Source of the DNA: Pseudobdellovibrio exovorus JSS
Lineage (GTDB): Bacteria > Bdellovibrionota > Bdellovibrionia > Bdellovibrionales > Bdellovibrionaceae
Length of the DNA: 64,000 nucleotides
Assembly (NCBI RefSeq): GCF_000348725.1
Contig: NC_020813.1
Coordinates: 124,001-188,000, forward strand
Direction: 5' to 3'
The first letter of the stretch is position 1, and every line of letters starts with the position of its first letter. The position numbers were made by a program, and so were the translations under genes. Shown piece by piece: positions 1 to 64,000 of this stretch. The notes under the pieces were generated by a model. The model had not been told where the DNA came from, did not search any database, and saw only the letters and a list, made by a program, of their open reading frames with translations.

Positions 1-713
1 TCTTTTACGCCCGAAACGCGTTTAATTAATGATTCAAAGAAATCACCAACTTGGCCGAAGAATCCGCCGAAAAGACCACACAGAGCCATCACATAAACAG
101 GTGTCGTCGGAATCAACCAGTGAAAAGCCACACCGACAAAAATGGAAAACAGCAAACCACCAATAGAGCCTTCAACGCTTTTCTTCGGCGAAAGATCCGG
201 AGCAATTTTATTGCGTCCCATCGTCATACCGAACAGATAAGCTCCAATATCCCCAGCGAAAACCACAGACAAGAGGCAAATAAACCATGTCACACCATAC
301 TCTGTCTGAGTCGTCCACACGACAGTGGCTGGTAAATAACAGATGTAGATCATGCCCAGCGAGTTGCGTGTCGCAAAAGTCAGAATCTGCTCAAGATCTT
401 TGAACTGTTTATGTAAGAAGATACCGAAGCTGGCAATCAGAACAAAACTGAAAGTAAATGCAAAGTTAGCCGCAGACTTCAATTGATCTTGGGTGATGAT
501 CAGAAATACAGAAGTGACCATGGCTACAAAAAGGCGTTTCACAAATTTAGGATAGCGATCGGCAAACAACATTCGCGCCATTTCAAAAGCACCACGCGCA
601 ACCACAAAAAGGGCTAATACATAGATTCCGTGTTCGCGTCCGAAATAAACAGTTGGAATAAAGATAGCTAAGGCAATAACCGCCGAAAGAACTCTAAACG
701 AAAGATTCGTCAT
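1..713 (-). CDS. cdsA: Phosphatidate cytidylyltransferase CdsA (3' end outside window)
   Basis: Integral membrane enzyme that makes CDP-diacylglycerol from phosphatidate and CTP, the branch point of phospholipid synthesis. The frame opens at an ATG at 711-713 and stays open to the window edge. The translation shows successive hydrophobic helices, a conserved stretch around the GDIGAY and GRNKIAPDLSPKKSVEG motifs, and at the edge SLIKRVSGVK, the start of the CDS signature (S-x-x-K-R-x4-K-D). The start overlaps the uppS stop by 20 bases, suggesting translational coupling in the usual frr-uppS-cdsA order. The last part of the catalytic signature is outside the window. Confidence 0.93.
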   Translation of the reverse strand, partial: MTNLSFRVLSAVIALAIFIPTVYFGREHGIYVLALFVVARGAFEMARMLFADRYPKFVKRLFVAMVTSVFLIITQDQLKSAANFAFTFSFVLIASFGIFLHKQFKDLEQILTFATRNSLGMIYICYLPATVVWTTQTEYGVTWFICLLSVVFAGDIGAYLFGMTMGRNKIAPDLSPKKSVEGSIGGLLFSIFVGVAFHWLIPTTPVYVMALCGLFGGFFGQVGDFFESLIKRVSGVK

Positions 714-1422
714 TTTTAGGAAGAACCTTTCCAAAACGTCTTTCGCGTCCCAAGTAGTGAGTGATGGCCGCATTGAAATCTTCAGCCTTAAAGTCAGGCC
801 AAAGCGTCGGAGTAAAATAAAGCTCGCTGTATGAAGCTTGCCATAACAAGAAGTTAGAAAGGCGCGCCTCACCACTTGTGCGGATAACTAAATCCGGATC
901 TGGTGTGCCAGCTGTCATCAAGGAATCAGCAATACTGGTTTCGTTGATTTGTTCTACTGACATTTCACCAGATTGAACTTTGCGAGCTAATTTTTGCGCG
1001 GCTAAAACAAGTTCTTGGCGCGAGCCGTAGCTCAACGCAAAGGACACGTGTAAGCCCGTATTATTCTTCGTCATTTCTTTGGTGCGATTAATAGAAGATT
1101 GGATATGAGACGGCAATTTGCTGGTATCGCCAATAACATCAAAGCGGATATTTTTCTTATGAAGATTTTCCGATTCTTTTTTTAGGTAGCGATCAAGTAG
1201 GACCATCAATAGAGCCACTTCCGTCTGTGGTCTTAGCCAGTTTTCAGAACTGAATGCATAAAGAGTTAAATTCTTAAGACCTAAATCAGAAGCATGTGTG
1301 ATGATTTGCTTCGCGACACGTACGCCTTTAATGTGTCCAAAAGTACGGGGTTTGTCTCGCAATTGAGCCCAGCGCCCGTTTCCGTCCATTATAATGGCTA
1401 TATGTTGAAGTTTCATCAGCAT
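694..1422 (-). CDS. uppS: Undecaprenyl diphosphate synthase (cis-prenyltransferase)
   Basis: Cytosolic enzyme that condenses isopentenyl diphosphate onto farnesyl diphosphate to make the C55 lipid carrier for peptidoglycan and O-antigen. The N-terminus carries the IAIIMDGNGRWA motif with the catalytic Asp at residue 13. The C-terminal RLSNFLLWQASYSELYF stretch is the second conserved block. The 242-residue length is normal. Two in-frame ATGs lie two codons apart; the upstream one has GAG at suitable spacing. It starts 13 bases after frr and overlaps cdsA, so the three are probably one transcript. Confidence 0.96.
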   Translation of the reverse strand: MLMKLQHIAIIMDGNGRWAQLRDKPRTFGHIKGVRVAKQIITHASDLGLKNLTLYAFSSENWLRPQTEVALLMVLLDRYLKKESENLHKKNIRFDVIGDTSKLPSHIQSSINRTKEMTKNNTGLHVSFALSYGSRQELVLAAQKLARKVQSGEMSVEQINETSIADSLMTAGTPDPDLVIRTSGEARLSNFLLWQASYSELYFTPTLWPDFKAEDFNAAITHYLGRERRFGKVLPKNDESFV

Positions 1423-1435
1423 CTTAATGTCTCAA

Positions 1436-1993
1436 CTAGATAGTTAAGATTGATTTCTCTTTTTCATCAGCGATTTGGTCGATTTTTTTGATCGAATCGT
1501 CAGTGATTTTTTGGATATCAGCTTCGGCTTTTTTAGCTTCATCTTCGCTGACAACTTTGTCTTTCAAAGCTTTTTTAACTTCTTCGTTGGCATCACGACG
1601 AGCCAAACGAACAGCAACGCGCGAGTCTTCAGCGATTTTTTTAACTTGTTTTGCTAAATCTTTGCGGCGCTCTTCAGTTAAATCAGGAACTTTTAAGCGG
1701 ATAACTTTACCATCGTTAATTGGAGCCATGCCGATATCTGATTTTACGATAGCCTGTTCGATTTCTTTTAAAACAGAGCTTTCCCATGGCGCGATTAAGA
1801 AAGTTTTCGCATCTGGAGTTGATACAGAAGCCACTTGATTAAGAGGGGCTAACTGTCCGTAGTAACTAACGCGGATAGAATCTAACATTGAAACTTGAGC
1901 TTTACCGGTACGAACTTTTTTTAGTTCTTCACCTAAGCCAACGATAACTTTATCCATTTTAGTTTGTGCTGTTGTTTTAGCTTGGTCTAACAT
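1436..1993 (-). CDS. frr: Ribosome recycling factor
   Basis: Releases ribosomes from mRNA after termination together with EF-G. The 185-residue length is exactly typical. The sequence has the family pattern: an N-terminal helix ending in the VRTGKAQVSMLDSI region, a central KVIRLKVPDLTEERRKDLAKQ block, and a long charged C-terminal helix. The start is an ATG with an AAGGAG ribosome binding site. It lies between pyrH and uppS in the conserved bacterial order. Confidence 0.97.
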   Translation of the reverse strand: MLDQAKTTAQTKMDKVIVGLGEELKKVRTGKAQVSMLDSIRVSYYGQLAPLNQVASVSTPDAKTFLIAPWESSVLKEIEQAIVKSDIGMAPINDGKVIRLKVPDLTEERRKDLAKQVKKIAEDSRVAVRLARRDANEEVKKALKDKVVSEDEAKKAEADIQKITDDSIKKIDQIADEKEKSILTI

Positions 1994-2040
1994 GGTTTCT
2001 CCTTCTTCAGGTCAAAAAGATATAATAGTTATTAAACGAT

Positions 2041-2799
<759 letters not shown>

Positions 2800-2800
2800 T

Positions 2801-2837
2801 TAAGAGCCAAAAAACCAAAAAGGAGTCTTGGCTCTTA
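2801..2837 (-). promoter_or_regulatory. Hairpin between tsf and pyrH
   Basis: A perfect 10-bp inverted repeat (taagagccaa at 2801-2810 and ttggctctta at 2828-2837) with a 17-base loop lies between the tsf stop and the pyrH start. On the minus strand the T-runs are in the loop, and no clear U-tract follows the stem. It is therefore more likely a processing, stability or attenuation element than a standard terminator. Confidence 0.5.
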
Positions 2838-2855
2838 TCAGAAACAAAAACTCAA

Positions 2856-3776
2856 CTAGTGAGTTTTTGTTTGAGCAGCAACTTCAGCAGCGAAGTCTAC
2901 TACTTTTTTCTCGATACCAGCGCCTAATTCAAAACGTGTGAAACGTTTGATTGTTAGATCGCCACCAGCTTTTTTAGAAAGCTCTTTAGCGTATGCGCCG
3001 ATAGTTAAGTCTGGATTTTTAACAAAAGGTTGGTCTAATAAGCAGTTTTCAGCCAAGAACTTACGGATTTGACCTTCAACGATTTTATCAACCATTTCAG
3101 CTTTTTTACCTGACTCAAGATTTTTTTGTTTCAGAATTTCTTTTTCTTTAGCAACAACAGTTGCATCCATTTGGTCTTGAGATAAAGCCATTGGATTCAT
3201 CGCTGCGATATGCAAGCAAACATCAGAAGCTAATGTTTTTGCTTCAGCAGAAGTTGCTGCCGCTGCAGAAGAAGCACCTACTTCAACCATAACGCCGATT
3301 TTACCTTCGCCGTGGATGTAAGTGTGTACTAAACCTTCGCCAGTAACAGTGTATTTTTCAGTACGACGGATAACTAAGTTTTCACCGATAGTTGCAATCG
3401 CTTCTTTTAAAGAGTCACCTACTGTTTTACCAGCAGAGATTTCTTGTTCTAAAATTGGAGCTGTAGAAGTTGATTTTAGAGCGTGTTGAGTGATTGTGTT
3501 AACGAAAGCTTTGAAGCCGTCATTACGAGATACGAAGTCAGTTTCAGAGTTGATTTCAACAACTACAGCAACTTTTCCATCAGTAGCAGCGTTTACTAAA
3601 CCTTCAGCAGCAACGCGATCAGCTTTTTTCGCGGCAGCAGAAAGTCCTTTAACACGTAGCCATTCAACAGCGGCTTCGAAATCGCCTTTAGACTCTTCTA
3701 AAGCCTTTTTGCAATCCATCATACCGGCGCTTGTTTTTTCACGTAATTCTTTAACCATGCTTGCAGAGATAGACAT
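2856..3776 (-). CDS. tsf: Elongation factor Ts
   Basis: Guanine nucleotide exchange factor for EF-Tu. The N-terminal UBA-like region contains the LREKTSAGMMDCKKAL signature, followed by the NSETDFVSRN motif that contacts EF-Tu. At 306 residues it is slightly longer than the E. coli protein. The ATG is preceded by AAGGGAG. It follows rpsB by 111 bases that contain two strong hairpins, matching the common rpsB-tsf pairing. Confidence 0.97.
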   Translation of the reverse strand: MSISASMVKELREKTSAGMMDCKKALEESKGDFEAAVEWLRVKGLSAAAKKADRVAAEGLVNAATDGKVAVVVEINSETDFVSRNDGFKAFVNTITQHALKSTSTAPILEQEISAGKTVGDSLKEAIATIGENLVIRRTEKYTVTGEGLVHTYIHGEGKIGVMVEVGASSAAAATSAEAKTLASDVCLHIAAMNPMALSQDQMDATVVAKEKEILKQKNLESGKKAEMVDKIVEGQIRKFLAENCLLDQPFVKNPDLTIGAYAKELSKKAGGDLTIKRFTRFELGAGIEKKVVDFAAEVAAQTKTH

Positions 3777-3796
3777 GAGGATCTCCCTTAAGATTG

Positions 3797-3817
3797 CTCC
3801 CGCCGTTGCGGCAGGAG
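3797..3817 (-). promoter_or_regulatory. GC-rich hairpin just upstream of tsf
   Basis: A nine-pair stem (ctcccgccg at 3797-3805 with cggcaggag at 3809-3817, one pair being G-U in the RNA) and a 3-base loop ends about 20 bases before the tsf ATG. No U-tract follows. Its position suggests control of tsf translation or RNA processing; this is inference. Confidence 0.45.
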
Positions 3818-3850
3818 GTTTAAATTTTCTTTTTAATGCGTATAAAGTAA

Positions 3851-3871
3851 ATCGGCGCTATCAGCGCCGAT
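3851..3871 (-). promoter_or_regulatory. GC-rich hairpin downstream of rpsB
   Basis: A perfect 8-bp stem (atcggcgc at 3851-3858 and gcgccgat at 3864-3871) with a 5-base loop lies just after the rpsB stop. On the minus strand it is followed by TTTAC, only a weak U-tract, so it could be a partial terminator setting the rpsB:tsf ratio or a 3' stability structure. Confidence 0.5.
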
Positions 3872-3887
3872 GTGCGGATCAATCTGA

Positions 3888-4826
3888 TTACTCAGCAGAG
3901 TCTTCAGCTTTGCCTTCATTCAACTCAGCTTCGATTTCAACTAAGTCTGCAGTTCCGGCAGCAACCAATTTTCTAGTTTTATTAGCTTTAACAACTGCTG
4001 GTCCAGCGCTTTTTGCGGGAGCTGCATCAGTTTTAGCACCACGAGCACCACGAGGAGCACGCGCAGGAGCTGCTGCTGTATCTGCTTCTTTTTCTTTAGC
4101 TAAGTCAGAACCTTTATCAGTTTGAGTACGTAATTTTTGTTCCCAAACTTTAGCGCCTTCCATGAAAGACTCAGCAACTAGGTTTGTGAATAATTTGATT
4201 GAACGAATAGCATCGTCGTTACCTGGAATTGGGTAATCAACTGCTTCAGGATCAGAGTTCGTATCTGCGATAGCTACGATTTTGATACCTAATTTTTTCG
4301 CTTCAGCGATAGCAATGTGCTCTTTAGGCATATCAACAACGAACATTACTTTAGGTAATGTCTTCATGTCTTTGATACCTTCAAGGTATTCAGTCAAACG
4401 CAATGCTTCGTTATCCAAACCAGCGCGCTCTTTTTTAGTTAACAAGTTGTATTCGCCTTTTTCTTTCATCGCGTCGATTTTACGTAAGCGGTCGATAGAA
4501 GCTTTGATTGTTTCGAAGTTAGTTAACATTCCACCTAACCAACGTTTAGTAACGAAGTACTGACCGCAACGTTTAGCTGCTTCTTGGATTGGTTCGATAG
4601 CTTGTTTTTTAGTTCCTACGAAGATCGCAGATCCACCTTCAGCAGCGATTTGTTTTACGAAATCAGCAGCTTGGTTAGCGCGAACAACTGTTTTCTGCAA
4701 ATCGATGATGTGAATACCACCACGAGCTGTGAAAACATAAGGTTTCATTTTTGGGTTCCATCTTTGAGTCTGGTGACCGAAGTGAACGCCTGCATCTAAC
4801 ATTTCTTTCATGGTAACTTGTGCCAT
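3888..4826 (-). CDS. rpsB: 30S ribosomal protein S2 with Ala/Lys-rich C-terminal extension
   Basis: Small-subunit ribosomal protein needed for late 30S assembly and S1 binding. Residues 1 to about 235 match S2: MLDAGVHFGHQTQRWNPKM, FVGTKKQA, RWLGGMLTNF and the PGNDDAIRSI region. Residues 236-312 form an extra low-complexity tail rich in Ala, Pro, Arg and Lys with a Glu-rich end; typical S2 stops near residue 240. The ATG has an AGAGGA site. A leader of about 250 bases precedes it, and tsf follows. Confidence 0.97.
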   Translation of the reverse strand: MAQVTMKEMLDAGVHFGHQTQRWNPKMKPYVFTARGGIHIIDLQKTVVRANQAADFVKQIAAEGGSAIFVGTKKQAIEPIQEAAKRCGQYFVTKRWLGGMLTNFETIKASIDRLRKIDAMKEKGEYNLLTKKERAGLDNEALRLTEYLEGIKDMKTLPKVMFVVDMPKEHIAIAEAKKLGIKIVAIADTNSDPEAVDYPIPGNDDAIRSIKLFTNLVAESFMEGAKVWEQKLRTQTDKGSDLAKEKEADTAAAPARAPRGARGAKTDAAPAKSAGPAVVKANKTRKLVAAGTADLVEIEAELNEGKAEDSAE

Positions 4827-5080
4827 GTATATCCTCTTTCTTACTAGTTTGTCCTCCGAAGGGCAGAGCTCGGGCGAGTGGGAAGTGCTTTTATGAGGAC
4901 TTCAGACACTCTGTTGGGCCGAGATAGCGCGCCTAAAAAATAGGCAACGACCAGTTAAATACCCGTTCGTGTGTTATAGTGCTGAACTGAATAACATAAT
5001 GGCCCTACGGACGCAAGCGCTACAGTGGGAATCTCGACTGATGAAAGTGGTTTATATGGCCTAAAGAGTGGCCTAAAATG
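4827..5080 (-). promoter_or_regulatory. rpsB leader region with possible promoter
   Basis: No gene is visible between rpsB and the protease terminator. On the minus strand a TATAAC hexamer (4973-4978) is a possible -10, but the -35 (ATTATG, 16-bp spacer) is poor. Nearer the gene, GTCCTC and GAGGAC can pair across about 40 bases, leaving the AGAGGA site outside, so the leader may be structured. Autoregulatory leaders are known for rpsB in other bacteria; I do not recognise a specific family here. Positions 5001-5029 resemble a segment at 59430-59457. Confidence 0.3.
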
Positions 5081-5081
5081 A

Positions 5082-5105
5082 AAAAGAGCCCTTTCGGACT
5101 CTTTT
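5082..5105 (-). terminator. Intrinsic terminator of the protease gene
   Basis: On the minus strand a 10-pair stem (AAAAGAGTCC with GGGCTCTTTT, one G-U pair) closes a GAAA tetraloop and runs into a T-run. The plus-strand version has a C-A mismatch at the G-U position, so the minus orientation is favoured. It lies about 46 bases after the protease stop. Confidence 0.85.
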
Positions 5106-5151
5106 GCTCTGAAAAAATTAGAATTTTCGTTAAAAAATGAGCTTTTTGAGA

Positions 5152-6084
5152 CTATTTTACGAACTTGCGGATCCAGTCCATCTGAGCGGCAACACTGCCG
5201 TAGATAGCTTGGCGATCACAGTTCCCGATGGGGTTAGTTCCACGGCTTGTTACACCGACCAATAAGAATGAACCATCTTCTTGGGCTAAGTACGCCGGTC
5301 CACCAGAGTCACCATGGCAAGCACCTTTAGTACCACCATAGTTAGAAACCATGAATTCTTTTGCATCAGGGCTGATAGCCAAAGTTTCAATGTCAGAAAT
5401 TTGTCTTAAAACACCATCGCCTTCAGTCGGAAGAGGGATCACAACTAATTCGCCAGACTCTGGGTCAATACCAATTTTATTCACAAGTGGAGTTGTTACA
5501 CCATAACCAGCTAAAGTTACGCTTTTGCCTTTTAGATCACTTGTGATGTCAGAAGAAGGAAGCTTCGCCAATTTGAAATCTGCTGGTGCATCTGATCTTA
5601 AGAAAACTAAAGCCATATCGTTTTGGCCATCGTAATCAGGATGTAATTCAACACGGCCAACAGGGATCGCTTTTGTCGGAGCATCTTCGGCAGAAATATC
5701 TGTTGCGAAAATTGCCAACACACCTTTTAAATCTTCAGAATCAACACAGTGAGCGGCAGTTAAAATAACACGTTTGCTGATCAAGCTGCCTGTACAAATA
5801 CTCATTCCCACTTCTGGCTTTTCTTCATTGTCATTAGCGGCTTGAGGAAGTGCAGCTTCGCCTTCTTTCGGTGCTTCCGCTGGCGCTTCTTTTTTCTTTT
5901 CAGTCAAAGACAGCAAAGCCACGATTCCGTTTGCTTTTTGGAATTCTAAAGTCGATGTGGTGCCACCAACTATATTGGAAGCAATTTGACCATCTTTTGA
6001 TGAAGATTGATTTCCACAGGCACTTAGCATGGTTACGGAAAGAGCTGCAACTAGCGAGAATTTGAGTTTTTGAGATGTCAACAT
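5152..6084 (-). CDS. Trypsin-like serine protease, lipoprotein
   Basis: Predicted S1-family endopeptidase anchored as a lipoprotein. The chosen ATG (6082-6084) follows an AAGGGGG site and gives a signal peptide with lipobox LSAC and lipidated Cys23. An IVGG sequence at 38-41 resembles the activation site of trypsin zymogens. The catalytic triad is visible as His112 (LTAAHC), Asp156 (QNDMALV) and Ser260 (GDSGGP). A Glu/Ala/Pro-rich segment at about residues 63-92 interrupts the domain before the His strand and is absent from ordinary trypsins. An upstream in-frame ATG would bury the signal peptide and was rejected. The substrate is unknown. Single-gene transcript with its own terminator. Confidence 0.93.
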   Translation of the reverse strand: MLTSQKLKFSLVAALSVTMLSACGNQSSSKDGQIASNIVGGTTSTLEFQKANGIVALLSLTEKKKEAPAEAPKEGEAALPQAANDNEEKPEVGMSICTGSLISKRVILTAAHCVDSEDLKGVLAIFATDISAEDAPTKAIPVGRVELHPDYDGQNDMALVFLRSDAPADFKLAKLPSSDITSDLKGKSVTLAGYGVTTPLVNKIGIDPESGELVVIPLPTEGDGVLRQISDIETLAISPDAKEFMVSNYGGTKGACHGDSGGPAYLAQEDGSFLLVGVTSRGTNPIGNCDRQAIYGSVAAQMDWIRKFVK

Positions 6085-6177
6085 ACGTGCCCCCTTGGCT
6101 TTTTTTTGCAAGGCTGTCTTGCGATGGCGACATAAATCGCGCGAATTGAAAAAAAACTCAAAGAAAAGAATGCAATG

Positions 6178-6204
6178 GCACCCATAAAAAAAACTTATGG
6201 GTGC
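6178..6204 (-). terminator. Hairpin downstream of the FAD oxidoreductase
   Basis: A perfect 10-bp inverted repeat (gcacccataa and ttatgggtgc) with a 7-base A/T loop lies 45 bases after the oxidoreductase stop. The T-run on the minus strand sits in the loop rather than after the stem, so termination is plausible but not canonical. Confidence 0.45.
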
Positions 6205-6248
6205 GATCGGGGCTGTAGGGCTGTTAAAATTAAGTTAAGACGTGCGAG

Positions 6249-7394
6249 TTAAATATCAGCTTCGTTTGAGCTTACATCTTCAGCAAGTGATAGGGTATTT
6301 GTTACAAACCCTAAAGCACTTAAAACCAACTGAGCTTGCATCAACGAACCCAACAAGTTGGCATAACGACTGGCTTGTGTTGAAGCAATCCAAAGATTTT
6401 CAACTTTTGGAAGGCTTAAGTTCGCATTCAATTTCAAGTCGGCTCCCGAAAGAGCTGGGCTGACAAAAATTCTTTCTTTTTGAACGGAATCAGAGACCTC
6501 AGGAAAAGCGCGTTTGATCTGGCGTTTGATTTTTTTCAAAACCAAACCGATATTTTCCGTGTCTTCTGCAGAATCTGAATCTACAAAGCTCATCCACTGT
6601 GAAATTTGTCCTGAAGTGGAGCCGTCTTCCGCCGTCACAGCTGGTAAAAAGCGACCGATGCAAGGCCCGATATCGTCGTCAGTTGTGCCATTCAACAGAA
6701 ACATATTTTCTTTTTCAACAGGAGCTGTATGGAATAGATCTACACAGACGGCTTGCCATGCTGTTGATTTTTTCAGTTTAGCTTTTGCACGCGCATTTAA
6801 AACATCATCAGGAATTAAAAGACCTAAATCTTTAATTGGACCGGCAAAGATGAAGTTTTTTGCGTAGAGCTGTTTTGTGCCATTCACCATCACGTGAGTC
6901 AGGACAGGTTTTTCAGAATCTAATCCTTCGAAACCGAAACGTGTCACGATAGAGCGAGTTTGGATTTTAGTTTTTAAGCTTTCTACTAAGCTCTGCATCC
7001 ATTGGTATGGAGTCTGAGTCAAAGTAAACACCTCTTGGCTAAGGAAGTAAGAAAGCTGATCGTAGAACTCAGGGGATTTGTCGCCGAATCCAACAAAGTC
7101 TTTGAATCCACTGGCTTCATAAGTTTCAACAGTATTTTCTTTTGATCCAGAAGTGACTGTGTGTCCGAGTAAGTCTTCTAGAAAACCTAAAGCTTGGCGA
7201 GAAGCCTCTGTAGCTGGGAAAAATCTAAGACCATTATCTAAACTCTGTCCGTTCAAGTTTGCAGGGCGATTGTCGCCACCAGCTACGTCTTGAGCTTCAA
7301 GAATCAGAATGTTTTCAGTTTCTTGCGAAATTTTTTTGGCAATAGTTAATCCAGTAAGACCGCTTCCAATGATGATATAATCGTAGATGTGCAT
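6249..7394 (-). CDS. FAD-dependent amine-oxidase/protoporphyrinogen-oxidase-like oxidoreductase
   Basis: Flavoprotein of the NAD(P)/FAD Rossmann superfamily. Residues 5-36 show the dinucleotide-binding motif YIIIGSGLTGLTIAKKI ending at the Glu of ILILEAQDVAGGD. The C-terminal region has the second FAD-contact block (LWIASTQASRYANLLGSLMQA). The 381-residue length and layout resemble amine oxidase/PPOX-like or desaturase-like proteins, but no substrate can be assigned. No strong ribosome binding site is visible before the ATG. It follows the CFI-box gene by 54 bases on the same strand. Confidence 0.8.
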   Translation of the reverse strand: MHIYDYIIIGSGLTGLTIAKKISQETENILILEAQDVAGGDNRPANLNGQSLDNGLRFFPATEASRQALGFLEDLLGHTVTSGSKENTVETYEASGFKDFVGFGDKSPEFYDQLSYFLSQEVFTLTQTPYQWMQSLVESLKTKIQTRSIVTRFGFEGLDSEKPVLTHVMVNGTKQLYAKNFIFAGPIKDLGLLIPDDVLNARAKAKLKKSTAWQAVCVDLFHTAPVEKENMFLLNGTTDDDIGPCIGRFLPAVTAEDGSTSGQISQWMSFVDSDSAEDTENIGLVLKKIKRQIKRAFPEVSDSVQKERIFVSPALSGADLKLNANLSLPKVENLWIASTQASRYANLLGSLMQAQLVLSALGFVTNTLSLAEDVSSNEADI

Positions 7395-7448
7395 AATTTA
7401 ACGATGGCTAAGGCTGCGCCGAGTTGCAAGAAAATCTACGTAAAAAAA

Positions 7449-8285
7449 TTAACTAACGCATTTGATCACAAACCGCAAAACAGCTCTGACAGAGGGTTTG
7501 AGCCACGTATTGCGGTCTAAAAATCTAGCAATTGTCGGAGATGTTTTATAATAAGCAAAAATAAACTTACGACCAAAAAATGAGCTTTTTAAATTTTGAT
7601 CGCGATACAATCTTAAAAACTGTACTTCAATAGCAGTTGGAGTTTGAAAAGCAGACGTAGCGATGAAGCAACGAGCGCGTTGTTTCTTTGCATTTGTCAT
7701 GAAAATTTTGACGATATCGGGGTGCTTGGCCTGCTTCAAAAAGGCCTCCGCTTTTTTCATGATGTCAGGAAACACAGGCGTGTAATTGATAAACTTAGCT
7801 AACTGCACAGCTGAGTGCTTTTGGCGGTCCGTGTACTTTTCGCTGGAATCATAGATACGCAATAAGTCCCAGTAAACGCCTGCAATCACAGTTAACTCAG
7901 CCGTTTTCGCAGCTTCTTTCAATGCTTCCGGAGTCAGTTGACCCGTCTTACAGTCAAAGACGATTTCCAGTAAGCGCAGATACTTTTCGTAGGTCATGGC
8001 CGCTTCGGAATACATGTTGTTGGCCATTAACGAGTGGCCTTTTTTTACAAGCGCAATCCGTGACTGCCAAAGTTTGCCTTTTCTTTCAGAGTTAGCGCGT
8101 TCTTGAGCCATCAAGATTCCGCCCGGTCCAAAAGCTTTTTTGCGCAGGGAACTCATACAAGAACGGCAAATTTCATCTGGTAATCGGAATTCAGGATCTA
8201 ATTCAGATATGCGCTCACGCAACTGAGGCTCAATTGGGAGCAAATCGGAAACATCTAAATTACATTGCGGACATTTAATCGCCAT
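7449..8285 (-). CDS. Zinc-ribbon protein with CFI-box
   Basis: Function unknown. The N-terminus has a probable zinc ribbon (CPQC at residues 5-8, CRSC at about 40-43). The middle is helical, with a stretch (about 84-110) like a single TPR-type hairpin. Near residue 208 is CFIATSAF, the conserved Cys-Phe-Ile motif of CFI-box domains, followed by the family's LRLYRDQNLKSSFFGRKFI pattern and a basic, partly hydrophobic C-terminus. The gene starts 16 bases after priA and is probably cotranscribed with it. The CFI-box is an established motif of unknown function. Confidence 0.75.
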   Translation of the reverse strand: MAIKCPQCNLDVSDLLPIEPQLRERISELDPEFRLPDEICRSCMSSLRKKAFGPGGILMAQERANSERKGKLWQSRIALVKKGHSLMANNMYSEAAMTYEKYLRLLEIVFDCKTGQLTPEALKEAAKTAELTVIAGVYWDLLRIYDSSEKYTDRQKHSAVQLAKFINYTPVFPDIMKKAEAFLKQAKHPDIVKIFMTNAKKQRARCFIATSAFQTPTAIEVQFLRLYRDQNLKSSFFGRKFIFAYYKTSPTIARFLDRNTWLKPSVRAVLRFVIKCVS

Positions 8286-8301
8286 CTGAGGTTGTATTAT
8301 T

Positions 8302-10344
8302 TTACAACAAATTCAGCGGGTCAATATCAACAACAACTTTCGCTTGTTTAGGAATCCATTTTGTATCCCCTAACACCTTTCTGACAAATTGATTAAGTGT
8401 TCGGGATTGTGCGGATTTTAATAAAAGATGATAGCGGAATTGATTGCGGAGCTTCGCTATAGGAGCGGCTGCGGGGCCGAGAACCTCTATGTCAGCGAAA
8501 ACAGGAAATTTTTCTTTCAACATCTGTGCACGCAGGCTTAATTGTTGAGCTGTTTGTTGCACTTTGTTTAAATCTGTCGCCTGAATTCTTAATGAAACCA
8601 CGCGATGAAACGGCGGATAGTTCAACTGCTGACGATTTTGTAGCTCTTGCGTCGCAAAACCTTCGAAATCATGTGCTTGCGCAAAGCGAATGCTGTCGTG
8701 TTCCGTGTTGTAAGTTTGAATCACCACTTTTCCCGGCGATTCATCTGCTTTGACATGACGACCCGAGCGCCCACTCATCTGTGTGATTAATTGGAAGCTT
8801 CTTTCTGTCGCTCTGAAATCTGGTAAATTGAAACTGATATCTGCTAAAAGAAGTCCGACCAATGTTAAATTAGAAAAATCCAATCCTTTGGCGATCATCT
8901 GAGTTCCAATCAGAATATCGATTTCAGATTTTTCCATTTTCTGAACAAGCTCTTCCATGTCTAAGCGCGACGTGATTTCATCGCGATCGGCTCTAGCGAT
9001 CACTTTGTCAGGAAAAAGACGTTTTAAGTCCTCTTCTACTTTTTCTGTTCCGAGCCCTAAATTGATCAGCTCGCCTTCTTTACAAGACGGACACTGTGTT
9101 TTGAAATTTTCATGATAATCACAGTAGTGACAGACCAAGTGGACATTTGCATGTAATGTCAGGCTGATATCGCAGTTAGGACATTCAACACTGTGTCCAC
9201 AGGAAGGACAGAACACCAACTGCGACATGCCCCGACGATTCAGTAAGAAAGCCACTTGCTCTTTGCGCTCTAAGGCCGCGTGTGTGGCATTCAAAAGTTT
9301 TTCAGAAAGCCAGTTTGGTCGTAAAATGTCGACTTTTTCCTGCTCTTTTTCTAAACGCATGTCGATGACTTCGATCTGCGGCAGTGGACGATTGTTCACA
9401 CGGTTCTTAATCTGATGAAGAACATACTTTCCATCCAAAGCATTCTTCCACGACTCTAAACTTGGCGTTGCCGAACCTAAAATAACACAGCAATTGTTGA
9501 AGTGTCCTTGCATGATGGCGCAGTCGCGACCATTGTACTTTAATTTTTCATCCTGCTTGAAGCTGCCTTCATGTTCTTCGTCTACGACAATAAGACCGAG
9601 ATTTTTCACAGGGCAAAATAGTGCCGAGCGCGCTCCGATCAAGATGCTTTTGCGATCTTCAACAATATCCCACCACTGATTTGTGCGTTCACGATCTGTA
9701 AGTTGGGAATGCAGAACGGCGATTTGATCCCCGAAGCGTTCAGCAAAACGCTGAATTAATTGAGGTGTCAGCGAAATCTCGGGCAAAAGAAAGATGCCTT
9801 TTTTGCCAGCGGCCAAAGTGCGTGTAAAAAGCTCTAGATAAATTTCTGTCTTACCAGAACCCGTCACGCCGTGAACCAAGTGGGTAGAAAATCCTTTTTC
9901 CAAAGGAATAGAATCGACACAATTTTGTTGTTCAACATTTAACTGGTGAGGTGTCCTGTGGGAAACTTCGGGGATAACCGGAGGGCGATTACTCTTGCGC
10001 TCTTTTTGTGTTTTGCTTAGTGGTGGAAAACACAAAGACGTTACTTGTCCCAAGGGGTGCAAATAGTAATCGGACATCCATTCGAGCCATTTTAAATGGG
10101 CCTCTGGTAAAGACAATGAAGCGAACTCTTCAATGCGTTCGCTGATTGGTTTCAGCTCAAAGCTGCTGACATTTGCGGGGTCTTCATTTTCAACGGCGAC
10201 CACTACACCTTGAGCTTGACGTTTTCCCAAGGGTACGGAAACGACATCACCACGGCGAACTTGAAATTCAGGATGAGGAAGGTAAGTTAAGCTTTCAGAT
10301 AAAGGCGCATCGACAGCAACACGTACCGTGAGGCGTTCGCTCAT
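8302..10344 (-). CDS. priA: Primosomal protein N' (PriA helicase)
   Basis: 3'-5' DNA helicase that reloads DnaB at stalled forks. Visible elements: N-terminal DNA-binding domain (about 1-110), Walker A GVTGSGKTEIYL near residue 160, the VDEEHEGSFKQDE Walker B/aromatic loop, and eight zinc-binding cysteines (CPSCGHSVECPNC, then VCHYC and CPSC). The helicase C-terminal lobe includes GTQMIAKGLDFSN and SGRSGRH. Length 680 is typical. Its ATG overlaps the upstream gene's TGA (ATGA), indicating coupled translation. Confidence 0.97.
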   Translation of the reverse strand: MSERLTVRVAVDAPLSESLTYLPHPEFQVRRGDVVSVPLGKRQAQGVVVAVENEDPANVSSFELKPISERIEEFASLSLPEAHLKWLEWMSDYYLHPLGQVTSLCFPPLSKTQKERKSNRPPVIPEVSHRTPHQLNVEQQNCVDSIPLEKGFSTHLVHGVTGSGKTEIYLELFTRTLAAGKKGIFLLPEISLTPQLIQRFAERFGDQIAVLHSQLTDRERTNQWWDIVEDRKSILIGARSALFCPVKNLGLIVVDEEHEGSFKQDEKLKYNGRDCAIMQGHFNNCCVILGSATPSLESWKNALDGKYVLHQIKNRVNNRPLPQIEVIDMRLEKEQEKVDILRPNWLSEKLLNATHAALERKEQVAFLLNRRGMSQLVFCPSCGHSVECPNCDISLTLHANVHLVCHYCDYHENFKTQCPSCKEGELINLGLGTEKVEEDLKRLFPDKVIARADRDEITSRLDMEELVQKMEKSEIDILIGTQMIAKGLDFSNLTLVGLLLADISFNLPDFRATERSFQLITQMSGRSGRHVKADESPGKVVIQTYNTEHDSIRFAQAHDFEGFATQELQNRQQLNYPPFHRVVSLRIQATDLNKVQQTAQQLSLRAQMLKEKFPVFADIEVLGPAAAPIAKLRNQFRYHLLLKSAQSRTLNQFVRKVLGDTKWIPKQAKVVVDIDPLNLL

Positions 10345-11102
10345 CTAAACCTCTGATAGAAATCCACCACGGCTGGCGGTAAGCCGTTCACTTGCATGTT
10401 AGTCGGTTGAGTTAATGTCTCGGGATAAAAATCTTGTAGATTCGATTTTTTCACAGGAGTCACGCTGACAACTTTAATCAAAACAGAGCGACCAGCCCAT
10501 TCCACTTCTTTGATTTTTGGGTAGTGTAGTTTTCCATATTCTGCGTAATCAGAAAACTCAACTTCGGCTTCACTTGGAAAACGAATTTTCATCAGACGAA
10601 AAAAGTCTTGATCGATCCAAACCTGTGGACTTAGCTCCGAAGAGGAAGGTTCGCCCACAGCAAAACTAATGGCTCCACCAGCACGAGACAAACGCACACG
10701 CTGAGAAATCCCTAAGTCGCGCAAATAGGAATAATAGGAATCACGAGACTTGATAGCTAGAAAGCGCTCGAAGAAATCCGCATTGACAGGTGTCGATGTG
10801 CGGGCGCGTCCTTCAAGATGCATACGGGTTTTGTTGTTATACAAGTATTGAGCTTTAAAGTCTTTGAATTCACCTGTACCTGTTGCGGTCACTTTTAAGT
10901 TGCGGTCGCCTTCGATCATCCAGTCTTCGCGAATGATCACTTCTTTTGTGCCATCATGAAAGATCACATTTTGTTGAACAGAGACGATGGAATCACCTGC
11001 AATAGAAGAGGCTTTTAACAAAATGGTGTCGAGGGGAAGGATATAAGCAAAAGAAAATGACGAGAAGAGCTGGACTATTGTCAAGAGCACGAATGTTTTC
11101 AT
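10341..11102 (-). CDS. Secreted protein of unknown function, upstream of priA
   Basis: A 253-residue protein with a signal peptide (cleavage likely after SSFSFA, near residue 19). The rest is rich in alternating beta-type segments (EVIIREDWMIEGDRNLKVTATG, VWIDQDFFRLMKIRF) that faintly resemble the LolA/LolB-like lipoprotein-carrier fold; this is a weak impression. It has no cysteines in the mature part and no membrane segment. It overlaps priA by four bases and is divergent from the lipoprotein gene at 11170. Confidence 0.75.
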   Translation of the reverse strand: MKTFVLLTIVQLFSSFSFAYILPLDTILLKASSIAGDSIVSVQQNVIFHDGTKEVIIREDWMIEGDRNLKVTATGTGEFKDFKAQYLYNNKTRMHLEGRARTSTPVNADFFERFLAIKSRDSYYSYLRDLGISQRVRLSRAGGAISFAVGEPSSSELSPQVWIDQDFFRLMKIRFPSEAEVEFSDYAEYGKLHYPKIKEVEWAGRSVLIKVVSVTPVKKSNLQDFYPETLTQPTNMQVNGLPPAVVDFYQRFR

Positions 11103-11169
11103 CTAAAAAATATATCATAATGGAACAAGAAGTTGAGTACTTAAGAATTCACTAACGGAATGTGTTACC

Positions 11170-12666
11170 ATGAAGATGATGAAAAACTTGGCGTGTCGCC
11201 GTTGGATATCGGCTCATTTACCCCTAACTGCGTCTGTCTGCCTTTTGCTTTTAGCAGGATGTAATATTCAGCAAGAATCCAGTTTGCTATCGTCTAAGAC
11301 ATCGACCAAAGATGCTGTTACACGCACATTGGATGCAACGCCTTTTGCTTTCGACTTGGCTGTGGACACGATCTCGTACAACTCATGTGTGGGTGTGAAC
11401 TTAAATCAAAGCGGCATTCATGGAATTAAAATTGGTGTAAGCGAAGGCTTTGTGGATGCCAATGGCAGTGGGGCCGTTAAGGGCGGAATTAAATTGCGCT
11501 CGGACTTTTTACAATTTATCGCACAGAATGTTCAGCCGAATTATCCCGCTCCTACAGTGAGCTCATCGCAAATCCAGTATATATTAAAAAATTCAACAGC
11601 GAATGCAGATACGTACATTCAATATGCAGTTAGAACAGCCACAGACCTGAGAGTGGTGCCAGACACTATTCAGCCGTCAAACACACCGATGATGGTGCGC
11701 GATGGTGTCTACGAGGGTGTTCCCCTTGCCGAGGAACCACTTATTTCGCAGATGACAAAAGATTTGAAGTTCGGTCCGAACAAAACTGTTTTGTCTGAAG
11801 GGGCGCGTGTTTACAATATCGGAACATCGACGGCTCCGAAAGCTTTGGAAGCGAGTTTTGGCTATTCGAATATCATTGACGAAACTTTTTCGGCGGATGC
11901 CGCTGCCAATGATGGTCAAGGGGCCGCAGAAGAATACTCGGATAAAGTCAGAGCTAAATTTAATACAGGTACCTATTTGCTGACACAGACTTTTGGGAAT
12001 CCTTTAGCGGCAGATACGACTGGGTCCGATAGCACAGGATTAAACTCACCTAAGCGTAAAGTGGCCACTGATTTAACAAAGGCCTATGGCCGTGGATATC
12101 AACTTTCTTTTGTGACTAAAAATGCCGGTTACTCGAGCTGGAGAAAAAACGTTCTGAATACAGTGGTGGAACGAGATCTGGAAACGGGCCAACAAGTAGC
12201 AGGTGTTTCGTGGACCTGTGAAAATGTGGTCATTATGAAAACCAACGAATTCAATAATAAAAAAATAGATCAGCCAGCCTGTTCCCAGTTAACGGCGGCA
12301 GATTTAACAAACGTCAATGTGGCGAAGCGAGTGAAAAACCTACGCCGTCATTATTCTGAAGCTGACTGGGGCGTGGGGTTTTTCTATCCAAAAAATTCCG
12401 CATATAATCCTGCAACACGAACCGCACAGCCACTTTGTATCGTGAATAAGCAAACAGACTGCTATTTGCCGACAACGGGGATTGTTGTGGGTTCTCCATC
12501 AGAAGATGTGGGTGTGCAATACGATACGACGCAAGAGTGTTATTTATCACGCGCTCCGAATATGGGTGTGACTTACGTTGGAAACAAAGTGGGTAATGAT
12601 GCACGTCGCTTGGGTCGCTGTCCGCAGTTTGCAAGCATTTGCATTAGAAGCAGTACAAGCTACTAG
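11170..12666 (+). CDS. Large lipoprotein of unknown function
   Basis: A 498-residue protein with a basic N-terminus, a hydrophobic stretch and lipobox LLAGC (Cys near residue 31), so probably lipid-anchored. The mature part is Thr/Asn/Ser-rich with several scattered cysteines, mostly in the C-terminal half (WTCENVV, QPACSQL, PLCIVNKQTDCYL, CPQFASICIRSS), suggesting disulfides. I recognise no domain. ATGs occur at codons 1, 3 and 4; the first is taken. A 31-base gap separates it from a probable outer-membrane barrel gene. Confidence 0.8.
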   Translation: MKMMKNLACRRWISAHLPLTASVCLLLLAGCNIQQESSLLSSKTSTKDAVTRTLDATPFAFDLAVDTISYNSCVGVNLNQSGIHGIKIGVSEGFVDANGSGAVKGGIKLRSDFLQFIAQNVQPNYPAPTVSSSQIQYILKNSTANADTYIQYAVRTATDLRVVPDTIQPSNTPMMVRDGVYEGVPLAEEPLISQMTKDLKFGPNKTVLSEGARVYNIGTSTAPKALEASFGYSNIIDETFSADAAANDGQGAAEEYSDKVRAKFNTGTYLLTQTFGNPLAADTTGSDSTGLNSPKRKVATDLTKAYGRGYQLSFVTKNAGYSSWRKNVLNTVVERDLETGQQVAGVSWTCENVVIMKTNEFNNKKIDQPACSQLTAADLTNVNVAKRVKNLRRHYSEADWGVGFFYPKNSAYNPATRTAQPLCIVNKQTDCYLPTTGIVVGSPSEDVGVQYDTTQECYLSRAPNMGVTYVGNKVGNDARRLGRCPQFASICIRSSTSY

Positions 12667-12697
12667 TTTTTTAAGTCATCGTCTGTTAGCGTGAATC

Positions 12698-13528
12698 ATG
12701 CGAAAAATAATCCTATCATTTATTTGTGCAGTTAGTATTTTTTCAACAAGCACGTCGCTGGCGTATGTTGGCGCGGTTTCAACCGCAACGGGTGGTTCGG
12801 GCCGCGGAGCCATGGAGCCTGTTGATGGAGTCCTTCTTAATCCTGCGATTATTTCCGATTTGCCAAAGAAAAATCTTTCCGTGCATTACTCAGATAAAGA
12901 CTGGGCTTTAACTGTGGCAGATAATGGCAAAGAGGCGTACTTTCCAGCAGCGCTGGTGTTTCGTAGAACAGACATGGACCCGTTAACAACGCAGCAGTTG
13001 GGATTGGCTTTTGCGACGCCTCGTTATTATGGGATGACATTTGGTGGAACTATTTCGATGTACGATTACACGCACAAGATCACTCCAGCTCAAGAAGAAC
13101 AGTACAAAGTGGGCGTCTTGGATTTAGGGATGACGTTGGCGGTGACCTCGAATTTTGGCTTGGGCTTTGTGGCTAAAAAAGTAGGCTCTGGTCAGGCGGA
13201 TTTGCCCGAAGCGATGCAGGTACAAAAAACGATTTCATTGGGGATGAGCTACACCTATCAGAACTTTGCCCGCCTTAGATTTGATGTGGAGTCGGCTCCT
13301 GATAATAAAACAGACAAATTGGTGTATATGATGGGGTTGGAAAACTTCTTAAATGACTGGTTAGTCTTCAGATTGGGTTTCCAGAACAATAATGTGCTCG
13401 AAAAGGACTACTTCACAGCCGGGGTGGGCTTTGCGGGGCCTCAGTTTGGTGTCCATTATGCCTATATTAGCAATATAAAGGACAGGACCGAAAATAAGCA
13501 TCTGATTGACTTGAGTATTCCCTTTTGA
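12698..13528 (+). CDS. Probable outer-membrane beta-barrel protein
   Basis: A 276-residue protein with a signal peptide ending near SLAYVGA. The mature N-terminus (STATGGSGRGAMEPVDG then LLNPAII) resembles the FadL/PorV-type start with a GxGxA...NPA motif. The rest alternates short beta-strand-like segments, and the protein ends in LSIPF, a C-terminal aromatic as used in BamA-targeted barrels. Substrate or partner unknown. It may act with the lipoprotein encoded 31 bases upstream. Confidence 0.7.
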   Translation: MRKIILSFICAVSIFSTSTSLAYVGAVSTATGGSGRGAMEPVDGVLLNPAIISDLPKKNLSVHYSDKDWALTVADNGKEAYFPAALVFRRTDMDPLTTQQLGLAFATPRYYGMTFGGTISMYDYTHKITPAQEEQYKVGVLDLGMTLAVTSNFGLGFVAKKVGSGQADLPEAMQVQKTISLGMSYTYQNFARLRFDVESAPDNKTDKLVYMMGLENFLNDWLVFRLGFQNNNVLEKDYFTAGVGFAGPQFGVHYAYISNIKDRTENKHLIDLSIPF

Positions 13529-13575
13529 TAGAAAAGTTAGACTTTTTGCTTAAAATTTAATTAGTGGGGTAAAAT

Positions 13576-13707
13576 ATGGCATCTAAAACTAAAAAACTTG
13601 AATTCATCCGTACACGTAAAAAAGCGGCTTCTGGCAAAAAAAGAAAAGCTGCTAGCAGAACTAAAGGTACAACTAAAAGCCAAAAAGCATTGTTCGGCGA
13701 TAAATAG
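13576..13707 (+). CDS. Small basic Lys/Arg/Ala-rich protein (43 aa)
   Basis: Short frame with a G-rich ribosome binding site (GTGGGG, 6 bases before ATG). The 43-residue product has many Lys and Arg: it starts MASKTKKLEFIRTRKK, continues through a GKKRKAASRTKGTTKSQ core and ends ALFGDK. It is followed directly by a strong terminator, which supports a real short transcript. The composition suggests binding to nucleic acid or the ribosome. I cannot name a family; the GTTKSQKALFGD ending looks like a conserved motif rather than random coding. Confidence 0.7.
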   Translation: MASKTKKLEFIRTRKKAASGKKRKAASRTKGTTKSQKALFGDK

Positions 13708-13758
13708 TTGCTAGATTCTGTTTAAGGGTTTTCCCGCATCGTGGAAACAAGGTGCGAA

Positions 13759-13793
13759 AAAAAAGACCAGCATCCTAGGAGCTGGTCTTTTTT
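13759..13793. terminator. Bidirectional intrinsic terminator
   Basis: Stem aaaaaagaccagc / gctggtctttttt with a 9-base loop that itself contains tcctagga. T-runs follow the stem in both directions. It ends the plus-strand small-protein transcript and the minus-strand nagZ transcript. Confidence 0.9.
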
Positions 13794-13826
13794 ATTTTTT
13801 AAGACGATCTATTCAAATTCTGTTTA

Positions 13827-14942
13827 TTAAGCTTCTTCGACAAGTCCTTCAGGCATTCTGCCCGCACGGATATCACTGGCAAGAGCTTGATGTTCCGGAC
13901 AGCCGATGATTTCAAGAGCCTCTTCATAAGGGCGAGGATCAGGCGTTAGAATTTTAATCTTTTTCACATCTAGAATTTTTTGGTGGCTCTGCTCAAGGTC
14001 GGCGCGGTTGAGTTGTCCTTGTGCTACTGCTGTGACTAAGCTTTCGATGGCCATCGGCGGAGACTCTGGCTCGTTACAGTATAACAAGAGGTCATTACCT
14101 GCTTGCATTGCACGTACAGGGATTTGTTCGCGGTCGTAGTGTTTGGCCAAAGCTTTCATATCCAGATCATCTGTGATGATCAGACCTTTGTATTTCAACT
14201 CATCACGTAGCATTTTCTTCAAGAAAGTTTCAGATAAAGTCACAGGCCAATCGGGATCGACATTTTTAAATAAAATGTGAGCGGTCATCACCATATCGAC
14301 ACGACTGCGCAAAGCTTTGCGGAAGGGAACTAGCTCGACATCATTAAGGCGGTCCAGATTGGCTTCTTCCACAGGAAGTTCTTCGTGTGAATCGGCAATG
14401 GTGTGGCCATGACCAGGGAAGTGCTTCGCGCAGGATAAAACACCGGATTTGATATAACCACGTACAAGCGCTGAAGCCATTTTTTCAACTTGATAAGGAT
14501 CGCTACTGACAGCGCGGTCACCGATCACCGTGTTTTCAGGATTCGTGTAAACATCTATACACGGGGCAAAGTCCAAGTTGATACCGACGGATAATAATTC
14601 AGAGCCCATACGTTGAGTAAAATGAAAAGCGACAGTTGGTGCATCTAGATCGCCGATTTTTTTCAAAGGTGGCCATTGGGTGAAAGGTGGTTTCAGGCGA
14701 TGAACGCGCCCGCCTTCCATATCAATCCCAATAAATAAAGGGGCTTTGTCAGCCATCTGGTGACGTAGGGATTGTATTTCCGCGCACAGATCACGAATCT
14801 GTTTGGGCTCAATGCAGTTGCGTGCGAAAAGCACTACGCCGGAAATATTGTTTTCGACAATAAACTTTTTTTCTTCTGATGTTAATGTGGCGCCAGAAAC
14901 GCCAATCAACATATGCTGTCCAATCAATTGATGCATATTCAT
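13827..14942 (-). CDS. nagZ: Beta-N-acetylhexosaminidase NagZ (GH3)
   Basis: Removes GlcNAc from GlcNAc-anhydroMurNAc (peptides) in peptidoglycan recycling. Family motifs: GIDMEGGRVHR, the GINLDFAPCIDV block, KHFPGHG with the loop His in DSH (GHTIADSHEELP), and IITDDLDM with the nucleophile Asp. At 371 residues it is about 30 longer than E. coli NagZ, mostly at the C-terminus. No signal peptide is visible, consistent with a cytoplasmic enzyme. It follows the secreted-protein gene by 5 bases. anmK, murU-like and amgK-like genes lie 7-11 kb away. Confidence 0.93.
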   Translation of the reverse strand: MNMHQLIGQHMLIGVSGATLTSEEKKFIVENNISGVVLFARNCIEPKQIRDLCAEIQSLRHQMADKAPLFIGIDMEGGRVHRLKPPFTQWPPLKKIGDLDAPTVAFHFTQRMGSELLSVGINLDFAPCIDVYTNPENTVIGDRAVSSDPYQVEKMASALVRGYIKSGVLSCAKHFPGHGHTIADSHEELPVEEANLDRLNDVELVPFRKALRSRVDMVMTAHILFKNVDPDWPVTLSETFLKKMLRDELKYKGLIITDDLDMKALAKHYDREQIPVRAMQAGNDLLLYCNEPESPPMAIESLVTAVAQGQLNRADLEQSHQKILDVKKIKILTPDPRPYEEALEIIGCPEHQALASDIRAGRMPEGLVEEA

Positions 14943-14947
14943 AGTGA

Positions 14948-15724
14948 TTACTTACCTTTTGCGTGAAGTGGATTAGTTGTTCCTGCAGGAGTGTTTCCGA
15001 AGATTTTTTCAAGAGTGCCGGCTGGAAGTTTAATTCCCGCTAAAGCTTCATCTTTATTTTTAACAAGTTCGCTTTCGATCATTGTGCCGGGCGTATTCGC
15101 CGAGATCACTTCACCTTTTGTTGTGACCAAGTTGTCGTAGTCAGAACCCGCAAAGCGGTTATTGATTTTCAACAGTTGCTGAGTTCCTTGAGTCACCATT
15201 TTTTTATCGACAGAAACAGTTCCTGTCATCACCACGGGTCCTTCTTCTGTAATGGCCGAGTAATCAAACTTTGTATCTGTTTTTAAACCGGATTTACTTT
15301 TTAGCATGATGTAGTAAAGAGCTGACGAAAGAAAAACACCTTTTGGTACTGTTTCATTTACTTTTATTGTTTTTCCATCTTCGACTACAGAGCCAGTCAT
15401 CTTTTGATTTTTAATGGTCACATTGATTGTTTTTGTTTTTTTATCTCCGGCGGCTAGATAGTTCACACTTAAAGGTGCTAATTCAGGATCAGAGACCGCT
15501 TGATAGGATTCTGTCATATCAAAACCTTCCTTAGCTAATTTGATAAAGCTTGTGGTTTTGAAGTTATTTGTTTGCTTATCAATTTCGTGGCGAAGGACTA
15601 AAAATCCGATGTGTTTTTTAAACTGCGTGACTTTGTAGTAGCCTTCGAACAGAACTTCGGCACTGGCGTGCAAAGTGAAAAAAAGAGTAAAGATAAGAAC
15701 GAAGACGGATTTCAATTGATTCAT
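14948..15724 (-). CDS. Secreted protein of unknown function upstream of nagZ
   Basis: A 258-residue protein with a signal peptide (cleavage after TLHASA). The mature part is a run of beta-strand-like segments (FEGYYKVTQFKKHIGFLVL, SFIKLAKEGFDMTESY, VVMTGTVSVDKKM) reminiscent of DUF3108-like or LolA-like secreted beta proteins; the match is only structural in feel. The ATG has AAGGAAG. It ends 5 bases before nagZ and is surely cotranscribed, which hints at a periplasmic cell-wall role. Confidence 0.75.
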   Translation of the reverse strand: MNQLKSVFVLIFTLFFTLHASAEVLFEGYYKVTQFKKHIGFLVLRHEIDKQTNNFKTTSFIKLAKEGFDMTESYQAVSDPELAPLSVNYLAAGDKKTKTINVTIKNQKMTGSVVEDGKTIKVNETVPKGVFLSSALYYIMLKSKSGLKTDTKFDYSAITEEGPVVMTGTVSVDKKMVTQGTQQLLKINNRFAGSDYDNLVTTKGEVISANTPGTMIESELVKNKDEALAGIKLPAGTLEKIFGNTPAGTTNPLHAKGK

Positions 15725-15862
15725 GCTGGACTTCCTTATGAAAAATAGTGCTCGAAAGATTTTATTTTAAAGAACTCGGGACCCCTGTTCAATGGACAGA
15801 AAGGGGTGTCTCAACTTAAGTCGGGTGTAGAGGAAAAAATACTCTTGGATGACAGTACAGTG

Positions 15863-15890
15863 TTGTTTGCAGGGCAAATCGGTTTAAAAT
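15863..15890 (+). promoter_or_regulatory. Possible sigma-70 promoter of the TadG-like gene
   Basis: TTGTTT (15863-15868) and TAAAAT (15885-15890) are spaced by 16 bp, about 40 bases before the ATG at 15930. Two to three mismatches in total make this plausible rather than certain. Confidence 0.4.
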
Positions 15891-15929
15891 AGAGTTTCTA
15901 GAGATAGCTTGGTTTTAGGGGAAGAAAAA

Positions 15930-18350
15930 ATGAACGTCGTTGACCAAACGAAATCGACTCAATCGGAATCGAAAGCGCGAGCTTCGCGCTTCGTGCTGAC
16001 ACGTCGAAATCAAAAAGGTCAGATGGCGATATTTGTGGCGCTGATTTTTCAGGTGATCTTTGTTTTCTTTGCTTTACTCATCAATGTTGGGCTGCTGATA
16101 CACCATAAAATTAATTTACAACAGTCAGCGGACCTAGCTGCTTACTATGGTGCCATGAAGCAGGCTGAAGTTATGAATGCCATGGCCCACATTAATTTTC
16201 AAATTCGCCAAAACTGGAAACTGCTCACATGGCGCTACCGAATTCTGGGAACGTTTGGGTTTCAAGGGGCTGGTTCCGGATCACAGAATTTCCCTTTTGA
16301 ACTTCTACCTGGGGGAGGATTTCAGTTTCGCGCTCGTACCGATGGGACTATAAATGGCCTTCAATGTGGCGATGGCTTAGGAGTGCAAGACATTCCGTTT
16401 TTTTGCGTGGGACATCCCGGCTTTTCAGGGTGGCCAGGAAATGAATCCGTTTGTCGTGTAAATTGTGAGACTTTTGGTGAAGCTCGAAAAATTGATAGAA
16501 TTCCAAAAGCAGGTGATGCGATTACTCCTGGGGGCGGAAATTTCTCTCGTGCAGCAAATGCATTCATTGCTCAAGCCAATCTGTCCAATGACACTCGCTG
16601 TGAAAATTTAGGGAAGTATGGCGCGATTACATTGGCGCGGTTTATGGCCAGTTATATTTATGAAAATCGCTACAGAACAAAAACAATAGAGATGCTAGCA
16701 AAAAATCTTTCTTTGCCAACGAATGAAATTCGAGACATAGAGGGTGAGCTAATTCTGGATGGCGTTAAAACGACATTTAAGAATAATTTAACCGAGGCGA
16801 ATCTGACGGGGTTAAATAATGATGTAGATAATAAGCTCGCAACATGGACAGGTCTTGGCAGTGGCGACCAATGTAAATTTAATGACGGGTTTTCTGGAAA
16901 AGAATTTTTAAAGCGGATCGAATTTGATTATATCAATTATTTTATTCATAACTGCCTCTCGTCAACGTTAGGTGGAGCCGCAGGTAGTTGGCAGTATAAG
17001 CCAGAGCCTGTCTATGGAGATGATCAAGGAATGGGGCCTGCTTTTGCTGGTGTACCACAAGAAGTTAAAGATATAGCTGCGACTTTATTGGGTGGCGGTG
17101 GAGCTGGAAAACAAAACCTACACACAGTCGGGTTCGAAAAAAATCCATATTGTGTCGAGTACTATGCGGTGAAAGCGACCACTGAACCGAACATTCCTTT
17201 CTTACCACTAAAGAAAATTAAGCTGCATGCGACAGCCGTGGCGAAACCATTTGGTGGTTCAATAGGTCCATCTTATGGACAGACATGGCAGCCGGGCGCT
17301 GAGCAATCGGCGATTATTGAAGACCCCGAACAAAATGTTCGCGTGGACAATACGTTGCCCTTCAGGCGAATCAATGGCGCAGAAGGTGTGAATGACATTA
17401 AACGAAGTGTTTACTATCAACCTAATTTCGCTTTGTTTGTCGGTGACCGAAAAGGCGTCCGAGACAATCGTTATATAGCAGCTTATCATGCAGCCTTAGC
17501 TGTTAGAAATATTGGTGGACCTACACCTGTGCAAAGTTTTACACCTAATCCCAATAACTCTGGTAAGTACGAAAATAGTCCTAGCGGTTGGCCTTCTTTA
17601 ACAGAGGACTGGAGGGGAATTGATGATCCTGAATCTAATGCGCGACCATACGATTCATTGGCAGGCCTAGATAGGGGAACTCGTTACCTTGAAATCAGTG
17701 CTATTGCTCCGAATCAGTTTGATTTGACATTTTATTCGATAGATCCGGACTTCTATAATAACTATTACAAAAAACTGTACAAGGGCTTTGAAAAAATAAG
17801 AAATACGACAGGTATTGGCCCTGATAATCGCGATCAATTGCGCGGAGACTTTGGAAATCGTGATATCGATCCTAACTTAACTACATCGCAAGTTGCAGAT
17901 ACAAAAGCATTCTCGGTGAAGGATCAAATTTTAATAAAGAATATTATTTTTAATGAGAGTGTCCCAGGTGGGGCGCCTTATGGAAGATACTCGGAAATTT
18001 TTAAATTTTTAGCATCAGTGCAATCTTCGTTACTGACCGGATGGACATTCTTAAACTTTTCTGACTATGAAACATTTCCAGACAGGCCTGTGGACACCGA
18101 AAACAACACGATGAGCTTTGGGCAATGTAATAATGCATGGAACAACACGCAGTCTGCATTGTCCTCTAATACATCAGAAGATCATTTTAAAAACCCAACT
18201 CATGAAGGGTTGCCTCCGGTTGCAGGGAACTGTGTTACAGGTGGACGTACAGGATACTCAGTTAAAATTGTTTCTCCATTGGTACTCAAACAAGGTAATG
18301 GCGGCGCCTTTTTAGAGAACCCGCTGCCATCTAGCTTTTTGAACTTCTAA
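15930..18350 (+). CDS. TadG-like protein with TadE/Tad-type N-terminus
   Basis: An 806-residue membrane-anchored protein. After a basic tail, residues 29-80 carry the pilin-like segment of Tad/Flp pilus TadG proteins: QKGQMAIFVALIFQVIFVFF, a single hydrophobic helix, then LQQSADLAAYYGAMKQAE. The rest is a large extracytoplasmic region with paired cysteines and no recognised domain. The ATG at 15930 follows AGGGGA; an ATG seven codons upstream lacks a site. No tad ATPase or platform genes are in the window. Two large secreted proteins follow, and the three probably act together. Confidence 0.75.
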   Translation: MNVVDQTKSTQSESKARASRFVLTRRNQKGQMAIFVALIFQVIFVFFALLINVGLLIHHKINLQQSADLAAYYGAMKQAEVMNAMAHINFQIRQNWKLLTWRYRILGTFGFQGAGSGSQNFPFELLPGGGFQFRARTDGTINGLQCGDGLGVQDIPFFCVGHPGFSGWPGNESVCRVNCETFGEARKIDRIPKAGDAITPGGGNFSRAANAFIAQANLSNDTRCENLGKYGAITLARFMASYIYENRYRTKTIEMLAKNLSLPTNEIRDIEGELILDGVKTTFKNNLTEANLTGLNNDVDNKLATWTGLGSGDQCKFNDGFSGKEFLKRIEFDYINYFIHNCLSSTLGGAAGSWQYKPEPVYGDDQGMGPAFAGVPQEVKDIAATLLGGGGAGKQNLHTVGFEKNPYCVEYYAVKATTEPNIPFLPLKKIKLHATAVAKPFGGSIGPSYGQTWQPGAEQSAIIEDPEQNVRVDNTLPFRRINGAEGVNDIKRSVYYQPNFALFVGDRKGVRDNRYIAAYHAALAVRNIGGPTPVQSFTPNPNNSGKYENSPSGWPSLTEDWRGIDDPESNARPYDSLAGLDRGTRYLEISAIAPNQFDLTFYSIDPDFYNNYYKKLYKGFEKIRNTTGIGPDNRDQLRGDFGNRDIDPNLTTSQVADTKAFSVKDQILIKNIIFNESVPGGAPYGRYSEIFKFLASVQSSLLTGWTFLNFSDYETFPDRPVDTENNTMSFGQCNNAWNNTQSALSSNTSEDHFKNPTHEGLPPVAGNCVTGGRTGYSVKIVSPLVLKQGNGGAFLENPLPSSFLNF

Positions 18351-18406
18351 AAACTTTATCCTTGAAAATACATCGTCTCATAATGAGTGTCTCAAACTGA
18401 CAAACT

Positions 18407-18433
18407 TAAGCTTTCTAGACCTACAGCCGATAA
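18407..18433 (+). promoter_or_regulatory. Sigma-28 (FliA) type promoter
   Basis: TAAGCTTT (18407-18414), an 11-bp spacer, and GCCGATAA (18426-18433). The enterobacterial FliA consensus is TAAAGTTT-N11-GCCGATAA. The -10 is perfect, the spacing exact, and the -35 matches at 6 of 8. The expected start is about 12 bases before the ATG at 18453, leaving room for the G-rich ribosome binding site. Confidence 0.75.
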
Positions 18434-18452
18434 GAAAACATAGGGGGGTTTC

Positions 18453-20774
18453 ATGCGAATCCAAAATCTCTTATTGCTATCTGTTTTGGTAAGCCTGACC
18501 GCAACTGTATTTGAAGCGAATGCTCAGACTGTACAAATACCACCACAACCATTTACAGCTGTAGATGCGTGCCGCAGTTTTTACTTTGCAACACAAGCCC
18601 CCACAGCAAAGCCAACTGACCCTAGCAATATATTGGCGGCTAATAGATTCTGTTATTCATCGACGCAGATCATGTCAGCAACTGTTCCGGGATTTTGTGC
18701 TATTCAAAAACATTTAGGATTAACCACGAGCAATGAATGTACATCAATAAGTTCGATGACCGTGGCCGATCAAGAAGCGTTGGTTGCAGTTAAAAGAGTG
18801 CAACAACAAGCTGAGTCAGCACGAGTTTTAGCGGCAAATACAGCTGCAAATGCAGCCGCTACGGCGACTGTAACAGGTACTACATCTGGAACAACAGGAA
18901 CAACAGCTACGGCATCAGGCAACTCTGGCAGTGGTATGAATGCGCAAAATGCGCTGCAAATGATGCAGTTAATGGCGATGTATAATAACAACAATAATAA
19001 TGACAGTGGTCGAAGTTCGAACAGAGATTCTGGTGACCGCAATACAACGAATGACGATAGATTTGTAGAGACTTCTAATAATGATATCAGCAGCAATGAT
19101 GAAAGCAGAAGACAAAATAGTGATGGTGGTAGTCGCACCCGTTTAGATAGAGATGGCTCTGGCAGAGATAGCTCGAGAAATAGCGTACGACGAGAGAACC
19201 GCGATAGCGACAGTGGAGATGTTGAGGTAGCTGGTGATGCAGGAGGTTCAGACAGAGCTCCTGCCAGCGGAAATCTTGAAGGCACAGTGGACCAGCAACA
19301 AGAAGTAGCAGAGGCCGCTTTTAGTAAAAACTGTCTAGATAAAGCGACCTGCAACTCCAAAAAAGTGAATATGGATAGTAAGCAGGACATCCCGGATAAA
19401 GAATATGACAAGATTGTAAAAGAAAAAGCGAAGACTATTGAAAATGCGGAAAGTAGTGTAGAGGCCTTAGCTACGTCACTATCGACTTGTGCTCCAACCT
19501 CTTCGGGTAAAATGACGGCGTTGGCAAAAAAAATTAAAATTTATCATTCATCGAGAGACTCGTGTGGTCAAGCAGCGAAAAGAGCGGAATTTCTTTGTGT
19601 TGAAAGTCCCGGTGCAAAAAATGCAAAGCTGATTATGGATGTTGCAGGACCTGCATTGGCCATTGTGAACTCAACGCAGAAAATTTGTTCTGGAAGTGCT
19701 CAAGTGACAGATGCGGCCAGCAAAATTTTGATGTTTGCTAAAGGTGCGTGTGTGGCATCGAAAGTGCTGTGCGATACGACATGTACTTCTGCAGCTACAA
19801 AACTAGACGTTATTGGTACTGAGATGAAAAGCCTATCTAAGGCGGCAGAGGCAGAGATAAAACTAGTAATTTCAGAATCACTGGGTGCTATGTCTACGAC
19901 ATGTACACCTTTGTATCAACAGCTAACTCAAACAGACCAATTTGTCGGTCAAGTCGTTTCGCAAGAAAAGCAAGTGGCATCTGAAGGAGTAACCGCGAAT
20001 CTAGTAGCTCGCTGTGAAAATAAAATGAATGAAGTTTTGAGCTTCGGTGTGAATATCGCATCGACATTGGTGGCTCGCGATAAAGCTCGTGAATGTGCTC
20101 GTCAAACAGCGATGGACGGCGTTGGTGGTGAAGCTGTGACTTTGGCGGCTTACTGTGAGCAGCAAGCCAATGCTCAAACAGAGGTTTGTCAGTGTCAGAT
20201 GAACCCACAAAAAGAAGGTTGTGCGGGAGCCATTGCGACGTTCAATGCTGAAAATACAGATTTAGAATCAGATTTAGCGGGAACGAATATCCGTAATGGT
20301 GCGGGTCTATCGAACTTCGCTGGCGCGGGAGTTCCAAAAGGAGCTTCAAATATTGATCTATCAGGAGTTGGTGGCAATGGTTCTGGTTCTAATACTGCGG
20401 CTGATTTATTAAAAACAAACAGCACCGGTGGCGGAGCACCTACATCTGTAATGGGTAGTAGTGGTGATGCTGGTGGTGGATACGGCGGTGGTTCTAATGC
20501 TGCTGCTTCCAATGCAGAAGCTGCTAAAAAAGAAGATGACAAAAATAAACTGAGCTTCGGTGGCGCAGCGGTTTCAGGGGTGCAATCGCTAGGTACTGGA
20601 CGTGCAGGTACAGGTAATGGAGCTTTGACCAATCAACAAAAAGAAGCGGCTCAAAGAAAATTGGCTTCGGACCAAAGAAGTCGCGAAATCAGTACGGCTT
20701 CAGGGAAGTCAAACTGGGAAAAAGTACGCGAGCGCTACATCATGCAGACAAGCTCGTTTTTGGTTGGACAGTAA
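18453..20774 (+). CDS. Large secreted Cys-rich protein under FliA-type control
   Basis: A 773-residue protein with a signal peptide (cleavage after EANA, near residue 24). It has an N-terminal domain with several cysteines (about 35-110); a low-complexity Asn/Ser/Asp/Arg linker (about 175-270) including a run of six Asn; a helical, cysteine-rich central domain (about 295-600); a Gly/Ser/Asn-rich stretch (600-720); and a charged C-terminal tail ending SNWEKVRERYIMQTSSFLVGQ. I recognise no family. The site ATAGGGGGG precedes the ATG. The C-terminal tail resembles that of the next gene's product. Confidence 0.8.
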   Translation: MRIQNLLLLSVLVSLTATVFEANAQTVQIPPQPFTAVDACRSFYFATQAPTAKPTDPSNILAANRFCYSSTQIMSATVPGFCAIQKHLGLTTSNECTSISSMTVADQEALVAVKRVQQQAESARVLAANTAANAAATATVTGTTSGTTGTTATASGNSGSGMNAQNALQMMQLMAMYNNNNNNDSGRSSNRDSGDRNTTNDDRFVETSNNDISSNDESRRQNSDGGSRTRLDRDGSGRDSSRNSVRRENRDSDSGDVEVAGDAGGSDRAPASGNLEGTVDQQQEVAEAAFSKNCLDKATCNSKKVNMDSKQDIPDKEYDKIVKEKAKTIENAESSVEALATSLSTCAPTSSGKMTALAKKIKIYHSSRDSCGQAAKRAEFLCVESPGAKNAKLIMDVAGPALAIVNSTQKICSGSAQVTDAASKILMFAKGACVASKVLCDTTCTSAATKLDVIGTEMKSLSKAAEAEIKLVISESLGAMSTTCTPLYQQLTQTDQFVGQVVSQEKQVASEGVTANLVARCENKMNEVLSFGVNIASTLVARDKARECARQTAMDGVGGEAVTLAAYCEQQANAQTEVCQCQMNPQKEGCAGAIATFNAENTDLESDLAGTNIRNGAGLSNFAGAGVPKGASNIDLSGVGGNGSGSNTAADLLKTNSTGGGAPTSVMGSSGDAGGGYGGGSNAAASNAEAAKKEDDKNKLSFGGAAVSGVQSLGTGRAGTGNGALTNQQKEAAQRKLASDQRSREISTASGKSNWEKVRERYIMQTSSFLVGQ

Positions 20775-20804
20775 GTAATTAAAAGATTTTTTAAGGGGGC
20801 GAAG

Positions 20805-22097
20805 GTGAAAACAATAATTTTAGCTTTAGGACTGTTTGGCCAGTTTGCATTGGCTCAAACATCCACTATTCCGCGACCTACAATGCCGACTTATGCACAG
20901 TGTGCTCCACGTGATTCCAGTTGTGAGGCTTCTAATCGTGCATTACGTGATAATTACAATAATGAAGTCCGTGGTTATAATGAGGCTGTTCGGTTACAAA
21001 ATGAAGAGCTTCGTCAGTTACAAGCTAACCAAGCAACAACAGATGCTCAGGCAACAGCGGATGCTCAGGTTTTAAATAGCCAATCGACGCGTGCGAACTT
21101 ACAAGCCGCTGTTGAAACAAATAAAAAGGGCAGTAAAATATACGATACAGCAGCCGAGATTTGTAAACTCACGTCGGCAGCATTTATGGGAGCGTTCATC
21201 GCTTCGTGTGCTGGTGCGGGAGCTACATGTAATAAAGGTTTTTTACATAAGTCATTAGCTTTTGCGGCCTTTTCTGTTTTAGCAAAATCGCAATCTAAGA
21301 GTCATAAATCATCAGCCCATGCTGCATGTAATTCATCGAATCAGGTTTCAACAGTACAAGAAAATTGCGATGCGCTATTAGCTAATAATACTGGAACATC
21401 AACTGGTGGTACTACAAATACGGGAATCGTATGGCCGCAAGGGACGACAGAAGTGTTGCCTTTATTGCCTGACGGAACTTGTACGGGAACGGCTGAACAG
21501 TGCCAAACAATCGTGGATAATTTGCCTCCGGGAACAAACTTACGTGATGTGGCCACAGGTCTTTCGGGCTTTGCGAACAATGGTCGTAGCCCATTCACTG
21601 TGGACCCCAACACGGGCGTGGTGACAATGAAAGATGGTAAAAAAATCGATCCATCTGTTTTTGGTGACTCTAAAAAAATGGGATCTGCCTTAGGAATGTC
21701 TCCGATGGAAGCTCAAGCGCTTTTATCAGACCTGAACAGCAAAACTGGAGGCTTAAGCGGTAATGTGGCTGGAACAGGTGCCGGTAAAGATGGATCTGCG
21801 AAAAACTCTGGGATTTCTTCGGGATCAAGCATTGGCGGTAGCGGAACACAAACTATCGGTGTTCAATCACAGGGCCGTAACGGAGACTTAACAGATGCAG
21901 AAGGTACAGATGTGGCAGGTTCAGGTAAAGGTGATGGACTTGATGGTGATAAAGCCAATCGCAGTTATGCTTCAGCCGAAGGTCTTGTTAAAGACTTCAA
22001 CGGAGAAATGATCGGTGTTGCTGGCGATGATATTTTTAAAATGATGAATCGCCGATACAATCTAAAGGCCACACAAGATTCTTTTATTGGACCCTAA
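20805..22097 (+). CDS. Secreted Gly/Ser-rich protein, partner of the preceding gene
   Basis: A 430-residue protein starting at GTG (20805) with a strong AAGGGGGCG site. It has a short signal peptide (cleavage near ALAQ), a probable coiled coil (about 40-100, RGYNEAVRLQNEELRQLQ), a Cys-containing hydrophobic segment (about 115-185), a central domain, a Gly/Ser-rich linker and the tail IFKMMNRRYNLKATQDSFIGP. Function unknown. It starts 30 bases after its neighbour with no terminator between, so it is probably driven by the same FliA-type promoter. Confidence 0.78.
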   Translation: MKTIILALGLFGQFALAQTSTIPRPTMPTYAQCAPRDSSCEASNRALRDNYNNEVRGYNEAVRLQNEELRQLQANQATTDAQATADAQVLNSQSTRANLQAAVETNKKGSKIYDTAAEICKLTSAAFMGAFIASCAGAGATCNKGFLHKSLAFAAFSVLAKSQSKSHKSSAHAACNSSNQVSTVQENCDALLANNTGTSTGGTTNTGIVWPQGTTEVLPLLPDGTCTGTAEQCQTIVDNLPPGTNLRDVATGLSGFANNGRSPFTVDPNTGVVTMKDGKKIDPSVFGDSKKMGSALGMSPMEAQALLSDLNSKTGGLSGNVAGTGAGKDGSAKNSGISSGSSIGGSGTQTIGVQSQGRNGDLTDAEGTDVAGSGKGDGLDGDKANRSYASAEGLVKDFNGEMIGVAGDDIFKMMNRRYNLKATQDSFIGP

Positions 22098-22123
22098 CTA
22101 GAATAAGCGTCATACTTTAATGT

Positions 22124-23236
22124 ATGGCGCGCAATACATCGAACAAATTAAAAGTTATTGGAATTATGAACGGCACCAGTATAGATGGTGCCGATTTTGT
22201 TTTGGTTGAGGTCAACAAGAAAGACCTGACCTGTCGTCATTTACAAACGCAGAGCTTTAACTTTCCAAAAAATCTAAAACTAAATTTGATCAAAGCAGCC
22301 CAACATAAAATGCTCGTGGATGAGTTAGCACTGCTTCATCATGATCTCGGTCGTTATTATGCAAACTGTTTTAAAAAATTAAAAGGCGCTTTTAAGCAAG
22401 CTTCTTTGATTGGACTTCACGGGCAAACTGTTTTTCATAAAGGACAAATCGCAACCTTACAGATCGGGGAGCCCAGTTATTTAGCCGAGGTTTCCGGCGC
22501 CAGTGTGGTTTCGGATTTTCGTTCTGCTGATTTAGCATTAGGTGGGCATGGTGCACCCATTGCTACTTTTTTTCATCAAATTAACTTTGGAAGAAAAGGT
22601 AAAACTATCAGTGTGCATAACTTAGGTGGCATTAGTAATTTATCTTTAATACAGGACAGAAAACTTAAATTTGGATTTGATACTGGGCCAGCCAATATGC
22701 TGATGGACATGGCTGTTCGTGTGCACACAGCGGGAAAAGAAAGTTTTGATCGTAATGGCTCCCTTGCGAAAAAAGGCAAAAGCAATTCTGCCTTAGTAAA
22801 GCAGATGATGAAACATCGCTACTTTTCTAAAAAACCGCCAAAAAGCTGTGGGCGTGAAGAGTTCGGTGAAATTTTTTATTCTCAATATCAAAGACAACTA
22901 CATGAAATGAGTGTTGAAGATCGCCTAGCAACAGTGGCCGATATGGTGGCGCAAAGTATTGCTGTGGCCTACAAGAAGTTCTGCCCAGTTATGCCTGAAG
23001 AAATTATATTCGCAGGCGGCGGAGCAAAAAATAAATTTCTATTACAAAAAATATCAGAATATTTGCCGCAGGTTAAAATCAGCACAACAGAAGATTATAA
23101 TTGGCCACTTCAAAGTATTGAAGGAGCTGCTTTTGCTTGTCTGGCTGCTGCTAAGTATTGGGATAGACCATCTAATATTCCACAAAGTACTGGTGCTAAA
23201 CGCGCAACAAGCTTAGGAAAAATAACTCAAGTTTAA
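22124..23236 (+). CDS. anmK: Anhydro-N-acetylmuramic acid kinase
   Basis: Phosphorylates and opens 1,6-anhydroMurNAc to MurNAc-6-phosphate in peptidoglycan recycling. Family motifs: IMNGTSIDGADFVLV (ATP loop), GLHGQTVFH, the SDFRSADLALGGHGAP block with a catalytic Asp, SVHNLGGISNLS and FDTGPANMLMD. The 370-residue length is typical. The ATG at 22124 has only a weak upstream site. Its 3' end overlaps the convergent murU-like gene by 24 bases, so antisense interference between the two is possible. Confidence 0.94.
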   Translation: MARNTSNKLKVIGIMNGTSIDGADFVLVEVNKKDLTCRHLQTQSFNFPKNLKLNLIKAAQHKMLVDELALLHHDLGRYYANCFKKLKGAFKQASLIGLHGQTVFHKGQIATLQIGEPSYLAEVSGASVVSDFRSADLALGGHGAPIATFFHQINFGRKGKTISVHNLGGISNLSLIQDRKLKFGFDTGPANMLMDMAVRVHTAGKESFDRNGSLAKKGKSNSALVKQMMKHRYFSKKPPKSCGREEFGEIFYSQYQRQLHEMSVEDRLATVADMVAQSIAVAYKKFCPVMPEEIIFAGGGAKNKFLLQKISEYLPQVKISTTEDYNWPLQSIEGAAFACLAAAKYWDRPSNIPQSTGAKRATSLGKITQV

Positions 23237-24172
23237 GTGCTCGTGTTCAAAAAGAACAGAGTTTTGAATGAGTGGAAGTGATTTCAACAAATGAGGATCG
23301 CTGCTTTTTGAGATCACATTATAACCTTCAAGTTTATCCACAGAAATATCCACGGATTTAGAAACTAAAGATACACCGTCTTTATTTTGAATTAAGTCAG
23401 AGGGGTCATATTGATTGATGAAATCTAAAGTGTGGTCATCTAAATTTTGTAAAACAGTTTTAGTCGCTTCAAAAAAATCAAAAGCATTGCCTGTTTCGTA
23501 CCAATTGCAGCTCAGTTCAAAAGCTTCAACACGTTCGCTACCAAGGTGCTGAATGAGGATATCGTAGAAAATATTGCTTTCTTGGGATTCTGATATCCAA
23601 TTCAAAGCGCGTCGGTTTAAAAATAACATGCCGATGTAATGCCATGGTTGCAAGCTAGTGTCGGTAGGTCGGTCCTTGCCAATGTGGCGAACAGAGGCTC
23701 CTTCGCACCATATCGCTCCGAACTTTTTTCCAGCTTCTGGGTGTTTCATCACAATCAACGTCGCCAAATTTTTATTTTTCGTGTGCTGTTGGTAGGCTTT
23801 ACTTAAAAAATCATGATCTTCCGTAAAAAAAACCTCATCGGCATTGCTCAGCAGAATCGTTTCATCATCTGAAAATAGGCGAGAAGCTTTTTTTAAGCCT
23901 CCAGCACTGCCAAGAATTAAGGGATGTTCATCGGAAAACTGAATGCCGTTGAAGTAGGGTTGATTTTGATAAAGGGCATGGATCTTCTGAGGCAGGTGGA
24001 ATGTATTGACCACTAAGTTCTGTAAAGAGCTTTCTGATTTTAAAGAATTCAGAAAGCGAAATTGGTAAAGTCCTAAGGGTATATTCAGAAAAGGAACACA
24101 GGGTTTCGGATACTTTAAAGTCAGAGGTCTAAGACGGGTTCCCAGTCCGGCGGCAAGGAAAAGAGCATTCAT
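23213..24172 (-). CDS. murU: MurU-like sugar-1-phosphate nucleotidyltransferase
   Basis: Probable N-acetylmuramate-1-phosphate uridylyltransferase, giving UDP-MurNAc from MurNAc-1-P. The N-terminus FLAAGLGTRLRPLTLKYPKP is the nucleotidyltransferase signature. The LLSNADEVFF acidic pair and the ETGNAFDFFEA region fit the family. The specific MurU call rests on its 4-base ATGA overlap with an AmgK-like kinase, the known pairing. At 319 residues it is clearly longer than characterised MurU (near 220-240); the extra C-terminal part is unassigned, so a related sugar-phosphate specificity is possible. Confidence 0.75.
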   Translation of the reverse strand: MNALFLAAGLGTRLRPLTLKYPKPCVPFLNIPLGLYQFRFLNSLKSESSLQNLVVNTFHLPQKIHALYQNQPYFNGIQFSDEHPLILGSAGGLKKASRLFSDDETILLSNADEVFFTEDHDFLSKAYQQHTKNKNLATLIVMKHPEAGKKFGAIWCEGASVRHIGKDRPTDTSLQPWHYIGMLFLNRRALNWISESQESNIFYDILIQHLGSERVEAFELSCNWYETGNAFDFFEATKTVLQNLDDHTLDFINQYDPSDLIQNKDGVSLVSKSVDISVDKLEGYNVISKSSDPHLLKSLPLIQNSVLFEHEHLNLSYFS

Positions 24173-25197
24173 GGCAGGGTCTCGTAATTTTTTTCTAAAG
24201 CTCCAGCATCTAATAAAATGTTGTTCAGGACACTGTGTTGCGGAAAATGTGTTAAAGATTTCATTACACGCTTCAGAGTTGGCGTTAAGTATTTTAAATA
24301 ACGTCTATCTTGTCGTGTATTCATAAAGCTGGCAAAACTTCCACAGGCTTTAAAACATCTTTGCAATGATTGAAGCTCGTAGATTTGAAAGAAGCGCTCT
24401 TCACTGAAATTTTTCTGCTGACGAATATTTGAGTTCTGAAGGTAATAATCCATTAACTTTTCGGCAAAGGAATCACTCATATCCACGTAGGAATCTTTAA
24501 ATAAACTGACGAGGTCATATTGTGCTGGTCCTAAGCGGGCATCTTGAAAATCAATAATGATCACTTTATCCCGTTTAATCATCACATTACGTGAATGGAA
24601 GTCGCGATGACAAATCACTGTGGGCTCGTTAGCTAAAGTCGTACAGAAATCTTGAAAAGAATTTTGCAATTCAGTGGCTACAGATTCTGAAAGGTTCAGC
24701 TTAAGTAATCCTAGAAGTAAATGCTCTTTGGCGTAGTTCATTTCCCAAAGGAACTTTTCAACATCGAATCGCGAAACAGAAGCACTTGATTTAAGACTGG
24801 AGTTGCTGGCTCTATCATGGATTTTAATAAGCTCATTCAGTGTCTTGATGTAAAAACCTTCAGAAGCTTCTTGTTGCGAGCTCTCCCAGAATTTTCTTTC
24901 TAACGTAAGATCGCCAAGGTCTTCTAAAAGAAGCACACCAAGTGATTCGCCAATGGCGACCACTTCTGGAACTTGTACTTCGCAACTGGCAAAATGGCGT
25001 TGGACACTAATGAACGGATAGGTTTCAGCTTGGAAGGGCTCCCAGCACATCAGAACCCATGTTTTTTCGCCTTCAATCACACGATAGTAGCGGCGGGCTG
25101 AGGCATCCCCAGCCAATTGGATAACTGAAAAATCAGAACTTTGAATTTGTTTTGAAAGCCAAGCGCGTATGTCGGCCGAAATAATAACTTCCGTCAT
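24169..25197 (-). CDS. amgK: AmgK-like N-acetylmuramate/N-acetylglucosamine 1-kinase
   Basis: Aminoglycoside-phosphotransferase-fold kinase that in Pseudomonas phosphorylates MurNAc at C1. Features: GDASARRYYRV near residue 30 (AmgK hallmark), the VLLLEDLGDLTLE hinge, the catalytic loop CHRDFHSRNVM and the metal-binding IDFQDARLGPAQYDL. The 342-residue length matches AmgK. It is the first gene of the amgK-murU pair. Biochemistry is inferred from homology and pairing. Confidence 0.85.
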   Translation of the reverse strand: MTEVIISADIRAWLSKQIQSSDFSVIQLAGDASARRYYRVIEGEKTWVLMCWEPFQAETYPFISVQRHFASCEVQVPEVVAIGESLGVLLLEDLGDLTLERKFWESSQQEASEGFYIKTLNELIKIHDRASNSSLKSSASVSRFDVEKFLWEMNYAKEHLLLGLLKLNLSESVATELQNSFQDFCTTLANEPTVICHRDFHSRNVMIKRDKVIIIDFQDARLGPAQYDLVSLFKDSYVDMSDSFAEKLMDYYLQNSNIRQQKNFSEERFFQIYELQSLQRCFKACGSFASFMNTRQDRRYLKYLTPTLKRVMKSLTHFPQHSVLNNILLDAGALEKNYETLP

Positions 25198-25243
25198 CTA
25201 AATATGCTGTCATTATTCAGGCCTAAACGCAAGAAAGGGACAA

Positions 25244-26077
25244 TTACGTCATAGTAGAGTCTAGATCGAAGAACAAAAGTTCTAAGATTTCTTCACTTGT
25301 CTGCTGAGACAATGGCACGCGGTCAATATCGAAGTAAAAACCCATCAAGTCTTTTTTAAGACCTTCAGACCAATTCTTCTGACCGATAGCTTCCATAGTT
25401 AAGTTTGAGCCCACTAAAATCAATGGTCCATCGCCAGCGGCAGTGTCCATGTAAGCATGTAAGAGCTCCAGAGTTTTTCCAGAAAGACGTTCGATATCGT
25501 CAATGTAGATCGTGATATCTGTCAAAGACGAGAAGTCTTCTTTGCTAGCTAAAGAAGCGGCAATATCATCTAAGTGAACAAACAGATTTCTTTCTGTCAT
25601 TTCGTGGATTTTTAAAGCCACTTTATTGCGGTTTAACTCTGTATGAGATTTAAGTAAAATCACCTGAGACAATGTTTTTCGTGTCGACTTTTCAGAGCTG
25701 TAAAGAGCAATGATTTCATCGCCATCATCAACTAAAGATAAAGTATGAGACTTCGCTTTGACGATGTTCTCTTCTTGTTTCTTTAATTGCATATTGTAAA
25801 GCTTAGGTTCGATGAGGAATTTAACTAGGTCTGTGATCTCAGATTTTTGTTGTTGGTCTAAAACAGAACCGCGGGAAACAATGATGTCTCCTAAGTTATA
25901 GTCTTTTAATTTCAAAGGGATGACCAGATCATCGCCAATAGAATAAAATCCAGTTTTGTTTTCAGCATCCTGAGCACTGATAAGTTTAATTGCACGATAA
26001 GACAGGCTTTTGCCGTACTTTTCTTTGATCAAAGAGTTGGCTTTGATCCACCCCGCATCAGTCATTAAATCATTCAT
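25244..26077 (-). CDS. GAF-like/degenerate NtrC-type AAA+ protein
   Basis: A 277-residue protein. Residues about 45-100 look like the end of a GAF domain (FYSIGDDLVIPLKLKDYNLGD). Residues about 135-265 align by eye with the AAA+ domain of sigma-54 activators: RNKVALKIHEMTERNLFVHL, then a Walker-B-like IYIDDIERL, and DLMGFYFDIDRVPL where activators have DLYYRLNVVPI. The Walker A lysine loop is replaced (LLKSHTELNR) and no GAFTGA loop is present, so ATPase and sigma-54 contact are unlikely. It lies 261 bases downstream of a complete sigma-54 activator gene on the same strand, separated by a terminator. Confidence 0.7.
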   Translation of the reverse strand: MNDLMTDAGWIKANSLIKEKYGKSLSYRAIKLISAQDAENKTGFYSIGDDLVIPLKLKDYNLGDIIVSRGSVLDQQQKSEITDLVKFLIEPKLYNMQLKKQEENIVKAKSHTLSLVDDGDEIIALYSSEKSTRKTLSQVILLKSHTELNRNKVALKIHEMTERNLFVHLDDIAASLASKEDFSSLTDITIYIDDIERLSGKTLELLHAYMDTAAGDGPLILVGSNLTMEAIGQKNWSEGLKKDLMGFYFDIDRVPLSQQTSEEILELLFFDLDSTMT

Positions 26078-26284
26078 TTCTACCCCGCCTTTTACGTTCC
26101 GTTTGAGTATTAGAGTTTCAGCTAAAAAAACTAATATACAAACTGCGTGCCGACTGTTTCAAAATGGGATTTTGGCAGGATTTTCGGTCTACAGCGGCCT
26201 TAAGAATGAACTATAACTATCTGATTTTATGTGTAAAAATAGAAACTTATATTTAGGAAATGTCAAAAGAGTATACAAATAAAA

Positions 26285-26313
26285 ACGCCTTCAAGAAAGT
26301 CTCTTGAAGGCGT
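26285..26313 (-). terminator. Intrinsic terminator of the sigma-54 activator gene
   Basis: A perfect 12-bp stem (acgccttcaaga / tcttgaaggcgt) with a 5-base loop, followed on the minus strand by TTTTATTTG. It starts 26 bases after the activator's stop codon. Confidence 0.88.
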
Positions 26314-26338
26314 GAAGTCTTAGACATGACTGTAAGAA

Positions 26339-27895
26339 TTATCTAGCGATCTTGCGTTTATCCAAGCCGTATTTATCGACTTTCATAATTAAACCCGCGC
26401 GGCTGATGCCCAATTCTTTGGCCAATTTAGACTTGTTCCAACCTGTGCGGCGCAAGCCCTCTTTGATCATTTCGCGCTCTAGATCTTCCAAAGCATCTTT
26501 TAGTTTACCATGAAGGCGAGACCCCTGAACTTTGTTCTTTTCGCCCAACTCAAGGATTTTCGGAGACAAGATTTCGTGTCCGATTTTACTTTCGTCGCCA
26601 GTCAAAACACATAATCTTTCGATTTCATTTTGAAGCTCACGCACGTTACCTGGCCATGGATAATCATAAAGTTTTTCAACTGTACGACCCATTAATTGTT
26701 TTTTCGGTTTACCGCTCTGTTCAGCTACTTTTGTAAGGAAGTGCTCTACTAGAACAGGGATATCTTCTTTACGTTCACGTAAAGGTGGAACGCGGATATT
26801 GATCACGTTTAAGCGGTAGTACAAGTCTTCACGGAATGTGCCTTGTTCAACCATTTCACGTAAGTTTTTATTTGTTGCCGCCACGATACGGACGTCAACT
26901 TTTCTCATCTCGGTAGAACCTACCGGAGTGAAAGTACCTTCTTGTAAAACACGAAGTAACTTAACTTGCATTTGCGGAGATGTATCCCCGATCTCATCCA
27001 AGAAGAAAGTTCCTTTATCTGCCACTTCAAAAAGACCTTTTTTATCTTTTAAAGCACCAGTGAAGGCTCCTTTAACGTGACCGAATAACTCTGATTCCAA
27101 TAAGTTGTCATTGAAAGCCGAACAGTTTTGGATCACAAAGTTTTTATCTTTGCGGTGCGAGTTGTAGTGGATTGATTTTGCAATCAACTCTTTACCCGTA
27201 CCGTTTTCACCTTGAATCATAACAGTTGAGTCAGCAAATTTGATTTTATCTAATAGGGCGTACAGCGACTGCATTGGTTTAGATTTACCGATCATGTTGT
27301 CGTAACGGAAGCGGTTGCCCAGCTCTTTGTTTAACTCAGTGATACGGTCTTCACGGCTTGAGATCTCAACGTGTAATGTTACGATCTCTTGGGCTACTAG
27401 TTCAACAAGCTCACAGAAGTGTTGTTTGTTAGCTTGGTCAACATACTGGAATTTTCCTAGTGATTTTTCAATCACATCATGCGAGCAGCCAAAAGCAGCT
27501 AGACGCTCACGAACTTCAGCAATTCTTTGTGCCGTAGCTTGGTCATTGAAGAAACCTGTTGCGACAACAGTTCCAACATAATCGTTTTCAATAACGATAG
27601 GGAAAACACAAACATCAAAACCCAAGGCATCCCATTTTTTGAAGATGTGTGGGTGATGAGAATGATGTAATTCATTAACAGCAGAAGCGACAAGCTCAGC
27701 TAAGCTAGCTTTAACCGCATCTTTTTTAATAAGAAAGTTAACTGCTGGATTAACGAAGTCGTGCTTATCGTTATCTAAACCTTTTAAGTGACCGCGCTCG
27801 TCTGTGAAAACGATGTCGATACTCCACCAAGAGTGTAGAATGTGTTTTAATTTTTTGATGACGTGAATGTGTTCAAAGTCATTCCAATTGATCAT
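26339..27895 (-). CDS. Sigma-54-dependent transcriptional activator (Fis-type HTH)
   Basis: A 518-residue regulator. The N-terminal 180 residues form a sensory domain (GAF/PocR-like by appearance, with a Cys and a His-rich LHHSHHPHIFKKW stretch) and a linker helix. The central AAA+ domain has Walker A GENGTGKELIAK, the sigma-54 loop ESELFGHVKGAFTGA, Walker B FFLDEIGD and the arginine-finger region REDLYYRLNVINIRVPPL. The C-terminus is a Fis-type HTH (TGWNKSKLAKELGISRAGL). There is no receiver domain, so it responds to a ligand or partner. GGAG precedes the ATG. Confidence 0.93.
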   Translation of the reverse strand: MINWNDFEHIHVIKKLKHILHSWWSIDIVFTDERGHLKGLDNDKHDFVNPAVNFLIKKDAVKASLAELVASAVNELHHSHHPHIFKKWDALGFDVCVFPIVIENDYVGTVVATGFFNDQATAQRIAEVRERLAAFGCSHDVIEKSLGKFQYVDQANKQHFCELVELVAQEIVTLHVEISSREDRITELNKELGNRFRYDNMIGKSKPMQSLYALLDKIKFADSTVMIQGENGTGKELIAKSIHYNSHRKDKNFVIQNCSAFNDNLLESELFGHVKGAFTGALKDKKGLFEVADKGTFFLDEIGDTSPQMQVKLLRVLQEGTFTPVGSTEMRKVDVRIVAATNKNLREMVEQGTFREDLYYRLNVINIRVPPLRERKEDIPVLVEHFLTKVAEQSGKPKKQLMGRTVEKLYDYPWPGNVRELQNEIERLCVLTGDESKIGHEILSPKILELGEKNKVQGSRLHGKLKDALEDLEREMIKEGLRRTGWNKSKLAKELGISRAGLIMKVDKYGLDKRKIAR

Positions 27896-28033
27896 GAGGC
27901 GAACTCCTTTTGTAATATAGAACTAAAAATAGTCTTAATATCGTCAAAGAAGTTATCGTCAATTTTGTGTACAGACTTGAGGAGTTGTCTGAAATATTAT
28001 AGACAGTTTTGGATAGTGTCTCAGAATGAAACA

Positions 28034-29746
28034 CTATCGCATCTGCATCTCGAATAGCTTTGAGTACTCGCCTTTTTTGCTTAATAATTCGCTGTGCGTT
28101 CCCTGTTCAACAATTTTACCTTTATTCAACACTAGAATCAGATCGGCATTTTGAACTGTTGAAAGGCGGTGGGCGATCACGAATGTGGTACGACCTTTCA
28201 TCAGCGTTTCAAGGCCCCGTTGAACCTGTTCTTCACTGATAGAATCTAAGGCGCTTGTGGCTTCATCCAGAATCAAGATAGGTGAATCCTTATAGAAAGC
28301 GCGAGCGATCCCCACACGCTGCTTTTCACCACCAGACAGTAAGTTCCCACGTTCACCTGTTTGCGTGTTGTATTGCAGCGGCAGACGGGAAATAAAATCA
28401 TGGGCATGGGCCGCCTTTGCGGCCCGTTCGACGCCTTCGTGATCTGGGCCGTCTTTTTCAGCCAAGATGTTGTTTTCAATAGTGTCCGAAAATAAGAAAA
28501 CGTCCTGTGAAACTAATCCGATATTATGTCTTAACGCTGATAATTGAATGTCACGGATATTGCGGTCTCCGATTAAGATTTCACCTTTTTGTGGGTCGTA
28601 GAAGCGCGCTAATAAGTTAGCCAGGGTGGATTTACCACTACCGCTTTCTCCGACAAAGGCGACGACTTGGCCTTTGCGAATCGTCAGATTGAAATCCTGT
28701 AAAAGTTTTTCTTCACCATAAGAAAAGTGCACATTTTTATACTGAATCGTTTGCCAGTTTTCAGGAAATGGGATCGGGTTTTGCGCCTCTTCCACTTCGC
28801 TGTCTTCGTCTAACATACTAAAAACACGGGCCGCCGCCACGCGTGTTTCTTGAATACGAACATAGGCCTCTTGGAATTTTTTAATAGGTTCATTCACTTG
28901 CAATAAAGCTGTGATGAAACCAATTAGAGTTCCAGCAGTAGCTAACCCTAAAGAAATTTTTTGCGAGAAGTAGAAAACGACACCCAAAATTAAAAAGGTC
29001 GCAATAAACTCGGTGATCGGACCCATAGATTCAATCAGTGCATGGACCTTGCGGCGCATGTAGATGAAGTCGCCACCTTGTTGTTTTAAGCGGGTTTCCA
29101 TTCGCTTTTCTAGATTGAAAGCTTGAATTGTACGAACGCCATCAAGAGACTCTTTAATGGTCGCCGTAATTTTTTCAAGCTGTTCGATGCCGAAAATCGA
29201 GTATTTGCGAATGCCTCTAGAGATTTTCTTTAAAAATATAGCCAATAGCGGAGTGACAAATAAAATATAAATAGTTAGCTGTGCATCTAAGACAAACAAG
29301 TTGCGAATAAGAAAAATAAAAACCAAAGGAGCACTGAAAAGGTCCGCAAAAAGACGTAACCCATCATGTACAATGCGGATATCATTCATTGTACGACTGA
29401 TCAGACCGCCCGAGCCCGCAGCATAGTTATTATGAAACTTTAAATTCAATTTCATAAATTTAGTTTGTAATTTTTGGCGCAGAGCTTGGGACACTTTTTC
29501 TGCGGCCATATTCATAAGAAAGATATGGAAATAGCGGCTAACACCAATACCGAAAGCTAAGGCCACACCGACCCAAGCCATACTACGCAATTTATCAGGA
29601 TTAGAAGCCGCATCGATCATCTGTTGAATAAAAAGGGCGATATAACCTTTACAAGCGGCTCCGGTAATACCTGTGATGGCAACAATAATTAAATACTTTT
29701 TAAAGGCAAAAAGCTCTTTTAAGACGGACTTCAACTCACTTGGCAT
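28034..29746 (-). CDS. MsbA-like ABC exporter (half-transporter)
   Basis: A 570-residue fusion of a six-helix exporter domain (about 1-320) and an ATPase domain. The latter shows Walker A GESGSGKSTLANLL, the SQDVFLF Q-loop, signature LSGGEKQRVGIARAF, Walker B ILILDEATSALD and the AHRLSTV H-loop. This is the MsbA/LmrA subfamily; lipid A flipping is plausible but not provable from sequence. Its start overlaps uvrA by 11 bases, so it is translated from the same mRNA. Confidence 0.9.
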   Translation of the reverse strand: MPSELKSVLKELFAFKKYLIIVAITGITGAACKGYIALFIQQMIDAASNPDKLRSMAWVGVALAFGIGVSRYFHIFLMNMAAEKVSQALRQKLQTKFMKLNLKFHNNYAAGSGGLISRTMNDIRIVHDGLRLFADLFSAPLVFIFLIRNLFVLDAQLTIYILFVTPLLAIFLKKISRGIRKYSIFGIEQLEKITATIKESLDGVRTIQAFNLEKRMETRLKQQGGDFIYMRRKVHALIESMGPITEFIATFLILGVVFYFSQKISLGLATAGTLIGFITALLQVNEPIKKFQEAYVRIQETRVAAARVFSMLDEDSEVEEAQNPIPFPENWQTIQYKNVHFSYGEEKLLQDFNLTIRKGQVVAFVGESGSGKSTLANLLARFYDPQKGEILIGDRNIRDIQLSALRHNIGLVSQDVFLFSDTIENNILAEKDGPDHEGVERAAKAAHAHDFISRLPLQYNTQTGERGNLLSGGEKQRVGIARAFYKDSPILILDEATSALDSISEEQVQRGLETLMKGRTTFVIAHRLSTVQNADLILVLNKGKIVEQGTHSELLSKKGEYSKLFEMQMR

Positions 29747-32606
29747 TTGTTTTTCCTATATATTTCTTAAGATATTGTCCGGTTAGGCTTTTCTTGCTCG
29801 CCATGACTTTTTCTACATTTCCCGCGACGACAACTTGTCCGCCACCGCGTCCGGCTTCAGGTCCCATATCAATGATGTAGTCAGCACTTTTGATCACATC
29901 TAAATTGTGTTCAACCACAATAACTGATCCGCCCGCTTCGATTAATTTATGTAAGACCTTCATCAGTAACTCCACTTCGCGGAAGTGAAGTCCTGTTGTG
30001 GGCTCATCTAAAATATACAAAGTGGCTTTCTGTGAAACTTGTGAAAGCTCTTTGGCGATTTTTAATCTTTGGGATTCTCCGCCACTGAGTGAGTTGGCGG
30101 GTTGTCCTAGAGTTAAATAATCTAAGCCGACCTCTTTTAAAACAGACAAAGGCTTGCGCACATTCGGATGGGCCACAAAAAAGTTCATGGCTTCGGCAAC
30201 AGTCATAGAAAGAATCTGATGAATGTTTTTGTTGTTAAACTGAACCTCTAAAATTTCTGGTCGATATTTTTTACCATCGCAAACATCACAGGGAATAATG
30301 ACGTTATCCATGAACTGCATATCGATCTCTTCAAAGCCGGTCCCTTTACAAGCGGGGCAGCGACCACCATCCACATTTAAACTGAATGTCCCTGCAGTAT
30401 AGCCACGCTGTTGCGATTCGGGTGTACTAGCCATTAAATTACGAATGGCATCGAAAGCTTTTAGATACGTGATCGGTGAACTCCGCGCTGACTTTCCAAT
30501 CGGGGATTGGTCAATCAGTAGAACGTTCTTGATGTTTTCAGTGCCTAGAAGTTTTTTATATTCTTGTACCGGTTCGTATTCTAAATCCAGCTGACGAGCC
30601 AAAGCGGGATAAAGAGTTTTGCTTACTAGCGTCGATTTGCCAGAGCCACTGACGCCGCTGACAACGACAAGACGATTAAGAGGAAACTCGACATCAATGT
30701 TTTTTAAGTTGTGACCTTTGCATCCTGTTAGCTCTAATTTGTAGCGATAGTTTTCTAGCTCGACAGGACGGCTGATACGTAAAGCCGCATTCTGTTTTGG
30801 CTTTAAATAGGGAACAGTAACAGAATCTTTAGAATCGTAAAAAGATTCTGTCGCCCCTGAATAGATCACCTGACCACCGAGGTAGCCAGAACCGGGGCCC
30901 ATTTCAATAATGTTCTCTGAATTACGAATAACATCGTGATCATGTTCGACGATGACTAAGGTATTCCCAAGATCTTTTAAGTCTTTCAGAATCGAGATCA
31001 AGCGATCATTGTCCCGTGGATGTAAACCCACAGTGGGCTCATCCAAAACGTACAGGGCTTGAGATAAGCCCATTCCTAATTGGTTAGCTAAAACAAGGCG
31101 CTGGTATTCACCGCCAGATAAGGTGCGTGTTTCACGATCTAAGGAAAGATAGTTAACTCCGACACGCATTAAAAAATTCAAACGGGCACGGATTTGTTTA
31201 AGAACTTCCCCAGCCACTTCGGTTTGATAATCATTTAAAGTGAGTTTTTCAAAGAAGTGATAAAGATCTTCAATGGTCTTTGAAGTCAGTTGGCCGATAT
31301 TGTGTTTATCAATTAAGATTGTCTGCACTTCATGGCGTAGGCGTGAGCCATGGCAATCTGTACACTGTTTGGGACTGCGATAGCGCGCGATAAAAACGCG
31401 CACATGCATTTTGTATTTTAATTCTTCTAGATATTCAAAAAGCCCTTTGACGCCGAAGAAATCTTTATTGCCGTTCCAGATCAGATCCCGATGGGGTTTC
31501 GACAGATCTTTCCATGGCTTCGTTAAAGGGATTTTTTGCTTTTTACAATAGGCGATCAGGGCGCGTTTGTCCTGTTCAGCGCTCGGCATGGTAAAGGGAT
31601 TTAAAGCTCCCTCTGCAATGGATAAATTCGGATTAGGAATAACTTTGGCTTCATCCAGTTCTAAGATATTTCCAAAACCTTTACAGGTCGGGCACGCTCC
31701 CATTGGGGAATTAAAAGAAAAGAGCTTAGAGGTAATAGGCGGAGGTGACCATCCGCAAATAGAACAGGAAGGTTCTTCACTGAGCTTTAAGGCTTGCCCC
31801 TCTGTTGTGACCACGAGGGCTTTGCGAATGTTGACACCCACAGAGTATTTTAAGCTGGCTTCGTAAGCCTGAGTGATGGAATCGGTCAGGCGACCTTTTT
31901 CATCTTCAGTGAAAGCCATGCGATCAATCACTAGGTAAAACGTATCTGCGGGAATACCTTTTTTAATTTGTGCCGGAGTGCCGAGGTCGATCATTTCGCC
32001 AACTTCGTAAGTGGCAGCACCGCTTGCGGCATCAGATTTTTTCTTTGGCTTTGTTTCTGTAACAGTTGTGATGCGTAGGTAGCCCTCTTGTAAAAGTAGG
32101 GCGTGAAGTTTCTTGCCTTCTAAGACACGTTTGCCTTTAGGAACTTCAACCAAGATATATCCACGTTTATCAGTAAACTGTTTTAAAACTAAATCAGTGG
32201 CTTCGGTTGTCGACGTTTTACCTGCAGGGATATGATGATCAGGGCAGTAGGCCACTCCGATTTTTTCAAAGAGCAGACGCAAATAATCAATCAGTTCTGT
32301 TGTGGTTCCAACTGTTGAGCGGCTGGATTTAACAGTATTTTTTTGCTCAATCGAAATAGCTGGTGGGATATTTTCAATGCCTTCAATATCTGGCTTTGGA
32401 GCTTTATTCAAAAACTGACGGGCATAGTTCGACATACTTTCGATGAAGCGGCGTTGGCCTTCAGCGAATAGAGTTTCAAAAGCCAACGAGCTTTTGCCTG
32501 ATCCCGAAGGACCGCAAATAACAGTCAGTTGGCCGAGGGGAATATTCACTTCGACATTTTTTAAATTATTTTGTTTGATTCCCCAAACGTGTATGTTTTT
32601 GCTCAT
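29736..32606 (-). CDS. uvrA: Excinuclease ABC subunit A
   Basis: Damage-recognition subunit of nucleotide excision repair. Two ABC-type ATPase modules are present: Walker A motifs GPSGSGKSSLAFET near residue 32 and GVSGSGKSTLVSK near 645, signatures TLSGGEYQRL and SLSGGESQRLKIA, plus zinc-finger cysteine pairs (CSICG...CPTC; CPACKGTG...CDVC). Length 956 is normal, with a short Lys/Ala insert (KPKKKSDAASGAATYE) near residue 190. It begins 4 bases after the PBP gene's stop. Confidence 0.97.
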   Translation of the reverse strand: MSKNIHVWGIKQNNLKNVEVNIPLGQLTVICGPSGSGKSSLAFETLFAEGQRRFIESMSNYARQFLNKAPKPDIEGIENIPPAISIEQKNTVKSSRSTVGTTTELIDYLRLLFEKIGVAYCPDHHIPAGKTSTTEATDLVLKQFTDKRGYILVEVPKGKRVLEGKKLHALLLQEGYLRITTVTETKPKKKSDAASGAATYEVGEMIDLGTPAQIKKGIPADTFYLVIDRMAFTEDEKGRLTDSITQAYEASLKYSVGVNIRKALVVTTEGQALKLSEEPSCSICGWSPPPITSKLFSFNSPMGACPTCKGFGNILELDEAKVIPNPNLSIAEGALNPFTMPSAEQDKRALIAYCKKQKIPLTKPWKDLSKPHRDLIWNGNKDFFGVKGLFEYLEELKYKMHVRVFIARYRSPKQCTDCHGSRLRHEVQTILIDKHNIGQLTSKTIEDLYHFFEKLTLNDYQTEVAGEVLKQIRARLNFLMRVGVNYLSLDRETRTLSGGEYQRLVLANQLGMGLSQALYVLDEPTVGLHPRDNDRLISILKDLKDLGNTLVIVEHDHDVIRNSENIIEMGPGSGYLGGQVIYSGATESFYDSKDSVTVPYLKPKQNAALRISRPVELENYRYKLELTGCKGHNLKNIDVEFPLNRLVVVSGVSGSGKSTLVSKTLYPALARQLDLEYEPVQEYKKLLGTENIKNVLLIDQSPIGKSARSSPITYLKAFDAIRNLMASTPESQQRGYTAGTFSLNVDGGRCPACKGTGFEEIDMQFMDNVIIPCDVCDGKKYRPEILEVQFNNKNIHQILSMTVAEAMNFFVAHPNVRKPLSVLKEVGLDYLTLGQPANSLSGGESQRLKIAKELSQVSQKATLYILDEPTTGLHFREVELLMKVLHKLIEAGGSVIVVEHNLDVIKSADYIIDMGPEAGRGGGQVVVAGNVEKVMASKKSLTGQYLKKYIGKTNAK

Positions 32607-32610
32607 TCAC

Positions 32611-35244
32611 CTATTCATCCATGTCCTGCTTCAGCAGGTCTGTGGTTTCTTCAGAACGGCTTGTCGCAGTCGTGGGTTCAGTGCCTTCTACAAAGGCTTG
32701 GTTGATAACACGCTTGCTTGCCGAGTTCGCCAGCTTACCAGTTTCTGCATCGATTTTCACGACTTTAACATGTTCTGGCATAGGGAATGACGTAACAGGT
32801 AAATTCTTATGGGCCACTTTCATATAGTCTAACCAGATAGGCAGCGCTGCGCGTCCGCCGACCTCTGATCGGCCAATAGTTCTTTCTTTATCGAAACCAA
32901 CCCATACGCCTGTGGCTACATTGGGTGTGTAGCCAACGAACCAAGCATCAAAATAGCCGTTTGTACTTCCTGTTTTTCCGGCAACCTCACGGCCCAGTTG
33001 AGCGGCACGTCCGCCTGTACCATTAGGGTCGGTGACAGTCGCTTTTAGCATATCCGTAATCACATAAGCTACTTCTGGTTTAATCAACTGTTCGGGATTA
33101 TCAAAGTAGAAATCAGATTCAGTTGTACGTGAACCTTCAAGGTAAGCTTTGCGTTTCGTTTCAAAGGCCTCTTCAATTTTACGAGTTTCCTCTGCAAAGC
33201 GAACATCAAGGTCTAATTTGTCTAATAGAGTTTTACCTGTGCGATCGATGACTTTTTTAATCATCAGCGGGCGAGTTCTTAAACCATTGCGGCCAAACTG
33301 CGAAAACACTTTGGTCATCTCATAAAGTGTTAACGAGCTAGATCCTAAAACCAATGTGAAATCCTGATTGAGTTTTGAAAATACACCTAGGCGTTGTGAA
33401 AACTCAGTGGCATAAGGCACGCCGATATCTTCCATGATTTTCACAGAGGGAATATTCAGCGATCGCGCCAGAGCGTTTCGCATGGTGATTTCACCATTGA
33501 AATCGCGCGAGTGATTTGAAGGTTTCCAAACACGTGCATCTTGTTGGCCTTCGTCTCCGCCAGATTGTCGGTAGGCAATAGGGGCATCGATTAACGGCGT
33601 TGACGGATTATATCCCTTATTCAAAGCGGCAGCAAAGACGATAGCTTTAAAGGAAGACCCTGTTTGTCTAGCGGCTTGTAAAGCGCGATTGAATTCGTTA
33701 CGAGCAAAACTGTAGCCGCCAACTAAAGCCAAGACCTCTTGGGTCTCTTGATCAATAGAAAGCAGAGATCCTTCAACTTGAGGCTCTTGATCCAATTCAA
33801 GATTCAAGTGGCGTGCGGCATCAGGGCGTGTGACATTCTTACGAGTCGTGCTTTTCTTCCAATCCATTTTTTCCGAGACGATTTTAACTAGAACGACGTC
33901 GCCTTTTTTTACAGCTTGAGATGGATTTTTAATTTGATCTTGTTCGGGACGTTTTTCGAAGTTAGGTTTACGGGCCCACATCATGGTTTCAAAGTCGATA
34001 TAACCTTTTGTCTCGGGCAACTGCACTTCTACATAGCCGATGCCATCATTCACTTCTGTGACAACACCTTCATAGCTAGAGCCAACTTTTAAGAAAGAGG
34101 GAAGTTTATCTGTTTCGGCCTGTTCACGTGGATTTGCATTCGCTGTGGCCTTCGCGCCACGGCGAGGATGCCATTCGATTTCGGCAAAAGTTCCATCGGG
34201 TAAAATGATACGCTCGGGATTGGATTCGGTGATCAGACGTGTTTTTTGTTTTTGTAGAAACTCTTCAACTTCATCCGCTTCTAATGTCTGCAATGGTCCG
34301 CGGAAACCCTGACGCTTATCCAAATCTTTTAGCCCATCAACAACAGCTTGATTGGCTGCTTTTTGTTTTTCTAAATCTAAGCCTGTGTAAATACGAATAC
34401 CTTGATCTAGAAGAACATTTTCACCCAACTGTTTTACTAAAAGCTGACGAATAGTTTCTAAATAAAACGGAGCAAAACTTTCGTAATCTTCTTTCAGATA
34501 GACTTTCACTGGCTGCTTAATTGTCGCTTCGGCTTCCTCACGCGAGATGTGCCCGACATCAGCCATACGATTTAACACATAGATTTGTCTTTCCTTCGCT
34601 CGTGAAGGGTTGCGATCTGGTGAAAATCTGGATGGGGCAGGATGAAGACCAGCCAGAATAGCTGCTTCAGCTAATGACAGTTGCTTTACATTTTTTCTAA
34701 AATAGGTTTGTGCTGCCATTTCGATGCCGTAAGCACTTTGACCGAAGTAAATTTGATTCAAGTAAAGATAAAGAATTTCTTCTTTACTTAGATTTTTTTC
34801 CATCTGAATGGCAAGAAGGATATCTTTGATTTTACGTGTATAAGTTCTTTCGTTCGAGAGGAACAAAGTTTTTGCAACCTGTTGTGTGATGGTTGAACCA
34901 CCCTGTACTTTTTGTCCCGCACGCATGTTCACAATCGCAGCCCGCATTAGACCCATGTAGTTGATACCGCTGTGATTAAAGAATTGATCATCTTCCGCAG
35001 CTAAAAAGGCATCGACAACTATTTTAGGAATATCTTTGTAGGGAACTAAAACGCGGCGCTCGCGAAAGAACTCACCGATCTTTTTGTTATTGCGATCATA
35101 GACCTGTGAAACCAAAAGTGGCTGGTAATCTTCGATCTTAATAATTTCAGGCAGACTTTTATTGATTGATGAATAAACCAAGTAGACAGTTAAAACAGAT
35201 AAAACAATTAGAGCCCCAACACCGATGAGAATCTTTTTCAGCAT
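32611..35244 (-). CDS. Class A penicillin-binding protein (PBP1A family)
   Basis: Bifunctional peptidoglycan glycosyltransferase/transpeptidase. It has a signal-anchor helix (5-27) and a GT51 domain with AAEDDQFFNHSGI (catalytic Glu), GGSTITQQVAK and KEEILYLYLNQIYFG. An OB-like insert lies at about 375-435 (VGSSYEGVVTEVNDGIGYVEV). The transpeptidase domain has the SxxK motif TGSSFK, an SLN motif (RSLNIPSV) and the KTG triad AGKTGST. Length 877. It is the first gene of a PBP-uvrA-ABC exporter run and is preceded by a GGGGA site. Confidence 0.95.
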   Translation of the reverse strand: MLKKILIGVGALIVLSVLTVYLVYSSINKSLPEIIKIEDYQPLLVSQVYDRNNKKIGEFFRERRVLVPYKDIPKIVVDAFLAAEDDQFFNHSGINYMGLMRAAIVNMRAGQKVQGGSTITQQVAKTLFLSNERTYTRKIKDILLAIQMEKNLSKEEILYLYLNQIYFGQSAYGIEMAAQTYFRKNVKQLSLAEAAILAGLHPAPSRFSPDRNPSRAKERQIYVLNRMADVGHISREEAEATIKQPVKVYLKEDYESFAPFYLETIRQLLVKQLGENVLLDQGIRIYTGLDLEKQKAANQAVVDGLKDLDKRQGFRGPLQTLEADEVEEFLQKQKTRLITESNPERIILPDGTFAEIEWHPRRGAKATANANPREQAETDKLPSFLKVGSSYEGVVTEVNDGIGYVEVQLPETKGYIDFETMMWARKPNFEKRPEQDQIKNPSQAVKKGDVVLVKIVSEKMDWKKSTTRKNVTRPDAARHLNLELDQEPQVEGSLLSIDQETQEVLALVGGYSFARNEFNRALQAARQTGSSFKAIVFAAALNKGYNPSTPLIDAPIAYRQSGGDEGQQDARVWKPSNHSRDFNGEITMRNALARSLNIPSVKIMEDIGVPYATEFSQRLGVFSKLNQDFTLVLGSSSLTLYEMTKVFSQFGRNGLRTRPLMIKKVIDRTGKTLLDKLDLDVRFAEETRKIEEAFETKRKAYLEGSRTTESDFYFDNPEQLIKPEVAYVITDMLKATVTDPNGTGGRAAQLGREVAGKTGSTNGYFDAWFVGYTPNVATGVWVGFDKERTIGRSEVGGRAALPIWLDYMKVAHKNLPVTSFPMPEHVKVVKIDAETGKLANSASKRVINQAFVEGTEPTTATSRSEETTDLLKQDMDE

Positions 35245-35383
35245 AATTCCCCGCTTCAGATTAAAAATATCCTAAAGAAAATCAGGGTTTATACTAACAT
35301 CAATCATAGAACGAGACACCCTTTGCCTGCACATGGCTCGACAAAGGTAGTAGGTGTTTTCGGCGCTATTTTGACTGGAAATC

Positions 35384-36049
35384 TTAAAGGGAAGCAAAGC
35401 CAGCTAGACCTTGCTCGCTGACAACGGCAATTGAATAATGAGGTGGTAAAAACCAAGAAATAGCTTCTAGAATTCCCTCATGTTCTGAATCTGGAGGTGT
35501 ACCTAAAGACTCAAGTGAAAAACACAGGTCGTAGTGCTCTCCGTCGGTCGAGATCATCAAGACGCGCGCATCAAAAATCCCTTGATCACGGAAGAAATCT
35601 TTTAAAACTAAGCGCACATAGTCTGGCAAGTACTCAGCACTAGGTGGACCTGTTTTGATAAAGCTATTCTGATCTAATACAAATTCTTTTTCTGCTACCA
35701 GATCGTTGTATTTAATAAACAAGCCAGTTTCACGAAATGACCAGATCATTCCATAAGAAAATACATAATCAGGGTAAGGGTTGCGACGAGGATTCAATAC
35801 CAGTCCGATGCCTTTGTCTGAAAGCCAGCGCAAAACTTTCTGAGCTGAATCCACTTTGTTTTCTGAACTGATCTCTTGATCGCTAGTTTCCGTAATCAAG
35901 TAAGGCCATCCGTCTGGACCTTGTTGAGGGTCTTCCGTCATGATCTTTATGTTTGCTTCAGAGAAAAGTTTAAAGAAAACTTCATCCCAGTTTTGATTGC
36001 GTTCTTCTTCTTTAACAGTCAGGTGTTCAGCTAGTGTTTTCATTAGCAT
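35384..36049 (-). CDS. Conserved-looking cytosolic protein of unknown function
   Basis: A 221-residue soluble protein without signal peptide or membrane segment. It has several aromatic-rich beta-like segments (GWPYLITET, YPDYVFSYGMIWSFRE) and an acidic composition; the layout faintly recalls SseB-like proteins, which I do not assert. Two ATGs lie two codons apart; neither has a clear ribosome binding site. It is divergent from the BenE transporter gene, and the 140 shared bases contain two palindromes. Confidence 0.65.
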   Translation of the reverse strand: MLMKTLAEHLTVKEEERNQNWDEVFFKLFSEANIKIMTEDPQQGPDGWPYLITETSDQEISSENKVDSAQKVLRWLSDKGIGLVLNPRRNPYPDYVFSYGMIWSFRETGLFIKYNDLVAEKEFVLDQNSFIKTGPPSAEYLPDYVRLVLKDFFRDQGIFDARVLMISTDGEHYDLCFSLESLGTPPDSEHEGILEAISWFLPPHYSIAVVSEQGLAGFASL

Positions 36050-36110
36050 TATATATTTAGGTAGTTGTTGTTTAAGTCAATCGTAATGTCCAGATCGTCT
36101 AACCAAATCG

Positions 36111-36173
36111 CTTACATTGTAAGGCGACAGGGGTTTTAGAATGACGCTGTGGCGTTCTTTTGTTACAAAAGAA
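36111..36173. promoter_or_regulatory. Two palindromes upstream of benE
   Basis: A 13-bp palindrome CTTAC-ATT-GTAAG at 36111-36123 and a 19-bp palindrome TTCTTTTGT-T-ACAAAAGAA at 36155-36173. The second ends 16 bases before the benE ATG. They are good operator candidates, for benE or for both divergent genes. No regulator gene is adjacent. Confidence 0.45.
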
Positions 36174-36189
36174 TGAAGCGAGTTAATCC

Positions 36190-37374
36190 ATGAAAATTCT
36201 TAAACAATATCAACGTGATTTTTCTTTTTCTGCACTGACATCGGCCGTGGTTATTGCACTGGTCGGTATGGCGAGTTCAGCGATTTTAGTTTTTCAGGAG
36301 GCCGCTGCCTTTGGCGTTTCGTCACAGGAAGCCAGCTCATGGCTAGGTTCGCTCTGTGTGGGAATGGGTATTTTGACAATTCTTTTGTCTACAAAATATC
36401 GTGTTCCGGTGATGATCGCATGGTCGACTCCGGGCGCGGCTCTTCTGATTTCCAGTGCGGCCGGATTCACTTTGCCACAGGCCATCGGAGCTTTTGTCTT
36501 TTCCGCTATTCTGATGATACTGAGTGGAGCCACAGGCGTTTTTGAAAAAATCATGAACCGCGTTCCGCAAGGCCTTTCGGCGGCTTTGCTTGCAGGAGTT
36601 CTGCTCAGCTTCACCGTGAATGCGGTCACAGCTTTCAATACGCAGTCGATTTTAATTGCGGCGATGTTTGTGGCCTATGTTGTGGGAAAGAAATATTCCC
36701 CGAATTTTACCATGCTATTTGTTCTTGTGACGGGCATCAGCGTTTCTGCGGCACTGAAACTGTTGCGTTTTGAAAACCTATCGATGTCGGCTACCGAGTT
36801 TACTTGGACGTGGCCCGAGTTTTCCATTTCAGCTCTTTTGAGTATTGGGTTGCCGCTTTTTGTAGTGACGATGGCTTCGCAAAATATCACGGGTTTTGCC
36901 ATCATGCGCTCGTATGGTTACTTGCCCTCGGTTTCTAAAATTCTAACCAAAACAGGAATTCTAAATTTGATCACGGCTTTTTTTGGTGGTTTTGCTGTGA
37001 ATCTTGCTGCGGTGACGGCGGCTATTGCCATGAGTGCCGACTGTAATCCCAACAAAGATCGCCGTTATATGGCGGCAGTTATTTCCGGAGTCTTTTATAT
37101 CATCATTGGTTTTATGGCTGGTGCGATTACCTCTGTCTTTTCGGCCTTTCCACAGGAGCTAGTGATTGCGATTGCCGGATTTGCTCTTTTCGGTACTGTC
37201 AGTGCGAGCTTACAAAAAGCTCTGTCACAAGAGGAAGGTAAAGAGGCCACTTTTATCACATTCGTGATTGCGGCTTCGGGGTTTAAATTTTTGAATATCG
37301 GCTCGGCTTTCTGGTCCCTTGTGATCGGTGGTCTTGTTCTGTATTTGATGCGCCCAAAGCCAATAGAAGCTTGA
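36190..37374 (+). CDS. benE: BenE family benzoate/proton symporter
   Basis: Inner-membrane transporter of 394 residues with about 12 hydrophobic helices. The first 120 residues follow the BenE/YdcO pattern: VVIALVGMASSAILVFQEA, then VPVMIAWSTPGAALLISS and the NRVPQGLSAALLAGVLLSF block. Later FVVTMASQNITGFAIMRS and the AAIAMSADCNPNKDRRYMAA loop are typical. The family transports benzoate in Acinetobacter. No aromatic degradation genes lie nearby, so the substrate here is uncertain. Confidence 0.9.
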   Translation: MKILKQYQRDFSFSALTSAVVIALVGMASSAILVFQEAAAFGVSSQEASSWLGSLCVGMGILTILLSTKYRVPVMIAWSTPGAALLISSAAGFTLPQAIGAFVFSAILMILSGATGVFEKIMNRVPQGLSAALLAGVLLSFTVNAVTAFNTQSILIAAMFVAYVVGKKYSPNFTMLFVLVTGISVSAALKLLRFENLSMSATEFTWTWPEFSISALLSIGLPLFVVTMASQNITGFAIMRSYGYLPSVSKILTKTGILNLITAFFGGFAVNLAAVTAAIAMSADCNPNKDRRYMAAVISGVFYIIIGFMAGAITSVFSAFPQELVIAIAGFALFGTVSASLQKALSQEEGKEATFITFVIAASGFKFLNIGSAFWSLVIGGLVLYLMRPKPIEA

Positions 37375-37417
37375 TTGTGAACTTGACTGTGTAGTCTGGA
37401 CTTATACAGTTATATTT

Positions 37418-37849
37418 ATGACAAAATATCAATTGATCTATCCGATGGCGTTTTATGTGTTTTATATGTTTGCTCTAGCCGCTTTAATGTTCATGAGCCG
37501 CGTGCAGGCTTTGAAAAAAAGAGAAGTGGGATTTGGGTACTTTAAAACTTACAGTGGAAGCAACCCGCAAGAAAAAATGTTAGTGATTGGCCGTCACTAT
37601 GATAACCAATTCCAAGTGCCGATACTGTTCTTGGCTACTTGTGCTGTCTTTATGGCTTTAGATCAAGCGAGCTATTTTACGCTTATTCTAGCTTGGGGAT
37701 TTGTTTTAAGCCGCTTAGGACATTCGTGGATTCATCTGGGCAGCAACAATGTAAAAAACCGCGCTGCCTTTTTTGGTTTAGGATGGTTTATTATTTTAGT
37801 GATGTGGGGCCAACTGATCTGGCAAGCTCTGATGCCAGAACTTGCCTAA
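37418..37849 (+). CDS. MAPEG family membrane protein
   Basis: A 143-residue four-helix membrane protein of the eicosanoid/glutathione family. Helix 1 is YPMAFYVFYMFALAALMFMSR; the cytosolic loop carries ERxP-like RHYDNQFQVPILF, followed by SRLGHSWIHLGSNNVKNRA, typical of bacterial MAPEG. No ribosome binding site precedes the ATG; a TTGACT (37383-37388) and TACAGT (37405-37410) pair would place the transcript start next to the ATG, so the mRNA may be leaderless. It ends in a 4-base overlap with the convergent GST gene. Confidence 0.88.
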   Translation: MTKYQLIYPMAFYVFYMFALAALMFMSRVQALKKREVGFGYFKTYSGSNPQEKMLVIGRHYDNQFQVPILFLATCAVFMALDQASYFTLILAWGFVLSRLGHSWIHLGSNNVKNRAAFFGLGWFIILVMWGQLIWQALMPELA

Positions 37850-38499
37850 AATCCACAGACGTTGAGACCCTTCGCTGTTAACGGGCGGGCTTGAATACGT
37901 TCAAGCCATGCCGTGATGTTGGTGAAAGAGTTAATATCTAAAACATCCGCCGCTTGATAGTGGTTAATCAAGCAAAGCACCCAAGGAAAAGTCGCCATAT
38001 CCGCAATGGTATAAGTTTCTCCGACAAGAAACGTGCGACCCTCAAGGCGTTTATTCAAAACGCCTAAAATGCGTTTACTTTCTGTTTTGTATCGTTCAAC
38101 AGGATAAGGGTGATCGCATTTCTCTTTTGCATATTTAAAGAAGTGGCCAAATTGTCCGAACATAGGGCCGACTCCACCCACTTGGAAGAAAAGCCATTGC
38201 AGAGTCTCACTTTGTAATCTTGGGTCTTCGGGAAGAAACTTTCCTGATTTACGAGCTAAATAAAGTAAAATCGCACCGGATTCCATAATGGCTAATGGTT
38301 TCCCGTCATCAGATACAGGGTCCACAATGGCAGGAATTTTAGAGTTGGGATTGATCTTGATAAACTCTTCACTGAATTGTGCACCCTTCGTGATGTCGAT
38401 CGTGTGTGCATCATAAGGCAGTTGCATTTCTTCTAGGGCAACTGAGACTTTTTGTCCGTTTGGCGTCGCAAATGAATAAAGCTGAATTTTTTGTGCCAT
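37846..38499 (-). CDS. Glutathione S-transferase family protein
   Basis: A 217-residue cytosolic protein. N-terminal thioredoxin-like domain: YSFATPNGQKVSVALEEM, INPNSKIPAIVD with the cis-Pro, and MESGAILLYLARK for glutathione gamma-Glu binding. The C-terminal helical domain contains YTIADMATFPWVLCL. It resembles YghU/Nu-class or Ure2p-like bacterial GSTs. gshA at 60258 would supply glutathione. A perfect AAGGAG precedes the ATG, and a strong palindromic site sits directly upstream. Confidence 0.92.
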   Translation of the reverse strand: MAQKIQLYSFATPNGQKVSVALEEMQLPYDAHTIDITKGAQFSEEFIKINPNSKIPAIVDPVSDDGKPLAIMESGAILLYLARKSGKFLPEDPRLQSETLQWLFFQVGGVGPMFGQFGHFFKYAKEKCDHPYPVERYKTESKRILGVLNKRLEGRTFLVGETYTIADMATFPWVLCLINHYQAADVLDINSFTNITAWLERIQARPLTAKGLNVCGF

Positions 38500-38513
38500 A
38501 AAAACTCCTTTTT

Positions 38514-38548
38514 AATGTACCTATACTAAGTACATTATGAATGTACTT
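38514..38548. promoter_or_regulatory. Operator-like inverted repeats upstream of the GST gene
   Basis: A perfect inverted repeat AAGTACATT-ATG-AATGTACTT (38528-38548), plus a third half-site AATGTAC at 38514-38520, so half-sites recur with regular spacing. The cluster lies 15-50 bases before the GST ATG and overlaps the likely -10 (TAGTAT on the minus strand). This is the layout of a dimeric-regulator operator. Confidence 0.65.
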
Positions 38549-38569
38549 AGGGGTTCGTCACGAATTGAC

Positions 38570-39640
38570 TTATCTTGTTACAAGAAAATCTGTGGTCATC
38601 ATGGTTTGGCCATTGATGATCACCTCCACTTTATGAAGTCCGGCGTTGTGCTGGCGTGTGGTCATTTGGCGTAAAGAATGACGGCGGCTTATTTTATGGT
38701 CGCCTTTAGCAACTGATTTTTCTGAAATTTTGAAAACCTTCTTCGAGTAACTGCCATTTTTCTTCAAATAGTGAATGGCATATTCAAGGCGTAGTGTCTG
38801 TGGAGTTTTATTTAATATAATAAAGGAAAATTCGAAAGAAGAACCAATCGCATTTTTCTTTTTAACCACAGAGAGCTGTGCGACCTGCACATTTTTGGCT
38901 GCCGCCACACCAAAAAGTTTTAAAGCCCTTTGGTCGCCACGCTTAAGCAAAGTTCTTAAGGCATGCTTCAAAATCCAATCTGTGTGAGCACTTTGTCCAA
39001 TCCATTTTTTCGCTAAGGACAGGGCTAGATCAGGATGGTCTTTAGAAATATCGTTCAGATGATTGGCGACACTTTTGCGAACATACAAAGATTCATCTGC
39101 TTTTAGCTGTTCTAAAATAGCAAGCGTCGGCGTTGGATCTTTTACAAACTCGCGGAGTTTAAATGACCAAGGTAAACGCGGACGTGAGCCCTCTGAAGAC
39201 AGGCGTCGAATATGTTCATCTGAATCGCGCGACCACTTTTGCAAAACCTTCATCAGACGAACAGGGTCTTTTTCGATAAAAGGACGAATGGCAAACTCTG
39301 CTGAAGAAAAAGGAGTAAAAAATTTCAAGGCCTCAAGCGACGTGGTCACATCCTCTTGTCCGTAAACCTCAACAAAATCGGGAAAGATCAACCCAGCTAA
39401 ACCGCGATGTTTGGGGGCTGCTTTTTTTAGGATATCAATTTGCTGAGGATAGGGCGCCGAGATATTACGGCCGAGCTCTGTCGAAACTAAACGGATGCGC
39501 TCTTTTAATTCCAATTTAGACAGTTGAGGCTGTACAGAGTTCAGAAATCCTTTTCCATTAAATTTCTTGCTGGCAGAGGATAAATCAGAACTCAGCGATT
39601 TTAGAAAGGACATATCAATATAGTTTTTTAATGAGCTCAT
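38570..39640 (-). CDS. AlkC-like DNA alkylation repair protein
   Basis: Probable HEAT-like-repeat DNA glycosylase for alkylated bases. The start is set at the ATG at 39638-39640, giving MSSLKNYIDMSFLKSLSSDL, which matches the LKN-x-x-D opening of AlkC proteins; the frame upstream lacks family sequence and runs toward the divergent gene. The middle has HEAT-type helices (SLYVRKSVANHLNDISKDHPD, TDWILKHALRTLLKRGDQ). The last 90 residues (SSFEFSFIILNKTPQTLRLEYAI onward) are the Ig-like C-terminal domain seen in AlkC but not AlkD. Length 356 fits. Confidence 0.82.
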   Translation of the reverse strand: MSSLKNYIDMSFLKSLSSDLSSASKKFNGKGFLNSVQPQLSKLELKERIRLVSTELGRNISAPYPQQIDILKKAAPKHRGLAGLIFPDFVEVYGQEDVTTSLEALKFFTPFSSAEFAIRPFIEKDPVRLMKVLQKWSRDSDEHIRRLSSEGSRPRLPWSFKLREFVKDPTPTLAILEQLKADESLYVRKSVANHLNDISKDHPDLALSLAKKWIGQSAHTDWILKHALRTLLKRGDQRALKLFGVAAAKNVQVAQLSVVKKKNAIGSSFEFSFIILNKTPQTLRLEYAIHYLKKNGSYSKKVFKISEKSVAKGDHKISRRHSLRQMTTRQHNAGLHKVEVIINGQTMMTTDFLVTR

Positions 39641-39806
39641 GCTTTGTTGTAGCATTAAAGTTCTGCAATGCGAAGATGAAAGACGCTCCAAAAAAGTCCA
39701 GTTAGACACAGTTGTTGAAAACGCAATGAGAACAAAATCAGCAAACCTTGACGTCTGAGTGCCGACCTCGTTAACGTTTTGCTGATCACTTAAACGGAGG
39801 ATTTTT

Positions 39807-40652
39807 ATGGGCATGAAAGCCGTATTGACAGCAGTTGTTTCGTTAACTTTATTCGCTACCTCAGCACAGGCCAATATGTTGTTGAAGGATGTAGGAATCA
39901 TCGGATTGATGTCCCATGATATCTTTGCTTGGGATCGTCCAAACGAAGTGAATACAGAAAATGGTCGTTTAGATTTAAGTACGATCTTTGATTATGATGG
40001 TGGAAAACTTTGGGAAAGCGGTGGAAATCCAAAGAACGCTGAAAATGCTCCTGTGTACACAGTGACAATGGATTTAGTCGATTTCTATAAAGCTCGTTTA
40101 GCCGCAGGCGATAATGCAGTTCAAGCTCGTCAAGCGACAGTTGTACGTTTCCATGCAATCGTTATAGAAAGCTACACACGTGTGATGTCAGTGACGTTAC
40201 CAAACCAAATATCATCTGAGCTTCCAAACAACACAGAGCAAGCGGCTTTGCGTGCGATGCATGATATTTTACCGGGCCGTATCGAGTTATTTGATCGCAT
40301 TGGCCGCAAAGAATTAGTTTTAACAAATTTCTTTACTGCGAAGACAAGATTGAATGAAAAAGAGATGAACCAACAGTTAAGAAACTTCGATGGTGACTAC
40401 GATGCAGAGTACAAACGCATTGAAATTCCATTTACAGGAAAAGTGATTAACTTGATGGACATCGATCGTGAATTTATCGAAAAATTTAGTCCGTATCGTC
40501 AAAGCGAAATGCTGGCTGATTTGGCCGCAGTAGGGCGCGCAGAAAAATCAATGCAGCAAGTTCACTTTGCGTCTCACTTAACAGACTTGTTTTCTAAAGC
40601 TTTCTGTTCAAAAGGAAATGCTTGGATGCCTCAAGAGATTCCTTGCCACTAA
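39807..40652 (+). CDS. Secreted protein of unknown function
   Basis: A 281-residue protein with a signal peptide (cleavage after SAQA) and a GGAGGA site before the ATG. The mature part mixes helices and Asp-rich stretches (LDLSTIFDYDGGKLWES); two cysteines close to the C-terminus may pair. No family recognised. A TTGACG hexamer at 39748-39753 could be the -35 of its promoter. It overlaps the convergent Vps62-like gene by 4 bases. Confidence 0.75.
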   Translation: MGMKAVLTAVVSLTLFATSAQANMLLKDVGIIGLMSHDIFAWDRPNEVNTENGRLDLSTIFDYDGGKLWESGGNPKNAENAPVYTVTMDLVDFYKARLAAGDNAVQARQATVVRFHAIVIESYTRVMSVTLPNQISSELPNNTEQAALRAMHDILPGRIELFDRIGRKELVLTNFFTAKTRLNEKEMNQQLRNFDGDYDAEYKRIEIPFTGKVINLMDIDREFIEKFSPYRQSEMLADLAAVGRAEKSMQQVHFASHLTDLFSKAFCSKGNAWMPQEIPCH

Positions 40653-42055
40653 TTTAGATTCATATCAAACATAGGGGCGTTCGGATCAGCGTAGCTAAAG
40701 TAATCCTCTTCACGATCAGTAAATGGAGGAAAGCTGGCATTTGTTGGTCCTAGAACGTCCACTGTAGATCCCGAAAAGGCCAATATTCCCCGTGCGCTTC
40801 GACAATCACTGGTAACTGTTCCAATGTTGAGATTTTCCAATTTGTACGAATAGCTGTCAGATGTTCTATCGAAGTTTTCGATAAATTCAGGATACAAAAT
40901 GCGAGTTCCACCTGCTGGCTCCAGCAAGAGCTTCATGTCATTCGGAGCCAAAACAGCATACAGGCCTTCTTTCGGGTAAATTCCATGGGAGCCTAACGCC
41001 ACAGCGGGAACGGGGCGCTCTCCGATTTTATTAACCAGGGGCCAATTCACATAAACACGGCCTGTTTGCCATTTTTGTAAAACGCGGCCGGACTTATTCA
41101 GTTGTCCCATGGTTTGATTCGGAAGGTGGGCTCCATAAAAAACCATCAGAGGTTGTAAGCTCGTCGAGCGTAGCACCACCGTCATACTTTCGCGATCAAA
41201 GATATGAGCAGGCAAAGCATCTTTGGTTTCAGTGCCATTTTTAGAGTCGTAGGTATAGAAGAAATGATAGTTGATGTAGATTTCTTTCCAACGTGGATTT
41301 TCGAAAATCGAATAGTAAACAGTTGCATGACCATTGCCATAGCGGCGTTTCAATGCGGTATTAGCCGCACGCGAAAGACCAGATTTTAACACCGCATTCG
41401 AGTGTCCATAGAAAGGAAGAATACTTAAAAGGTCTTTGAACTTAAAGCTGATATCAAGATGAGCGGATTTAAATAAAGAAAAGAAAGAGCCACTTTTTTT
41501 CGCGACTAGACGAAACGGCTCTTCAGCCAAGGCCGGATCGGGCTCTACTTGGTTCGTTAGATACTCGAGTGAAACTGGAAAATAACGTTCATCATTATGA
41601 AAATTCACAACCGGAGCATACTTACGGGCTAATGCTTCTTTGTCAGATTCACTTAAGAAAATTTCGTTGTTGGAAATTGAAAAGACTTTCTGTGTCCAAA
41701 CAGGACTGTTTTCCTTTTCAAAAATACTGAAAAGATAGGTTCCCGTTTTATGAACGGGAATGGTCAAACGTGTTTGGGCTGGTCCCACCTGACCAGTTGC
41801 AATCAACTCGTCTGCGGTATTGCGATTTTCTTTTGAGCCACGAAAGATAACTTTATATTTATATCCGCCAGCGGCGTCTCCGAAAGCTTTTTCAAAGTCT
41901 CCGAGGTCCACAGTGATTCGTTCAGCCGTATTTTCTAAAACAGTAAAAAGTGGAGGGAGTGCAGAATCTGTTGTCGGACACTGTTGCGCCTGAGCCCCTG
42001 TACTCATAAGTGCGGTTGACGTAAAGATTAAAAAAACAATAAGACGAAAACTCAT
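40649..42055 (-). CDS. Secreted Vps62-like protein
   Basis: A 468-residue protein with a signal peptide (cleavage after GAQA). Residues about 30-130 form an Ig-like N-terminal domain. From about 150 the sequence follows Vps62-type proteins: ALARKYAPVVNFHNDERYFPVSLEYL, later WKEIYINYHFFYTYDS, HIFDRESMTVVL, and VPAVALGSHGIYP. That family is fungal and bacterial and of unknown biochemical role. ATG at 42053-42055 is preferred to the adjacent GTG. It lies 17 bases after the small secreted-protein gene, as a two-gene operon. Confidence 0.7.
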   Translation of the reverse strand: MSFRLIVFLIFTSTALMSTGAQAQQCPTTDSALPPLFTVLENTAERITVDLGDFEKAFGDAAGGYKYKVIFRGSKENRNTADELIATGQVGPAQTRLTIPVHKTGTYLFSIFEKENSPVWTQKVFSISNNEIFLSESDKEALARKYAPVVNFHNDERYFPVSLEYLTNQVEPDPALAEEPFRLVAKKSGSFFSLFKSAHLDISFKFKDLLSILPFYGHSNAVLKSGLSRAANTALKRRYGNGHATVYYSIFENPRWKEIYINYHFFYTYDSKNGTETKDALPAHIFDRESMTVVLRSTSLQPLMVFYGAHLPNQTMGQLNKSGRVLQKWQTGRVYVNWPLVNKIGERPVPAVALGSHGIYPKEGLYAVLAPNDMKLLLEPAGGTRILYPEFIENFDRTSDSYSYKLENLNIGTVTSDCRSARGILAFSGSTVDVLGPTNASFPPFTDREEDYFSYADPNAPMFDMNLN

Positions 42056-42072
42056 CACATCAGCATCCGTTG

Positions 42073-42435
42073 TTATTCTGTGACGACACAGTCATAAGAA
42101 GACGCCTGTGCAAAGTCCATATAGTCTGTTTGAATCACCATAAGTCTATCGATTTCACCATACTTGATGGTGTTCGGAATTTTAACTTGTACAGTGTGAA
42201 TATCCTGCACTTGAGGATTATCTAGCGTCAAAGTCAGAGTCGTATTATTCGCTTTAATACGTGTGACATTGGCCAATTTTTTCCCATCTAATAAGACTTT
42301 GTTTTGAGCCACATTGATCGTCAATTGCGAGCGATTGATATTGCATGACACCTGAGAATATCGAAGATTGGCCGCATTCACCCAACTGGCTAATCCCAAT
42401 AAAGTTGTCAAAGCAACAATAAGAGTGGTCTTCAT
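42073..42435 (-). CDS. Small secreted protein of unknown function
   Basis: A 120-residue protein starting at the ATG at 42433-42435, chosen because GAGGAGA precedes it and the signal peptide (cleavage near WVNAAN) then begins properly. The mature part is about 100 residues, beta-rich, with two cysteines (SQVSCN and SSYDCVV) that could bond N- to C-terminus. No family recognised. Upstream of and probably cotranscribed with the Vps62-like gene. Confidence 0.72.
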   Translation of the reverse strand: MKTTLIVALTTLLGLASWVNAANLRYSQVSCNINRSQLTINVAQNKVLLDGKKLANVTRIKANNTTLTLTLDNPQVQDIHTVQVKIPNTIKYGEIDRLMVIQTDYMDFAQASSYDCVVTE

Positions 42436-42625
42436 TATGGTCTCCTCGCACACGTACAGAATCTTTAGTTTCTAATAAGCAGATAGCTGACGTAGCAAAT
42501 CACCCGCCAATAGATATGAGCCTCAATTCGAGTTAAAACAGATCTCAGGGGTTTATAGGTGAACTGGTTTTAGACAGGCCTTGTAAAAAGCACACCTCTT
42601 AAAGGCTTTCAATGATGGGATTCGG

Positions 42626-42654
42626 TTGGCAAGTCTCAATAGTTTTTGTATAAT
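42626..42654 (+). promoter_or_regulatory. Strong sigma-70 promoter of the mrp operon
   Basis: TTGGCA (42626-42631), a 17-bp spacer and a perfect TATAAT (42649-42654). This is the best sigma-70 match I saw in the window. The transcript would start near 42661. Confidence 0.8.
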
Positions 42655-42660
42655 GAACGC

Positions 42661-42755
42661 AATCATTTTTAAGGGTTTTGCCACGTTATACGAATGTGAC
42701 AAAAGGTATTGAATGGCAGGGGCGCCTTTCCAACTTCTACAAGAAGGAAGGCATC
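42661..42755 (+). other. 5' leader of the mrp operon
   Basis: About 95 untranslated bases lie between the predicted start and the first ATG. TTTTGCCAC and GTGACAAAA (about 42675-42705) can form an imperfect stem, and a G/C-rich stretch follows before the AAGGAAGG site. The 42436-42625 stretch further upstream shows no gene. Ion-responsive riboswitches precede some sodium/lithium exporter genes, but I cannot match this leader to a known class. Confidence 0.35.
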
Positions 42756-43010
42756 ATGTCTCTTAAGGCTCTCTTTTGTGTGTTCAATAGAGCATCTAAA
42801 ATCAGTAATATAAATGTTCAGGATCGAGAAAGTTCAGACGGGTTGGCTTGTCCGCAGTCTATTTGTTTGTCATTGATGCTATTTTCATCTGTTTCAGCAT
42901 TGGCTGAACAAAGCCCGATTTTAAAATGGCCTTCCTATCCAGTCAGATTTGCAGCAACCCTAGCTGTCGTCCTGTTTTTTATTATACAGTACATTCGGAA
43001 GAAAAAATGA
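42756..43010 (+). CDS. Small membrane protein at the head of the mrp operon
   Basis: An 84-residue frame with a good AAGGAAGG site before ATG. It has two hydrophobic stretches: about 33-50 (signal-peptide-like, SICLSLMLFSSVSALA) and about 62-80 (YPVRFAATLAVVLFFIIQY), then RKKK. It ends 7 bases before mrpA. It does not obviously match a known Mrp subunit. MrpA here lacks its first two helices, so this could be their replacement or just an unrelated small protein. Confidence 0.55.
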   Translation: MSLKALFCVFNRASKISNINVQDRESSDGLACPQSICLSLMLFSSVSALAEQSPILKWPSYPVRFAATLAVVLFFIIQYIRKKK

Positions 43011-43017
43011 GAGTGCT

Positions 43018-45075
43018 ATGAACACATCGTCTTTAACCCAGATTCTACCTGTTTGGTCCACTGCAGATTTATCGAATAACTTTATATGGGATTCGTGGAG
43101 TCAGCTTTTTATTTCTTTGATTGTGGGCATAGGAATTTTAGTCAGTATTAGTGCGTGGGGATATTTCAAAGATCTGAGTTATAGAATTAAGTTTTTCTCT
43201 GTTCTATTGCCTTTCGCGGCGGCTATGTCTGGCGTCGTCACATTTGATAATTTGATCTTACTTTTTATTGCGTGGGAACTGACGAGCATCCTTTCATTTT
43301 TTCTGATCACATTCAAAGGTGAAGTCTACGAAGCCCGTCGAGGTGGCCAGCACAGTCTTTTGGTGACAGGTATGGGGGGATTGTCGCTACTCGGTGGGAT
43401 TATTCTATTGGGTGTGAGTGAAGGGGCATGGACGATTTCGACAGCTTTAAACGTAGATTTGTCAGCGAACCCTTACGGAGAGTGGATCGCGGGTTTAATC
43501 ATTCTTGGAGCAATTACAAAATCTGCCCAATTCCCTTTTCATTTTTGGCTAACCGGAGCAATGACGGCTCCAACTCCAGCCAGTGCTTATTTGCACTCGG
43601 CGACTATGGTCAAAGCGGGTATTTACCTGTTATATCGCCTATGGCCTATGCTCAGTACTATAGAGCCTGTGACTTCGATTTTGTTCTTTTTAGGAATCAT
43701 GACATTTGGTTGGGGGATTTTTATTTCTTTGATGCAGTTAGATTTAAAAGGAGTGCTAGCAGGGACAACCATTGCTCATCTTGGTCTGATGGTGGCTATG
43801 ATTGCGTGGCCCGAACATGACTTATCTATGGCTTTATTTGCGTTAGTTGTGTCACACGCGACTTATAAAGCGGGATTATTTTTGTTCAGCGGAGTTGTTG
43901 AACAGCTAGCGGGAACTCGCCGTATTGATTTGATGAGCGGCTTACGCAACAAGGCTCCTTTTGTTTTTGGTATCGGATTGATTTTGGCCGGAGCGAGTTT
44001 AGGCCTTCCGGGAACTTTGGCTTATCATGCAAAGAACATGATTCACCTGCCTATAGAGTGGAAGTTGGCATTGACCTTGGGCTTTTTAGTTTTAGGTAAG
44101 GCTGGTATGTTGGTGGCTGTGCGCCCATTTTTGGGAACAGTGTCGAATCCGCCGACAGAATCAAGTAAGAATCTGACCTTGATGTGGATACCACCATTGA
44201 TACTCAGTTTATTTTCATGGCTCGCTTTGCCCATGGGTATTGTTGAGGGCACGACAGATTGGGCAGTAAAAAATATTTTGATGTCTGTAGGTGCTGCGTT
44301 GATTGCCATTACATTATTAAGAAAATGGACTCCTGAATGGTCCGCGGTTTTAAATCGAGGACCTTGGCCTCAAGGGGATGATCTTTTTGATCGTATTTGG
44401 TACACGCACTTAGATTTTGCAAAGTGGGTGCGCAACATTGTGCAGCCAAGGACTTTGGGTGTTTACGTCATCACAGTGATGGCAGTTTTTTCTATCGGGG
44501 TATTGTGGTTAATCGGTGATATGCAAATGTTGACCGTGACTTGGCCAGACACTCAGCTATGGAATGATGTATTTGTGTGGCTTTGCTTGGGAAAAATCAT
44601 CGCAACATTTTTTGTTATGCGAACGTCCCAACCAATTCTTTCTGTTTTGTTTCTAGGGCTCGTGGGCTATCTTTTCGCGATTGTTTTAGCTTTAGCTGGA
44701 GCGCCGGATCTGGCCATGACACAGTTTTCGGTCGAGACATTAAGTGTTCTTGTTTTATTATACGCCATCAAGGGTGTAGGGCCATTGAAATCAGCACCGA
44801 TGGTGGTTCGGGATTTTGGAATTGTGATCAGCGTACTTGTTGGAATTGCCGTTACTCTTGCAACAGGTATTGCCTCTTTAACAACGCAACCATCACGATT
44901 AAAAGACTTTTTTTCTAATACCAGTTGGGTTGAAGCACACGGGCGAAATGTAGTGAATGTGATCCTAGTTGACTATCGAGCACTGGATACTTTGGGTGAA
45001 ATAACCGTATTGGGAATTGTAGCTCTGGGAATTTATTTATTATTATCGTCTGTAAAAAAAGGAAATACTCGATGA
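43018..45075 (+). CDS. mrpA: Mrp cation/proton antiporter subunit A
   Basis: Largest subunit of the multisubunit Na+(K+)/H+ antiporter, homologous to complex I NuoL. The proton-channel part (1 to about 480) has IAWELTSILSFFLI with Glu87, ITKSAQFPFHFWLTGAM and SATMVKAGIYLLYR. It is followed by the DUF4040/MbhD-like part (GAPDLAMTQFSVETLSVLVLL) and an MbhE-like end (ALDTLGEITVLGIVALGIYL). Length 685 is short: most MrpA are near 770-800, and the usual first two helices are missing. The ATG has a GAGAG site; no longer in-frame start exists. Overlaps mrpB. Confidence 0.94.
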   Translation: MNTSSLTQILPVWSTADLSNNFIWDSWSQLFISLIVGIGILVSISAWGYFKDLSYRIKFFSVLLPFAAAMSGVVTFDNLILLFIAWELTSILSFFLITFKGEVYEARRGGQHSLLVTGMGGLSLLGGIILLGVSEGAWTISTALNVDLSANPYGEWIAGLIILGAITKSAQFPFHFWLTGAMTAPTPASAYLHSATMVKAGIYLLYRLWPMLSTIEPVTSILFFLGIMTFGWGIFISLMQLDLKGVLAGTTIAHLGLMVAMIAWPEHDLSMALFALVVSHATYKAGLFLFSGVVEQLAGTRRIDLMSGLRNKAPFVFGIGLILAGASLGLPGTLAYHAKNMIHLPIEWKLALTLGFLVLGKAGMLVAVRPFLGTVSNPPTESSKNLTLMWIPPLILSLFSWLALPMGIVEGTTDWAVKNILMSVGAALIAITLLRKWTPEWSAVLNRGPWPQGDDLFDRIWYTHLDFAKWVRNIVQPRTLGVYVITVMAVFSIGVLWLIGDMQMLTVTWPDTQLWNDVFVWLCLGKIIATFFVMRTSQPILSVLFLGLVGYLFAIVLALAGAPDLAMTQFSVETLSVLVLLYAIKGVGPLKSAPMVVRDFGIVISVLVGIAVTLATGIASLTTQPSRLKDFFSNTSWVEAHGRNVVNVILVDYRALDTLGEITVLGIVALGIYLLLSSVKKGNTR

Positions 45076-45482
45076 GACCATCTATCATTTTTCAAATAGG
45101 AATGAAGATTTTGACTCCGGTATTACTCGTGGGCTCGGTCATTATTTTCTGGAGAGGGCACCAGTTGCCGGGCGGAGGATTTATTGGTGGCTTAGTTGCT
45201 GGAGCCACTTTCGCGACTCATGCTTTTTGTTATGGAGTTGATTCCACACTGCGATTGATCCGCTTACATCCCTTGAGCTTTGTCTTTATAGGCTTATTCT
45301 TAGCCTTAATCAGTGGAGTGATAAGTCTATTGGTTGGCGCACAGGTCTTTCAAGGCCAATGGGTCACGGTTCCTGTTATCGGAATGTTAGGCACTCCGCA
45401 AATTTTCGATTTAGGAGTTTATTTATTGGTGGCCGGATTAGTGGCTGTCTTCATTTCAGAGATACTAAAGGAGGACACATGA
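45072..45482 (+). CDS. mrpB: Mrp antiporter subunit B
   Basis: A 136-residue, four-helix subunit of the MnhB type. The IIFWRGHQLPGGGFIGGLVAGATFA segment is the family signature, and a conserved TPQIFDLGVYLLVAGL segment follows. It overlaps mrpA by 4 bases (ATGA) and mrpC by 4 bases. Confidence 0.94.
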   Translation: MRPSIIFQIGMKILTPVLLVGSVIIFWRGHQLPGGGFIGGLVAGATFATHAFCYGVDSTLRLIRLHPLSFVFIGLFLALISGVISLLVGAQVFQGQWVTVPVIGMLGTPQIFDLGVYLLVAGLVAVFISEILKEDT

Positions 45483-45835
45483 TTAGTATTTTAAGTTTAG
45501 CTTGTGGTGTCCTTGCGGCGGCAGGAACTTACTTGCTGCTACGTCGTCGACTATTTGATTTTTTAATTGGTGTTACCCTCATTGGGCATGCCGTGAATCT
45601 TGCGATTTTTGTGGCTTCAAACTCACAGAGTAAAGCGGCTCCGATTATGAACTCTGGGCAGATGGTATTGCCAACTGTGGCAATGGATCCAGTTCCTCAA
45701 GCGTTGATTTTGACGGCGATAGTTATCAGCTTTGGAACAATGGCTTTGTTGGCTGTTTTGGTCAGAACATCACTGAAAAAATCGAATTTACAGATGCTGG
45801 ATGAAGTGAAAACTATAAAGAAGGGTGTGAGCTAA
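45479..45835 (+). CDS. mrpC: Mrp antiporter subunit C
   Basis: NuoK-like subunit of 118 residues with three helices. The start is the ATG overlapping the mrpB TGA. Visible family features are LIGVTLIGHAVNLAIF and the DPVPQALILTAIVISFG block. It ends in TAATG overlap with mrpD. Confidence 0.94.
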   Translation: MISILSLACGVLAAAGTYLLLRRRLFDFLIGVTLIGHAVNLAIFVASNSQSKAAPIMNSGQMVLPTVAMDPVPQALILTAIVISFGTMALLAVLVRTSLKKSNLQMLDEVKTIKKGVS

Positions 45836-47349
45836 TGGCAACATATCCTGTTTTATTGGCGCTCGGTTTAGCAGTCGTTTCTTACTTGGTGCACAGCTTA
45901 AGACTTAGCCCCAAACTGATGGTGCTAGGAAGTTTTTTGCAGCTACTTTTAGCCAGTTGGTTGGTTTATTTAACGGTTGGTAGCGATCAAATTTTGCATA
46001 CAGCCTTAGGTGGTTGGTCGGCTCCGTTCGGTATATCTTTCTACATTGATAGTTTCTCGGCCTTGATGATTTGGATTAGTGCTTTATTGTTTTTTGTTGT
46101 GCATCTTTATTCCTTATCATCACCTGAATCTACCAACCATTTTTGGGCTCACAATGTCTGTTGGTTCACGCTGGGAGCGGGAGTCTTTGGCGCTTTTTCG
46201 ACAAATGATTTATTCAATTTGTTTGTTTGGTTCGAAGTGCTTCTTCTTTCCTCTTATGTCTTATTTGCGTGGTCTTTTTTAGATGACAGCGCGCCGGATT
46301 CAGAGAAAAAAGAAGGACGCAAAGGACTGATCTCCTACATTATATTAAATATTCTGGGGTCTTCCGTATTTTTGTTTGGACTAGCACTACTCTATAGCTC
46401 GACGGGGACTTTGAATTTTGCTGACCTTATGACCTTAGAGGTATCACAAACTTCATCGGTGGTTGTGATTGCAGGCTTTTGTTTGGTATTTGCTTTTTCA
46501 ATGAAAGCTGGATTTTTTCCATTATTTAACTGGCTACCAGCATCGTATCCCTTTGGTCCTATTTCCAGCGTTTCGTTATTTGCAGGTCTGTTAACAAAGG
46601 TGGGAATTTACGCTTTGGCTCGTTTCTTCTTGCCGCTATCAGCATTACAGGCAGATTGGATTCCTGTGATTATGATGGTGGTCGCTAATTTAACTATGCT
46701 GTTAGGTGTGTATGGAGCAGCGACACATCAATCTTTGCGAGCCATTCTTTCTTTTCATATCGTGAGTCAAGTGGGTTATATGGCTTTAGGATTTGCTGTT
46801 GGAACGACGGCGGCGATTTCTGCTACGATTTTTTATTTGTTACATCATATGGTGGTTAAAACGAATTTATTTTTAATATCGGGTGTAATTATTAAAATTC
46901 GTCAAACGGATGAGCTGAAACCATTGGGTGGGCTAATGCGAACAAATCCATGGCTTGCAGCCGCTTTTGCTATATCGGCCATGTCCTTGGCTGGTTTGCC
47001 GCCACTGTCAGGGTTCTGGGCGAAGTTCTTTGTTCTTTATTCGGCAGCTCAAGCTGGGGCTTACTGGGGCTTAGGCGTGGGCCTATTTGTCGGACTATTC
47101 ACAGTTTATTCTATGTTAAAAATATGGAACAAAGTTTTTTTAAAAGAAAGTCCAGAGAACGTAGCCGACAAGTCACATCGACCTGTTCAAGTGCCACTAA
47201 CGGCAACAATCGCTATTTTGATTTTAACATTATGGACGGCGGGTTTAGGACTATATCCAGCTATTCTAACTCATGTCTCAGACTTGGCGGCAGCTCAGCT
47301 GATGGACACGCAAAACTACCTTAAAACTTTGACAGAGGTTTCTAAATGA
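45835..47349 (+). CDS. mrpD: Mrp antiporter subunit D
   Basis: NuoN/NuoM-like proton-channel subunit, 504 residues, about 14 helices. Features include FNLFVWFEVLLLSSYVLFA with a membrane Glu, SMKAGFFPLFNWLPASYP with a membrane Lys, and the SLAGLPPLSGFWAKFFV loop. Normal full length. Start overlaps mrpC (TAATG); end overlaps mrpE (ATGA). Confidence 0.95.
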   Translation: MATYPVLLALGLAVVSYLVHSLRLSPKLMVLGSFLQLLLASWLVYLTVGSDQILHTALGGWSAPFGISFYIDSFSALMIWISALLFFVVHLYSLSSPESTNHFWAHNVCWFTLGAGVFGAFSTNDLFNLFVWFEVLLLSSYVLFAWSFLDDSAPDSEKKEGRKGLISYIILNILGSSVFLFGLALLYSSTGTLNFADLMTLEVSQTSSVVVIAGFCLVFAFSMKAGFFPLFNWLPASYPFGPISSVSLFAGLLTKVGIYALARFFLPLSALQADWIPVIMMVVANLTMLLGVYGAATHQSLRAILSFHIVSQVGYMALGFAVGTTAAISATIFYLLHHMVVKTNLFLISGVIIKIRQTDELKPLGGLMRTNPWLAAAFAISAMSLAGLPPLSGFWAKFFVLYSAAQAGAYWGLGVGLFVGLFTVYSMLKIWNKVFLKESPENVADKSHRPVQVPLTATIAILILTLWTAGLGLYPAILTHVSDLAAAQLMDTQNYLKTLTEVSK

Positions 47350-47669
47350 TAGTCATGCGAATAGTTTTATTAATAGGATACTTTTTAAAAGAAGTTTTTG
47401 TTGCGAACGTCCAAATCGCAAAGCTGGTTTTTAAAAAACCAAAGTATATTCATCCGGCTATTATCAAAGTTCCACTGGATATAAAAACAGAGCGTGGACT
47501 TCTATTGTTAAGTTCAATGATCACACTAACGCCGGGAACACTCAGCTTAGACATCAGCTCGGATCGAAAACATTTGTATGTGCATGTCACTCATACGACC
47601 AGTCCTGAAGTTGTCGTCGCTCAAATTAAAAGTGGCTTTGAAAGAAAATTGATGGAGGTCGGATGCTAA
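47346..47669 (+). CDS. mrpE: Mrp antiporter subunit E (short form)
   Basis: A 107-residue MnhE-type subunit. It starts at the helix normally third in MrpE (IVLLIGYFLKEVFVANVQIAKLVF) and continues through the family's SSMITLTPGTLSLDIS and LYVHV blocks. Typical MrpE is near 160 residues, with two further N-terminal helices. A stop in frame shortly upstream rules out a longer product. Overlaps mrpD by 4 and mrpF by 7 bases. Confidence 0.9.
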   Translation: MIVMRIVLLIGYFLKEVFVANVQIAKLVFKKPKYIHPAIIKVPLDIKTERGLLLLSSMITLTPGTLSLDISSDRKHLYVHVTHTTSPEVVVAQIKSGFERKLMEVGC

Positions 47670-47929
47670 ACGCGGTGTTTGTAATTGCTTTCGTAGTGAT
47701 GATGATGGCGTTGCTGTTTGCTATTATTCGTCTTTGGCAAGGCCCGAGTACAGTTGATCGTATCGTGATCTTTGATCTTTTTGCTTCTATTGCGATTGGC
47801 TTGATGGCCATAGCCTTTCTGTGGCTCGATACATCTATTATGTTAGATGTTGGCCTGTTGCTCAGTGTGGTGGCCTTTGTTGGAACGATAGGTTTTGCCC
47901 GTTATACAGAATCACGGGAGGCAGAATGA
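47663..47929 (+). CDS. mrpF: Mrp antiporter subunit F
   Basis: An 88-residue three-helix subunit with the family's RLWQGPSTVDRIVIFDLF motif, in which the Asp is conserved, and the LDVGLLLSVVAFVGTIGFARY end. Overlaps mrpE and mrpG. Confidence 0.93.
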   Translation: MLNAVFVIAFVVMMMALLFAIIRLWQGPSTVDRIVIFDLFASIAIGLMAIAFLWLDTSIMLDVGLLLSVVAFVGTIGFARYTESREAE

Positions 47930-48264
47930 TACAGGACATACTTGTAGCTTTATTTTTACTAATGGGCGTGGGCTTTGTACTTTTAGCAGCACTCGGAGCT
48001 TTGCGATTTCAAGATGCGTTAACTCGGATGGCGGCAGTTTCTAAAGCGTCTACGTTGGGACTCACTTTAATTTTTTGTGCTGTAATTATTCATACCGTGA
48101 CTTGGGCAGAATCTTTTAAAGCAATATTAACGATATTGCTTCTTTGGCTTTCGACTCCGATTGCCTCGCATCTATTAGGAAGAGCTGCGGTGCTAACTGA
48201 TGAAAACCTCTTGCCACAAACACAGGGGAAAGAGTTACTTGAGGAAATTAAAAAGAATCAGTAA
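47926..48264 (+). CDS. mrpG: Mrp antiporter subunit G
   Basis: A 112-residue three-helix subunit. The start is the ATG overlapping the mrpF TGA. GALRFQDALTRMAAVSKASTLG is the MnhG signature, and LLLWLSTPIASHLLGRAA follows. Last gene of the operon; no clear terminator follows within 113 bases. Confidence 0.93.
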   Translation: MIQDILVALFLLMGVGFVLLAALGALRFQDALTRMAAVSKASTLGLTLIFCAVIIHTVTWAESFKAILTILLLWLSTPIASHLLGRAAVLTDENLLPQTQGKELLEEIKKNQ

Positions 48265-48377
48265 CTGATAGCTCTGTAACAGGGTGTAGGACTTTTAGTC
48301 ACTTCTGGGCCGACTTATGGGCTCACAAAGCACTGAGTGCGATTTGAACTGGCACACTCTTCGCTTTCATTGCCCGT

Positions 48378-49451
48378 ATGCACATTCGAGTAAAACAGGC
48401 TTATCACTTTATTCTGCAATCTGTGGCTTTGGTTCTGATGGCCACACCTGTCTTCGCCAGTTCGTTATCTGTTTATGATGATTTGAATCAGGCCTTCCAC
48501 TCTAATTCCCAGCAGGGCACCTCAGGATCGCTACGTGTCGCTGCAAAAGGGAATGGTCTGCAAGCTGCAATTCCGGCGATTCCTAGGCTGGCGCAAGCTC
48601 GCGCTGCGGTCACTGGGGATTTACCAGCACTTCTGAGCCTAGCAAAAGAGACTGAGTTTGCCTTGGCGTTGGGAAAATCTAAGATCCCACAAATTTTAGA
48701 TGCACTTAATGAACAGGGCTTATTGGCTGAAGCTGTAAAATTAGCGGAAGCTTTTCAAATTCATCCACTTCATATTTTGGGACCAATCATCGGTGAAAAT
48801 TCGTTCAATGGTGCCATCGACAAAACGATACAGGATAGCTTTGCTAAGATGTTCACAGAAAAAGATTTTCGTGTGATGTCGTCGCGAATGCAGATGATTG
48901 TAGATGATCCACAAACACAGGGTTGCATGAATTTGCAGACGTTGAATTACTGGAAATGGCGGTGCTTACTTCATCGCTCTAGCTATTTAGCGAATGGTAG
49001 CAATCGTGATTTTATATGGTGGTTTTATCAGATCTCGAATAAAGGCAAAGGCACCTTTGGACTGGGCCAAGTGCAGCCGTTCTTATTGTGGAGTGTTTCT
49101 GATATCGTCGCTGAAAAAACAGCGCCGCTAGGTTACAACTATAAAACTTATTCGCTGACCGATATGAAAGAACCTTTCAAAATTGTTTTTAGAAATAAAG
49201 AAATGCTCGCTTACATTGCGGCGATGGCGTACGTATCCATTCAAGTGTATAAGTCGGTGGGTCAGATCGACATCAGTCAGAATGCAGGTCTGACAACAAC
49301 CCTGTATAATGTGGGTGATGAATACCAACGGGCCTATTATTTTTTAAAGAAAAATGGATCAGCTCCAGAAGTGAACTACATGGGTTGGTACATCAACCAC
49401 TTCGAAAACGAGATTCAAAATTACTTAGAGACAAAAGAGCTTAAATATTGA
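48378..49451 (+). CDS. DUF1402 family secreted lysozyme-like protein
   Basis: A 357-residue protein with a signal peptide (cleavage near VFASS). The C-terminal two thirds follow DUF1402: FQIHPLHILGPIIGENSFNG with a Glu placed like the catalytic Glu of lytic transglycosylases, KGTFGLGQVQPF, QIDISQNAGLTTTLYNVGD and NYMGWYINHFENEI. The GENSF / GLGQ / TLYNVG order is that of a lysozyme-like fold, so a wall-cleaving or wall-binding role is inferred. No ribosome binding site is visible before the only possible start ATG. Confidence 0.82.
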   Translation: MHIRVKQAYHFILQSVALVLMATPVFASSLSVYDDLNQAFHSNSQQGTSGSLRVAAKGNGLQAAIPAIPRLAQARAAVTGDLPALLSLAKETEFALALGKSKIPQILDALNEQGLLAEAVKLAEAFQIHPLHILGPIIGENSFNGAIDKTIQDSFAKMFTEKDFRVMSSRMQMIVDDPQTQGCMNLQTLNYWKWRCLLHRSSYLANGSNRDFIWWFYQISNKGKGTFGLGQVQPFLLWSVSDIVAEKTAPLGYNYKTYSLTDMKEPFKIVFRNKEMLAYIAAMAYVSIQVYKSVGQIDISQNAGLTTTLYNVGDEYQRAYYFLKKNGSAPEVNYMGWYINHFENEIQNYLETKELKY

Positions 49452-49469
49452 TCAATAGATAGGAAAAAA

Positions 49470-49545
49470 TGGTAGGGAGTACCGGGTTCGAACCGATGAC
49501 ATCCACCTTGTAAGGGTGGCGCTCTACCAACTGAGCTAACTCCCT
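49470..49545 (-). tRNA. tRNA-Val (anticodon UAC)
   Basis: A full cloverleaf on the minus strand: acceptor AGGGAGT/ACTCCCT, D-arm TAGCTCAGTTGGTAGAGC, anticodon stem CCACC/GGTGG around loop CTTACAA (anticodon TAC), T-arm with GGTTCGAACCC. Discriminator A, and the CCA end is encoded. A T-run follows about 2 bases downstream. Confidence 0.97.
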
Positions 49546-49564
49546 GAAACGGTTTTACAACCGA

Positions 49565-49591
49565 AAGAGAAGATTTTTATAATCTTCTCTT
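49565..49591. terminator. Hairpin between tRNA-Val and the secreted-protein gene
   Basis: A 10-bp perfect stem (aagagaagat / atcttctctt) with an 8-base A/T loop. T-rich flanks occur on both sides but no long U-run. A second 10-bp hairpin (49614-49642) spans the end of the neighbouring CDS. Either may end the minus-strand transcript or delimit the tRNA. Confidence 0.4.
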
Positions 49592-49621
49592 CTTGAAGAC
49601 ACAAGTCTTTTTTGAAGGACT

Positions 49622-50212
49622 CTACTTTTTGCAGAGTCCTTCAGCATCAGATGCAACTTTTTTCAACACAAGGTTCTGTGTTTCTTTCATTCCGATGTCT
49701 AATGGAGCTCCGTTTGTGCGAGCTCCTTCAGTAAAGCCCAGCATTTGTACGGATACAGCCACGATGTTTTGCTTACACGATAGAGCCAAGGTGTCTTGGA
49801 TATCACGGGCATCAAATAGACCCATTTTGAACTGATACTTGTACATATGGTCAGAAATAAGGGCACGAACTACGTTCTTTTCAGTTACGTCCACATAACC
49901 CGTACCGCGAGCCGATGCCTTCGAGCAGATACCCTCTGCATGAATAGATAACTGTAAAATTTTGCGTTTATTCGTAGAGCTCAGCACGCGAGCTTTGATG
50001 AATACGCTGCTGTCACCTAATTGCCAGTAACCTGCAATATTATCCCATGGGAACGGTTGAACCACAGACCATGGTAGAATATCAACGCCACCTTTAAGAA
50101 CGTTTGAATTATCACATTGCGCACTTGCAGAAGCACTCCACAATGAAGTCATAAACACTATTGAAATCCACATTGTCATTTTTTTCATAGAAAACTTTCC
50201 AGATAATTTCAT
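49622..50212 (-). CDS. Secreted protein downstream of the TPR/winged-helix regulator
   Basis: A 196-residue protein with a signal peptide (cleavage after SASA) and four cysteines in the mature part. Beta-rich, no recognised family. The ATG overlaps the regulator's TAA (TAATG) and has a GAGGGGGC site inside the upstream gene, so translation is coupled. A second start eight codons on also has a GGAAAG site. The coupling suggests regulator and secreted protein share a pathway. Confidence 0.75.
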   Translation of the reverse strand: MKLSGKFSMKKMTMWISIVFMTSLWSASASAQCDNSNVLKGGVDILPWSVVQPFPWDNIAGYWQLGDSSVFIKARVLSSTNKRKILQLSIHAEGICSKASARGTGYVDVTEKNVVRALISDHMYKYQFKMGLFDARDIQDTLALSCKQNIVAVSVQMLGFTEGARTNGAPLDIGMKETQNLVLKKVASDAEGLCKK

Positions 50213-51333
50213 TATAAAGCCCCCTCAGCTCTAGATTCGCTCAACTCAACTTTGGCACTTTTATTTAAGTAATAACCATTTTTCGCTCTGAAAATATATT
50301 TAGGTTTGTCGTAATCTGGTTCGATCATTTTGCGTAGGCGTTTGATCGTCACATAGATTTTGTTGTCATGAACATCAGGGTTGTAATCCTGTTTCCAGAC
50401 GTGCTCGACAAGGTATTCTTTTGAGAAGATCTGACCCTTGTTGCTGATGAACAGCTTCAATAAGTCTAAGAGGATGAATTGATTTTTAAAGTCAATTTTA
50501 CCCAAAGATCTTTCAATGATGGCGTGATTTTCTAAATCAAAAACTAGATCTGTATCTGAACCGCCATTGTTGTCTAACTGTTCTAAATAGTTTTTAACAT
50601 TTTTCAAAAGGAAATTATTTGAAGAAGGATCAATCGATTTCGCTGCTAGGTTCAAGTAAATCTTCGCCGCATCTTTTTGACCTAATTCAAATAACACGAT
50701 ACCGATGTTGGCCATCAAATAGATAGAGATACCTAGATTTTTGATAGTTTTAACTTCTTCATAAGCGCCCCAAAGAACATCAAGGGCCTGCTCGAATTTT
50801 TTAAGATCCATCAAGATGCGAGCATTCGAATTGGCAGAAGCGATACGCAATTCAGGAATATCTAAAACCTGTAAGAAAATATTCAGATTGTAGATCTCTT
50901 TTAAAGCGAGTTCGTACTTTTGTTGCATACGATAAGCGATAGAAAGACCTAAAATCGCATGACAGATATTTTCTTTGTGATCGTCTTTTAACGAGATCTC
51001 TAAAGATTTTTTGAAATAGGCCTCAGCGCTGTCTGCTTGTCCCTTGTAAACGGCACAGGTTCCCAAGATGTAGTAAGTTTTAGCGTTAAGTTCTAGGCCT
51101 TCGCGAATAACAAGATCATGCAGGGATTCTTTGATTTTATTGATCTCTTCATGTTCTTCGCGTTCAGCGTGAATTCTGAGGACCATTTGCGTGGCCTTCA
51201 GGAACCCATCGAATTTTTTTTCAGCCAACATTAGGGCTGCGGCTTCCTGTAGATTCGGCAAAGCTAAGCTGTAATCACCACGATCACAGTATAACTTTCC
51301 TATCTCATGTAAGCGTTCGGCTTGGTTTGACAT
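50212..51333 (-). CDS. TPR protein with C-terminal OmpR-type winged helix
   Basis: A 373-residue cytosolic regulator. The first ~250 residues are TPR-like helical hairpins (ADSAEAYFKKSLEISLKDD, GQKDAAKIYLNLAAKSI). The last ~100 form an OmpR/PhoB-type DNA-binding domain: LLKLFISNKGQIFSKEYLVEHVW, then KIYVTIKRLRKMIEPD and YIFRAKNGYYLN. There is no receiver domain, so the TPR region is the probable sensor, through a partner or peptide. GAGG precedes the ATG. A sigma-70 promoter is at 51356-51384. Confidence 0.88.
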   Translation of the reverse strand: MSNQAERLHEIGKLYCDRGDYSLALPNLQEAAALMLAEKKFDGFLKATQMVLRIHAEREEHEEINKIKESLHDLVIREGLELNAKTYYILGTCAVYKGQADSAEAYFKKSLEISLKDDHKENICHAILGLSIAYRMQQKYELALKEIYNLNIFLQVLDIPELRIASANSNARILMDLKKFEQALDVLWGAYEEVKTIKNLGISIYLMANIGIVLFELGQKDAAKIYLNLAAKSIDPSSNNFLLKNVKNYLEQLDNNGGSDTDLVFDLENHAIIERSLGKIDFKNQFILLDLLKLFISNKGQIFSKEYLVEHVWKQDYNPDVHDNKIYVTIKRLRKMIEPDYDKPKYIFRAKNGYYLNKSAKVELSESRAEGAL

Positions 51334-51355
51334 TTAAGCACCTCGAAAGAAGGCC

Positions 51356-51384
51356 GTTGTACAGATTCTGAAATGTATGGTCAA
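51356..51384 (-). promoter_or_regulatory. Sigma-70 promoter of the TPR/winged-helix gene
   Basis: On the minus strand TTGACC (51379-51384), a 17-bp spacer and TACAAC (51356-51361), 23 bases before the ATG. -35 has one mismatch, -10 has two. Confidence 0.55.
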
Positions 51385-51534
51385 CAAACCATGTAGAAAA
51401 CGAAGCAAAGCAAATCGCTTAAAATTCAGAGGCCTATTTAGGCATTGAAATCATTAGGTTTTTTGGAAGCTTCAGACTCATGTAAGAATTTTTTATATGG
51501 AGCACAAAAATAAGGCAAATGTCTTTGGGCAATA

Positions 51535-51569
51535 AAAAAGGCGCTATTTTGTGCAAATAGCGCCTTTTT
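51535..51569. terminator. Bidirectional terminator after lon
   Basis: A 15-bp perfect stem (aaaaaggcgctattt / aaatagcgccttttt) with a 5-base loop and T-runs in both directions. It begins 22 bases after the lon stop on the minus strand. Confidence 0.92.
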
Positions 51570-51590
51570 CGATCATTTTGACTGTTTTTA

Positions 51591-54089
51591 TCAGTGAGCG
51601 TGGTCTTGTTGGCCTGTGTAGTGAGCCTTGATACCTAACTCGCGTCCACTTTGAGCTTTGAAAAGATCTTTCGGGCCTTTGATATCCAAAGCGTTGATCA
51701 AAACCTGATCTACGTGGTCTACCAAGATAACCTTAAGTTCTTTAACAACTTCTTTCGGGATGTCTTTCAAATCTTTTTCATTCTCTTTCGGAATGATCAC
51801 AGTTTTGATGCCACCACGATGAGCCGCTAAGATTTTCTCTTTTAAGCCACCGATTGGTAACACTTTACCGCGAAGTGAAACCTCACCTGTCATCGCCACA
51901 GTACGTTTTACCGGAATCTTCATCATCGCAGATACGATCGAAGTCGTTAAGGCGATACCAGCAGAAGGACCGTCTTTCGGAGTCGCTCCATCTGGGAAAT
52001 GGATGTGGATGTCGATGTTTTCATAGAACTCTTTATCTAAGTTGAAAAGAGGTCCACGGGATCTAGCGTAAGACATAGCTGCCACACAAGACTCTTTCAT
52101 CACATCGCCTAATTGGCCGGTAACGGTGAATTTACCTTTACCCGGAACTGCACTGACCTCAACAGCCAGCAAGTCTCCGCCAACTTCTGTCCATGCCAAT
52201 CCGTTTGTAAGACCGATTTCGTTTTGTTTTTCGATCTCACCGAATTTGTATTTATGTGGACCGATCAACTCGATCACTTTTTCTTGTGTTACAACGTAAC
52301 CTTCAGAAGCTTTTTTAGTAGCGGCTTTTTTACCTTTAGCGGCTTTACCCTTAGTTGCCGTAGTTTTTTCAGTCACAGCATCTTTTCTGAAATCGTCGAT
52401 AGACTGAGACATCACGATGTCTTTCGCTACCTTACGGAATACGTTAGCAAATTGTCTTTCTAAGTTACGCACACCCGCTTCGCGAGTGTAGTAGCGGATC
52501 ACATCACGAACAGCTTTGTCCTGAATAGAAACTTTGAAGTCTTTTAGACCGTGAGCTTCGATTTGTTTAGGAACTAAGTAGTTCTTAGCTATATGGAACT
52601 TCTCTTGCTCGATGTAACCATCTAAGTAGATCACTTCCATACGATCTAAAAGTGGTCTTGGAACTGTTCCCAAGTTATTCGCTGTAGCAACGAACATCAC
52701 TTTAGATAAGTCATATTCTAACTCAAGATAGTGATCGGCGAAGTTCATGTTTTGTTCAGGGTCCAAAACCTCTAACATCGCTGACGCTGGGTCACCGCGG
52801 AAGTCATTGGCCATCTTATCGATTTCGTCCAACAACAGAACCGGATTACCTTTGTCGACTTTACGTAGTGCTTGCAGGATTTTACCTGGCATCGCGCCTA
52901 CGTATGTTTTTCTATGACCACGAATCTCAGCTTCATCACGCACACCGCCTAAAGCGATACGAGCGAATGGTCTGTTCAGAGATTCAGCGATAGAGCGAGC
53001 CAAAGATGTTTTACCCACACCTGGAGGTCCCGCCAAACAGATGATCGAACCTTTCATGTTTTTAGAAAGTGAAAGAACGGCAAGGTATTCCAAGATACGC
53101 TCTTTTACTTTCTCTAATCCCCAGTGATCTTCATCCAAGATGCGTTTTGCATTTTTCACATCATGGCGATCTTCTGAGTACTCCTGCCATGGCAACGAAA
53201 GAACCCAGTCAATGTAGTTACGCACCACAGTGGCTTCGGCGCTCATCGGAGACATCATTTTTAATTTTTTGATCTCTTTATGAACTTTGTCTTTTGCCTC
53301 TTTCGGCATTTTCTTGTCATTACATTTTTGGCTTAAGTCGTCCAATTCAGCTTGGTAGTCGTCTTTTTCGCCCAATTCTTTCTGGATGGCTTGCATTTGC
53401 TCATTCAGGTAGTATTCCTTCTGAGACTTTTCCATCTGTTTCTTAACGCGAGTGCGGATTTTCTTTTCTACTTCTAGAATTTCGATTTCGCCTGTCATCA
53501 AGTTCAACAAATGCTCAAGACGTTTTGTCGGATCCAAGATTTCAAGAACAGCCTGTTTATCTTCTAGCTTCAGGTTTAACTGAGCCACGATGATATCAGC
53601 CAATTCACCTGGATTTTCGATGCTCGATACGCGCATTAAAATTTCAGGAGGGATGCGTTTGTTCAATTTTACATAAGTTTCGAAAGTGCCTTTAACCGAG
53701 CGGACTAAGGCCGAAGCCTCTGTCGGGTTAGAGACATCTTCAGGTACCGGTTCGCAGTTCACAACAAAGTGACCTTCGTTAGCCACGAAGTTTTTGATGC
53801 GCACGCGGCGTTTACCTTCAACCAAAACTTTTACTGTGCCGTCCGGCAAGCGTAACAATTGGATGATCGCGCCGACTGTGCCGACTGCGTAGATATCTTT
53901 TTCATCAGGGTTATTGGTTTTAGCATCTTTTTGCGCAGCCAGAACGATGTCTGTCTGTTTGCTCATGGCATCTTCAAGCGCGTTGATACTTTTTTCGCGA
54001 CCTACGAAAAGAGGCATCATCATATGTGGGAATATGATCAGATCTCTTAAAGGAAGTAAGGGCAGTTGTTGTGTTTTAGTGTCGCTCAT
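51591..54089 (-). CDS. lon: ATP-dependent protease Lon (LonA)
   Basis: Cytosolic quality-control protease. Order: LON substrate domain (about 8-205, [21 protein letters not shown]), coiled coil, AAA+ domain with Walker [14 protein letters not shown] and Walker [12 protein letters not shown], and a C-terminal protease domain with catalytic Ser in [13 protein letters not shown] and Lys in [12 protein letters not shown]. At 832 residues it is slightly long: a Lys/Ala/Thr-rich insert (about residues 570-597) sits between ATPase and protease domains. The AAGGAG site is 9 bases before ATG. It heads a proteolysis block with clpX and clpP. Confidence 0.97.
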
Positions 54090-54376
54090 GGTTCAGGACT
54101 CCTTCCAAAGGTTACAGAGGCGGGCGTCTATAAGACACCGTATTCTTAGATTTAGTTTAAAGTTTTCAGGGTTAAAATCACGTAAAAATTCGTAATACTT
54201 GCTATAATTTAGAAGTGGTCTAGGCCTAATACATCGAGTTGAAAAAGTGATAAAAAATAAGTCATATTTTGTCCTGATCTCGATTTTAAAGAGTTTAAAG
54301 AATGAATTTTTTGAAAAAAAATATTAACCTTTTTGTGATAATGAAAAAATGTCTCACTCATCTTAGTTTAAGACTT
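54090..54376. other. Intergenic region between lon and the SGNH gene
   Basis: An AT-rich stretch with no credible gene. It should hold the divergent promoters. On the plus strand an extended -10 (TGCTATAAT, 54200-54208) is clear, though without a good -35. No sigma-32-type heat-shock pair was seen before lon on the minus strand. Confidence 0.4.
54200..54208 (+). promoter_or_regulatory. Extended -10 promoter element
   Basis: TGCTATAAT is a perfect extended -10. It would start a transcript near 54215, with a leader of about 160 bases before the short upstream frame at 54377. The -35 is poor, as is common with extended -10 promoters. Confidence 0.42.
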
Positions 54377-54451
54377 ATGCCAGCTCCTATTTCTTGGGGT
54401 CCAGTTGGAGGATTTTCCCTTGTCGGTGGAGCAAAAGGACTAAATCGATGA
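54377..54451 (+). CDS. Short upstream frame coupled to the SGNH gene (24 aa)
   Basis: ATG at 54377 opens a 24-residue frame (MPAPISWGPVGGFSLVGGAK, then GLNR) that ends in TGA overlapping the SGNH ATG (ATGA). Gly-rich with no signal sequence. Its own ribosome binding site is weak. It may be a leader peptide, a coupling device, or chance. Confidence 0.35.
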   Translation: MPAPISWGPVGGFSLVGGAKGLNR

Positions 54452-55650
54452 AGCGCATGGCCGCAAACCTGACACTGAGTGTGGTAGCGTTCGTTTCGTG
54501 TTTAGTTTTGACCGAGATGTTTTTTCGCTTTAACGCTCGTCAGGGATGGATTTCCCCAAAAGAGGCAGAGATTGCCCCTTTGAATACGAATTTTCCCAAA
54601 GAAGAGCGCTTGCCGAAAACGGTTTTGCAAGATGTACAGCGCAGGTATGCTGACTTTCAACGGCCCAATGAAGACATTGCGGATAAGCTCAGTCATTTTC
54701 CAAATAACAAACAGACCTCCACACCGATATGGGCGGCAGATTTGGCTCGCCGTTTCGAGCAGTTCCCAGATATCCGTGAAATTCATAATCGTATGATCAA
54801 TCTGACTCATAATCGCGTCATCTATAACGCTTATTATGGGATGGACCATCGCGGGCGCCGTCGCTTGCCCCATCAAGAAATTTCAAAATATAAACCCAAC
54901 ATGATTTTTGTAGGGTGCTCCTTTACTTTTGGTACAGGGGTTAATGATGCCTACACGATGCCGACTTTTATGAAGCATCGCTATCCCGAATACAATGTAT
55001 ATAACTTAGGGATTCCAGCAGGTGGATTAAACGATTCTTTAGATGATATTGTTCACAAAAAGCGTCTTGAAGATATAAATGATCAAGGTGGGGTTGTGAT
55101 TTACAGCTTTATTTACGACCATCTGGAAAGAACATTTTGTTCGCTGAATTGTTACCGCGAAGAACGTCGCTCATGGGCATTGCGCAAAAGTGATTATGAT
55201 TTTGATAAAGAGGGTAAGCTTGTTAACCTAGGTCGACATGACACCAGCAACCCCTATAAAGCCTTCTTTTACTCAATTCTAGCTAAGAGTGCTTTTTTAG
55301 ATTTTATCGGCTTTGAAAAATCTAAAAAATTTGGTGTAGAAGATGAAAAGAAATTCGTTCGCTTGCTATTGGAACTCAAAAAGTTCTATGAAAATCAAGG
55401 TTACGATTTTTATTTCTATCCCGTTGGGGGCGCACGCGAGCTGACGGAAACGCTGACGCAAGAACTGCGTCAGCATGGAGTCAAACTAAAGATATACGAT
55501 ACGTCCTCTATACATGAGTGGAAAGAGCGCGGTGTTATTGCGGGCGATGGACATCTGAACGAGTTAGGAAATTATCTTCTGGCGGCTCAGATCCATCAGA
55601 TGCTGCTAGCTTTTCCTCCGAAAACTTCGACGGTACAATCTTCAAAATAA
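54448..55650 (+). CDS. Membrane-anchored SGNH-hydrolase-like protein
   Basis: A 400-residue protein starting at the ATG at 54448 (AAAGGAC site). An N-terminal membrane helix (LTLSVVAFVSCLVLTEMFFRF) anchors it. Block I is FVGCSFTFGTGV, where SGNH proteins have GDSxTxG; the catalytic Ser is retained. Block V is DGHLNELGNYLLA, with the Asp/His pair. The LGIPAGGLNDSL segment fits the Gly-containing block. The Cys before Ser (GCS rather than GDS) is unusual. Related proteins acetylate or deacetylate surface polysaccharides; the substrate here is unknown. It sits between lon and clpX. Confidence 0.78.
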   Translation: MKRMAANLTLSVVAFVSCLVLTEMFFRFNARQGWISPKEAEIAPLNTNFPKEERLPKTVLQDVQRRYADFQRPNEDIADKLSHFPNNKQTSTPIWAADLARRFEQFPDIREIHNRMINLTHNRVIYNAYYGMDHRGRRRLPHQEISKYKPNMIFVGCSFTFGTGVNDAYTMPTFMKHRYPEYNVYNLGIPAGGLNDSLDDIVHKKRLEDINDQGGVVIYSFIYDHLERTFCSLNCYREERRSWALRKSDYDFDKEGKLVNLGRHDTSNPYKAFFYSILAKSAFLDFIGFEKSKKFGVEDEKKFVRLLLELKKFYENQGYDFYFYPVGGARELTETLTQELRQHGVKLKIYDTSSIHEWKERGVIAGDGHLNELGNYLLAAQIHQMLLAFPPKTSTVQSSK

Positions 55651-55687
55651 AAAAGCCGCTTAGCTGTAAAGTCTAAACGGCTTTTTT
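55649..55687. terminator. Bidirectional terminator between SGNH gene and clpX
   Basis: Stem aaaaaagccg / cggctttttt, extended inside by TTAG/CTAA across one mismatch, with T-runs on both strands. It overlaps the end of the SGNH gene and lies 54 bases after the clpX stop. Confidence 0.85.
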
Positions 55688-55740
55688 GATTTTGTTTTAG
55701 GATTCAGTTTATCTGAGCCAGTTTGTCTGAACTACAAGAT

Positions 55741-57024
55741 CTAAGCAGACTCGCTTTGCTTTTTATTAGCTGCTTCTTGGCGAGCTTTCATCTCTTCATC
55801 TGTGTAGTACACCATCTTCGGCTGTTGACCTTCACGGATCACGTGCTCATCCACAACAACTTCTTTTACATTCGTCATACCAGGTACGTCGAACATAACA
55901 TCTAACATTGAAGATTCGATCACGCCACGAAGACCGCGGGCACCAGTTTTACGTTTCAAGGCCTCTTGAGCGATGGCTTGAATCGCAGCATCGGTGAACT
56001 TTAAGTCTACGTTTTCGAACGAGAACAGCTTTTGATACTGTTTTACTAGAGCGTTCTTAGGACGCACCAAGATATCTTGTAAAGCAGCTTCGTTTAACGG
56101 AGCTAAAGTCGCGATACATGGTAAACGACCAATGAACTCTGGGATCAAACCGAACTTCGCTAAGTCATCTGGCTCGACTTTGCTGAGTAAGTCCCCTTGT
56201 TCGGCCTCGTTGGCAGAAACAATGTCGCCACCGATACCCATAGACTTATTCACAGTACGATTTTCGATAATTTTATCTAGTCCTACGAAAGCACCACCGC
56301 AGACAAACAAGATGTTGGTGGTGTCGACTTGAATGAACTCTTGTTGTGGATGCTTACGACCACCTTTTGGCGGTAAGTTAGCCACAGTTCCCTCGAGGAT
56401 TTTCAATAGAGCTTGCTGCACACCTTCACCGCTGACATCGCGAGTGATAGATGGATTTTCAGACTTACGAGAAATTTTATCGATTTCGTCCACGTAGATA
56501 ATTCCACGTTTTGTTTTTTCGATATCGTAGTCGGCTGCTTGCAACAGATTTAAGACGACGTTTTCCACGTCTTCACCCACATAACCGGCTTCGGTTAATG
56601 TCGTCGCATCTGCCATAGCAAATGGAACGTTAAGGATTTTAGCAATTGTCTGTGCAATCAATGTTTTACCGGAACCAGTAGGACCGATTAACAAGATGTT
56701 TGATTTTTGTAACTCGACATCAGCAGACTTTTTACCTTGAAGAGCATTGATACGCTTGTAGTGGTTATGTACCGCTACCGCAATGGTCTTTTTGGCTTGC
56801 AACTGACCGATAACATAGTCATCTAAGAATGATTTAATCTCGAGAGGCTTTGGAACGCGGAAGGTGCCTTTGACAGCGACTTCTTTGTCTTTTTCCTCGT
56901 CGATAATATCCATACACAGGTCAATACACTCATCACAGATGTACACGCCCGGACCAGCGATTAATTTTTTAACTTCTTTTTGACCTTTACCGCAGAATGA
57001 ACAACGTAAACTATTTGTCGACAT
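55741..57024 (-). CDS. clpX: ATP-dependent Clp protease ATPase subunit ClpX
   Basis: Hexameric unfoldase feeding ClpP. It has a four-Cys zinc-binding N-domain ([11 protein letters not shown] and ICDECIDLC), Walker [14 protein letters not shown], Walker [11 protein letters not shown], the pore loop GYVGEDVE and sensor motifs ([13 protein letters not shown]). 427 residues, normal. It begins 8 bases after clpP. Confidence 0.97.
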
Positions 57025-57032
57025 ATCTTCAC

Positions 57033-57641
57033 TTATCCTTTTTTAACTGCTTTACGCGAAGTTACGATGTGATCTAGCAGACCAAAACTTTTCGCTGTTT
57101 CCGCATCCATAAAGTTATCACGCTCCATAGCAGCGTGAAGGGTGTTATAATCCTTACCCGTATGTTTTTCATAAATACGAGTTAGTTTTTCTTTCGTTTT
57201 AATTAACTCTTTAGCGTGGATTTCAATGTCAGTGACCTGACCAGAAAGACCACCACCAGCTAATAGAGGTTGATGGATCATGATGCGTGAATTCGGCATT
57301 GTGTAGCGTTTACCTGCAGCACCAGCCGTAAGTAGTAATGAACCCATGCTGGCTGCCATACCCATACAGTAAGTCGCCACGTCGCATTTAACGAATTGCA
57401 TGATATCGTAAATCGCCATTCCCGCAGACACGCTTCCACCCGGAGAATTAATATAAAAGTGAATGTCTTTTTCAGGGTTATCCACCTCTAAAAACAAGAA
57501 TTGAGCGACAATGGCATTTGCCACTTCGTCTGTAACAGCGCTGCCCAAAATCACGATACGATCTTTTAAAAGTCGCGAGTAGATGTCGTAAGAGCGTTCT
57601 CCCTTGGATGTTTGTTCTATGACGTAAGGTAGTAGTGGCAC
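57033..57641 (-). CDS. clpP: ATP-dependent Clp protease proteolytic subunit ClpP
   Basis: Tetradecameric serine peptidase. The start is set at GTG 57639-57641: an AGGAG lies 5 bases upstream, and the product then opens [20 protein letters not shown], as in ClpP elsewhere. A TTG 19 codons upstream gives a longer frame without family sequence. The catalytic triad is Ser98 (GMAASMGS), His123 (MIHQP) and Asp175 (MERDNFM); the handle region [11 protein letters not shown] is present. 202 residues. Cotranscribed with clpX. Confidence 0.95.
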
Positions 57642-57841
57642 GCAGTCTCCTGTATAAGTGGTTGAAACGTTATCTTTCGTACGATCCAAATTCAGCAAGG
57701 CTTGAGTTGGACCGCCTCATCCAAATTCGGCTCAATGGCCCTCGATCTTTAAGTTTCCACTGAAAATCAGTTGAAAATAATCAGGGTGTCCCAATTTGGC
57801 GATGACCAGTCTAGTCGAGTTTGTTGAGAAGTGAATAGTTC

Positions 57842-57870
57842 TTAACCATTTTCTCAATTTGAGACATAAT
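57842..57870 (+). promoter_or_regulatory. Sigma-70 promoter of pepA
   Basis: TTAACC (57842-57847), a 17-bp spacer and CATAAT (57865-57870), 34 bases before the ATG. The spacer contains the 11-bp palindrome CTCAATTTGAG, a possible operator. Confidence 0.5.
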
Positions 57871-57904
57871 GATTTTTTTGAAAATAGGAGTAAGGAGACC
57901 CTAA

Positions 57905-59422
57905 ATGTCACAAGCACCAAATGCTATACAAATTCATTTACATTCGAAAGAAATCAACTCACTCAGCGGGCAAACTCTGGTGGTTTTTTCTAAGGCTAAC
58001 ACAGATAAAAACAAGCCTGCAAAGATCACTCATGCAGAAACAGCAAAAGCATTGCAGACGACATTAGAAGAAAAGCTAGTGAGCGGTGCTGCCGGTGAAG
58101 TTTTAGCTTTCCGTGAAGCCAGATTTTTAGGTTACCGCAATGTGATTGCGATCGGGTTAGGTACTGATAGCAAATTAACTCACGAAATCGTTCGTCAGGC
58201 GGGCGCTGGCCTTTGCAAAGAAATCAAATCTTTGAAATCGACAGAAGTTTTTGTTCATATCGACGGCTTAACATCTAGTAAAAAAGAGTTAGCTGATTAC
58301 GTTCAGGCATTTGTAGAAGGTTTGCAATTAGCAGCCTATGCCTTCGACGAATTAAAATCAGGAGACAAAAAAGCTGTAACGGCTGAAATTCATTTAGTGA
58401 GCGCAGCGGCTAAAGATAAAGCCGTACAAAATGCGTTCCGCCAAGGGACAGTATTGGCTGCTTGCACGAACTTCGCAAAACGCCTAGGTGATATGCCAGG
58501 TAACTTTATGACGCCAACAATTTTAGCGGAAGAGACGATCAAAGCCGCTAAGGGCACAGGTTTGAAAGTAACCGCTTGGGATAAAAAACGTATCGAAAAA
58601 GAAAAAATGGGCGGTCTATTAGGCGTGGCTCGCGGTTCTGATGAAGAGCCACGTTTTATCGTGATGGAATACAATGGTGCTGCTAAATCAAGAAAACCAA
58701 TTGCCTTTGTCGGTAAAGGTTTAACTTTTGATACGGGTGGTATCAGCTTAAAGCCAGGCGCTAAAATGGAAGAAATGAAGTACGACATGGGTGGCGGTGC
58801 TGCTGTGATCGGAACAATGCTAGCGATTGCTCAATTGAAATTGAAAATCAATGCCATTGCTTTTGTTCCAGCAACAGAAAATATGCCAAGCGGTCGCGCG
58901 ACAAAACCAGGTGATGTGCACACGGCTCGTAACGGAAAAACATTCGAAGTGAACAACACAGATGCTGAAGGTCGTTTGATTCTTTCAGATGCTCTTTGCT
59001 ACGCTTCAGAACAAAAACCAGCAGCGATCATTGATGCTGCGACTTTGACTGGTGCGATGGTTGTGGCTTTAGGAAATGTTCACACAGGTTACTTCACTCG
59101 TAACTCTGGCTTAAAAGGTAAAGTTGAAAAAGCAGCGGACGTTTCTGGAGAGCTAGTTTGGAATATGCCGTTAACTGATGCTCACGTAAAAGATATGAAA
59201 GGTACATTTGCTGACCTTTCGAATATCTCAAGCGCAGCCGGAGCCGGTTCTGCAACAGCGGCGGCTTTCTTAGAACAATTCGTCGACTCTGAAATTCCTT
59301 GGGCTCACTTTGATATCGCAGGCACAGCTTGGGCTTGTGGTAACCGCTTGAACTACTGCTCACCTAAAGGAGCAACAGGCGTGATGGTGCGCACATTCGT
59401 AGAAATCGCCAAACAGTTCTAG
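57905..59422 (+). CDS. pepA: Leucyl aminopeptidase (M17, PepA)
   Basis: Hexameric metallo-aminopeptidase of 505 residues. The N-terminal macro-like domain (1 to about 165) is followed by the catalytic domain with GKGLTFDTGGISLKP (metal Lys/Asp), the KYDMGGGAAV segment and the signature NTDAEGRLILSDAL with metal ligands Asp and Glu. IAGTAW near the end is typical. A GGAG site precedes the ATG. Divergent from clpP. Confidence 0.95.
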   Translation: MSQAPNAIQIHLHSKEINSLSGQTLVVFSKANTDKNKPAKITHAETAKALQTTLEEKLVSGAAGEVLAFREARFLGYRNVIAIGLGTDSKLTHEIVRQAGAGLCKEIKSLKSTEVFVHIDGLTSSKKELADYVQAFVEGLQLAAYAFDELKSGDKKAVTAEIHLVSAAAKDKAVQNAFRQGTVLAACTNFAKRLGDMPGNFMTPTILAEETIKAAKGTGLKVTAWDKKRIEKEKMGGLLGVARGSDEEPRFIVMEYNGAAKSRKPIAFVGKGLTFDTGGISLKPGAKMEEMKYDMGGGAAVIGTMLAIAQLKLKINAIAFVPATENMPSGRATKPGDVHTARNGKTFEVNNTDAEGRLILSDALCYASEQKPAAIIDAATLTGAMVVALGNVHTGYFTRNSGLKGKVEKAADVSGELVWNMPLTDAHVKDMKGTFADLSNISSAAGAGSATAAAFLEQFVDSEIPWAHFDIAGTAWACGNRLNYCSPKGATGVMVRTFVEIAKQF

Positions 59423-59425
59423 GGT

Positions 59426-59481
59426 GCCAGGCCCTGTTTACGGACGCACAGCGTGGGGCAAAGTAAAGCCCGGAAGCTGGC
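59426..59481 (+). ncRNA. Possible structured element downstream of pepA
   Basis: GCCAG (59426-59430) pairs with CTGGC (59477-59481), enclosing two hairpins: ACGC-ACA-GCGT (59444-59454) and GGGC-8nt-GCCC (59456-59471), a three-way layout. It starts 3 bases after the pepA stop and is followed by a terminator. Not a recognised riboswitch; a 3'UTR RNA or a repeat are both possible. Confidence 0.3.
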
Positions 59482-59532
59482 GTCTGAATCTAAACTTGAA
59501 GGGCTGACTGAATAACTAAGTGGTGTGAATAA

Positions 59533-59567
59533 AAAAAGACCGGATCCTTTGGGATACCGGTCTTTTT
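59533..59567. terminator. Bidirectional terminator after pepA
   Basis: Stem aaaaagaccgg / ccggtcttttt extended by ATCC/GGAT, with T-runs in both directions. It serves pepA (plus) and the secreted-protein gene (minus). Confidence 0.9.
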
Positions 59568-59609
59568 GTTTTTAAGTCGTCTATATTTCCGGATAAGGTA
59601 CGGCCTACC

Positions 59610-60221
59610 TTAAAATTGCAAGATAATCGGATTTTCCGTTGTGGCAGAGGCTGGTGTACGGCCGAAAGAAGCAGCTTTGGCTTCTGTGCCTTGTTCACCT
59701 TGAAAGCGAATTTGTTTTAAAACCCAAGTTGTTGGCCATTGATCAGCCACGTTTGTGAAGCTCACAGTGGCGTTGTGATCGTTGAAAGTGAAAGACTTGT
59801 TTCTTGGCTTTTCAGAAGTGATGCGAGTCACTGGGAAGCTGAGTGCAGCTAATTCACCCACATTCGCGCTAGCTCCGTTACAACCGGCAGTCACTGTCAT
59901 TGTTGTGGGCTCACCTGCCACACTCACACCTTCAGCGTAAAATTCCATTTCGATATTTGAGTAGGTTTTGCAGACATTAGAAGACACGTCAGCAAAAGCG
60001 ATGGTCTTGATGCCTTCAGCCGTTGTTGGGCGAATGCGAATTTTAGATCTTAACTGGCTTTGAATTTCTTCAGCGCTCATGTTTTGCAATTGATAGATCG
60101 GTCCCTGTGCAGAAGCGGGCACACGGCGACTTTCTGGCGATTGGTAGATCGAGAAAAACAAACTCAATCCAAAAGTGAAACAAAGTAATGAAAATACGAT
60201 ACCCTTGATATTCGATGGCAT
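59610..60221 (-). CDS. Signal-anchored protein of unknown function
   Basis: A 203-residue protein with an N-terminal hydrophobic segment (GIVFSLLCFTFGLSLFFSIY) that could be a signal peptide or anchor. The exterior part is beta-rich with two cysteines (SNVCKTYS and TAGCNG) likely paired. No family recognised. AAGGAAG precedes the ATG. It follows gshA by 36 bases and may be its cotranscribed neighbour. Confidence 0.72.
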   Translation of the reverse strand: MPSNIKGIVFSLLCFTFGLSLFFSIYQSPESRRVPASAQGPIYQLQNMSAEEIQSQLRSKIRIRPTTAEGIKTIAFADVSSNVCKTYSNIEMEFYAEGVSVAGEPTTMTVTAGCNGASANVGELAALSFPVTRITSEKPRNKSFTFNDHNATVSFTNVADQWPTTWVLKQIRFQGEQGTEAKAASFGRTPASATTENPIILQF

Positions 60222-60257
60222 AAAAGCTTCCTTATTCTTTTAATAAAGGTTCAGAGC

Positions 60258-61532
60258 TTATATGCTACCACAACGTGCTTTTGTATATCTGCTAAATTCT
60301 ATATTCATGTCTTTCGCTTCCAGACCAATGGCGAGTAACCCTAGCTTCGCCGACCATCCATAGACGTTCTCTTGCGGGCAACGGGCTCGATCATCGTACA
60401 GGTCCGTCACACAGAGCTTTTTATAGACCGCACCGGGGGAGTTCAAACTTTCCGTAGAGGATTTTTCGGCGTGTGTTCTTAAGAATCCACCGGCTAATTC
60501 ACAGCCGATCATATAAATCACAGGCTCAGCCGCGGCCTCATCCGCTTTCACGACAGAAGGAATGCCTTCTTGAATGATCACTTGCTCGATACTGCGACCA
60601 CCTTTAGCCGCTTTCATTTTTTTGCGGGCGTTGTAAGTCCACTCTTTGATTTCACTGGCAGAGTTTACCTTGATCACGCCTAAGCCGTAAGTTCCCGCAT
60701 TGTTTTTAACAAAACAGAAAGGCTCATCGGTGATGCCCTGTTTCTGATAGTTTTGTTTTAGATTCTTCAAAAACTGATCCACTTGCTGAGCCAACTGGTC
60801 GCGGCTTTGATCGCTGTTGATATCGAACGTCAGAAACTCTTCTGTTTCCACACGCATTAAGAAGGGATCGACCTGTACAATTTTAGCGAAATCATCGGCA
60901 AGAGCATTGTAGTTCTTAAAATAGCGAGACTTCTTTCTTTGATACCAGCCCAGCTCACGTGGAGGATTCATCGGCAAAGTCAATTGCTGCGCCCATTCTT
61001 CCAGAGCTAAAGAAAAGTCATTGTTGCTGATCACTAAATCAGGTTGAAAATCTTTAATCCATGCTGAATTTTCGTAGCCGCTGCCAATTTGTAATTTGCG
61101 ACCCGTTACAGACTCAAGAGTAAGTGTTTCCGGTAAATCTCGAGGGAATGCCATGCGGACGTCATAGCCAGCCTCTGTTAGAAGCTGAGCAATTGTTCCT
61201 GCATTTTCTAGGTAGTAAGGATTTTTGGTGTGCTCTTCTGTAACCAATAGAATTTTTTTCACATCAAATTGATAATGCACTTGAATATACTTTTTAAATA
61301 GATCAACTGAGGTTTCTTTGTCCGTAGGACAAATATTGTTGAAGCCTGCCGGATAGATATTGGCATCGACGTTGGCAATTTTATACCCCGAATCACGAAT
61401 GTCATAACTGGAATAGATCGGATAGCTCAAGCTGCTCGTCAAAGAGCTAAACCATTTTTGTAGCTCGGGATAGTGGGCACAGATTTGATCGTGAACATGA
61501 CTTTGTGCAGGAGAATTGTGAACGAAATTCAT
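60258..61532 (-). CDS. gshA: Glutamate-cysteine ligase, proteobacterial GshA-type
   Basis: First step of glutathione synthesis: L-Glu + L-Cys + ATP. The sequence follows the GshA family first noted in Acidithiobacillus-like bacteria: KIANVDANIYPAGFNNIC near residues 52-70, LVTEEHTKNPYYLEN, PDLVISNNDFS, FVKNNAGTYGLGVIKV (ATP-grasp-like loop) and AGGFLRTH. Its 424-residue length is close to family size. The gene starts in ATGA overlap with the TPR lipoprotein. Confidence 0.85.
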   Translation of the reverse strand: MNFVHNSPAQSHVHDQICAHYPELQKWFSSLTSSLSYPIYSSYDIRDSGYKIANVDANIYPAGFNNICPTDKETSVDLFKKYIQVHYQFDVKKILLVTEEHTKNPYYLENAGTIAQLLTEAGYDVRMAFPRDLPETLTLESVTGRKLQIGSGYENSAWIKDFQPDLVISNNDFSLALEEWAQQLTLPMNPPRELGWYQRKKSRYFKNYNALADDFAKIVQVDPFLMRVETEEFLTFDINSDQSRDQLAQQVDQFLKNLKQNYQKQGITDEPFCFVKNNAGTYGLGVIKVNSASEIKEWTYNARKKMKAAKGGRSIEQVIIQEGIPSVVKADEAAAEPVIYMIGCELAGGFLRTHAEKSSTESLNSPGAVYKKLCVTDLYDDRARCPQENVYGWSAKLGLLAIGLEAKDMNIEFSRYTKARCGSI

Positions 61533-62350
61533 TTGAAAAAGCTTTCAGTTAAAAATTGTTTTTGCTTATTAGAATATTCAGAAAATTTTAAAATTGTTTT
61601 AGGGTTTTGGCTTAGTCCATCCAGTTTGTAGCGATCAAATAGGCGCAATTGATCTAGCAGTGCAATCGACAATTGATGTTTGAACTCAGCAGATAGCAGG
61701 CCCGTCTTCAGTAAATGGAAAAAGCGGTTATAGGTCTGAATTAAAAGCTCAGTGGCCTTTTCGTTTTCAGGTGAAGATGAGCCTTCCATGATGAAGACAA
61801 AGTATTTTTGGATATCACCTAAAAAGACAGCTTCTTCTATCGCTTTGCGGTCGTAATTGAGATCTAAAGATTCTTCTAGATAGTCATAAAGCTCAGAGGT
61901 GCTTAAGTAATTCTGGCGATAAAGGCGATCGAACTTAGCAAGAGACTCTTGAGCCTGCGCGCGATTTCCCGTTTTTGTGAAATTCTTAATTTGTGCCAAT
62001 AGAATTTTTTCTTGAGCTATTGAAAAACTTTTTTGGCTGAGTTCATCCAAAGCTAAAAGGGCTTTTTCGGACTCATCATTTTTTTCATAAATCTGAACAA
62101 GGCGCCACAAAGACTCATCGTTAATAGGATCAAAGCGATTTCCTGCGCTTTGGCTTAGGCGAATATACAGAGGCAAGGCTGTTTCATAATTTTGAGCGGC
62201 AAACAGCGCTTCTGCATTTTCAAAAGTTTGACGTCTTTCTGACGATACTGAGTTCGGCACAGTGAATACTTCAGAAGTGGACGTGCACGACGAAACCAGC
62301 AATAGGGATGCAGAGCAGATCAGTAGAAGTTTAAATAGACGACTTGGCAT
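61529..62350 (-). CDS. TPR lipoprotein
   Basis: A 273-residue protein with a lipoprotein signal (LLLVSSCTST, lipidated Cys at residue 22). The mature part is helical with tetratricopeptide-like repeats (FENAEALFAAQNYETALPLYI, SEKALLALDELSQKS). It may act as a scaffold at the outer or inner membrane. It overlaps gshA by 4 bases and follows an ArsA-family ATPase gene by 66 bases. Confidence 0.78.
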   Translation of the reverse strand: MPSRLFKLLLICSASLLLVSSCTSTSEVFTVPNSVSSERRQTFENAEALFAAQNYETALPLYIRLSQSAGNRFDPINDESLWRLVQIYEKNDESEKALLALDELSQKSFSIAQEKILLAQIKNFTKTGNRAQAQESLAKFDRLYRQNYLSTSELYDYLEESLDLNYDRKAIEEAVFLGDIQKYFVFIMEGSSSPENEKATELLIQTYNRFFHLLKTGLLSAEFKHQLSIALLDQLRLFDRYKLDGLSQNPKTILKFSEYSNKQKQFLTESFFK

Positions 62351-62416
62351 GCGATGTATTCTGTCTTAAGTCGCCAGATTTGTACACAGAAACGTCACTA
62401 TGAATGTTACTATTAA

Positions 62417-63463
62417 CTAAAGGGATTGCAGGCTGTCGTAGGTTTGTTTTAAAGCGTCCACATCTTCACTTTTAAGCGAGCGTTCAGGGCATTTATAAAC
62501 TTTAAGATTCTTCTTCATTTGCCCTAGATGAGCCGTTAAATCCTGTTCTATTTGAGCATAGTACTTTGCGATCTCTTTAAGATGATCTGACGTGATGGCT
62601 GAGGTCTCTTGTGTCCAAACAGGGACGCGATTGATGACCACACTTGTCAGGCGATAGCCCTGTTTTAGAATTTCACGGCTGAGTTTTTGTGCCTCTACTA
62701 GGCGAGAGCTATCCAAAGACGTCACCATGATAAATTCTGTGTCGGGTGACACCAATAGACGATGGCAATTCATAATATAAGACTCAAGAGGGCCTTGCCA
62801 CTTTTGGATAGCTTGAAAGAATGCCGAAAGCTCTTTCATAAACTGAGAGCCAGTCATCATTTCAAGGGCTTTTATTACTTGAGTCGTTCCGACATTCATC
62901 AATTTTTTGAAAACTCCACGTGAGTCATTGTCAGCAGCTTTTCGAAACCAACTGGCAACGCCTTCATTAAACAGCGCCGAAATTTTTTCAGGGGCCTTTA
63001 AGAAGCTCCACGTGTGTTGCGAGGGAGGTGTATCTAAAATCACCAGATCATATTCTTTAGAGGAAACAAAGCGGTACAGGCTGATCAAAGAGGTGAACTC
63101 TTGTGAGCCACTCAATCTACCCGAGAGCTGTTGATAAAGGCGGTTTTGCAGAATCTTTTCCACACTTTCGTGGGCTTCGCCAGAGGCATTTTTTAAAAAC
63201 CATTCGAAAGTTTTTTTGTGGTTGATCACACAAGACCACAGTTCACCTTTAGCTTTTGCAGGGAGTTTCACTTGCTCGATTTCACCATCCGTGCGTATTC
63301 CGAGCGCCTGTGCCAGCCTTTGCGAAGGGTCAATGGTCAAGACCAATATCTTTTTACCTTCGAAAGCAAGGCCTGTGGCCAAAGCCGCAGACATCGTGGT
63401 TTTTCCGACTCCACCAGAACCAATACAGATCAGAGTTTTTGTTTGCGGTCGTAATTGCATCAT
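62417..63463 (-). CDS. ArsA-family ATPase (Get3-like)
   Basis: A 348-residue SIMIBI-class ATPase. It has the deviant P-loop GSGGVGKTTMSAALA with two Lys-flanking Gly residues, switch I LTIDPSQRLAQALG, and switch II DTPPSQHTWSFL. No cysteine trio for arsenite as in true ArsA, so an arsenic role is unlikely. The GAGG site is 7 bases before ATG, and its start overlaps the upstream paralogue's TGA. Confidence 0.9.
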   Translation of the reverse strand: MMQLRPQTKTLICIGSGGVGKTTMSAALATGLAFEGKKILVLTIDPSQRLAQALGIRTDGEIEQVKLPAKAKGELWSCVINHKKTFEWFLKNASGEAHESVEKILQNRLYQQLSGRLSGSQEFTSLISLYRFVSSKEYDLVILDTPPSQHTWSFLKAPEKISALFNEGVASWFRKAADNDSRGVFKKLMNVGTTQVIKALEMMTGSQFMKELSAFFQAIQKWQGPLESYIMNCHRLLVSPDTEFIMVTSLDSSRLVEAQKLSREILKQGYRLTSVVINRVPVWTQETSAITSDHLKEIAKYYAQIEQDLTAHLGQMKKNLKVYKCPERSLKSEDVDALKQTYDSLQSL

Positions 63464-64000
63464 GTTGAAACCTCGATGTGTTCGGACAGTGCCTGTATTA
63501 GCACTTCTGAATTTAACTCAGGAATCAACGGAAGCTCTGTAAAACTGATCTTAGCTTTTTGCAGTTCTTTGCGAGCCCATGCTTCTTGCGTGATGATGTT
63601 TTCTAAAGTCTCTTGGGCCTCTGCGGAAAATTTAGAAAGCTCGCTTTCTGAAAGATTCCAAACTTTATTGAGGTACATACGCGCGTTCAGCCCAAATTCT
63701 TTTTTAAGCTGTTGATGTAGCTCAATGCTTTCGGTGATCGGCAGTTCTTCTGGCAAAGTGACAAGATGAATATGGGTGAACTCTGGGTTGTGTAAATACT
63801 TATCTATATTTTTAGATTGTTCACCCATCGGGCCGAAAGGAATAGCTTCGTTCATAGCGGACGGAGCTCGCAGTAGACTTAGAAAGTGCCCGCTGGCATG
63901 GGCATCCACTACAATTTCGTCATAGTTCATTGCCGGCCCATGTTGGCGAGGGGACGAGGTGAGTTTTCCTAAAATAGCTAGCTCTTGTAAACCCGGAGCC
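63460..64000 (-). CDS. Second ArsA-family ATPase (5' end outside window)
   Basis: The frame runs open from the window edge to the stop at 63460. The visible part begins within the family: YDEIVVDAHASGHFLSLL is the switch II region (D-x-x-P/A-x-GHxLxLL), followed by VTLPEELPITESIEL and a C-terminal domain. An internal ATG at 63928-63930 is not the real start, because family-like sequence continues upstream of it. The P-loop lies outside. Tandem and translationally coupled (ATGA) with the first paralogue. Confidence 0.85.
   Translation of the reverse strand, partial: APGLQELAILGKLTSSPRQHGPAMNYDEIVVDAHASGHFLSLLRAPSAMNEAIPFGPMGEQSKNIDKYLHNPEFTHIHLVTLPEELPITESIELHQQLKKEFGLNARMYLNKVWNLSESELSKFSAEAQETLENIITQEAWARKELQKAKISFTELPLIPELNSEVLIQALSEHIEVST

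Follow-up and report, generated by a model that had tools for sequence, protein, structure and literature searches.

The cluster of three genes described here (P1, P2 and P3) most likely encodes a prey-contacting Tad pilus tip and two secreted partners whose expression is turned on while the predator hunts. The genes are located in a window of 64,000 nucleotides (bases 124001-188000) of the complete Pseudobdellovibrio exovorus JSS genome of 2,657,893 bases; all three open reading frames are real, kept in relatives and encoded on the + strand. How Bdellovibrio and other predators grip their prey is a long-standing open question, and this gene cluster is kept across the whole order, with an epibiotic and a periplasmic predator among its members.

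P1, a TadG-like large minor pilin

On the basis of the domain PF13400, an AlphaFold2 (AF2) model and conservation, P1 (15930..18350, + strand, 806 aa) was assigned to the large minor pilins of the TadG/KilN-like kind. The ATG at 15930, which is preceded by a good Shine-Dalgarno (SD) sequence, is more likely to be the start codon than 15863 or the TTG at 15909, the latter representing an alternative start. The Tad domain PF13400 was matched with an E value of 4.5e-8 and 33.7 bits against a curated Pfam cut-off of 22.3, in line with the original prediction of a Tad-pilus-like protein, and was found in all 18 aligned members of the P1 family. In a genome-wide domain search P1 was the only PF13400 match, and no match to the TadE family PF07811 was obtained in the genome.

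Residues 28-106 (16011..16247, + strand) form a pilin-like hydrophobic N-terminal helix according to the AF2 secondary structure and the alignment. The helix has the processing context KG/QMAIFVALIFQ, in which G30-Q31 are invariant in the family alignment and are predicted to be a processing site of the prepilin-peptidase type; position 5 is Phe and not Glu. The AF2 model (pTM 0.76, mean pLDDT 68, with many low-confidence regions) comprises an N-terminal helix of 79 residues, a second long helix, a beta scaffold and a large C-terminal part. The comparison of this fold with the PDB gave no match with an E value below 1 and, at a second look, Z scores of 3.5 at best; a vWA/MIDAS domain was not found by the Pfam scan of P1, and PDB sequence profiles run for P1, P2 and P3 yielded nothing credible.

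The Tad machinery is encoded elsewhere in the genome

A TAD operon was identified at bases 2417267-2425066 of the same genome, which encodes Flp1, Flp2, three small proteins with pilin-like N-termini, RcpC, a secretin, a TadZ-TadA fusion and TadB, and in which no TadG was found among the genes examined. Flp1 (RG/QGATEYILLL) and P1 have the G/Q processing context in common. P1 (0.140 Mb) and the operon (2.417 Mb) are 2.28 Mb apart, compared to about 30 kb in B. bacteriovorus HD100, and P1 is not located beside tadE/tadF. A tadE/tadF neighbourhood in the tad locus is usual for TadG genes but does not define them. The lack of genes for a Tad ATPase or platform, noted in the original prediction, therefore applies to the locus but not to the genome, and the picture of P1 standing alone gives way to that of the sole TadG of a genome with a Tad pilus system at a distance; P1 as a stand-alone system was ruled out by the discovery of the operon. 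The best reading is that P1 supplies the TadG that the operon lacks and would presumably be located in the Tad pilus of the predator. In the phylum P1 was found in 219 and TadZ-TadA in 235 of 241 genomes; since both are near-universal, their co-occurrence is uninformative.

The corresponding Bdellovibrio TAD operon bd0109-bd0119 has been described as FliA-responsive and active in the attack phase, with pilins needed for predation, and it was also described for B. exovorus (PMC5430801). TadV was reported to be absent from Bdellovibrio (PMC5430801). Among known tip proteins, TadG of Aggregatibacter and CpaL of Caulobacter are, like P1, large minor pilins of Tad systems with a predicted tip location and act in adhesion or surface sensing; CpaL differs from P1 by its vWA/MIDAS domain (PMC12607857). 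The Kil Tips of Myxococcus xanthus (KilL/KilM/KilN; PMC12075869) are portrayed as large minor pilins with an N-terminal pilin helix and a big distal domain, in part encoded apart from the core machinery and likewise found in a predator, and the published make-up of KilN4, compared by description only, agrees with the AF2 model of P1. In contrast to the Kil Tips, P1 is encoded singly, with no KilL/KilM genes next to it, and has two secreted, tail-bearing non-pilin partners under a FliA-type promoter. A Tip complex in B. bacteriovorus was predicted by structure in the same study (PMC12075869).

P2 and P3, secreted proteins with Gly-rich linkers

P2 (18453..20774, + strand, 773 aa) was delineated by its open reading frame, conservation and an AF2 model, and P3 (20805..22097, + strand, 430 aa, GTG start) by its open reading frame and conservation. 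P2 contains 20 and P3 nine cysteines, glycine accounts for 11.6% of P3, and both carry Sec-type signal peptides by inspection. No Pfam family was found for P2 or P3, nor one common to the 22 P2 and 21 P3 aligned members, and NCBIfam gave no credible match among the proteins of the window. Composition, signal peptides and Pfam scans thus bear out that both are Cys- and Gly-rich secreted proteins of no recognised family, as had been proposed.

The two proteins are organised in a similar order with different heads. In P2 a low-complexity N-terminal part is followed by a Cys-rich helical bundle, a Gly-rich linker and a C-terminal tail, while P3 consists of a helical Cys-containing part, a small conserved region, a Gly-rich linker and a C-terminal tail, so that Gly-rich stretches precede the C-terminus in both. 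In the AF2 model of P2 (mean pLDDT 63) residues 290-773 comprise a long helical bundle and a C-terminal helix, joined by a Gly-rich linker in which about 130 residues are disordered; 12 cysteines of the bundle are conserved.

The tails of P2 (SGKSNWEKVRERY..., 20685..20765, + strand, profile E value 5.5e-12) and P3 (DDIFKMMNRRYNLKATQDSF, 22005..22094, + strand, profile E value 1.7e-13) are alike in that an aromatic residue is followed by R-Y and a hydrophobic end, and in P3 the tail is the best-conserved part. When the whole genome was searched with a mixed profile, convincing matches were obtained only for P3 and P2. Due to the fact that this profile was built from both tails together, the result shows that there is no third tail protein, and not that the tails of P2 and P3 are homologous. 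For their homology, independent sequence tests disagree: by hhalign the P2 and P3 tails were aligned tail to tail with an E value of 1e-4 and 58% probability, and single-family tail HMMs of P2 and P3 missed each other (best E values 0.27-0.46). That the tail serves to sort proteins throughout the genome was ruled out, as it is convincing only in P2 and P3.

A FliA-type promoter in front of P2

A promoter of the sigma-28/FliA type, TTAAG-N15-GCCGATAA, was recognised at 18406..18433 (+ strand) by its consensus match and its conservation. TTAAG occupies 18406-18410 and GCCGATAA 18426-18433, the spacing between TAAGCTTT and GCCGATAA is 11 bases, and the predicted transcription start at about 18440-18441 leaves the SD sequence (AGGGGGG) and the ATG at 18453 correctly placed. 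TTAAG-N16-CCGATA is given by Karunker et al. for 92 of 140 Bdellovibrio attack-phase promoters (PMC3627812), and the P2 promoter scores 11/11 against this consensus. The position and the 11-base spacing claimed originally were confirmed, and the site is a better match than had been claimed; the original score of 6/8 for the -35 region refers to E. coli, as opposed to the Bdellovibrio attack-phase consensus used here.

By pattern search, exact copies of the consensus were found once in the window, at the P2 site, and seven times in the genome, while sites with one mismatch (80 in the genome) are hardly commoner than in the reversed control (66). None of 2000 shuffles of the P2 upstream region attained the score of the P2 site. 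Another of the seven exact genomic copies precedes a gene for a CpaF-type ATPase. The regions upstream of 18 P2-type or first tail-bearing genes, HD100 and distant families included, carry in 14 cases a FliA-type site with a score of at least 10/13 at 41-52 bases before the start; it is absent in front of two P2-type genes that do not adjoin P1. The same promoter layout is present 55 bases before the start of flp1 in the TAD operon of this genome, and reporter assays of Avidan et al. in E. coli found the flp1 promoter, also in its B. exovorus version, to be responsive to FliA (PMC5430801). We infer that FliA itself drives P2.

In none of the relatives checked was a comparable site found before P1, which was thus ruled out as a FliA target. 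P1, P2 and P3 are therefore not one regulon unit, and of the proposed control of the whole trio by FliA the part concerning P2, and thus P3, is supported by the conserved site, but not the part concerning P1.

Conservation and synteny

P1 was detected in 132 of 141 genomes of the order, and its matches outside the order are mostly due to the first 200 residues. Single-sequence searches found P3-like proteins in 73 and P2-like proteins in 30 genomes, and the tail profile found tail genes in 106 of 140. In the 17 loci with a complete P1 neighbourhood, P2/P3-type genes follow P1 in 15 cases, 14 of them in the order P1-P2-P3, and the other side of P1 is invariably occupied by the same divergent gene of the 258-aa type with NagZ close by. 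A shared neighbourhood was thus seen, and not the scattered homologues that would have spoken against the predicted grouping. Of 112 tail genes that share a contig with P1, 105 are located at most 10 kb from it; in some genomes (three) P2/P3 genes lie far from P1.

Probable counterparts in B. bacteriovorus HD100

One relative's genome fits HD100: the published bd0108 breakpoint 97049 (PMC11323537) falls in an open reading frame of 101 aa (96873-97178), after which TadB/TadA/RcpA/RcpC (bd0110-0113) come in order. The P2 orthologue at 134263-135723 has a Gly codon at position 256 with G at base 767, which the published bd0149 change c.767G>T (G256V) requires; this change was described for two host-independent isolates that form biofilms (PMC11323537). 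Among 44 genes checked, the P2 orthologue also ranks first for its FliA-type site, and the one other checked gene with Gly256 has none. Gly256, G767 and the best FliA-type site together therefore identify P2 with Bd0149. The P3 orthologue is the next gene, 8 bases beyond, and Bd0150 is very probably its counterpart. The evidence that P2, P3 and, by gene order, P1 correspond to Bd0149, Bd0150 and Bd0148, respectively, is strong but indirect.

The texts found deal with Bd0149 and Bd0150 in three ways only, namely the use of a promoter as a part, the mutation of a gene in isolates independent of a host, and a mutant defective in attachment (PMC12622784, PMC11323537, PMC6561027), and none of them links these 'hypothetical proteins' to a Tad pilus. 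The promoter Pbd0149 is stated there to drive a reporter robustly in the attack phase (PMC12622784). Bd0150::tn mutants showed no prey attachment, killing or rounding (PMC6561027, Table 2) and are outside the five mutants that were reported as complemented (PMC6561027). Polarity is an improbable cause of this phenotype, because the P3 orthologue ends its gene run and the next gene is convergent. With P3 corresponding to Bd0150, the phenotype supports the role in attachment that the original prediction had suggested.

Proposed function and alternative explanations

We favour, with moderate confidence, the model in which P1 is the Tad pilus tip and P2 and P3 are FliA-driven, tip-associated proteins that grip prey. 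P1 would cap the single Tad (Flp) pilus of the predator as a large minor pilin of the TadG/KilN type. In the attack phase FliA would switch on P2 and P3, which would pass the inner membrane via Sec, each as a head on a long flexible Gly-rich linker ending in a similar tail. The tails would likely dock both proteins on the P1 tip or base, and the heads, displayed at the pole, could grip the surface of the prey ahead of invasion or epibiotic feeding. The placement of P1 in the pilus, the binding of P2 and P3 to P1 and the tail as the binding element are predicted parts of the model, which joins a FliA-type promoter tool, an attachment gene and a TadG-less Tad operon that were unconnected in the literature before.

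The most serious competitor, to which we give clearly less credit, keeps P1 as the Tad tip and regards P2 and P3 as independent surface or extracellular adhesins, which are neighbours of P1 by genome and attack phase only, are released by the type II system or held in the outer membrane, and whose tails represent an unrelated signal for export or anchoring. The FliA-type promoter of P2 and P3 is indeed separate from P1, P2/P3 pairs without P1 exist, and B. bacteriovorus possesses a type II secretion system (PMC12622784). However, the proximity of nearly all same-contig tail genes to P1 across the order argues against it, and a general export signal should recur, whereas no other protein of the genome is convincingly tail-bearing.

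That P1 is instead a periplasmic scaffold anchored in the inner membrane, on which P2 and P3 form a polar attachment structure independent of Flp, is unlikely. The distance between the P1 gene and the TAD operon, the lack of a clear PDB match for the P1 model and the absence of the Glu5 of major pilins would fit such a scaffold, but known tip pilins such as GspK lack Glu5 as well, the processing context of P1 resembles that of Flp1, and no TadG would remain for the TAD operon. Less probable still is that P2 is not an adhesin but an effector, such as an alpha-helical pore-former, which the pilus tip would deliver to the prey. Tip-linked effectors were proposed for the Myxococcus Kil system (PMC12075869), and the helical part of P2 aligns with ClyA/AhlB/AhlC/XaxB-type proteins with Z scores of 10-11.6. 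These scores, however, are within the range of unrelated long-helix bundles, designed bundles rank higher, and Foldseek E values were 0.02 or worse; the fold searches with P2 returned generic helical bundles, ClyA-type proteins included, below the noise for such folds, and the 12 conserved cysteines would staple the P2 bundle.

In the favoured model of a Tad tip with two gripping partners, the description of the cluster as a tip module, belonging to a machine of a known kind, is more fitting than that as the undescribed system that had been envisaged. Its unusual feature, which may be new, is the presence of tail-bearing secreted partners of a Tad tip. A tentative extension, which we consider doubtful at present, is that tails of the P2/P3 type are an undescribed docking signal by which Sec-secreted non-pilin proteins are loaded onto the Tad pilus tip. 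If so, predators would possess an exchangeable set of tip-borne heads, for which PilY1 on type IVa pili is a loosely comparable case.

Genomic setting of the trio

The TadG-like gene P1 and the genes P2 and P3 for secreted, tail-bearing proteins are surrounded in the window by peptidoglycan-recycling genes, namely those for NagZ, AnmK, a MurU-like and an AmgK-like protein (13827-14942, 22124-23236, 23213-24172 and 24169-25197), and the same setting was found again across the Bdellovibrionales in the P1 neighbourhoods of relatives. Because their NCBIfam scores are far under the cut-offs, the AmgK-like and MurU-like proteins are distant family members. A lipoprotein-like and a porin-like protein (11170-12666 and 12698-13528), for which the Pfam scan returned no family, are encoded as a pair that several relatives keep close to the trio cluster.

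Tail genes were also detected away from P1. In the relative G016, about 275 kb separate the main cluster from a second P2-P3 pair (L102:7458-10045) that has neither P1 nor a FliA-type site, and further tail genes unlinked to P1 are present in G023 and G025.

Other exact FliA-type sites and Tad genes

Elsewhere in the P. exovorus genome (G000), exact FliA-type (sigma-28) sites precede the genes for SpoVG (L115:1501-1928; G000:C1:861540 onwards) and for a secreted protein that combines a thioredoxin domain with TPR-like repeats (L113:1501-3024; G000:C1:32383 onwards) and might serve Cys-rich attack-phase proteins such as P2. Two further exact sites are divergent (L160:2656-3803; G000:C1:2598629-2599803), and one of them precedes the gene for a CpaF/TadA-type ATPase, which has no further Tad genes as neighbours. 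In the Tad pilus operon, the gene directly after TadB (L158:12073-13758) encodes a protein that contains RHS repeats and DUF6531, and a similar-looking gene occupies the same position in B. bacteriovorus HD100.
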